NCBI GenBank assembly: GCA_014382285.1
Contig: JACNKA010000085.1
Coordinates: 1 to 35,515 of the forward strand
DNA from: Nitrospinota bacterium
GTDB lineage: Bacteria > Nitrospinota > Nitrospinia > Nitrospinales > VA-1
Reading direction: 5' to 3'
Length of the DNA stretch: 35,515 nt
The notes beneath the pieces were generated by a model. The model made no database searches. It had not been told where the DNA came from and saw only the letters and a program-made list of their open reading frames with translations. Numbering within the stretch: position 1 is the stretch's first letter; each line of letters starts with the position of its first letter. Below, piece by piece: positions 1 to 35,515 of this stretch. The translations under genes were made by a program, and so were the position numbers.

Positions 1-1059
1 CTTCATATAATCAATCAGAGCATCAACGCCAGCTTCAGGCATGGCGTTATAGATACTCGCTCGCATTCCTCCGACTGAACGATGACCTTTTAGGGTGGTT
101 AACCCAACATCCTCAGCACCTGCTAAAAATTCTTTGTCTAAGTCGGCATTGGCCAACACAAATGGCACATTCATCCAAGACCGCGAAGCTTTTTCCACGG
201 GATTACTATAGAAGTTCGAATTATCAATCGCGGCATACAATTTATTGGCCTTGTTTTCGTTCAATTTTGCCATAGCGGAAAGCCCCCCTTGTTTTTTCAT
301 CCATTTGAAGACCAAACCCGCCAAATAGAGCGTATACGTCGGAGGAGTATTCAACATCGAATCCGCTTCAGCTTGTTGCGCGTAATCGAAAACACTCGGG
401 GTCGTGGATAACGAATTCCCAATGAGATCATCGCGAACAATTACTAACGTGACGCCCGCTGATCCCATATTTTTTTGCGCACCCGCATAAATCAGCCCAA
501 AACGACTCACATCGAATGGACGGGATAAAATCGTCGAGGAAAAATCGCCAACCAGTGGCACATCCCCGGTATCAGGAATCCAATGAAATTCCACACCACC
601 TATTGTTTCGTTTGGAGTGTAGTGCACATAAGCAGCATCTGAATTCAAAGACCAGTTCTCAAAGGGAGGAATGGTGGTGAATTTATCAGCTTCAGAGGAA
701 GCCGCAACGTTCACCGTGCAATATTTTTTTGCCTCACTAATAGCTTTCTTTCCCCAAGCACCAGTACAAATATAATCAGCTTTGGTTTTCCCACGAAGCA
801 GATTCATGGGGATTGTTGCAAACTGAGCAGACGCACCCCCTTGTAAAAACAATACCTTATAATTCTTGGGTACATCCAACAGTTCACGGACATCCTTTTC
901 CGCCTCCTCGTGAACAGATACAAATTCCTTGCCTCTGTGACTCATCTCCATGATCGAAGCCCCAGAATCATGCCAATCCGGCAATTCTTCTTGCGCCTGC
1001 TTTAACACGGCTTCTGGTAACATCGCTGGGCCAGCACTGAAATTATATTTTCTGGACAT
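1..1059 (-). CDS. serC: Phosphoserine aminotransferase SerC (3' end outside window)
   Basis: PLP enzyme that makes O-phosphoserine from 3-phosphohydroxypyruvate and glutamate in serine synthesis; cytoplasmic. I translated the minus strand by hand: it opens with MSRKYNFSAGPAMLP, continues with the SerC signatures MEMSHRGKEF and FLQGGASAQF, and has the Schiff-base lysine in GAQKNMG. There are 353 codons in the window, ending ..GVDALIDYMK, against about 360 for the family, so only a few C-terminal residues are missing. It is absent from the ORF track because its stop lies beyond the edge. The ATG overlaps the stop of the upstream fragment as TAATG, with an AGGAG ribosome site inside that fragment about 10 nt upstream. 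This suggests translational coupling. Confidence 0.95.
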   Translation of the reverse strand, partial: MSRKYNFSAGPAMLPEAVLKQAQEELPDWHDSGASIMEMSHRGKEFVSVHEEAEKDVRELLDVPKNYKVLFLQGGASAQFATIPMNLLRGKTKADYICTGAWGKKAISEAKKYCTVNVAASSEADKFTTIPPFENWSLNSDAAYVHYTPNETIGGVEFHWIPDTGDVPLVGDFSSTILSRPFDVSRFGLIYAGAQKNMGSAGVTLVIVRDDLIGNSLSTTPSVFDYAQQAEADSMLNTPPTYTLYLAGLVFKWMKKQGGLSAMAKLNENKANKLYAAIDNSNFYSNPVEKASRSWMNVPFVLANADLDKEFLAGAEDVGLTTLKGHRSVGGMRASIYNAMPEAGVDALIDYMK

Positions 1060-1265
1060 TACAACATATCTCCTGCTGTTCCAGTGGCAGCAAGAATAAG
1101 TACATCTTGCTTGCTTTGAAAAAGATATTTAGCGCTTTCCGCCGCTTCACTGAATATTTTGCTGAACTGGGGAGTTCGGTGATGTTGCATGGGAAGAGCC
1201 ATTTCCAGAGAGACATGTTCTGTGACAGGTGTAGGACCAAGTGCGAGTAGATATTTCTTTTTCAT
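1059..1265 (-). pseudogene. N-terminal remnant of alanine-glyoxylate/serine-pyruvate type class-V aminotransferase
   Basis: The 68-residue product from the internal ATG (MKKKYLLALGPTPV..) matches the N-terminus of the PucG/AGXT-type class-V aminotransferases: GPTPV, HHRTP and DVLILAATGT. Full members run about 380 residues and hold their PLP lysine near residue 190, so this piece cannot be catalytic. It stops at TAA, whose last bases form the ATG of serC, itself a class-V aminotransferase. I chose the internal ATG because AGGAAA precedes it by about 10 nt; the longer 78-residue track ORF has no such site. It could be a decayed gene truncated by deletion, or be kept as a coupling leader for serC. 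Confidence 0.7.
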
Positions 1266-1303
1266 GCTGTTATTTTTCCTGATTGGAGTTATCAAAGATT
1301 AAA

Positions 1304-1324
1304 GGGGCAATTTTTCATTGCCCC
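1304..1324 (-). promoter_or_regulatory. 8-bp hairpin in the intergenic stretch 1266-1609
   Basis: GGGGCAAT and ATTGCCCC flank a 5-nt loop. Read on the minus strand it is followed by a weak TTTAAT, about 40 nt upstream of the aminotransferase remnant. It may be the terminator of the zinc-ribbon gene upstream or an attenuator of the serC unit. I see nothing else clear between 1266 and 1609. Confidence 0.4.
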
Positions 1325-1609
1325 AAAATATGCTTGTTTATGACTAAAATAAAATGTTGCCCATATTTCCTATTCTTCACATTAAACATAACTCCACCGG
1401 TCAAGCTTATGACCGACTGCGGTTCTCTTGAGAATCAGGAGGGTCCGGGAGAAAAAGTAGGCTATAAGGATTTCTAGAATTTAGAAGAAAAAAACCAAAC
1501 TGGAGACCTTACCTATATATAGGAGTTTATGCTTCGCTATGAATATTCTTTTATAAAGGAATTTTGTTCTAAAATCCAGTTTTTATGCTCAGGAAAGGAT
1601 TCTGGGGGG

Positions 1610-2515
1610 TCAGGGTTTTTCCGGGTCGGGTGGAGAGTCTGAATCTTCCAGCTCAAGCCCCAAGTCTTCGATTTCGACTTCAGAGATATCTTCATCACTT
1701 ATGACGAGTGGTCCATCTGACTCATCAATTTCCAGTTTTATCTCTAACTCGTCAAGTTGAACCGGGGGTGGAGATAGCTCGGGAGTTTCCGGTACAAGAC
1801 CTTCATCTGCATCCAGTAATATTTCGGTGCCTCCAAGATCCAATACTGGGGGCACTGGTTCCGCTGTATCATCTTCCAGATTATGGGAGGGCGAAAGAGT
1901 TATCTCGATTTCCTCATCAACTTTTTCAAAAGCGGGGTCTTCAGTCGGGAGACTGCTTTCTAAACCATTGATTTTTAGCTCTATATTTTCCGGGCTCAGA
2001 TCGATAGTTTCCAGTTCCTCGCTGACGTCAACCTGAACTTCTTCCGGCTCAGTTTTGGTGGTTGCTGGAGTGGGTGGCTCCTCTTCAAAAGGTTCCAGTC
2101 CCAAACCCAATCCCTCCACTTCCATTTCCTCAAGATTGATATCTGTACCGGAGCCAAATTCCATGGCAGTAAAGTCCGTGGTGTCTAGTTCGGAACTATC
2201 TGGTTTTGAAGTGGTTTTTGCTTGATCTTGCTCGGCATCGGATAAATTTAGAAGGAATTCCTCCGACTTGAGTTCCGGGTTTTCCTGGGAACTTTCGCGA
2301 GTTTCTATAACGGCAATACCTTCCTCAGCTTGGGAAGTGGATGCGCCTGACGATTCTTGTTTGTTCTCGGGTGCTTTCGAGCTGGCAAAAATAGTGAAAG
2401 AATCATTGCGGAAAAGGGACGCAGATGAGGTAGCAGATTTTTTGAAGCTAAAGCCACAGCTGCCACAATCCTTTTCCTGCTTAAACGAAATATAACCACA
2501 ATCTGGACATTGCAT
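1610..2515 (-). CDS. Acidic protein with N-terminal zinc ribbon, function unknown
   Basis: 301 residues from the ATG at 2515 (MQCPDCGYISF); the nine extra residues in the track ORF are hydrophobic and sit before the obvious start. Residues 3-6 and 18-21 hold CPDC and CGSC, a four-cysteine zinc-ribbon knuckle. The rest is strongly acidic and low in complexity, rich in Glu, Asp, Pro and Ser. Short phrases such as LETIDLSPENIELKI and ELEIKLEID recur loosely every 30-40 residues. There is no signal peptide or membrane segment. The architecture resembles bacterial proteins with a short zinc ribbon and a long disordered tail, but I cannot assign a role. Neighbours give no functional clue. Confidence 0.7.
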   Translation of the reverse strand: MQCPDCGYISFKQEKDCGSCGFSFKKSATSSASLFRNDSFTIFASSKAPENKQESSGASTSQAEEGIAVIETRESSQENPELKSEEFLLNLSDAEQDQAKTTSKPDSSELDTTDFTAMEFGSGTDINLEEMEVEGLGLGLEPFEEEPPTPATTKTEPEEVQVDVSEELETIDLSPENIELKINGLESSLPTEDPAFEKVDEEIEITLSPSHNLEDDTAEPVPPVLDLGGTEILLDADEGLVPETPELSPPPVQLDELEIKLEIDESDGPLVISDEDISEVEIEDLGLELEDSDSPPDPEKP

Positions 2516-2752
2516 ACTAAAAAAGTATATTAAAAAGCCCATAACGTCAAGAATAATAAATGATTATGGGTTTTTAGATGCGTATCTCCCGGTTTTTCTG
2601 AGACATTCTGCAAGGAGGGAAATAGGGCATTTTTATTTCTTTGGCAGAGTTGTGGAACACTTCTCGAGAGTCAAAAGTTTCCACAAGAACACCTAAATCA
2701 TTGATTTATTTAAGTGGTTATTTTTATGGTTTCGCATGATTTTTCTTGGAGG

Positions 2753-2781
2753 TTGACGCTTGCCAGGATTTTGGTTAAAAT
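2753..2781 (+). promoter_or_regulatory. Sigma-70 type promoter for the TPR gene
   Basis: TTGACG, 17 nt, TAAAAT, about 80 nt upstream of the GTG start at 2863. It lies in the 320-bp intergenic stretch 2543-2862, which otherwise shows no gene. Confidence 0.55.
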
Positions 2782-2862
2782 CAGGCTATCCATATAGATA
2801 TAGTTTTTTGAAGACCGTGGGGCTTTTATGTTCCCAAGTGATTTTTAGCGCATGGGGTTTTT

Positions 2863-3519
2863 GTGAAGTTAAAAAAAATCAGTCATTTAATTTGTCTAAC
2901 TCAATTTAAGCTTGGCGAACTTATCTTCCCGATGTTTGAGCCTGTGCTCCGTTTTCTTGAAAATAAGGACCCAGAGGTGCGTCGCCATTTCAATCAGGCT
3001 CTTGCCAGCATGGGCGAACAAAAACAAGCCATAGCTTTGCTGAACTTGAATATGGTATTGAGTTTAAATCCTGGGCATTTTCTTGCACGGGTTTTCCGGG
3101 GCAGGATTTATATCAAGGAAGGCCAGTACCGCTTGGCATCCGAAGACTATTTAGAAGCGAACAAGATCAGTCAGTACCGATTTATCCATTATGACCTTTA
3201 TCGGGAATATTTCCGGTCGGTCAACAGCGAGTTTGGAGGGGTAGGAGGTACTATCATCAAAAACTTCGATCAGGTTTTCGAGGCATTACAACTCCAACAG
3301 GATGGCGGTTCCAGAGATGTAAGTGCTGATTTGGGTCAGGAAGTGCAGGAAAGGCTCGCAATGATGGAAGCCGATTTGAAGGAAGGCGATGAAATTACTT
3401 TTCGAGAACTTGTGCTGGGTCCTGACGAAACTGAAAAATTCATGGTTATGGGTCCCATCACCCAGGAAGAAATCGAAGGAACGGATTGGGATCAGCTTGC
3501 CGATGACTTGACACCCTGA
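2863..3519 (+). CDS. TPR-repeat protein, function unknown
   Basis: 218 residues. Residues about 35-105 read as two tetratricopeptide helical repeats (..RRHFNQALASMGEQKQAIALLNLN.. and ARVFRGRIYIKEGQYRLASEDYLEA). These usually mediate protein-protein contacts. The C-terminal third is acidic, with no recognisable domain. The start is GTG; an alternative ATG at 2932 (MFEPVLRF) would drop a basic, mildly hydrophobic N-terminus and also lacks a good ribosome site. A sigma-70-like promoter precedes it, and the dNTPase gene follows 158 bp downstream on the same strand. Confidence 0.7.
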   Translation: MKLKKISHLICLTQFKLGELIFPMFEPVLRFLENKDPEVRRHFNQALASMGEQKQAIALLNLNMVLSLNPGHFLARVFRGRIYIKEGQYRLASEDYLEANKISQYRFIHYDLYREYFRSVNSEFGGVGGTIIKNFDQVFEALQLQQDGGSRDVSADLGQEVQERLAMMEADLKEGDEITFRELVLGPDETEKFMVMGPITQEEIEGTDWDQLADDLTP

Positions 3520-3546
3520 TTTCCGCCCTCTGTCGAGGGAGACAAA

Positions 3547-3627
3547 ATGGAAATTGCCAATCAAGCCACCAATACGGTTGGCGAGCAAAATAACGACATT
3601 GCTATTTATACCCCTTCGGGGCACTGA
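3547..3627 (+). CDS. Possible 26-residue small protein
   Basis: ATG with a GGAG ribosome site 6 nt upstream opens a 26-codon frame (MEIANQATN..) between the TPR gene and dgt. The product is hydrophilic with no recognisable motif. A UUCG-type hairpin (CCCCTTCGGGG) covers its last codons. Support is only the ribosome site and position, so chance is quite possible. Confidence 0.2.
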   Translation: MEIANQATNTVGEQNNDIAIYTPSGH

Positions 3628-3677
3628 GGATCAGGTATTAAGCCTGTGAGTTGCTCCGCTAAAACTCAGGTCGCACT

Positions 3678-4826
3678 TTGATCAAGCGGCAAGATCTGGA
3701 AAAAATTGAAACGAGTTCACTAGCTCCCTACGCGATGAAAAGTGGGGAAAGCAAAGGACGCCAGTATCAGGAAGAGGAGCACCTCTACCGAACCCGGTTT
3801 CAAAGAGACCGCGATCGCATCATCCACACCTCTGCATTCAGAAGACTGGAATATAAAACCCAGGTTTTTGTCTACCACGAAGGCGACTATTACCGGACCC
3901 GCCTCACCCATTCTCTTGAAGTCGCGCAAATTGCGCGTTCTATTTGTAAATCCTTACAGTTGAATGAAGACCTCACGGAAGCAGTTGCCCTGTCTCACGA
4001 CTTGGGTCATCCTCCTTTCGGGCACACAGGACAAAATGTGTTGAACCGGTTGATGAAAGGGCATGGCGGTTTTGAGCATAACAGACAGAGCTTGAGAATT
4101 GTAAAACTGCTCGAAAAACGTTACCCGGAGTTTGATGGACTCAACCTGACCTGGGAAGTTATGGAAGGTATTAGTAAACACTCTCAAGATGCAGACAATC
4201 CTGTCACTTCTGATGAGGCGGTTCGCTTTCCTTCTCTGGAAGCCCAGGTTGCCGACTATGCCGATGGCATTGCCTATAACGCTCACGATCTGGATGATGG
4301 GATCACCTCGGAATTACTTGACCTGGATCAGTTGAGAAAGGTGGCTCTCTGGAAAGAGAATGAAAAAAAATTCGACGAGCAATATACGGGGTTGGACTTC
4401 AGGTTGAAAAAATACCAGGTGGTTCGAAGTATCATTAATGAACTCATCAGCGATTTCCGTCAGGCTACGCTGAATAACCTTGAGCATCATCAGATCGGTT
4501 CGGTGGACGATGTGCGTCATGCACCCATTCGTATTGCGGCGTTTGGAACAGAGGTTGCTGAAAAAAATAAAGAGTTAAAACTATTTCTCCACAAAAATAT
4601 GTATTCCCATCGCAAAGTTTTACGTATGGAGTTTAAAGCCGAATTGACGCTGGAGGGGATCTTTAAGGCCTACACAAAAATGCCGGGGCTCCTTCCTGAA
4701 CCGGTTCAGAATAATTCGCAATGGGGTTCCCTGGAGCGCCGGATCTGTGACTATGTTTCCGGAATGACGGACCGTTATGCGATCAACGAATACAAAAACC
4801 TGTATTCCGCCGATGTAGATGGCTAG
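3678..4826 (+). CDS. dgt: Deoxyguanosinetriphosphate triphosphohydrolase-like protein (HD domain)
   Basis: Hydrolyses dNTPs to deoxynucleosides and triphosphate in this family, using a metal-bound HD site. Metal ligands are visible: His in RLTHSLEVAQ, His-Asp in SHDLGHPPFGH, and Asp in DYADGIAY. The family signature FQRDRDRIIH..AFRRLEYKTQVF is intact. 382 residues, the length of the type-2 dGTPase-like subfamily. The start is TTG at 3678: LAPYAMKS..KGR downstream aligns with the conserved family N-terminus, so the ATG at 3735 would remove conserved sequence. An AGGT lies about 8 nt upstream. Substrate preference cannot be read from sequence. With dut nearby, two dNTP-pool enzymes lie within 5 kb, though on opposite strands. 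Confidence 0.92.
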   Translation: MIKRQDLEKIETSSLAPYAMKSGESKGRQYQEEEHLYRTRFQRDRDRIIHTSAFRRLEYKTQVFVYHEGDYYRTRLTHSLEVAQIARSICKSLQLNEDLTEAVALSHDLGHPPFGHTGQNVLNRLMKGHGGFEHNRQSLRIVKLLEKRYPEFDGLNLTWEVMEGISKHSQDADNPVTSDEAVRFPSLEAQVADYADGIAYNAHDLDDGITSELLDLDQLRKVALWKENEKKFDEQYTGLDFRLKKYQVVRSIINELISDFRQATLNNLEHHQIGSVDDVRHAPIRIAAFGTEVAEKNKELKLFLHKNMYSHRKVLRMEFKAELTLEGIFKAYTKMPGLLPEPVQNNSQWGSLERRICDYVSGMTDRYAINEYKNLYSADVDG

Positions 4827-4987
4827 CCATAAAAGTTAAAAAAGTCACCCGCCATTGTCTTCAGGTCAAGGTCATTAGCCAAACCACCCATGGTTTTCTA
4901 ACCGGAACAAGTTCACGCCAATTTGCATGATATGAAATAAGTTTTAACTCTCTGTTTATCACTGACCCTATGGAATTAAGCCGTTAG

Positions 4988-6802
4988 ATGAATAAACCTA
5001 TTACGATTTTATTCAAGCTGGTTTTTGTAGGGCTTTTCTTGTTCATGGTGGTTTTCATCATGAAACTGGAAATCAGCAATTATGACAGTTACTCATACCT
5101 GGGGAAGGCCAACTATAACGCCGGTTTCCCATATTTCGAAGAGCCCGAGATAAACACACGCCCACCTTTATACCCGTTTTTACTCACCCCTTTAGCCGCT
5201 TTGCAGCATTTGGGACTTTCCGCTAAGGCGGTAATGACCCTGGCGCATTTTATTGCCCTGATACTTTCTTTTGCGTTCATTGGGGCAAGCTATCTGCTTC
5301 TGAAGTCATTATTGCCTCAGGAATTAGCGGCTTTGGGAGCTTTGCTGATGATGATTCAGCCTGCTTTTCTGCTTTTTTCTTTTGAGCCGATGGTTGATTT
5401 GCCCTGTTCTCTGCTACTGGTGCTGGCAATGCGATCCTATTTGAGGTATCGCGAAAATCCCAGCCAAAAAAATCTCTTATGGGTTTGCCTATTCACGGGG
5501 TTGGGCATAACCATGAAATACAGCCTTATTGTGGCTCCTTTGATATTTGTACTGGCAGAGACATTGGTTTTAAGGACTAAAGAAAAAATGAGTTGGTTAA
5601 TCATTTCTAAAACCAAGTTCATATATCTGGTTCCATTGATATCTGCTGGGTTTTATATGCTGATCAGCCTGATATCTTTTGTGCCTCAATATGGATGGAC
5701 TTGGGAAAATGTGTCCATGATCTATTTACCTTTTTTCCTGCGTATTGATTACAGTGCCTTTGCGAAATTCAAATTTGACCTCTTGGCAAACTTTTCCTTC
5801 CTGGAAATACATATGACGCTGCCATGGTTTATTTTGATGGTTTTGGGACTGTATTTTTGTCTAAAGCATATCAAGTGGCAGAGCATGGTTGTTTGGAGCT
5901 GGTTTGTGGGGTTTATGATATTTATTACTTTTGTTAACTGGAATTACCACGTGCAATACCTTTTCCCGGTTATGCCAGCCTGCTATTTTTTTAGTCTTTA
6001 TGGGGTTAAGAATGTCTATGGTTGGGCACAAAAACGCATGGCTGGTAAAGGTTATTTTTCGGCCTTAAAAATTGTTGTTTTAGTGGTACTTTTTGTATGG
6101 CCTGTTATGAATCTGATTAGCGAGATCCAGTCTTTAAGGAGTGACCTGTATAGCAATAAAATTCCTACCCAGATCGCTACCAAGGTGAAGGAGTTGGCCC
6201 ACGAGAAGAATGATGTGTGGTACTTGGGGGGATTTTATCCTCTTTACCAGTTAGGGCAACAAATTCATCCGCAAGACTGGTTTTATAAAATTTATCATCT
6301 GGGGCATAATGCCCTGAGTTTTTTAAGCGCCCGGAAGATTAGTGCTTTCCCAGGCCACACGCCCTATGATTACTCCGATAAGATAAAAGATGGGGATATA
6401 CTGATCTACTACCCGGGTCCGTCTGTGTGGGTAAATTACCTGCCCGAGCTTGACAGCCGGCCTCCTGTTTTTGTGGGGAAAGTGAAACCCTCGACCTATG
6501 TTTTAAAAAACAAATTCGAAAAAGTGAAAATTTTTCTGACGCAAGATGGGTTGTCTCGCATCCAACTGACTTCTGTGGGCGACAGCCAGATCGTGATTGA
6601 AATGGACATGAATGAAAATAAGGCTCCCCTACATATTTTGTGGTTTAAACTGGACCGTCGAATCATCAATGTAAGAGTGGTAGAGAAAAACTTTTTCTAC
6701 TTTAAAACGGGTGATTACCTGACTCTTCCTGCAGACAGAAATTATTTTGAACGGATTCAGGGAATCACTCTTCTTCATTATCAGGCAGAAGAGTTCCGTT
6801 AA
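4988..6802 (+). CDS. GT-C fold glycosyltransferase (ArnT/PMT, family 39-like) membrane protein
   Basis: 604 residues. The N-terminal 420 hold about ten hydrophobic helices, beginning with ITILFKLVFVGLFLFMVVF. The first periplasmic loop carries the conserved acidic pair region NYDSYSYL followed by INTRPPLYPFLL, the arrangement seen in ArnT/PMT-type enzymes that move sugars from polyprenyl-phosphate donors. The C-terminal 180 residues form a soluble, presumably periplasmic domain. Acceptor and sugar are unknown; lipid, protein or polysaccharide are all possible. The ATG has a modest GGAA upstream. LOG-family gene follows after 45 bp, so the two may be cotranscribed. Confidence 0.85.
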   Translation: MNKPITILFKLVFVGLFLFMVVFIMKLEISNYDSYSYLGKANYNAGFPYFEEPEINTRPPLYPFLLTPLAALQHLGLSAKAVMTLAHFIALILSFAFIGASYLLLKSLLPQELAALGALLMMIQPAFLLFSFEPMVDLPCSLLLVLAMRSYLRYRENPSQKNLLWVCLFTGLGITMKYSLIVAPLIFVLAETLVLRTKEKMSWLIISKTKFIYLVPLISAGFYMLISLISFVPQYGWTWENVSMIYLPFFLRIDYSAFAKFKFDLLANFSFLEIHMTLPWFILMVLGLYFCLKHIKWQSMVVWSWFVGFMIFITFVNWNYHVQYLFPVMPACYFFSLYGVKNVYGWAQKRMAGKGYFSALKIVVLVVLFVWPVMNLISEIQSLRSDLYSNKIPTQIATKVKELAHEKNDVWYLGGFYPLYQLGQQIHPQDWFYKIYHLGHNALSFLSARKISAFPGHTPYDYSDKIKDGDILIYYPGPSVWVNYLPELDSRPPVFVGKVKPSTYVLKNKFEKVKIFLTQDGLSRIQLTSVGDSQIVIEMDMNENKAPLHILWFKLDRRIINVRVVEKNFFYFKTGDYLTLPADRNYFERIQGITLLHYQAEEFR

Positions 6803-6847
6803 CTTTGATAACTAAAAAAACTTGAGAATGGATGGGCAAGGCTTGCT

Positions 6848-7417
6848 ATGAATAATATTCAATCTATCTGTGTTTTTTGTGCGTCCAGTGAATCGGTGGA
6901 TGATTTATTTAAAAATGTAGCTCTAGAGCTGGGGCGCGAACTGGGCCGCAGGGGGATTGATCTGGTTTATGGTGGGGCCTCGATTGGGCTGATGGGTTGT
7001 GTGGCCCGAGGAGTGCACGAGGAGAAGGGCAAGGTGGTCGGTGTCTTGCCTGAGTTTTTTAAGACCAAAGATATTGAATACTCTGAAGCGGATGAGCTGA
7101 TTGTTACCCGTGATATGCGTGAACGGAAAGCGGTGATGGATCAAAGGTCCGACGCGTTCATTGTCTTACCCGGGGGTATTGGCACCCTTGAAGAAGCAAT
7201 GGAAATTCTTTCCATGCGACAATTGCGTCTTACCGACAAGCCTCTGGTTTTTATCAATACCCAAGGATTTTATGACGGCCTGCGTGCGACCTTTGAGGAA
7301 ATGGTGGATTTGAAATTTGCCAAACCCAATATTATGGATATGTACGAGATGGTTCCTGATCCACAAAGTGCTTTGGACTATCTGCTCACCACTGGGCGTG
7401 GGGCCAGCGTGCAATAA
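6848..7417 (+). CDS. LOG family protein (TIGR00730; nucleoside 5'-monophosphate phosphoribohydrolase type)
   Basis: 189 residues with a Rossmann fold. The family active-site motif PGGIGTLEEAMEILSMRQL is complete, and GGASIGLMG forms the N-terminal phosphate-binding loop. Relatives cleave the N-glycosidic bond of nucleotide monophosphates; the plant LOG enzymes release cytokinin and some bacterial PpnN-like ones act on purine nucleotides. Many are misnamed lysine decarboxylases. The last codons (..TTGRGASVQ) and the TAA stop lie inside a dispersed palindromic repeat, so the C-terminal tail is probably repeat-derived. Transcribed convergently with the nfu gene. Confidence 0.9.
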   Translation: MNNIQSICVFCASSESVDDLFKNVALELGRELGRRGIDLVYGGASIGLMGCVARGVHEEKGKVVGVLPEFFKTKDIEYSEADELIVTRDMRERKAVMDQRSDAFIVLPGGIGTLEEAMEILSMRQLRLTDKPLVFINTQGFYDGLRATFEEMVDLKFAKPNIMDMYEMVPDPQSALDYLLTTGRGASVQ

Positions 7418-7489
7418 CTTGTTAAGCCGAGATGAGTTGCTGCTAGCCAGAGAAAGTTATTGCCTATTGAGTCCAGCGGCACGCTGGCG
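7389..7489. repeat. Dispersed palindromic repeat, copy 1
   Basis: Begins with CCAC-N5-GTGG followed by GGCC, the head shared with copies 2 and 3. It contains nested inverted repeats: CCAGCGTGC (7404) with GCACGCTGG (7479), and the 10-bp GCAATAACTT (7411) with AAGTTATTGC (7454). Shared inner words with copy 3 are AAGCCGAGAT and AGCCA. It fills the space between two convergent genes and holds the LOG stop codon, so it could act as a bidirectional terminator. Confidence 0.6.
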
Positions 7490-7490
7490 G

Positions 7491-8171
7491 TCAGCTTGCC
7501 TGAACTTCGACATCGGGGTGAATGGCTTCTTTCAGGAATTGTTCGATGTATTGCAGAGTTCCGGTGGTTGAACTGGGGCAACTACCGCAGGCTCCCTGAT
7601 AGTGAACTTTAATGGTCTTGTCTTCAACAGAGAGTAGATTGATTCCCCCTCCATCATTTGCCAGAGCCGGACGAATGGCAACATCCAGCAGAGCATTAAT
7701 CACCTCGGTTTTCCGGTCGTTGTTGTAAGTGAAAAAATCTTCCTTGATGAAGTCTTCCAATACAGGATGGACATCTTTGTCTCCTGTCGCGTCAGTCCCT
7801 TTTTCATAAAAATGTAAATGGGCTTCTATGGCGCCGCCGATTTTTTCCATGATCGTGTGCCACCCCACGGTATTAGCTTTGGTAATGGTGACAAAGTTTT
7901 CTTTGATGAAAATACTTTGCATTCCAAAAATACCAAACAAGGCTTGAGCCATTGGGTCTTCCCCAGCATCATCGGGGGAGTCAAACGTTTTTGTACCCGC
8001 CTCAATGACCTTGCCATTTAAGATAAACTGGAAGGCGTCAGGGTTAGGGGTTGGCTGTATGCGAAGAACCTTGAATACGCCTTCCTTTGCAGGTGCGGAC
8101 TCATGATTGCTTTCATTTTCTACATTCATTGGAATGCCAAATTGTTTTTGTATCCAGGCTAGTAATCCCAT
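7491..8171 (-). CDS. Nfu/NifU-type iron-sulfur scaffold or carrier protein
   Basis: 226 residues. Residues about 35-125 form the Nfu N-terminal domain (QPTPNPDAFQFILNG.., FGIFGMQSIFI). Residues about 150-222 form the NifU C-terminal domain with the 4Fe-4S cysteines in GACGSCPSST and the usual RPALANDGGGI. Such proteins receive and deliver Fe-S clusters in the cytoplasm. The linker between domains (about 25 residues, EKGTDATGDKDVHPVLED) looks slightly long. The first 14 residues are amphipathic; a second ATG (MNVENE) is possible because the ribosome site for the first is weak. No isc or suf genes are nearby. Confidence 0.88.
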   Translation of the reverse strand: MGLLAWIQKQFGIPMNVENESNHESAPAKEGVFKVLRIQPTPNPDAFQFILNGKVIEAGTKTFDSPDDAGEDPMAQALFGIFGMQSIFIKENFVTITKANTVGWHTIMEKIGGAIEAHLHFYEKGTDATGDKDVHPVLEDFIKEDFFTYNNDRKTEVINALLDVAIRPALANDGGGINLLSVEDKTIKVHYQGACGSCPSSTTGTLQYIEQFLKEAIHPDVEVQAS

Positions 8172-8401
8172 GCGGTGCTCACAAAAATATTGATAGATGC
8201 CCTCATTATATCTGATTTCTCAGCCAGGGGGGCAAACGGATTCCCCCTTTTTCAAGAAAAGTGGGTTGGCCTTTGAAAATATTGACGATTTATGAGTTGG
8301 GCAGAATAAATGTCACAGTTTTAATTGTGGTTTTCTAGGGAAGATATTGCAAAGCTATTTTCAACAGGGCTTCAGCCGCAAGGTCGCGCTGAAAAAAGGT
8401 G

Positions 8402-8854
8402 TCATTGCCCCGAATTGGCACCAGGCAGGTCTCCCGTTGATCCAAAACCCGCTGTGTTGCGGACGGTTTCACTCAACTTGTCGCTGGCTATGAACTTGAC
8501 CGTTTCTACTTTTTGAATGACCAACTGGGCGATACGGTCTCCCGACTGGATACAGATTTCATCATCAGAGTGGTTGAACAGAAGAACTTTAATTTCGCCT
8601 CGATAATGCGAGTCAATCACTCCGGCGCCGCAGTCGAGCCCCAGTTTAACCGCAGGTCCACTGCGCGGCCATATCAAACCGACATAACCTTCGGGAAGCT
8701 CCAGACTAACTCCGGTAGCTACCAGTTCCCGGTTTCGGGGGGCGATGACTTTGGTTTCTACAGCTTTTAAGTCAGCACCGGCATCGCCTTTGTGGGCATA
8801 CTGGGGAAGGTAATCGCCTTTGCAGGGAACGGGAACTGAGTCGGTTTTGTTCAC
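8402..8854 (-). CDS. dut: Deoxyuridine 5'-triphosphate nucleotidohydrolase (dUTPase)
   Basis: Homotrimeric dUTPase, converts dUTP to dUMP and pyrophosphate, which limits uracil in DNA and feeds dTMP synthesis. All five motifs are present in order: AGADLKA, PRSGPAVK, GVIDSHYRGEI with the catalytic Asp, GDRIAQLVI, and the C-terminal RNTAGFGSTG. 150 residues, normal length. The start codon is GTG with AGGG about 9 nt upstream. A TATAAT-like -10 sits about 35 nt upstream without a clear -35. Confidence 0.95.
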   Translation of the reverse strand: MNKTDSVPVPCKGDYLPQYAHKGDAGADLKAVETKVIAPRNRELVATGVSLELPEGYVGLIWPRSGPAVKLGLDCGAGVIDSHYRGEIKVLLFNHSDDEICIQSGDRIAQLVIQKVETVKFIASDKLSETVRNTAGFGSTGDLPGANSGQ

Positions 8855-8932
8855 AATAGTTACCCTAATTTATTTTTCGGAGAGGATTATAAACAAGCGG
8901 GAAAAGAAAAGCGATTAAAATTAATTTAAGAC

Positions 8933-8972
8933 AAAAAAACGGGAAAGGGGGTTAACGCGCCCCACCTTCCCG
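8933..8972 (-). terminator. Rho-independent terminator of the small unit 9439-8933
   Basis: CGGGAA pairs with TTCCCG and an inner GGGG/CCCC extends the stem; on the minus strand it is followed directly by seven T. It lies upstream of dut and about 700 bp beyond the DUF4340 stop, so it most likely ends the short transcript starting near 9439. Confidence 0.75.
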
Positions 8973-9046
8973 AATGAAACCTTAAAATGGATCCTTTTAA
9001 CTAACCGTCCTTGACATGGAGGCAAATACTACCAATACCTGCAAAC

Positions 9047-9286
9047 TCACGAAAAGGCGGGGCGCGTCCTTTTAAAGAAAGGAGGCGGGTTACTATTTTG
9101 CCGGGTAAAACCCAGCGCCAAAAAAGGGTTCCATTTCACGCCAATTGGATGGAAATCATCTGCCGACATTGAACGGAGGATTCGGCTGGCGCTCAGTACA
9201 TTTGGGGGTTTGGGAAGGGGTTTGAGACTGGTACGTATCCCACTGGTTGCTTTCAAAAAATCGAATTTGGGATACATCTCATTCAT
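9047..9286 (-). CDS. Possible 79-residue small protein (second ORF of small unit)
   Basis: Frame starting ATGAATGAG, overlapping the stop of the preceding small ORF by 8 bp. The product (MNEMYPKFDFLKATSG..) is rich in Pro, Arg and Ser and matches no family I know. The promoter and terminator around it argue for a transcript. The composition looks partly out-of-frame, so the transcript may be non-coding or carry a frameshifted gene. Confidence 0.3.
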   Translation of the reverse strand: MNEMYPKFDFLKATSGIRTSLKPLPKPPNVLSASRILRSMSADDFHPIGVKWNPFLALGFTRQNSNPPPFFKRTRPAFS

Positions 9287-9419
9287 TGCTATGGAACCCA
9301 CTTTTTTTAGTAACCCGCCGTTGGAAGATCTGTAGCTCTTTCAATTCATTTTCTATTCTGAAAAGCTGGACTCGGAATCTGACCCAGTACCCTTGAAGGC
9401 ACCTAAGCCGATTGAGCAT
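9279..9419 (-). CDS. Possible 46-residue basic small protein (first ORF of small unit)
   Basis: MLNRLRCLQGYWVRF.., 46 residues, basic, with a helical stretch RIENELKELQIFQRR. It begins about 20 nt after the predicted transcription start and is too short for the ORF track. An AAGGA lies too close to the ATG to be ideal. Not recognised. Confidence 0.3.
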   Translation of the reverse strand: MLNRLRCLQGYWVRFRVQLFRIENELKELQIFQRRVTKKSGFHSNE

Positions 9420-9445
9420 TTCCTTATATATTGTATACTTTCGAA

Positions 9446-9474
9446 AAAGTACCACTACATATAGTACCTGTCAA
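9446..9474 (-). promoter_or_regulatory. Sigma-70 promoter with perfect -35 for the small unit
   Basis: On the minus strand: TTGACA, 17 nt, TACTTT, giving a start near 9439. It lies in the 810-bp stretch 8855-9668 that has no recognised gene. From 9475 to 9668 I see only AT-rich sequence. Confidence 0.6.
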
Positions 9475-9668
9475 GCATTTATTTGAAAGAAATTACCAAA
9501 AAACATATAACTCATTTGTTTATAACTATTTATGAGGGCGGGAAAAACTTATGTTCAAGTGTTTTTTTTATTGCCTACCATATAATGTGTGCTTCGAATA
9601 ATGGTATGACAATATAGGGTGGGCTAATATAATCCAGTCTTTCCTGATTGATATTAGTTTAAAATTGC

Positions 9669-11423
9669 CTATTTTAGCTTGAATTTGTCCAGGCTCCGGG
9701 GGATGGAATCCAGATATTTATTTTTAACGCGATATTGTTGGTCACCCACCTCAACGAGATATTCCTGCTCCAGTTCAAAAAACTTCCCAACTTTAAGGGC
9801 TGTAATTTCATCCTGTTCATTTTTGAAAAGGCGGATGGTGAATGAGGGGGAATCGAGGCCTGATAGATTGGTGGGCAAGGGTGAGGTGATCGTAGAGTTA
9901 AACTCCAAACCTTTCAGAGCCCAGACCAGATCATTGCCAATGTGCTCGGTCTTGATTTTTTCGGGTTTTTCGAGATTCCATAGGGAGCCATTTTTCCTCA
10001 GTTCGAAGAGTTTGTCAGGAGTTTGGATTAAAATTTTATTCACTTCCGCATTTTCAAATTTCAGCAGCTTTTTATTTCTTAAATCATGAAGGTTGCGAAA
10101 TAGTTTGTCGATGACTTCTTTTGAAATTGAAAACACGGTTTGTTCGCCGGTTCGTTGGGCAAACACCTGCTGACCATCGGCAGATCGATTGCCCAATTGC
10201 AGAGCCCATGTTTTTGAGTTTTTCATTTTCAGACTTAAAGATTTTCGCGGAGTATCCAGGCCAAACGATTCGGGGATGTCCATGGAAATTTTTATGAACT
10301 CGTTGATTTTGGCATCCTTAAGGTCAAAAAGCAGGCTGTTAATGGTGGACAGGTCGGCGGAGGTTTTTAGCGGGCTTTGAATGCTCCAACTATTATTTTC
10401 TTCCCGGATCAAGTGAATGGTTTCATTTTCAGATCGCAGTGCCAACTCCAGAATTTCCTCTTCCTCAAACTCCAGTAATTTTTTATCGAGGAAGGCTACG
10501 GTTTTTTGGGAAAGTGTTTCAAAAAGCCGGGTGTCTATCAGCACGATATTTTTAGAGTCATTGATCTGCGCAAAATAGCCTTTTCCTTCCTTGAGGTTGC
10601 CCAGAGAAAGTGTGTGGGTTTCATCATTCTCTAAAACCAGTTTCAGTTTTGGCGGATTCAGGCCATAGGGTTTCAGGGAGTCAGGGTTTTCGTCGACAAA
10701 CTCTCGGACTCGGGAAAACTGAACGGACTGGAGAAAATTCATGATGGCATCTTTGTCTCCCTGGGCGCGAATACCTCCTGATATTTCCCAGACCGCACCT
10801 GTCTTCTTGAACTCCAGGGATTTTTCCTCTCTAATAATTTGTATGCGCTGGATGGAACCTGTATTGAAGTTGAGCAGGGTTTTGTCGCGAAAATTGTAGA
10901 CAGATTTTTCAAAAATCGATTGGGACGAATCAGCCATTATCACGGCGGGGTGACTTTCCCGTTTGAAATAGAGACTGCCCCCCAGTGGAGTTTCGTTCCC
11001 CACTAATAAGGTTTCCTCTTTTTTGTTTTCAAATTTGAAATAGAGTTTGAGATATGGGGAACTCAGGCCATAAATAGAAAGGTCTTTGGGGTTTTCTTCC
11101 ACCACCCGGGTTTTTTTCAAGCTTTCGATTTCTGATATAAAGGCTTCTGCTTCGGTAGAGTCGCCGGATGCCAAAAAAGGGCGGATGAGATTCCATTTAT
11201 GCGGGGCTTTACGTTTTAAGGCTATGGGTTCGCCATTGCCGGTCAGGGAAAACTCAACCACTTTTTCAACTTCAAGAGGAAGAAGTTTTTCAGCTTGCTC
11301 TTTTTGGTTTTTTTCTTTTAGCTCGGCGGGAAGGTCAACGAAAAAATAATAGAGAGCCAGACTCAGGAAAACAGCCGCCATCAAGGCCGTTCCTTTAAAT
11401 TTCATAGTCGGCGTCTCCGCCAC
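9669..11423 (-). CDS. DUF4340-domain protein with four internal repeats
   Basis: 584 residues. One N-terminal membrane helix (ALMAAVFLSLALYYFF) anchors a long periplasmic part. That part reads as four copies of a roughly 130-residue unit, each with a Trp-x-(I/L)-x-x-P opening, a conserved turn (YGLSSP, YGLNPP, FGLDTP, SGLDSP) and, in three, an ending like (R/L)-(D/N)-K-x-LL-x-F. DUF4340 proteins commonly follow GldG-like proteins in ABC operons; their biochemical role is unknown. It overlaps the GldG-like gene by 22 bp, so it is the last gene of a four-gene operon. No convincing terminator follows. Confidence 0.85.
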   Translation of the reverse strand: MAETPTMKFKGTALMAAVFLSLALYYFFVDLPAELKEKNQKEQAEKLLPLEVEKVVEFSLTGNGEPIALKRKAPHKWNLIRPFLASGDSTEAEAFISEIESLKKTRVVEENPKDLSIYGLSSPYLKLYFKFENKKEETLLVGNETPLGGSLYFKRESHPAVIMADSSQSIFEKSVYNFRDKTLLNFNTGSIQRIQIIREEKSLEFKKTGAVWEISGGIRAQGDKDAIMNFLQSVQFSRVREFVDENPDSLKPYGLNPPKLKLVLENDETHTLSLGNLKEGKGYFAQINDSKNIVLIDTRLFETLSQKTVAFLDKKLLEFEEEEILELALRSENETIHLIREENNSWSIQSPLKTSADLSTINSLLFDLKDAKINEFIKISMDIPESFGLDTPRKSLSLKMKNSKTWALQLGNRSADGQQVFAQRTGEQTVFSISKEVIDKLFRNLHDLRNKKLLKFENAEVNKILIQTPDKLFELRKNGSLWNLEKPEKIKTEHIGNDLVWALKGLEFNSTITSPLPTNLSGLDSPSFTIRLFKNEQDEITALKVGKFFELEQEYLVEVGDQQYRVKNKYLDSIPRSLDKFKLK

Positions 11424-12925
11424 CAGATACGAACCCCCATTGCGGCAATCAGGCCGGGGAATACAATGATACCCATTATGAAAATTGCATTACCCAATGA
11501 CTGGGTCATTTGAATGGGGGTGCTTTTTCTTTCTTTAGGGCGAATGGAAATCAGTTGTTCCTCTTCTGCCAGCCAGGAAACAGCATTGAGAAAGAAATCG
11601 CCATTGCCCGAAAAGTTAGTGTAGCGATTATTGGAAAAATCCGAATCGCCCACCACCAAAAGTGTGGCCTTTAAAGGAGGTTCATTTGGTTTTTCATTCA
11701 GGTTTTTTGTGGCAATGACTGAGACGGAAACAGGTCCTTTGATATCCTTGCCTTCGTCATAGTTCACAGTCCCGGAATCAAAATCAGATTCTCCCCAGCT
11801 GTTGGCGCCGGTTTTCAAGAGTTCGGTGGTGGTGATGCCTGATACCGGAACTCCCTGGACCGATCTTATAATCGGAAAGATAGTTGGCAGAACAAAGTCG
11901 CTGGTGATTTCATGTGCTGTATATTGATTGACCACCGGTGCAGCGAAATCGCCTCCAAAAAGTTTGGACATGGGGTCGATAACGATATTTTCACCCAGCT
12001 CAATGCCCCATTTTTTGAGAAATGTTTCCATTCCAGATGAAGACTTGGGGTCGATAAGCATGAAAACGGCACCGCCAGAGTTTAAATAGTTTTCGATCGC
12101 TTTTTGCTCTTCGTCTTGGAGCGGTTTTTTGGGTCCTGGGACGACCAGTACTGAAGCGTCTTCAGGAATTTCCCCCGACTGAAGCAGGAGCAGGGATCTC
12201 ACAATGAATCCATCCTGCTCAAGATTTTTTTTGGCGGTGGCGTAGCCTTCGTTTTCAACGCTACTTATTGCGCTCTCGTTGTGTCCTTCGAGAAAATAGA
12301 TAACTTTTTGTTCGTCGCGGGTTACCTTTAATAAAGCATTCGTGATGTTTTCTTCGGTGGGATTTTGAATTTTTGTTTCCTTGGCTCCACTTTCCAGAAC
12401 AATGGTTCCATAAGTGGTGACGCCATATTGCTTGGTGACCGACGGGTTTTTATCCGGGTCAATATATTGCAGTTTGATTTTATCGGTCTCTTCACGATAA
12501 CCGGCAATCAAATTGGTAAAAGCGATTTTCTCGGGAGACTCGGTTTGGAAAAAAGCAGTCAGACTCACCTCACGTGGAAGATTGGAAATGAATTTTTTAG
12601 TTTGAGGTGCCAGGGTGAAGTAGCCCCCCTCTGTAAAGTCGAAACGATGTTTATGGCGGAAGGCAAGCAGGTTTACAAATATCAATATGCCCAGAAATAT
12701 AGAGGTCAGGATCAGGGTGTTCGCGCCATATAAGGCAGAACGCGAGGAAAGGCTCTGTTTTAATTCTGGGCCATTGGCGACCACGAAAAATATTCCGTTA
12801 ATCAAGCAGACGAGCGCCAGTGAGGCCGACACGCTTTTGAGTTCAGGAAGGACGACATATAAAAACAGGGCAATAAAACCTGTTGTCAGAGCCAGCCATC
12901 CTGCCATAGGTGCAAGTTTTTTCAT
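11402..12925 (-). CDS. GldG-like ABC transporter auxiliary protein
   Basis: 507 residues. Three N-terminal membrane helices (about 5-100), then a large periplasmic domain of the GldG / ABC-transport-auxiliary family: FTEGGYFTLAPQTKKFISNL, KVIYFLEGHNE, LLVVGDSDFSNNRYT. A final membrane helix ends in RIWWRRRRL. In gliding Bacteroidetes, GldA, GldF and GldG form a transporter; the same trio occurs in many non-gliding bacteria with an undefined substrate. The gene begins 4 bp after the permease stop and overlaps the DUF4340 gene, so the four products probably form one complex. Confidence 0.88.
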   Translation of the reverse strand: MKKLAPMAGWLALTTGFIALFLYVVLPELKSVSASLALVCLINGIFFVVANGPELKQSLSSRSALYGANTLILTSIFLGILIFVNLLAFRHKHRFDFTEGGYFTLAPQTKKFISNLPREVSLTAFFQTESPEKIAFTNLIAGYREETDKIKLQYIDPDKNPSVTKQYGVTTYGTIVLESGAKETKIQNPTEENITNALLKVTRDEQKVIYFLEGHNESAISSVENEGYATAKKNLEQDGFIVRSLLLLQSGEIPEDASVLVVPGPKKPLQDEEQKAIENYLNSGGAVFMLIDPKSSSGMETFLKKWGIELGENIVIDPMSKLFGGDFAAPVVNQYTAHEITSDFVLPTIFPIIRSVQGVPVSGITTTELLKTGANSWGESDFDSGTVNYDEGKDIKGPVSVSVIATKNLNEKPNEPPLKATLLVVGDSDFSNNRYTNFSGNGDFFLNAVSWLAEEEQLISIRPKERKSTPIQMTQSLGNAIFIMGIIVFPGLIAAMGVRIWWRRRRL

Positions 12926-12929
12926 TTCC

Positions 12930-13697
12930 TCATCTCCATCGATTGGAATCCAGCACGCGGTGACAGAGAAAAAGGCTGAGCAAAATAAAACTCAGGTAAT
13001 ACACCAGATCGCTGGTATCCACCATGCCTTTTAAGAAACGTTCCATGTGGTCAACAATAGAAAGGAATTGCAGCACCTGCCCGGCAGTGGCCCCTGCCGC
13101 TTGAGCTCCCCAGCCGATGACCCACATGAACAAGGAGAACCCGAAGGTCATAACGGCGGCAACAATTTGATTGTCTGTTAAAGATGAAGCGAAGACCCCC
13201 ACCGACACATAACAACCCGCCATCAATAGAACCCCTAGATAACCTGTAACAATGGGGCCGAGTTCAGGTTCTCCCAGAAGGAATAGGAATCCGATAGAAT
13301 AGGAGGAGATTGAAATCATCACTGTCACCACGATCATGCAGGCCAGAAATTTTCCAAGAACTATTTCCCTTAGAGGTACAGGGGAAGAAAGCAGGAGGCG
13401 GAAGGTTTTCGTTTTTTTCTCATCGGCAAAGCTACGCATGGTGATTATGGGAATGATCATCAGTAGAATCACCGACATGTTTTGCAGGCTGGGTTCAATG
13501 ACCATTTCGTTCAGGCTCAGGTTCATCCCCATAGCCTGAAGTTGACCTGCTTGTAAACTTTGGAAGCTGAAAAAATTCAGGATATTAAAAAATATAAAAC
13601 TATAGATGATTAAAAATACCGTGGTGACCACGTAAAAAATGGGCGAGTTAAAAAATGACCCCAAATCTCTCTTTGCAATGATCCAGGCGTTTCTCAT
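12930..13697 (-). CDS. ABC-2 type transporter permease (GldF-like)
   Basis: 255 residues with six predicted membrane helices. It starts with RDLGSFFNSPIFYVVTTVFLI, and the cytoplasmic FADEKKTKTFRLLLSSPV loop is the typical ABC-2 permease feature contacting the ATPase. Its start overlaps the ATPase stop by 4 bp (ATGA). Confidence 0.9.
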   Translation of the reverse strand: MRNAWIIAKRDLGSFFNSPIFYVVTTVFLIIYSFIFFNILNFFSFQSLQAGQLQAMGMNLSLNEMVIEPSLQNMSVILLMIIPIITMRSFADEKKTKTFRLLLSSPVPLREIVLGKFLACMIVVTVMISISSYSIGFLFLLGEPELGPIVTGYLGVLLMAGCYVSVGVFASSLTDNQIVAAVMTFGFSLFMWVIGWGAQAAGATAGQVLQFLSIVDHMERFLKGMVDTSDLVYYLSFILLSLFLCHRVLDSNRWR

Positions 13698-14629
13698 GCC
13701 TTCACATCCTTTTCTTCAATAGTTAGTTTGAGGAATACATCTTCCAGGGTCATAGAGAGGGGTTTGATTTCTACAAGGCCCCATTGGTTGTCCAGTGCCA
13801 GACGTGCGAACTCATCTTGAAGGTTGGAATTCAATGCACATTCAATCAGAAACTGGTTTTTCTCTCCAGGCAAAACAGAAAGCACCTGATTGATGGAATT
13901 TAATTTCTTCTCTATATCATCGCTGGCATTTCTTACGGTCAGGGAGAGGCGTTCACTTTTTCTCAGTGAAGCGGTCAACCCTTCCAGGGAGTCCACCGCT
14001 GCAATTTCTCCTTCATTGATGATGATGACCCTCTGGCATATTTGTGTGATTTCGGGAAGAATGTGTGAACTGAGGATGATGGTATGTGAGGAGGCCAACT
14101 GCTGAATCAATTTTCGGATTTCTATAATTTGAATGGGGTCCAGGCCAATGGTCGGTTCATCAAGGATAAGAATGTCAGGGTCATGTACCATGGCCTGCGC
14201 CAACCCAACGCGTTGCTGGTATCCTTTAGAGAGTCGTCCGATGATACGGTGGCTGACATTTTTCAGAGAACATTTTTCGATCACTGCTTCCACTGCACTC
14301 CCGGTTTGCTTGCTTGTTAGTCCTCGAACTTGCGCGGCGAACATAAGGTAATCACGAACACTCATGTCCGGGTAGAGAGGCGGAGTTTCTGGTAGGTAAC
14401 CGATTATTTTCCTGAGCTCTATCGAATGCTCAAAGGTGTCGTATCCCTTAATTCGGGCCGTTCCGCTGGATGCGGGAAGGATGCATGAAAGGATGTTCAT
14501 GGTCGTGCTTTTACCCGCCCCATTGGGGCCTAGAAAGCCGACGACTTCTCCCTGCGCGATTTGGAACGTTAAATTGTTGATGGCCTTTCTTGGCCCGTAG
14601 TACTTGGTAAGATTCTCAACCTCAATCAT
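13694..14629 (-). CDS. ABC transporter ATP-binding protein (GldA/NatA-like)
   Basis: 311 residues. Walker A is GPNGAGKST, the signature is LSKGYQQRVGLAQ, Walker B is ILILDEPTIGLDP, and the switch histidine is in LSSHILPE. The last 90 residues form the extra C-terminal domain seen in ABC-2 exporters of the NatA/GldA type. First gene of the operon; it powers the permease and the GldG-like/DUF4340 partners. A possible promoter lies upstream (TTGAAA, 18 nt, TAGTTT) but is not strong. The 263 bp from 14630 to 14892 hold no other gene. Confidence 0.92.
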   Translation of the reverse strand: MIEVENLTKYYGPRKAINNLTFQIAQGEVVGFLGPNGAGKSTTMNILSCILPASSGTARIKGYDTFEHSIELRKIIGYLPETPPLYPDMSVRDYLMFAAQVRGLTSKQTGSAVEAVIEKCSLKNVSHRIIGRLSKGYQQRVGLAQAMVHDPDILILDEPTIGLDPIQIIEIRKLIQQLASSHTIILSSHILPEITQICQRVIIINEGEIAAVDSLEGLTASLRKSERLSLTVRNASDDIEKKLNSINQVLSVLPGEKNQFLIECALNSNLQDEFARLALDNQWGLVEIKPLSMTLEDVFLKLTIEEKDVKA

Positions 14630-14892
14630 CTCGACTCTCCATATGACTGTAATCTTTCCAAGGGTTCTTTAACTCATCGATGCGGCATAAAATTTCAAGT
14701 GGACTAGCATGCGGGAAATTTGTGCATAAAAAAACTATCACAGGGTATTCATGACTTTCAATTAAATATTTTTAATATTGAGTGGTTTAGCCTTATGGGT
14801 TGACCCTACCCCTGGTTCACATTCTGTTCATTATGATTTATTGTTGCTATGAGGGTTGTCGGTGCGGCCAGTATACATGTGAATTTTGGAAT

Positions 14893-15933
14893 TCATCCGA
14901 CAAAAACGCGTTTCCCATTTTGCTGTGCCGATTGATAAACGGCGGAAATGATCTCAAGAGCCCGTAACCCGTCTTTGCCAGTTGAGACACCGGCCTTTCC
15001 TGTTCGGAGTGTCCTGAGCATTTCGCGCGCTCCCCCAATGAAAGGAGACTCTAAATTTCCAGGCTCAGGAAAAGGGATTTTTTCCAGTTCTTGAAAGCCG
15101 GTGAAGCGGCGACTTTTTTTAGTGACATAAAGTTCTCGTCCGGCATTACCAATGAGTATCCGGCCTTCCGAGCCTTGAATATCCAGTTCGAAATTAAAAT
15201 ACTTTCTCGCGCCACCGCCTTCGATAAATCCGATAGCACCATTTTTAAAGCCGAGCATGGCACTTGCGGTTTCTTCAATATGTTTTTTCCCGCCTGGTCT
15301 GGTTTCGTGACCGGAGACCCAGGCGACAGGGCCGCCGAAAAAAAGTAAGAGATCTGTAAGGTGAGTGCCATCATGGAAGAGAGGGCCGCCGCCATGGTCG
15401 GATACAGAAAGCTTTCCCGGTTTCCAACTCAAGGCATTTCCAATTAGAGTTTTTATTTCCCCAATTTTTCCAGAGAGAATCAGTTTGCGGGCTTGTTGGT
15501 AATAAGCGTCCCATCTTCTTTCATGATTGATGATCAAGGGAATTTTTTTTCTCTGACAAATACGAACCATTTCCTGTGCTTGATCCAGATTGGTCGCAAT
15601 GGGTTTTTCGCAGAAAATACCTTTGACTCCAGCCTGTGTTGCTTCAAGGGTCATTTTTGCGTGGAGCGGAGTCCAGGTAGCGATGCAAAGTATGTCCAAG
15701 TTTTCCTTTTCCAGCATTTCCCGGTAATCAGAATATAAACCGGTTACGTTCCAGCGTTTTCCAAATTTCTGGAGTCGTTCAGGGTCGATATCACATCCTG
15801 CGGACAAACGGGTTGTGGGCAAGGCCGAAAACCCCCCGGCATGAGTACAAGGTTTTCCGCGTAAAGGGTCCTCTTCGAGAAGACTTCCTATACGTCCACA
15901 CCCAACGATACCTGTTTTAAAATTTTTCACCAA
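14893..15933 (-). CDS. Gfo/Idh/MocA family NAD(P)-dependent oxidoreductase
   Basis: 346 residues. Rossmann motif GIVGCGRIG at residues 8-16; the family signature EKPIA with its catalytic lysine near residue 115; a C-terminal sheet domain from about 130 with HDGTHLTDLLLFF supplying the usual active-site His. These enzymes oxidise, reduce or epimerise sugars, often nucleotide sugars or inositols. The substrate cannot be read here. The position next to the flagellin array and the SpsF-like gene at the array's other end make a role in surface or flagellin sugars plausible, but this is inference. Tandem hairpins separate it from flaG upstream. Confidence 0.85.
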   Translation of the reverse strand: MVKNFKTGIVGCGRIGSLLEEDPLRGKPCTHAGGFSALPTTRLSAGCDIDPERLQKFGKRWNVTGLYSDYREMLEKENLDILCIATWTPLHAKMTLEATQAGVKGIFCEKPIATNLDQAQEMVRICQRKKIPLIINHERRWDAYYQQARKLILSGKIGEIKTLIGNALSWKPGKLSVSDHGGGPLFHDGTHLTDLLLFFGGPVAWVSGHETRPGGKKHIEETASAMLGFKNGAIGFIEGGGARKYFNFELDIQGSEGRILIGNAGRELYVTKKSRRFTGFQELEKIPFPEPGNLESPFIGGAREMLRTLRTGKAGVSTGKDGLRALEIISAVYQSAQQNGKRVFVG

Positions 15934-16015
15934 AAATTATGAAAGAGAGGGTTTGTTGATATGACTCAGACGACCGAGGCTATTATAACACCGGTGGGAG
16001 AGGAGCGAGAGGTAT

Positions 16016-16085
16016 AACAAATCACTCCTGTTAAAACAGGAATGATTTGTTTTATACGGGGCCTTTTCGTGATGGCCCCGGTTTA
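16016..16085 (-). terminator. Tandem hairpins at the end of the flaG/flagellin unit
   Basis: First hairpin met on the minus strand: CGGGGCC/GGCCCCG with a 10-nt loop. Second: a long stem of AACAAATCA and TCCTGTT arms with their complements. T-runs are short on the minus strand. On the plus strand the second one ends in TTTTAT. Confidence 0.55.
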
Positions 16086-16103
16086 TGACTGCGATAGGAA
16101 GAG

Positions 16104-16487
16104 CTAAGCGGGTCGATTGTGATTGAAGGCCACGCTATTGTATTCGCTGATTCCTTTACTGAGGCGCAACCGTTGCTCCCCAGGAATCTGGCGAACCTCT
16201 TCCCCTGTTTTATCATTCACGACTTCGACGATCACATCCTGAGACTCGGGGTCTATACGGACCCGGGTTTTGTTTTCTGAACCGGTAAGACCGGTACTGT
16301 CAGAAGAAACATTGTTGTCGTCGGAAATGATTTTCACTGTGCTCAGATCAGTCTGGTTGCCTGAAACCTGTCCATTGGAATCTACCTGAGGAGGGCCGCC
16401 GGTGGCTTCTTGCGATTGCGGTTTTGCAGGATGATACTGGGGCGAAAAACCCACAGAAAACGCTTTCGGGAAAATGGTTAATGACAT
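16104..16487 (-). CDS. flaG: FlaG family protein (copy 1)
   Basis: 127 residues. The C-terminal 60 match FlaG: DVIVEVVNDKTGEEVRQIPGE followed by LRLSKGISEYN. The N-terminal half is Ser/Asn/Gln-rich and disordered. FlaG influences filament length in several bacteria, with mechanism unclear. Last gene of the unit with the two flagellins upstream. fliD and fliS, which often follow flaG, are absent here. Confidence 0.88.
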   Translation of the reverse strand: MSLTIFPKAFSVGFSPQYHPAKPQSQEATGGPPQVDSNGQVSGNQTDLSTVKIISDDNNVSSDSTGLTGSENKTRVRIDPESQDVIVEVVNDKTGEEVRQIPGEQRLRLSKGISEYNSVAFNHNRPA

Positions 16488-16558
16488 TGTAAACCTCCTG
16501 ATTATTGTTGAAAGAAATGTCGGGAAGCCAAGGCTCCTCTCATCTCATCAGTATTAAA

Positions 16559-17422
16559 TTACTGGACTCCTTCAAACAGGGTCAAAACATTTTGAGGAAT
16601 CAGATTGGCCTGCCCAATCATCGCGGCACCTGCCTGAACCAGAATCTGGTTTTTGGTCAGGGTCGTCAGTTCTTCAGCCATGTCAGCATCTCGAATGACT
16701 GACCCCGCTCTTGTCAAACCCTCAACTTGCGAATTGATACTGTTCAGGGCATGACTCAGGCGAATTTGTGTTGAACCCACTTTGCTGCGGATATCAATCA
16801 TATCGCTGATGGCGGCTGTTAAATCATTGAGAGCCAGAAAGGAGCTACCCTGTGATGTGATATTTGAACCAGCCAGGTTCAAACCTGTTGTGCTCACCTC
16901 AGTTAAATCGGTAGCCTCGTTCAGGTCAATCTGATTGTCAGCAGTGGCATTTATCCCCAATTGGAGAATGAGATGTTCTAAAGCACCTGCTGCCAGAGAG
17001 CCATCGAGAAGTTTGGTGCCTCTGAATTCTGTCACGCTTGAGATTCTGTCGAGTTCAGCCAACAGGTTTTGATATTCAAGGTCGATGGTTTGTCTTTCGT
17101 CCTGCCCTACGGTTCCGTTAGCCGACTGGGAAGCCAGAGATCGAAGCCGGATGAGAATGCTCGAAACTTCATTCAAAGCACCTTCTGCAGTACGAGTCAA
17201 AGACAGCCCGTCACTCACATTTTTGGAGCCTTGTTGGAGAGCCCGGACGTCTGAGCGAATGCTTTCGCTTAAGGCAAGTTCGGCCGCTCCGTCAGAGGCC
17301 TCTGAAATCCGGATACCTGATGCTAGCCGGGAAATGGACTTCCCAAGCTGGGATCGGCTTAATTCGAGAACGCGTTGTGCGTTCAGCGAAGATAAATTAG
17401 TGTTGATGGTTAATGTACCCAT
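16559..17422 (-). CDS. fliC: Flagellin (divergent paralogue, 287 aa)
   Basis: Filament subunit exported by the flagellar type III system. The N-terminal D0/D1 (TINTNLSSLNAQRVLELSRSQ..) and C-terminal D1/D0 (AGSVIRDADMAEELTTLTKNQ..) are intact. There is no D2/D3 insertion, so it is a short flagellin. It differs clearly from the three near-identical copies, for example SRLASGIRISEASDGAAELALSES. The ribosome site GGGAGG lies in the loop of a hairpin just upstream of the ATG. Cotranscribed with the flagellin 103 bp upstream and flaG downstream. Confidence 0.95.
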   Translation of the reverse strand: MGTLTINTNLSSLNAQRVLELSRSQLGKSISRLASGIRISEASDGAAELALSESIRSDVRALQQGSKNVSDGLSLTRTAEGALNEVSSILIRLRSLASQSANGTVGQDERQTIDLEYQNLLAELDRISSVTEFRGTKLLDGSLAAGALEHLILQLGINATADNQIDLNEATDLTEVSTTGLNLAGSNITSQGSSFLALNDLTAAISDMIDIRSKVGSTQIRLSHALNSINSQVEGLTRAGSVIRDADMAEELTTLTKNQILVQAGAAMIGQANLIPQNVLTLFEGVQ

Positions 17423-17425
17423 ATT

Positions 17426-17443
17426 CTTTTCCTCCCTGAAAAG
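17426..17443 (-). promoter_or_regulatory. Hairpin holding the ribosome-binding site of flagellin 17422-16559
   Basis: On the minus strand CTTTTC and GAAAAG (6 bp) enclose the hexaloop AGGGAG, followed by AATATG. The Shine-Dalgarno with its GGA is displayed in the loop, the geometry preferred by CsrA/RsmA proteins. Confidence 0.5.
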
Positions 17444-17525
17444 GTCTGGTGTTTAATTATTGAGTTTCAGCTTCCTTGCTTTATTTACTCGGTCAAAAAT
17501 GTTTTGTCCCGAGATAAATCTTTTA

Positions 17526-18383
17526 TTACTGGAGAAGCTGCAAGACAGATTGCGGAATCAGGTTGGCCTGACCCACCATCGCGGTTGATGCCTGAACCAA
17601 AATCTGGTTCCGCGTCAACAGGGCTACCTCTTCGGCGATATCCGCATCACGGATGGCCGATTCGGCGGCTTGCAGATTTTCAATAGTAATAGAAAGGTTC
17701 GAAATGGTCCTGACCAATCGGTTTTGCACCGCACCTACTTTACCTCGCCCTTGAGTCACCACTGAGATTGAAGAATTCATCTGGTCGAGGGTTGTCAAAG
17801 CTGCCCCGGCCGTGGTCAAGTTCAAATCGGCAAGTCCAAGGCTGGATGAGGTTACTGCTGTCAAATTCACCTGCTCATTCAGGTCAATTCGGCTGTCGGC
17901 GTTACTGTTAATACCGACCTGGATAAGAATGTGATTAGCGTTGGAAACGGATGACGCCAAAGAACCGTCCACCAGCCTTTGGCCGTTGAACTCGGTGGTA
18001 TTGGCGATACGGTCGATTTCCAACCGCAGTGCATCAAATTCCAATTGGATGGTTTGGCGTTCTGTGGAGCCAACGGTTCCCGTTGCAGCCTGAGAAGCCA
18101 GTTCCCGGAGACGAATTAAAATTCCGGATTGTTCGTTGAGGGCACCCTCTGTAACGTTGATGAGAGAGATGCCGTCATTGGCGTTTCTTACCGCTTGGCG
18201 CAGGGCTCGAATATCGGATCTTAAAGCCTCGGAGATGGCCAGACCCGCAGCATCGTCAGCACCTCGGTTAATACGGATCCCGGAGGAGATCCTTTCAACC
18301 GATGTTGCCAGGCGGTCGTTATTGACACCCAGGATTCTTTGGGCGTTCAAAGACGGAATGTTGTTAAAAATTCTGATGGGCAT
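17526..18383 (-). CDS. fliC: Flagellin (285 aa, canonical copy A)
   Basis: Short D0/D1 flagellin. N-terminus MPIRIFNNIPSLNAQRILG and C-terminus AIRDADIAEEVALLTRNQIL..SVLQLLQ are typical. It is nearly identical over the first 165 residues to the copies at 19245 and 22177; the middle (residues 165-215) varies most. No cysteine. First gene of a sigma-28 type unit with a leader of about 190 nt, a GGA-loop hairpin and an AAGGAGGA ribosome site. Confidence 0.97.
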   Translation of the reverse strand: MPIRIFNNIPSLNAQRILGVNNDRLATSVERISSGIRINRGADDAAGLAISEALRSDIRALRQAVRNANDGISLINVTEGALNEQSGILIRLRELASQAATGTVGSTERQTIQLEFDALRLEIDRIANTTEFNGQRLVDGSLASSVSNANHILIQVGINSNADSRIDLNEQVNLTAVTSSSLGLADLNLTTAGAALTTLDQMNSSISVVTQGRGKVGAVQNRLVRTISNLSITIENLQAAESAIRDADIAEEVALLTRNQILVQASTAMVGQANLIPQSVLQLLQ

Positions 18384-18427
18384 GTTTATTATCCTCCTTG
18401 ATAATTAGGGATGAAGCTGATTCCCGT

Positions 18428-18447
18428 TTTCAGCATCCGTGCTGAAA
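18428..18447 (-). promoter_or_regulatory. GGA-hexaloop hairpin in the leader of flagellin 18383-17526
   Basis: On the minus strand TTTCAGC/GCTGAAA (7 bp) around the loop ACGGAT, about 45 nt upstream of the start. ACGGATG agrees with the core of the CsrA consensus. Confidence 0.5.
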
Positions 18448-18576
18448 TTGAAAAATGTAGATGTTTCTTTTCTGAAAATTTTCAAACTTTAAAGCTATGA
18501 AGTTTAGAGTTCCAATGCCAGCTCGACCAATCCCCTCCAGGAAAATCGAACTTAAGTTTTACTAAACTCAAGATTT

Positions 18577-18604
18577 CTATCGGGATTTGGAAAAAATAGC
18601 TTTA
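18577..18604 (-). promoter_or_regulatory. Sigma-28 (FliA) type promoter for the flagellin 18383 unit
   Basis: On the minus strand TAAA, 16 nt, CCCGATAG, compared with the consensus TAAA-N15-GCCGATAA. It lies in the 435-bp stretch 18384-18818, which holds this promoter, the leader and the terminator of the preceding unit, and no gene. Confidence 0.65.
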
Positions 18605-18727
18605 CAGTTTTTTTTGATAAGCGCGGGAATAGGCGAGAAAAAAGTGACTATTTGATCGACAAATCAAGGTTTGAATGAGAGCAACCCATTGTTTTTATTG
18701 GTGTCTGTTTATTTCTGGGCGGGGGAA

Positions 18728-18763
18728 TAAAAAAATGCACCCTCCAAATACTTGGAGGGTGCA
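18728..18763 (-). terminator. Rho-independent terminator after flaG copy 2
   Basis: 12-bp perfect stem TGCACCCTCCAA/TTGGAGGGTGCA with a 4-nt loop, followed on the minus strand by seven T. Ends the flagellin 20102 - flaG 19166 unit. Confidence 0.92.
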
Positions 18764-18818
18764 TAAATCATCCTGAGGGATGGTCGGAGGAGCCAGTTGG
18801 TGATAATCGAATCAGTTG

Positions 18819-19166
18819 TCAGACAGTTTCGTTGAGATGTTCCTGGTTGAACTCCGCGATCCGTTGAGTTAGTTTTAAAAAATCTTCTCCGGGAATCTGC
18901 CGAACCACTTCTCCCGTTTCACGATCCACAACACGAATGACCACTTCACGAGTTTCCTGATTGATCTTGTAGTCCACCGTGTGATCCGCTGAAAAACTTA
19001 TTTGATCTAACGTTTCTGTTAAACCAGATTTCCCTTCATATGCATCAATATCCTTTGTGGGGTTTGATGACCCGCTTTGGTAATGCTCCTTCGAAGGCTT
19101 TTGGCTTTGCCCGGTATGCACAGGGCTGTTTAAGCTGCCTGTAAAGGAGGAAATATCCAATGACAT
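18819..19166 (-). CDS. flaG: FlaG family protein (copy 2)
   Basis: 115 residues. Same C-terminal domain as copy 1 (EVVIRVVDRETGEVVRQIPGE, LKLTQRIAEFN), preceded by a Ser/Gly-rich N-terminal stretch. 78 bp after flagellin 20102-19245; the gap has a long hairpin (TTTTTGAAAAC/GTTTTCAAAAA) and an AGCAGGAGGT ribosome site. Strong terminator follows. Confidence 0.9.
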   Translation of the reverse strand: MSLDISSFTGSLNSPVHTGQSQKPSKEHYQSGSSNPTKDIDAYEGKSGLTETLDQISFSADHTVDYKINQETREVVIRVVDRETGEVVRQIPGEDFLKLTQRIAEFNQEHLNETV

Positions 19167-19244
19167 TTAACGACCTCCTGCTAATTAAACGTTTTTGAAA
19201 ACTATAATAGCGTTTTGTTTTCAAAAAGGCGGTTAGTAAAAATA

Positions 19245-20102
19245 TTATCCCAAGAGCTGTAATACCGATTGCGGGATCAAGTTTGCCTGGCCTACCATGG
19301 CCGTTGAAGCCTGCACCAAAATCTGGTTCCGAGTCAGCAGAGCCACTTCTTCGGCGATGTCGGCATCGCGAATGGCGGATTCCGCTGATTGCAGGTTCTC
19401 AACTGAAATGGACAGGTTCGAAATAGTACGAACAAGCCGGTTTTGCACGGCACCCACTTTACCTCGAGACTGGGTGACAATGGAAATCGCAGAGTTAATG
19501 GTATCCAATGCTGTGAGAGCTCCCTCAGCACTGGTTACGCTCAACCCAGCCACCCCAAGAGCGGATGCTGTAACTGCTGTCAAGTTGATCTGTTCATTCA
19601 AGTTGATGCGGCTGTCAGCGCTACTGTTAATGCCCACTTGAATGAGGATCTGGCTTGTAGAAGCTACCGATGAAGCCAAAGAACCATCGACCAGGTTTTG
19701 CCCGTTAAATGCTGTGGTGTTGGCGATACGGTCAATTTCCAAGCGCAGAGCGTCAAACTCCAATTGAACGGTTTGTCGTTCGGTTGATCCTACTGTTCCG
19801 GTGGCTGCCTGAGAGGAAAGTTCTCTCAGACGGATCAGGATGCTGGACTGCTCGTTGAGCGCACCCTCCGTAACGTTGATGAGTGAAATTCCATCGTTGG
19901 CGTTTCGAACTGCCTGCCGAAGGGCTCGAATATCAGAGCGCAATGCCTCTGAAATTGCTAGACCCGCGGCATCATCAGCACCTCTGTTGATCCGGAGGCC
20001 GGATGAGATACGTTCTACTGATGTTGCAAGACGATCGTTGTTAATACCCAAAATTCTTTGGGCGTTAAGTGAGGGGATGTTGTTAAAGATTCGAACTGGC
20101 AT
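19245..20102 (-). CDS. fliC: Flagellin (285 aa, canonical copy B)
   Basis: Same short D0/D1 architecture as copy A. Differences in the first 165 residues are few and conservative, such as IPSLNAQRILGI for V and SSQAATG for ASQAATG. This points to recent duplication or gene conversion. The central residues 165-215 diverge (ASTSQILIQVGINSS, LGVAGLSVTSAEGAL). First gene of the second sigma-28 type unit, with a structured leader. Confidence 0.97.
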   Translation of the reverse strand: MPVRIFNNIPSLNAQRILGINNDRLATSVERISSGLRINRGADDAAGLAISEALRSDIRALRQAVRNANDGISLINVTEGALNEQSSILIRLRELSSQAATGTVGSTERQTVQLEFDALRLEIDRIANTTAFNGQNLVDGSLASSVASTSQILIQVGINSSADSRINLNEQINLTAVTASALGVAGLSVTSAEGALTALDTINSAISIVTQSRGKVGAVQNRLVRTISNLSISVENLQSAESAIRDADIAEEVALLTRNQILVQASTAMVGQANLIPQSVLQLLG

Positions 20103-20135
20103 TGTAATCCTCCATGATTAATTTTACGGGTTACT

Positions 20136-20204
20136 GTTTTGGTCTCCGAACCAAAACAAGCCTCCAAGCTTTTAACCCTTTAGTGAAAAATCCGTTTTTT
20201 CACT
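20136..20204 (-). promoter_or_regulatory. Three consecutive GGA-loop hairpins in the flagellin 20102 leader
   Basis: On the minus strand, in order: AGTGAAAAA/TTTTTCACT with loop ACGGA; AAGC/GCTT with loop TTGGAG; GTTTTGGT/ACCAAAAC with loop TCGGAG. All three show GGA in the loop, and the ribosome site (GGAGGA) follows about 30 nt later. This is the layout of a multi-site CsrA target. No riboswitch class that I know matches. Confidence 0.6.
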
Positions 20205-20225
20205 ATGACACTTTTGTTACCTCCT
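20203..20225 (-). CDS. Start-Ser-stop mini-ORF with strong ribosome site in flagellin leader
   Basis: AGGAGGT, 7-nt spacer, then GTG TCA TAG on the minus strand, within the 170-nt leader of flagellin 20102. The stop overlaps the base of the first GGA hairpin. It may recruit ribosomes or be another GGA protein-binding site; translation is unproven. Confidence 0.3.
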
Positions 20226-20280
20226 GATCATACGTTAATGATTTGCTTCTAACTCAGGATACAAACATGCTCAATGAGGC

Positions 20281-20307
20281 CTATCGGAAAAGGATGAGAT
20301 ATCTTTA
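20281..20307 (-). promoter_or_regulatory. Sigma-28 (FliA) type promoter for the flagellin 20102 unit
   Basis: On the minus strand TAAA, 15 nt, TCCGATAG. Start expected near 20274, giving a leader of about 170 nt. The 353-bp stretch 20103-20455 holds this promoter, its leader and the weak terminator of the preceding unit. Confidence 0.7.
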
Positions 20308-20308
20308 G

Positions 20309-20330
20309 AAAAAAATCGCGCAGGAGCGCA
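20309..20330 (-). terminator. Short terminator-like hairpin after flagellin 21316-20456
   Basis: GCGC-TCCT-GCGC followed by GA and seven T on the minus strand; the stem is only 4-5 bp. Its T-run touches the TAAA of the next sigma-28 promoter. Confidence 0.4.
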
Positions 20331-20455
20331 GGTGGGCGTTCTGGAGTGGTTATGAAATATCAAGGGCAATGTGGGCTTGAGCTATCTAAAGCATTATAGA
20401 ATAATGACTATTGCTCTCTGTAACTCGTGCCCGCCCTGGGTTTAGATCAGAAAAG

Positions 20456-21316
20456 TTATTGCAGAATATTCAATAAATTCTGACCCGACAAATTGGTTTG
20501 CCCAACCATGGACACCGAAGCCTGGGCAATAATCTGGTTTCGGGTTAGTTGAGCAATTTCCTCTGCGATGTCTGCATCACGGATGGAGGAATCTGCAGCT
20601 GTCAGGTTTTCGATGGAAACTCCGAGGTTGCCAAGTGCTTTTAAAAAGCGATTTTGCAGGGCACCGGTTCTTCCTCGAGTCGAATTTAGAGAGCCCAGAC
20701 TGATGTCAATTTGGTCCAAAGTCTTTTGCGCATCTGCAGTTGTTGTAACCGACAGATTGCTGATTCCCAATTTAGTGGAGTTGCTGGCATTTAAGTCGAG
20801 TTCAACATTAAGGTTGATCCGGCTGGCATTCTCGCTATTGACTCCAATCTGCACAGATGCCTGTTCGGAAGCTTGAACTGTTTGGGCTAAAGATCCATCC
20901 AGCAGGGTTTTGCCATTGAATTCGGTAGTTGCGGCGATCCGATCAATTTCGGCCACCAGAGAAGAAAACTCTAGTTGGAGAGTCTGGCGTTCAAACTGCC
21001 CGATGGTTCCTGAAGCTCCTTGCGTGGCCAGTTCTTTAAGGCGAATGAAGGCTCCGGCTTGCTCATTCAAAGCACCCTCGATAATATTGATCATTGAAAT
21101 TCCATCATTGAGGTTGCGAGAACCCTGTCTCAACGCTCGTACATCGGACCGGAGGGATTCTGACACAGCAAGGCTCGCTACATTGTCTGCGCCTCTATTG
21201 ACTCGGGTTCCAAATGATATTCGCTCTATGGATTGCCCAACTCGCTTGTTATTGATATCTAAAAATCTCTGAGCGGTATTAGATAATGTGTTGGTGATTA
21301 TGCTGTTAGTAGACAT
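20456..21316 (-). CDS. fliC: Flagellin (divergent paralogue, 286 aa)
   Basis: Short flagellin with intact D0/D1 ends: TLSNTAQRFLDINNKRVGQSIERISFGTRVNRGAD at the start and AADSSIRDADIAEEIAQLTRNQI at the end. It differs from the canonical copies throughout, for example NVASLAVSESLRSD. It is the third gene of the unit starting at 23292, after flagellin 22177 and the degenerate flagellin-like gene, 71 bp behind the latter. The ribosome site AGGGAAGGAAG lies about 8 nt before the ATG. Confidence 0.95.
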   Translation of the reverse strand: MSTNSIITNTLSNTAQRFLDINNKRVGQSIERISFGTRVNRGADNVASLAVSESLRSDVRALRQGSRNLNDGISMINIIEGALNEQAGAFIRLKELATQGASGTIGQFERQTLQLEFSSLVAEIDRIAATTEFNGKTLLDGSLAQTVQASEQASVQIGVNSENASRINLNVELDLNASNSTKLGISNLSVTTTADAQKTLDQIDISLGSLNSTRGRTGALQNRFLKALGNLGVSIENLTAADSSIRDADIAEEIAQLTRNQIIAQASVSMVGQTNLSGQNLLNILQ

Positions 21317-21387
21317 GACATCTTCCTTCCCTGAATATTTTATCGTACATTTCGTTGTACTGAAATAACTGAAGGGAGCGTCCTCTT

Positions 21388-22131
21388 CTAATCCGCTCCC
21401 ATGTCTTTTTTTATGCAGTCGGTTGCCACCCGAAGAAACTCTCTGGCCTGTGTATAGGAGTCCGGTGCCGAGTTTGCGGCGTGGTGATTCTCAATAGCGG
21501 TAGCCAGATGTCTTTTGATTTCCTGCAGGTGAGTTCCCAATGCGGCGGATCTTTGCTTCAATCGGCTTATGATTGCCAAAGCATTTTCCAGAACCATTAA
21601 CCCCTTCAATCCCTTTTGTGGAGAATCGATTGATAAATCTCCCAGCCCCAGAGTTTTTGCGGTGATGGAGGGAATGTTCAGGCTAGTGTTAAGGTTGATG
21701 CGGTTTTCGGGTGAACCATTTGCCCCGACAACCAGAAAGGAATGCGAATCGTTATGCACGGAAGCGGATATCGAGCCATCGAGAAATTTCTGCCCTCTAT
21801 GTTTGAAGGTTTCTACCGCTTGATCCAACGCCCTCAACTTCTGGCAAATATTAAATTCCAAATCGGATTTTTGTGGAGTTCCCAGGTTGGATGCCAAGCT
21901 GGGGGTGACCCATTGCTTGACTTGCGACAAAACAGCTTCAATTTCAGCGTAAGCATTTTCCACGACCGAGACCAACTCCATCCCCAATGAGACATTGTGA
22001 ATGGCCTGATCCAGGTTTTTAGGGTCGGTTTCCTGGTTGGTGAACTTTTTAAACTCTAACCCGGAAACTTTCTGGCCGGACTCGATATCTTCAATTTTAT
22101 AGACAAAATTGGCGATCACTTTCTGATTCAT
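21388..22131 (-). CDS. Degenerate flagellin-like protein without D0 N-terminus
   Basis: 247 residues, alignable by eye to the neighbouring flagellin from about residue 40. LDQAIHNVSLGMELVSVVENAY matches LRQAVRNANDGISLINVAEGAL; GQKFLDGSISAS matches NGQGLVDGSLASS; ENRINLNTSLNIPSITAKTLGLGDLSI matches the flagellin centre; AIENHHAANSA matches TIENLQAAESA. The flagellin D0 start (IFNNIASLNAQR) is replaced by an unrelated 35-residue stretch, and the C-terminal D0 helix is shortened and charged. It contains two cysteines (NICQKL, ATDCIKK), which the canonical copies lack. It should not polymerise normally; a cap, junction or regulatory role, or decay, are alternatives. Its frame is open over 744 bp, and it sits 45 bp after flagellin 22177. 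Confidence 0.8.
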   Translation of the reverse strand: MNQKVIANFVYKIEDIESGQKVSGLEFKKFTNQETDPKNLDQAIHNVSLGMELVSVVENAYAEIEAVLSQVKQWVTPSLASNLGTPQKSDLEFNICQKLRALDQAVETFKHRGQKFLDGSISASVHNDSHSFLVVGANGSPENRINLNTSLNIPSITAKTLGLGDLSIDSPQKGLKGLMVLENALAIISRLKQRSAALGTHLQEIKRHLATAIENHHAANSAPDSYTQAREFLRVATDCIKKDMGAD

Positions 22132-22176
22132 GACAGACTCCTGACAGTTGATGGATTAAATCGGTGAATAAATCGA

Positions 22177-23034
22177 TTAAGCCAGTAACTGTAAAATTGA
22201 CTGTGGGATCAGATTTGCCTGACCAACCATTGCCGTAGCAGACTGTACGAGAATTTGATTTCGAGTCAGGGTCGCGATTTCTTCGGCGATATCAGCGTCT
22301 CGGATAGCGGACTCTGCGGCTTGCAGATTTTCAATTGTAACGGAAAGGTTTCCCACCGACCGAGTCAACCTGTTTTGCACCGCACCCACCTTACCACGGC
22401 CCTGAGTAACGGCAGAGATAGCAGTGTTAATGGTATCGAGAGTGGTTAAGGCTTCAGCCGCCGCAGTGACGGACAGGGTATCGATTCCCAAACTCGAAGA
22501 AGTGATTGCAGCGAGGTTGATCTCTGTATTCAGGTTAATCCGACTGTTGACACCGCTGTCAATACCAACCTGAATAAGAACCTGATTTGTGCCGGACGAG
22601 GAAGAAGCCAGAGAGCCATCTACCAGTCCCTGTCCATTAAACTGTGTGGTTGCCGCAATACGGTCGATCTCACTACGCAGGGAGGAAAACTCTAGCTGAA
22701 TGGTCGCACGTTCTGTGGAACCTACGGTACCGGTTGCGGCCTGAGATGCCAGTTCCCGGAGTCGAATCAGGATGCTCGATTGTTCATTGAGCGCCCCTTC
22801 AGCAACGTTGATGAGTGAAATACCATCGTTTGCGTTTCGAACTGCCTGGCGCAGTCCACGGATATCAGAACGTAGGGCTTCAGAAATAGCCAGTCCAGCC
22901 GCATCATCAGCACCACGGTTGATCCTGATACCTGAAGAAATTCGTTCTACTGATGTTGCAAGACGGTCGTTGTTGGTACCCAAAATCCTTTGGGCATTAA
23001 GCGAAGCTATGTTGTTGAAAATTCGTACTGGCAT
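22177..23034 (-). CDS. fliC: Flagellin (285 aa, canonical copy C)
   Basis: Short D0/D1 flagellin (MPVRIFNNIASLNAQRILG.. to ..SILQLLA), close to copies A and B with a variable centre (SSSSGTNQVLIQVGIDSG). First gene of the third sigma-28 type unit. Its leader, about 250 nt, carries two tandem repeats. The ribosome site GGAGGATTAGGAA directly precedes the ATG. Confidence 0.97.
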   Translation of the reverse strand: MPVRIFNNIASLNAQRILGTNNDRLATSVERISSGIRINRGADDAAGLAISEALRSDIRGLRQAVRNANDGISLINVAEGALNEQSSILIRLRELASQAATGTVGSTERATIQLEFSSLRSEIDRIAATTQFNGQGLVDGSLASSSSGTNQVLIQVGIDSGVNSRINLNTEINLAAITSSSLGIDTLSVTAAAEALTTLDTINTAISAVTQGRGKVGAVQNRLTRSVGNLSVTIENLQAAESAIRDADIAEEIATLTRNQILVQSATAMVGQANLIPQSILQLLA

Positions 23035-23088
23035 TTCCTAATCCTCCACCATGAGTTGGAATTATTTTTGCTGCTATTACTTTTAAAC

Positions 23089-23201
23089 GTTTGCTGCTGC
23101 CCCTGAAGAGTCTTTATTTTGGTGGCTCTCCTCAGCATTCCACCGTTTACTGCTGCCCCTGAAGAGTTTTTATTTTCGGTGGCTCTCCTCAGCATTCCAC
23201 C
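23089..23201 (-). repeat. Two tandem 56/57-bp repeats in the flagellin 23034 leader, possible pseudoknots
   Basis: Copy 1 is 23145-23201 and copy 2 is 23089-23144; they differ at a few positions, mostly in an A-rich linker. On the transcript each has GGTGG/CCACC (stem 1) enclosing CTGAGGAG, which is complementary (with one G-U pair) to CTCTTCAG after the A-rich linker (stem 2). This gives an H-type pseudoknot or two alternative hairpins. The 301-bp stretch 23035-23335 has no other gene; track ORF 23195-23007 is a reading of the repeat. Confidence 0.7.
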
Positions 23202-23291
23202 TTTATTTTCAAACCCATAAAGCAGAAAACCGGGTTTAAATAGCTTGTTTCATTGTCCATCAATCTTTCGAGACAATTCTGCTTAATTGGG

Positions 23292-23318
23292 TTATCGGTG
23301 AGAAAACTTAGAACTTTA
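23292..23318 (-). promoter_or_regulatory. Sigma-28 (FliA) type promoter for the flagellin 23034 unit
   Basis: On the minus strand TAAA, 15 nt, ACCGATAA, one mismatch from the FliA consensus. It begins 18 bp after the spsF-like stop. Start expected near 23285. Confidence 0.8.
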
Positions 23319-23335
23319 ATAAAAAACTTATAAAA

Positions 23336-24082
23336 CTATAAGTTTTCTTCACGCCAGTTTTTCTGAGGAATATCAATGTTTAAGGAAGCGGTTTCTGGAT
23401 GGGTATTCAGGTATTCGATAGCTGTTTGCAGGCTCAAGGGCGAATCGGGGGAGTGAGGGAGGTTTTTAAAAAGCTCTTCCATAAGTCGAAAATCTTGTTC
23501 CGTATCAACGGTCAGGCGAAAATTGCGATCTTTTAAATAATCCGGAGCGTTAACGCGCTTGATCCTGAAAGAAGAAGGGTGGTCGTGAAACCAGGTGGTA
23601 ACGTGTTCGCGATAAATAGAACTTTTAGCCAGTTCACCGATTTTTTTCAAGGTTTCAAATCGAATGATTTCGCAGGCACTGCCCAGAGGAACGGGATCGT
23701 GGGGAAGAGTGTAATCGGCTTTCTCCGATAGATGGGCTTGAATGAGCGAGCTTAAGAACGGTGCATCAATAAGAGGGTTATCGCCGCAGACCCGAACCAC
23801 CTGTTCTGTTTGCACGCTTTCTCCTGCTTTTATGAACCGGCCCAGGACATCTTCTTCCGAGCCTTGGAAAACTGGAATCTGGAGTCGGCGGGCAAACTCA
23901 ATCAACGGGAGTTCTGATTCTTTTTCGGGAATTGCCAGGAGGATGAGATCAATTTCCGGCACCTGTTTTAAACGAATAATGATATGCTCCAGCAGGGGCA
24001 GGCCCGCAATTGGGCGCAGGCTTTTGCCGGGGAACCGGGTAGACCCCATTCGGGCTTGAATGATAGCGGTGACAGAAACCAT
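23336..24082 (-). CDS. SpsF-like cytidylyltransferase/glycosyltransferase family protein
   Basis: 248 residues. Opens with the nucleotidyltransferase loop AIIQARMGSTRFPGK and contains VRVCGDNPLID, the signature of the SpsF / CMP-sugar synthetase-like group. Relatives activate sugars with CTP for spore coat, surface polysaccharide or flagellin glycans; the substrate here is unknown. It abuts the flagellin array (same strand, 18 bp to the sigma-28 promoter), suggesting a link with filament modification. Divergent from ldcA, with 56 bp between starts. Confidence 0.85.
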   Translation of the reverse strand: MVSVTAIIQARMGSTRFPGKSLRPIAGLPLLEHIIIRLKQVPEIDLILLAIPEKESELPLIEFARRLQIPVFQGSEEDVLGRFIKAGESVQTEQVVRVCGDNPLIDAPFLSSLIQAHLSEKADYTLPHDPVPLGSACEIIRFETLKKIGELAKSSIYREHVTTWFHDHPSSFRIKRVNAPDYLKDRNFRLTVDTEQDFRLMEELFKNLPHSPDSPLSLQTAIEYLNTHPETASLNIDIPQKNWREENL

Positions 24083-24138
24083 TTTTCAATAAAAGGATAA
24101 TGTTCGCCGGTATTGTAACCTTTCAAAGGGGATTTGTA

Positions 24139-25077
24139 ATGTCGAATTCTATTCGTTCCCTGCTCCGTCCACCTGCATTGAAAGAAGGAGATGTTGTGGG
24201 TGTGGTGGCTCCAGCTGGTCCGGTGGATAGGGCGCAGTTGGAAACCGGGTTGGAAGTGATCCGAGGCATGGGGTTTAAGCCCTTGTTAGGCAAACATATT
24301 TATGCCCGTTCCCGTTTTATGGCAGGCTCCGACAAGGATCGGGCTCAGGATATTATGGGTATGTTCAGGAATCCTGAAGTCAGGGCAATTTTTTGCGCTC
24401 GTGGGGGGTACGGTGCCAATCGCATTCTCTCTCATCTTAATCCTGATGAGATAAGAGCTCACCCAAAAGCCGTGGTGGGGTCCAGCGATATTACCCTGCT
24501 TCTCCATTTTCTAGTTCAAGAATGCGGGCTGGTCGCGTTTCACGGTCCGATGGTTGCTGGAAGTTTTGGGCGGGCTGCAATGAAAAAGTCACGCCGACAA
24601 TTCAGGGCATTGTTGACTGGCGATGCCAGGGCCAGGGCTTTCCACGCTCCCGGAGCGAAGGTGTTTTCCAGTGGGGTGGCTCAGGGTAAAATTGCTGGAG
24701 GTTGTTTGACCTTGTTGTGTCGTTCATTAAACACTCCCTATGAAATTAACACCAGAAACAGAATTTTGTTGATAGAAGATGTCAACGAGCCTTTATACCG
24801 GATTGATGGAATGCTTTGGCAATTAAAAAATGCGGGGATGTTTAAAGGTGTGCGCGGGTTAATTTTCGGGGAAATGGTCAACTGCCAGTCACAACGCAAA
24901 GGTGATGGGACGATTGCAGACATTCTCGCGGATCTTTTCCCAAAACCGGGATTCCCGATTCTGACTCACTGTCCAATAGGTCACGGCAAAGAGGTCTGGA
25001 CCCTTCCTTTAGAAACATCAGCGACTCTGGATAGCGAATCCAAAACCCTGGAGCTGAAACACTGCGGGGTCAAGTAG
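24139..25077 (+). CDS. ldcA: LD-carboxypeptidase (peptidase family S66)
   Basis: Removes the terminal D-Ala from murein tetrapeptides during cell-wall recycling. The Ser-Glu-His triad is visible: Ser in VVGSSDIT, Glu in LLIEDVNEP, His in THCPIGHGK. ARGGYGANRIL is also family-typical. I start at the second Met (MSNSIRSLL), 312 residues, because AAAGGGG lies about 8 nt before it; the track start 39 bp upstream adds a poorly conserved tail. Confidence 0.93.
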   Translation: MSNSIRSLLRPPALKEGDVVGVVAPAGPVDRAQLETGLEVIRGMGFKPLLGKHIYARSRFMAGSDKDRAQDIMGMFRNPEVRAIFCARGGYGANRILSHLNPDEIRAHPKAVVGSSDITLLLHFLVQECGLVAFHGPMVAGSFGRAAMKKSRRQFRALLTGDARARAFHAPGAKVFSSGVAQGKIAGGCLTLLCRSLNTPYEINTRNRILLIEDVNEPLYRIDGMLWQLKNAGMFKGVRGLIFGEMVNCQSQRKGDGTIADILADLFPKPGFPILTHCPIGHGKEVWTLPLETSATLDSESKTLELKHCGVK

Positions 25078-25078
25078 A

Positions 25079-25915
25079 TCAACTGGGCCTGACCGTCACC
25101 CCTTTGGATTGCAGGAAAGTTTTGGTTTCCTGAATGGTGAATTCCTTAAAATGAAAAATGGAAGCGGCCAGCACCGCTGAGGCTTTTCCTTTTACAATAC
25201 CTTCATATAAATGCTCAAGGGTTCCCGCTCCTCCTGAGGCGATCAAGGGAATGGTGATCGATTCTGAAACCATTTTGTTGAGTTCGATGTCGTATCCGGC
25301 CTTGGTGCCATCGCGGTCCATGCTGGTGAGCAAAATTTCTCCTGCGCCATAAAAATCCATTTTTTGAGCCCACCTTTGCACATGAATTCCAGTTGGGTTT
25401 CTCCCTCCATGTGTGTAGACCTCCCAGGCAGGCGATGAATCAGATTGCTTCAGTAATAGTTCCGGGTGCTCGGATGCCCAATCAGGCGGGGTAGATGAGG
25501 AAAGGGAAGCTTGCACTTCTTTGGCATCAATAGCGACAACAATGCACTGGCTGCCAAAACGGTTTGCTGCACGCTGCACAAAACCAGGGTCTTTGACGGC
25601 GGCTGTGTTGATAGCGACTTTATCAGCGCCGGCTTTTAGAAGGTTTCGGATATCATCCAGCGTGCGCACTCCTCCGCCAACCGTTAAAGGCATGAACACC
25701 TTTTCGGCAGTGCGGGCGACCACATCCAGAATAATGTCACGCTTCTCGTGTGAGGCCGTGATGTCTAAAAAGGTGAGCTCATCGGCACCTTCTATTTCAT
25801 AGGCTGAAGCGATTTCAACCGGGTCGCCAGCATCGCGGAGATTGACAAAGTTGACCCCCTTGACCACTCGGCCATCCTTGACATCCAAACAGGGTATGAT
25901 GCGTTTAGCTAGCAT
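25079..25915 (-). CDS. hisF: Imidazole glycerol phosphate synthase subunit HisF
   Basis: Cyclase half of IGP synthase: with HisH-supplied ammonia it turns PRFAR into IGP and AICAR. TIM barrel, with catalytic Asp in PCLDVKDG and Asp in VVAIDAKEV; also [11 protein letters not shown] and LTSMDRDGT. The true start is [11 protein letters not shown] at 25915, 26 codons inside the track ORF. 278 residues, compared with about 255, because an extra 20-25 residues ([19 protein letters not shown]..) sit between AIDAKEV and WEVYTHGG. Overlaps hisA by 11 bp; hisH is not here. Confidence 0.95.
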
Positions 25916-26633
25916 GAAGTGCGTCTCGCGCCTCCTTAAAGGAAATGGTTTTGTCGTACAGAGCTTTGCCGATGATAACTCCTTCGACGCCATAGGACTC
26001 CAGCTTGGCTAGATTTTTTATGTCTTCCAGGCGACTCACTCCCCCTGATGCAATTACAGGTAGTTGTGCGCACTCGGCAAACTCCTTGATGCTTTCCAGA
26101 TTAGGACCCTGCAGCATGCCATCGCGACTGATGTCGGTGAATATAAACCCGGCAATTCCATAGCCCTTCATTTTTTGGGCGAGGTCAGTGGCTTTTTGCT
26201 CAGAAACTTCCACCCAGCCTTTCACAGCGACTAAACCGTCCCGGGCATCAATGCCGACAATAATTTTATCTGGGAAACGTCGGCAGGCTTCTTCAACAAA
26301 CTCTGGTTCCTTTTGAGCAATGGTGCCTAAGATGACTCGGTATGCGCCAGCTTTAACATATGCTTCAATGGTTTCAAGGGTTCGAATTCCTCCTCCGACC
26401 TGTATATCCACAGAACTGCTATAGATAATGTTTTTTACGATCTCAGAATTGATGGGTGAACCCTGGAATGCGCCATCAAGGTCTACAACATGAATAGTCT
26501 GCGCTCCTTCTTCATCCCAATGATTGGCCATTGAGAGAGGGTCATTGGAATAGACTGTTTCCTGATCTGCTTTTCCCTGAACAAGGCGCACGCACCTTCC
26601 TTCTTTTATATCCACTGCCGGTATTATTCTCAT
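25905..26633 (-). CDS. hisA: ProFAR isomerase HisA
   Basis: 242 residues, the normal length. Isomerises ProFAR to PRFAR, the substrate of HisF. Catalytic Asp in [17 protein letters not shown] and the second acid in [10 protein letters not shown] are present, with [10 protein letters not shown] and [10 protein letters not shown] as phosphate-binding loops. First gene of a hisA-hisF pair behind a sigma-70 type promoter. The other his genes must be elsewhere. Confidence 0.97.
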
Positions 26634-26669
26634 TAGAAGCTTTGTATTAAGGTTTCAAAGTAAACCCTG

Positions 26670-26698
26670 ATATTAACAGAGGTGTTTCACATCTTCAA
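26670..26698 (-). promoter_or_regulatory. Sigma-70 type promoter for hisA-hisF
   Basis: On the minus strand TTGAAG, 17 nt, TAATAT, about 30 nt upstream of the hisA ATG. Confidence 0.5.
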
Positions 26699-26735
26699 CG
26701 TTGTTTGCCAAGCTCAGGATTGCGTTATATAATCT

Positions 26736-26826
26736 CCCCCACCACTAGGCGTGGGGCCAAATGGAAAAGGCTTTATTGGCTGGCAAAGGGTTGTCTCGAC
26801 TGATGAGTCCTTGCTATCTGATGCCC
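26736..26826. repeat. Dispersed palindromic repeat, copy 2
   Basis: CCCCAC-N8-GTGGGG head, then GGCCAA, GCTTTATT, GGCTGGCAAAG, GTTGTCTCG and TTGCTATCTG. These words occur in the same order on the reverse strand of copy 3 (29285-29180). Lies between hisA and rfbC, whose starts face away from each other. Confidence 0.75.
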
Positions 26827-26854
26827 TATAAAAGAATTTAATTTTGGAGTGATT

Positions 26855-27382
26855 ATGAAAGCCAGCCAAACCGAGCTTGATGGAGTTTTGCTCATCGAGC
26901 CCACTGTTCACATTGATTCCCGGGGACGGTTTTTTGAAAGCTATGAAAAGGAAAAATACCGTGCGTTGGGAATCCATGAAGAATTTGTTCAGGATAACCA
27001 GTCGCTCTCAAATAAAAATGTTTTAAGAGGGCTGCATTACCGGGTTGACCCGGAACAGGCCAAACTGGTTAGAGTGGTTAAGGGCGAAGTGTTTGATGTG
27101 GTTGTGGACATTAGAAAAAGTTCGCCTACTTTTGGGAAATGGCAGAGCTTTATTTTGTCGGCCACTAATAATCTTCAGGTTTATGTCCCTGTAGGTTTTG
27201 CCCACGGGTTTTGTGTGCTCAGTGATACGGCGGAGTTTTTATATAAGGTTTCTGAATATTACTCGGCGGAAAAAGAAAAAGGAATTATCTGGAACGACCC
27301 GGATATTGGGATTGACTGGCCAATATCAGATCCTATTCTCTCTGACAAAGATGAAAGCAATCCTCGATTGAGGAGCTTGTAG
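26855..27382 (+). CDS. rfbC: dTDP-4-dehydrorhamnose 3,5-epimerase
   Basis: 175 residues, cupin fold. Converts dTDP-4-keto-6-deoxyglucose to dTDP-4-keto-L-rhamnose. Family signatures: DSRGRFFESY, NVLRGLHYR with the catalytic His, VPVGFAHGF, and the active-site Tyr region KVSEYYS. I start at ATG 26855 (GGAG six nt upstream), not the GTG at 26849. rfbA, rfbB and rfbD are not in the window. Because the gene stands alone, it may instead act on another dTDP-sugar. Confidence 0.92.
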   Translation: MKASQTELDGVLLIEPTVHIDSRGRFFESYEKEKYRALGIHEEFVQDNQSLSNKNVLRGLHYRVDPEQAKLVRVVKGEVFDVVVDIRKSSPTFGKWQSFILSATNNLQVYVPVGFAHGFCVLSDTAEFLYKVSEYYSAEKEKGIIWNDPDIGIDWPISDPILSDKDESNPRLRSL

Positions 27383-27424
27383 TATTTGTAAAGAGCTTTA
27401 AAAGAATTTTTTTCAGGGGCAGAC

Positions 27425-28057
27425 TCATTTGGCGTGGAGGTATTTGTTGAATTCATTGAAAGCCAGATTGACGGTATCTTCTATGTTCAACTCCGGGCCA
27501 TTTTCAATGGATTTGATATTTTTAACAAGAGTTTCATCAAGATTATTTTTGAGTTGTTTTGCAAAACTTGGCGAACTTGATTCAGCGCGGTAAAGCGACA
27601 AAATTTCTGTCGCGATGGTTTTCCCCGGTTTGCTGTTCAGTATCTGGTCGTAATCATAGCCCTTCTTCTCGCCAAACTCCAACAAGCGGTCGATCTTCTT
27701 TGCCACCTGCTCGTAAGCATCTTCGCCGATGGTGGACTGAACGGATTTCGCAAAAACGGGTATCAGACAATCAGGGACACCAGGCTGTCTGATATTTTTT
27801 TCCAACATGCGAACAAAAAAGCGGCCAACATGTTCTTTGCGCTGGTTTCGGTCCTTCCGTTTCATTCGTCTTTTGATTCGGGACTTGTCGTCCTTCTCGC
27901 TGGGAGCATTTTCCGCATTGGAATTGATCAGTTGGTTGAACATGGACAGAGTTTCCGACTCTATTTGATTAAACAAGTTATCCGAGCTTAAATCGGAGTT
28001 ATCCTTTGCGATTTTTAAAATTTTAAAAATAATATCCTGCCTGAGAGTGTCGCTCAT
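27425..28057 (-). CDS. Hypothetical protein with basic patch
   Basis: 210 residues, mostly helical and soluble, not recognised. Residues about 58-78 form a strongly basic segment (KSRIKRRMKRKDRNQRKEH), which could bind nucleic acid or membrane. There is no signal peptide. One cysteine at about 100. Convergent with rfbC (42 bp apart) and divergent from the sigma-28 type gene at 28375. The ribosome site (GGAAG) is far from the ATG. Confidence 0.6.
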   Translation of the reverse strand: MSDTLRQDIIFKILKIAKDNSDLSSDNLFNQIESETLSMFNQLINSNAENAPSEKDDKSRIKRRMKRKDRNQRKEHVGRFFVRMLEKNIRQPGVPDCLIPVFAKSVQSTIGEDAYEQVAKKIDRLLEFGEKKGYDYDQILNSKPGKTIATEILSLYRAESSSPSFAKQLKNNLDETLVKNIKSIENGPELNIEDTVNLAFNEFNKYLHAK

Positions 28058-28163
28058 ATTGATTTTTGAACTTCCAGTTTAAAAAGATCTACGTAAATAC
28101 TCTCGCTTTCGGTGAGGAATTCTAATACCTCAACGGAAGCCAGTACCCAACGCCACTGTAACT

Positions 28164-28263
28164 AAATGGTGGCAAGCTTTTATAAAAAGCCTACCACAAA
28201 CTTCCTGAACTACTCAATCGGAACATTGGAGGGGGCATAATAACCATTATGAAATCAATGGTT
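28164..28263. promoter_or_regulatory. Two inverted repeats in the intergenic stretch 28058-28374
   Basis: At 28164 an imperfect hairpin (GTGG..GCTTTT/AAAAGC..CCAC), and at 28242-28263 AACCATT-N8-AATGGTT, about 35 bp upstream of the sigma-28 type promoter. The second could be an operator. I see nothing else in the stretch besides the promoter. Confidence 0.3.
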
Positions 28264-28296
28264 TGTTGGTATGTCGGTGCTGCGATATTTCACCCC

Positions 28297-28324
28297 TAAT
28301 GTTTTAATCTTTTTATGCCGATAA
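28297..28324 (+). promoter_or_regulatory. Sigma-28 (FliA) type promoter for gene 28375
   Basis: TAAT, 16 nt, GCCGATAA: a perfect -10 and one mismatch in the -35. Start expected near 28331, about 44 nt before the ATG. Confidence 0.65.
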
Positions 28325-28374
28325 AAAATATAAGCATGAAAAGAAGAGTGTGAAAAACTTTTAGGTTATCAAAA

Positions 28375-29166
28375 ATGTCTTTAAATGTGTCCGAAATAGG
28401 TTTTCAAAATACTTCACTGGAACAGAAAAGTGTCTTAGCTTCTGTGGATGCGTTCGTTTCCAGCGAGTTGAACTTGAAAACCAGTGAGGGCGACCTTGTC
28501 AGTTTATCGTTTGCCGGAGAGCAGTCTTTGTCGGAATCATTGACCCAGACGCAAACTCAAGAAAACGGAGCTGTACAGGAGTTCAGTTCGGTTGCTAGGG
28601 CCGCTGCTTCTTATTCTCTGACTGTGCAGGGAGATTTGAATGCCGAAGAACTGGCCGCTATTAACAAACTGGCTGAGGAGATTGCTCCGCTGGCTAGAGA
28701 GTTTTTTGCGAGCGGGGAATTAAACCTGGAAGACTCCGCCAATGTCCTGGCTGACAACCTCGGCGTGCTCCAGCAAGTAGAATTGTCGCTGGAAAGAACT
28801 GTGGTGGCAATCTTTGAAACCCGAAGCGTTACGCGATTGCCGGAAGAGGGTGGCGACATCACCAATATTGAAGCCCTGCCTAATCAGGCATCAGAGCTTG
28901 AAACAGATGGGATCCGGGATTTCCCGGCTCTGGTTCAAGCAACGATTGACGCGGTTTTTAAGTCCGAAGCGGAAGAGGTTCCCGATCAGGATTCTATTCT
29001 CAGATCTTTGAATGATCTGTTAGCTTTCATTCGTGATCGACTTGGCGAGTTTTTTAATCCGCCGACCGGTCTGGCTGCCTTACCTATCGAGCCTGCCTCT
29101 GCTGGTGATGAAGCGGTAGATGCCGTAGTAGAGAACGAGCCATCTCCTCCTCAGCTTGAGCAATAA
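28375..29166 (+). CDS. Unknown protein, candidate member of the FliA motility regulon
   Basis: 263 residues, acidic, no cysteine, Ser/Gln/Glu-rich. It has no signal peptide, like flagellar export substrates. Residues about 80-135 (SYSLTVQGDLNAEELAAINKL..) resemble a helical segment seen in hypothetical proteins of other flagellated bacteria; I cannot name a family with confidence. The C-terminal tail is Pro/Glu-rich. The FliA-like promoter is the main functional clue. It ends CAA TAA at the edge of the third palindromic repeat. Confidence 0.65.
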   Translation: MSLNVSEIGFQNTSLEQKSVLASVDAFVSSELNLKTSEGDLVSLSFAGEQSLSESLTQTQTQENGAVQEFSSVARAAASYSLTVQGDLNAEELAAINKLAEEIAPLAREFFASGELNLEDSANVLADNLGVLQQVELSLERTVVAIFETRSVTRLPEEGGDITNIEALPNQASELETDGIRDFPALVQATIDAVFKSEAEEVPDQDSILRSLNDLLAFIRDRLGEFFNPPTGLAALPIEPASAGDEAVDAVVENEPSPPQLEQ

Positions 29167-29287
29167 CTCGCTAGCGCGAGAAGCAGATAGCAGTGCCCCG
29201 TCAAGCAATCCACACCTGAAGCCGAGATAACTCTTTGCCAGCCAAATAAAGCGTTGGCTCATTGGCCCCACGCCGAGTGGGCTAGGG
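29161..29287. repeat. Dispersed palindromic repeat, copy 3
   Basis: Starts CAATAACTCGC (as copy 1 has CAATAACT) and contains AAGCCGAGAT, TTTGCCAGCC, AAATAAAGC, TTGGCCCCACG and GTGGGC. Its reverse complement matches copy 2 over about 65 bp. An extra CTCGC/GCGAG hairpin lies at its left end. It joins the stops of two convergent genes. Confidence 0.75.
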
Positions 29288-30028
29288 CATGAGCGCGCCG
29301 TTGTTGATGTCGAGGGTTTGTCCGGTGAAGGAAGTTTGTTCTTCTGAAATCAGGAAAGCCACTAGTTTGGCGACTTCTTCAGGTTGGGACATTTTGCCCA
29401 ATGGTACTGGCTTCATCGCTTCCTTATAAGCTTCGTCTTTGGAAACCTTCAAAGCATCTGCAAAACCTTGCAAACCTTCCTGCGCCATATCGGTGTCGAC
29501 CCAACCGGGACACAAAGCGTTCACCAGAATTCCATCGCCGCTGTGTTCCGCCGCCAAAGATCGAGTGAGACCCAGTAACCCGGCTTTGGATGCACAGTAG
29601 GCGGAATAACCCGGAACCCCTAGTCTTGCCAAAATGGATGAGATGATGATAATTTTTTTGAACGGTGCAGAATCTTTTTTAATTAGAGGAAGGCATTCCT
29701 GAATGGTTTGGTAGGTTCCGGTCAAGTTGGTGTTTATAACTTCCTGCCAGCGATCCTGATCTCCGTACTGGTTTTCGCCACCAATACCGGCATTGGCGAT
29801 GAGCCCGTAAAGAGATGTAACATTTTCCAGAGCTTTTTTGATTTCCCCTGAGTTCCTGATATCGCAAGTGTGGCATTGGTGCTGTTCAGGGTTTTTCAAT
29901 AAACTTTTTGTGGATTTCAGGTTTTCCAGATTGCGTCCCAAGAGGATGAGGGAGTATCCACGTTCGGCCAGGGTTTCAGAAATGCTTCTGCCTATCCCTG
30001 AACCGGCTCCTGTTATAACAATATGCAT
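29282..30028 (-). CDS. Short-chain dehydrogenase/reductase (SDR)
   Basis: 248 residues, classical SDR. TGAGSGIG is the NAD(P) loop, NAG is at the usual place (LIANAGIGG), the catalytic Ser is in IIISSILAR, and the Tyr-Lys pair is in YSAYCASK. Substrate unknown; the family includes 3-oxoacyl-ACP reductases and sugar dehydrogenases. Its stop TAG is at the edge of repeat copy 3. Starts directly after the SirB1-like stop (TAA ATG), so the two form an operon. Confidence 0.9.
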   Translation of the reverse strand: MHIVITGAGSGIGRSISETLAERGYSLILLGRNLENLKSTKSLLKNPEQHQCHTCDIRNSGEIKKALENVTSLYGLIANAGIGGENQYGDQDRWQEVINTNLTGTYQTIQECLPLIKKDSAPFKKIIIISSILARLGVPGYSAYCASKAGLLGLTRSLAAEHSGDGILVNALCPGWVDTDMAQEGLQGFADALKVSKDEAYKEAMKPVPLGKMSQPEEVAKLVAFLISEEQTSFTGQTLDINNGALMP

Positions 30029-30919
30029 TTATATTTCCCGGGTGTTTTCTGAAAATGGGTTTTTAGAAGGGTTCAACAGAATCTTGATGTATCCCGATAA
30101 GGTTTCGGCTTTTTCTGGTTCGTTAGAACCCTGGTAAACCTGGATCAGGTTATTCATCATTCGGATCAGCGTTTCCCGGTGTGTGGACTGGGACAGGAAA
30201 TGCTCCTCAAAAGGTTGGCCAAACTGTTCAACGATTTGAATGCAGTCCGCACGGGTCAACAGGCGACCTTGATGGAATGGGTCGAAATAAATTGCATTTT
30301 TAGGAAGATTGTATTTGACGATGTAATGGCCTGGCAGACCCACACCGACAATGGGCAACCCCAATCGGCTGGCAACCAGAATACAAAGGGTTGAAAGTGT
30401 GATGGGCAAACCGGTTTTATGTTGCAGAACTTTATTGAGGTAGCTGTTATCCGGGTCCAGATAGTTTTTTTGGTTGCCGCGGAAATGTTCCTGCTGAAAA
30501 AGCAGATGGGTCAATGTGGAAACGACCTGAGAGGGGTTCGCTTCTGGAACCAGATTCTGTTCCAGCCGTTGCGCCAGCGAGTCCAGGTTTTCCCGGCAGG
30601 CTTCAGGCTTGGAATCGGGATAGCCGAATTCCATGAGCAAAAGTATTCCAGCTTCCAGGTCGACATCCCGGCCGAGTCCTTTATGTGCTAGTTGCCGGAA
30701 CTTCTCTCCCAGCTTTTTCGGGAAAATCGCGTTAATCACTTCCTGCGCCTGCAAGCGGAGAGCGACTTCCTCACTGCGAACCGCCATTTCCAGAAAGGGT
30801 AAGGCGTCTTCCCCCAGTTCGATCAACTGGAGACGAACCTTTTCGCGGATGAACTCATCCCGGTCCGTCAACAATTGGATCAAGTATGAAATTTGGCCGA
30901 GGGCCTTTTGATTGCTCAT
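30029..30919 (-). CDS. SirB1-like transglutaminase-fold protein with N-terminal HEAT-like helices
   Basis: 296 residues from the ATG at 30919. Residues about 10-75 are helical HEAT-like (FIREKVRLQLIELGEDALPFLEMA). Residues about 85-250 match the SirB1 / Transglut_core2 family: NYLDPDNSYLNKVLQHKTGLPITLSTL, GVGLPGHYIVKY, FDPFHQGRLL. The Cys normally in the core fold appears as LSTLCILVA. Role unknown in most bacteria. A terminator T-run ends about 5 nt before the ATG, and no Shine-Dalgarno is visible. Confidence 0.85.
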   Translation of the reverse strand: MSNQKALGQISYLIQLLTDRDEFIREKVRLQLIELGEDALPFLEMAVRSEEVALRLQAQEVINAIFPKKLGEKFRQLAHKGLGRDVDLEAGILLLMEFGYPDSKPEACRENLDSLAQRLEQNLVPEANPSQVVSTLTHLLFQQEHFRGNQKNYLDPDNSYLNKVLQHKTGLPITLSTLCILVASRLGLPIVGVGLPGHYIVKYNLPKNAIYFDPFHQGRLLTRADCIQIVEQFGQPFEEHFLSQSTHRETLIRMMNNLIQVYQGSNEPEKAETLSGYIKILLNPSKNPFSENTREI

Positions 30920-30924
30920 GGCAT

Positions 30925-30954
30925 AAAAAAACAAGCGGGCATTTCAGCCCGCCT
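30925..30954 (-). terminator. Rho-independent terminator after the peroxiredoxin gene
   Basis: GCGGGC/GCCCGC with 6-nt loop, then TTG and seven T on the minus strand. Lies between the prx stop and the SirB1-like start. Confidence 0.85.
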
Positions 30955-30975
30955 GAACGGGGAAATCGAAACCGA

Positions 30976-31611
30976 CTAAAGGTCCGGTTGTGGTGTTGTG
31001 CGTAAATAAGGTTTGATGACTTTATGTCCCTTGGGAAACTTTGCCGGAATATCTTCTGTCTTGATTGCGGGGACGACCACGCAGTCCTCGCCATGTTTCC
31101 AGTCAACCGGTGTGGCGACCTGATAATTGGCGGTGAGTTGCAGTGAATCGATAACACGCAGGATCTCGGCAAAGTTTCTACCCGTTGAAGCGGGATAGGT
31201 GAGTGTCAGTTTTACGCTCTTGTCTGGTCCGATGATGAAAACCGAGCGGACTGTCAGGTTGTTCAGCGCATTCGGGTGTATCATGTCATACATTTCCGCG
31301 ACTTTTTTGTCGGGATCAGCAATGATGGGGTAGTTCACCGTACAACCCTGCGTTTCGTTAATGTCATTAACCCAGCCCTTGTGCGAATCCAAAGAGTCTA
31401 CGCTCAAGGCGAGAACTTTGACATTCCGCTTGTCGAATTCATTTTTAAGACTGGCCACTCGGCCCAACTCGGTGGTACAAACCGGGGTGTAGTCTTTGGG
31501 GTGGGAAAACAAAACCCCCCAGCTATCACCCAGATACTTATGAAACTCAATGGTGCCTTCGGTGGTTTCTGCCGTGAAATCTGGTGCAATATCTCCTAAT
31601 CTTATAGCCAT
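30976..31611 (-). CDS. Peroxiredoxin, 1-Cys (Prx6) type
   Basis: 211 residues. Reduces peroxides using the peroxidatic cysteine in SHPKDYTPVCTTELG. The Prx6-type C-terminal domain (KHGEDCVVVPAIKTED, YLRTTPQPDL) is present. Another cysteine (QGCTVNYP) lies near residue 90, but no resolving cysteine is at the typical 2-Cys site. Cytoplasmic. AAGGA ribosome site about 9 nt upstream; TATAAT-like -10 at about 31642 without a clear -35. Own terminator, so probably monocistronic. Confidence 0.94.
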   Translation of the reverse strand: MAIRLGDIAPDFTAETTEGTIEFHKYLGDSWGVLFSHPKDYTPVCTTELGRVASLKNEFDKRNVKVLALSVDSLDSHKGWVNDINETQGCTVNYPIIADPDKKVAEMYDMIHPNALNNLTVRSVFIIGPDKSVKLTLTYPASTGRNFAEILRVIDSLQLTANYQVATPVDWKHGEDCVVVPAIKTEDIPAKFPKGHKVIKPYLRTTPQPDL

Positions 31612-31785
31612 AATCTGCTTCCTTCTTAAAAAAGATTATAATTGGTAAAAGCATTTTTCCTATGCTATCCAGACAACCCCTAAAATGGGGCAAAGTTCTT
31701 TAAAAGGGCAACGGAAACAAGAGCAATTATACCATAGCCGAAAGCCAGGGGAAACGACCGGACACTTGCTGGAACTTATCTGCTT

Positions 31786-31813
31786 TTGCCTGGGTTTAAC
31801 TTCTGCATATATT
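31786..31813 (+). promoter_or_regulatory. Possible sigma-70 promoter for the small membrane protein
   Basis: TTGCCT, 16 nt, TATATT, about 80 nt upstream of the GTG at 31893. Confidence 0.35.
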
Positions 31814-31892
31814 AACTTGTATATAAGGTTCTTAGATGATCCCCGCTGACATAGGGTGTAAATATTTTTAACACTGATTTCTAAGAGGTTCT

Positions 31893-32228
31893 GTGGCTGA
31901 CATTAATCTGGATGAGACAAAAATACTCTTGCGTCAGGTCTGGGCTTTTATGCTGATGGGGCTTTATGGCATCGGGGCTTTTCAGGAGCGTGCGGTGATC
32001 CTTCAGGCAGAGGTGCTCCCGGCGGCAGAATCGATTCTGCCGGATGTGGCCAAGGTGATATTTTTTGGCTTGCTCTTTGTGTCGTTCCTGATAGATATCG
32101 TGGAAATGCGTGAAGATAAAGACAAGGCCTACCAGTTTTTATTTTTGTCGTTGATCGCGGGAGGGCTTTCTGCTCCAGTTAGTGCCCTGCAATATCGAGT
32201 GATCACTTGGATTTCCGGGGGCGGATAA
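31893..32228 (+). CDS. Small membrane protein, function unknown
   Basis: 111 residues with about three hydrophobic segments: VWAFMLMGLYGIGAF, VIFFGLLFVSFLIDI and FLFLSLIAGGLSAPVSAL. A charged loop EMREDKDKAY lies between the last two. Starts at GTG with AGAGGT upstream. No family recognised. It stands alone between prx (divergent) and the sensor kinase. Confidence 0.6.
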   Translation: MADINLDETKILLRQVWAFMLMGLYGIGAFQERAVILQAEVLPAAESILPDVAKVIFFGLLFVSFLIDIVEMREDKDKAYQFLFLSLIAGGLSAPVSALQYRVITWISGGG

Positions 32229-32473
32229 TCGATTAGCATATTAATGTTTGCGTAAACAGTTTAACAAATACAGTACCTTGTTTAAATCAGCAGGATTGAC
32301 CCAATTATAACAACTTTGTGACGTTAAAGTTACAGGGGATAGTTATAATGACTTACAGGTATTCGTAATGCTTAAGCCTGTTGACATGCATATTCTATGC
32401 AAGCGAGTGTTGCCCAGCACTTTTAAATGTGTTTTTTAAAGGACTGGGCAAAAGCTATTCTCTCAGCTTTTAA

Positions 32474-35292
<2,819 letters not shown>

Positions 35293-35397
35293 GAGAATAT
35301 ATTGAAAATTGCAGCACCATCATGTCGAAGTGCGCCCGGGTTTACTCTTATCGTTCAGCTATAGAGTTTTGATTTTTGAAAAGGCCTGAACCACAGC

Positions 35398-35426
35398 TTG
35401 CCAGTCCGACACAGATTGGGTAGAAT
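35398..35426 (+). promoter_or_regulatory. Sigma-70 promoter for tRNA-Lys
   Basis: TTGCCA, 17 nt, TAGAAT; start expected near 35433, 25 nt upstream of the tRNA. Confidence 0.6.
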
Positions 35427-35457
35427 GATCCATTATTTATTTCCAGACAAATAGTGA

Positions 35458-35515
<58 letters not shown>

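Follow-up and report, generated by a model that had tools for sequence, protein, structure and literature searches.

Covariation supports H-type pseudoknots in a sigma-28-dependent flagellin mRNA leader of Nitrospinaceae

The window (the whole stretch of 35,515 nt that was analysed) contains a flagellin gene preceded by a long 5′ leader with two tandem units of 57 and 56 nt. These units had been proposed by an earlier, sequence-only reading, and were confirmed here on the minus strand. A sigma-28 box that matches perfectly (chance expectation in shuffles, 0) is located 258 nt upstream of the flagellin ATG and, because of its position at 23318-23292(-), both repeat units are placed by the sequence inside a transcribed leader of approximately 250 nt. 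A scan of this leader revealed no terminator-like and no sigma-70-like site. The features are as follows.

23292-23318, minus strand: sigma-28 promoter, TAAAGTTC-N11-ACCGATAA, exact match; most relatives have this box at the equivalent position.
23206-23284, minus strand: 5′ domain of the leader, in which AAGCAG pairs with CTGCTT in the loop of an AAACCC/GGGTTT hairpin; found only within the genus.
23145-23201, minus strand: pseudoknot unit 1, 57 nt, with the tail GGGCAGCAGTAAAC; from the sequence, the covariance model (E = 8.9e-17) and covariation.
23201-23197/23182-23178, minus strand: unit 1 stem 1, GGTGG/CCACC, 5 bp.
23192-23185/23166-23159, minus strand: unit 1 stem 2, CTGAGGAG/CTCTTCAG, 8 bp with one G-U.
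23177-23167, minus strand: unit 1 loop 3, A-rich, 11 nt, GAAAATAAAAA.
23089-23144, minus strand: pseudoknot unit 2, 56 nt, with the tail GGGCAGCAGCAAAC; from the sequence and the covariance model (E = 5.9e-16).
23144-23140/23125-23121, minus strand: unit 2 stem 1.
23135-23128/23110-23103, minus strand: unit 2 stem 2.
23120-23111, minus strand: unit 2 loop 3, A-rich, 10 nt, AAAATAAAGA.
23051-23088, minus strand: A/U-rich linker from the last pseudoknot to the start site, from the sequence.
23043-23050, minus strand: Shine-Dalgarno region GGTGGAGG of the strongly conserved start site CCAACTCATGGTGGAGGATTAGG, conserved in the genus.
22177-23034, minus strand: flagellin gene served by the pseudoknot leader, 285 aa (Flagellin_N, 3.2e-42; Flagellin_C, 3.8e-24).

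The long-range pair of the 5′ domain, AAGCAG/CTGCTT, is replaced by AAGTAG/CTACTT in locus L013 and by AAGTAG/TTACTT in locus L012; with one compensated position in two relatives, it is possibly a second pseudoknot. Elsewhere in the window, a histidine kinase looks split between two open reading frames that overlap by 4 bases, the first of which (32498-34321, plus strand) ends within HisKA (27 of 66 positions), and the second of which (34318-35292, plus strand) holds the HATPase and a receiver domain. A frameshift or an assembly error is possible.

Both units share the layout GGTGG-AATG-CTGAGGAG-AG-CCACC-(A-rich, 11 or 10 nt)-CTCTTCAG-GGGCAGCAG, in which AATG is loop 1 and AG is loop 2; written as RNA, stem 1 is GGUGG/CCACC and stem 2 is CUGAGGAG/CUCUUCAG. 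Between the two copies, the only differences are within loop 3 and at a single tail base, in agreement with the initial observation that their differences avoid both stems. In 1500 dinucleotide-preserving shuffles of the leader, one equally good pseudoknot was found in 29 and two in none. A strict geometry filter fired in 18 of 212 flagellin leaders, compared with 3 when these leaders were reversed and 0 after shuffling. A nested folding program gave z = 0.11 for the leader and did not display the pseudoknot, as expected, because the program cannot draw pseudoknots; stems 1 and 2 compete in the nested model, and folding of the leader and of single units was uninformative.

A DNA similarity search identified similar stretches in genomes of the same genus and the same family, but lost more diverged homologues, which were recovered with covariance models (R1 to R3). 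A search with flagellin assigned the group to Nitrospinaceae, within Nitrospinota. The leaders that were read have the same geometry and quite different letters. Stem 1 is found as GGTGG/CCACC, AGTGG/CCACT, GATGG/CCATC, GGCGG/CCGCC, AGCGG/CCGCT, and GACGG/CCGTT. Variants of stem 2 include CTGAGGAG/CTCTTCAG, CTGAAGAA/TTCTTCAG, CTGAA(A)GGA/TCCTTCAG, CTAAGG/CCTTAG, TCGAAGG/CCTTCGG, CCA(A)GGAT/ATCCTGG, CTGGGGTT/GACCTCGG, CTGCC/GGCAG, and TTGTCGG/CCGACAG. A compensated pair is present even within one assembly (G007), where two contigs carry CTGAAGAA/TTCTTCAG (L012) and CTGAAGAG/CTCTTCAG (L152), respectively.

Among 37 curated units, with 9 distinct stem-1 and 27 distinct stem-2 combinations, 447 of 459 cells are standard pairs, single bulged bases having been omitted by hand. 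The 27 distinct stem-2 pairs are 95.9% paired, compared with 69.5 +/- 3.0% (maximum 80.7%) when the 3′ strands were re-dealt. Covariation analysis with average-product correction, over 1081 column pairs, placed pseudoknot pairs in all of the top nine positions (seven in stem 2, two in stem 1). Because the 37-unit alignment was curated with the structure in mind, the count was repeated on automatic alignments. An alignment made with MAFFT only was 91.9% paired, with both sides changed in 8 of 13 pairs, and a model-aligned diverse set was 96.5% paired, with both sides changed in 10 of 13. The latter set contained 45 doubly changed cells, compared with 12.1 in shuffled controls and at most 11 when the strands were slid, and the best slid register was 54.6% paired. 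The model used for this alignment contained stem 2 and not stem 1, and stem 1 was still 98.9% paired.

Stem-2 variation lacking compensation had been named at the outset as the outcome that would speak against a pseudoknot; the homologues revealed the opposite, dense compensation in both stems, which strongly supports the proposed H-type fold. The loop of hairpin 1 pairs with a downstream strand, both stems are kept in homologues, and the loop lengths of 2-5 and 8-11 nt suit an H-type knot. The stems drift in sequence, while their length and the loop geometry are kept, and loop 3 remains rich in A, as A-minor contacts with stem 1 would lead one to expect. On these comparative grounds, we consider the pseudoknot structure close to certain. 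Covariation indicates that both stems matter; their simultaneous formation does not follow from it, and a two-state switch between stem-1 and stem-2 hairpins would give an identical signal.

The covariance-model search of related flagellin leaders, which the sequence-only reading had recommended, yielded homologues with compensated stems. The start-site pattern is present in 33 of the 77 Nitrospinota genomes searched, and all 29 Nitrospinaceae genomes having the flagellin start site AACTC..GGTGGAGGAYT also have the pseudoknot, in two copies in 8 and in one copy in 21. In the genome under study, a single locus was found at significant E with models R1-R3. Tandem copies occur in three genera with a spacing of 48-57 nt, or about 105 nt in genus g3 and, because the spacing differs among the genera, duplication probably happened more than once. 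The 105-nt unit of g3 (L156, L157) includes an extra hairpin of the TTCGGAATTTCTTCCGA type preceding each pseudoknot.

The only other credible matches, both directly upstream of flagellin, come from G072 and G076, which belong to the same class but to a distant family; the knot in G072 reads AGTGG-aa-TATCGGGCT...CCACT...AGCCTGATA. Model R2, built without these sequences, gave E values of 0.037 and 0.02, which are weak and draw their strength from position, and R3 gave about 2e-6, a value that is partly circular since both sequences are in R3. Two families of the same order (f2 and f4) keep the flagellin start site with no detectable knot, and the knot is therefore dispensable there. No match to R3 was found in 69 flagellin-bearing loci, mostly from other phyla. 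Weak model matches off flagellin leaders (L031:4387, L125-L128, L132, L133, G058:C32, G075:C134, G073:C94, and G009:C105) were judged on reading to be coding or chance. When the flagellin tree was compared with the presence of the knot, paralogues were mixed, and the automatic knot label had missed bulged knots. Comparison of the sequences establishes the structure, its conservation, and its context.

Searches of the window against Rfam placed a tRNA alone above the gathering cut-off. At the leader, the best hit was ar15 (E = 8.9; 11.2 bits versus 40 needed), and six homologous loci gave no match. The earlier remark that the repeats match no known riboswitch class was therefore right, and a search of the literature found no report of the pseudoknot element. 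Tandem pseudoknots, flagellar motifs of other lineages, and pseudoknot operators are already known and, given the lack of an Rfam match, what is new is the RNA element itself, a lineage-specific one that is carried by a flagellin leader of the marine, nitrite-oxidising Nitrospinaceae. STAXI (RF01728) is likewise a tandem-repeated pseudoknot, with two to three copies close to Enterobacteriales genes for DNA handling and frequently with UUCG loops (PMC2864571), whereas the Nitrospinaceae element has no Rfam match. The flg-Rhizobiales (RF01736) and Termite-flg (RF01729) RNAs are, by name and listing, structured RNAs tied to flagellar genes (PMC2864571), but belong to other lineages, and the Nitrospinaceae knot matches neither in Rfam.

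The nearest working model is the T4 gene 32 operator, in which a 5′ pseudoknot nucleates protein binding to a less structured stretch of more than 40 nt that includes the ribosome-binding site (PMC535899). The arrangement in T4 and RB69, an upstream pseudoknot followed by a little-structured A/U-rich stretch to the ribosome-binding site, is also found here: in all 28 leaders measured, the distance from the beginning of the nearest knot to the ATG is 100-128 nt, mostly 110-126 nt, and the knot is followed by the A/U-rich linker and the start site. Unlike the gene 32 operator, which has one knot of about 28 nt, the flagellin leader has one or two of about 45 nt on a bacterial mRNA, no single-strand-binding gene lies downstream, and the knot begins ~110-125 nt from the AUG.

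With middling confidence, we propose that the one or two conserved H-type pseudoknots in the 5′ leader of one sigma-28-dependent Nitrospinaceae flagellin mRNA serve in cis as the landing site of a protein, either an RNA-binding protein or ribosomal S1. A cis-acting, post-transcriptional role is suggested because the units are placed inside the leader and their compensation is of the RNA type; RNA-pair compensation downstream of a promoter shows that selection acts on the RNA. Since the stems drift while length and loop geometry are kept, the element looks like a case of shape recognition rather than of a nucleotide-lined ligand pocket. The folded knot would serve as a shape-specific site at a fixed distance upstream, from which the bound protein would bridge the unstructured A/U-rich linker, contact the start site, and raise or lower the translation or the mRNA life of one flagellin; additional knot copies would provide more landing sites. 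The landing step and the identity of the protein are what we infer, and the choice of partner and the sign of the effect are guesses. S1 is a natural candidate because it binds pseudoknots, which are among the high-affinity targets of bS1, as well as A/U-rich RNA (PMC10931766). Against the landing-site reading we count the families f2 and f4, which have no detectable knot, and the presence of CsrA-FliW in the same genomes.

A rather unlikely alternative is that the leader is passive, the knots and the 5′ domain protecting the mRNA or keeping the start site open, with no partner and no regulation. Flagellin is a highly made protein, the stem letters drift freely while the shape is kept, the linker and start site form an open, A/U-rich stretch, and there is no terminator, all of which would suit such a leader. 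However, any hairpin usually suffices for this purpose, whereas the geometry, the loop-3 composition, and the distance to the ATG are kept across the family and beyond. A block to 5′-3′ degradation by RNase J is unlikely; as a roadblock candidate it was rejected, with RNase J above the cut-off in none of the 46 family genomes.

CsrA-FliW is the usual control of flagellin, and is known to act on hag in Bacillus and flaA in Campylobacter. The suggestion of the sequence-only reading that CsrA be considered was a fair one, since adjacent genes for CsrA and FliW are found in the genome under study (C173) and in most relatives. CsrA would bind the GGA of the hairpin loops and of the start site, FliW would release it, and knot formation would hide the loop GGA. 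In 30 of 37 units a GGA lies across the stem-1 end, the start site contains GGTGGAGGATTAGG, and clear GGA hairpins, TTTCAGCACGGATGCTGAAA among them, occur in other flagellin leaders of the window. The loop GGA, on the other hand, is found in just 21 of 37 units, and is thus not the conserved GGA of a CsrA hairpin; the GGA is base-paired within the knot, stem 2 would not be under selection if a plain GGA hairpin were all that was needed, and the pseudoknot leader lacks the canonical GGA hairpin ahead of its start site. We consider a CsrA operator quite improbable as the function of the knots, though CsrA-FliW could be the real regulator of the pseudoknot flagellin through the GGA motifs of its start site. 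The known CsrA-FliW sites, in Campylobacter flaA and Bacillus hag, are GGA hairpins over the start site (PMC4894983). The Nitrospinaceae leader resembles them in that post-transcriptional control would act on a sigma-28 flagellin leader in genomes with csrA and fliW, but differs in having two-stem knots with no conserved loop GGA.

The two other flagellin leaders of the window, 20102-20430(-) and 18383-18710(-), contain CsrA-type GGA hairpins (TTTTGGTTCGGAGACCAAAA and TTTCAGCACGGATGCTGAAA), Shine-Dalgarno sequences (ATCATGGAGGAT and ATCAAGGAGGAT), and sigma-28-like promoters, unlike the pseudoknot leader. Because of these hairpins and of the CsrA and FliW genes, the two other flagellins are probably under CsrA control. 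A pseudoknot and a GGA hairpin can share one leader: in the two distant homologues (L167 and L168, of G072 and G076), a GGA hairpin (GGGCATGGATGCCC in G076) lies closer to the start codon than the knot. In one genome of the same genus with a single flagellin match (G012:C24:128638-128983), an in-frame stop interrupts fliW and CsrA is matched only in part, which suggests that the flagellar system is decaying in that lineage.

Small H-type pseudoknots with an A-rich third loop are also characteristic of the preQ1-I and SAM-II riboswitches, and the knot could be envisaged as a small metabolite aptamer, repeated for cooperativity, that controls the flagellin start site. Its size, H-type shape, and A-rich third loop, the ability of its CCACC arm to pair with the start GGTGG, and the GGGGC tail kept within the family are compatible with this. 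The Nitrospinaceae knot differs from preQ1-I and SAM-II in its flagellin context and in lacking both an Rfam match and an expression platform; no terminator and no start-site sequestration conserved by covariation were found. The stems and most loop letters drift, the GGGGC tail is missing from distant homologues, and the element is associated with one flagellin gene per genome, never with a metabolic gene. As noted at first inspection, the CCACC arm could base-pair with GGTGG at the start site, and if G-U is allowed this holds for nearly all family members, but such pairing is not a conserved part of the element: the start site never covaries, relatives with no pseudoknot visible in the leader keep GGTGGAGG, and GGTGG is lacking at the start sites of the two distant pseudoknot leaders. 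Conserved sequestration was therefore rejected as a common feature. The likeness to cooperative riboswitches holds in that the tandem is real, but is not general, and because 21 of 29 genomes are single-copy, cooperative tandem sensing is not at the core of the element. Nothing that was found points to a ligand, and the riboswitch reading is not supported and very improbable. That the units act as DNA, as activator binding sites or as a recent functionless tandem duplication, would suit two near-identical direct repeats but is hardly credible, being for practical purposes refuted by covariation, as the units lie downstream of the sigma-28 promoter, their stem compensation is RNA-like with G-U steps included, and the fold is kept in single-copy relatives.

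A further-reaching reading, possible if doubtful, is that the knots represent a class of leader RNA that is new and was already present in the ancestor of Nitrospinota. A dedicated RNA-binding protein (possibly a flagellin, a chaperone, or a ribosomal protein in feedback) would use it to set the level of one flagellin independently of the flagellins in the same cluster that are under CsrA-FliW, and recurrent tandem duplication would be a means of tuning.

These findings describe an RNA structure that covariation supports and that Rfam lacks. The bacteria in which it occurs account for much of the nitrite oxidation in the ocean, and there has been almost no study of how they control their genes. 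The covariance model and the compensatory mutants that it provides, for which relatives offer natural stem-2 pairs such as CUGAAGAA/UUCUUCAG and CUGCC/GGCAG, set the stage for learning by what means a pseudoknot in bacteria influences a start site some way downstream. The element probably controls the amount of one flagellin made, and hints that flagellin is controlled at a second level in addition to CsrA-FliW.
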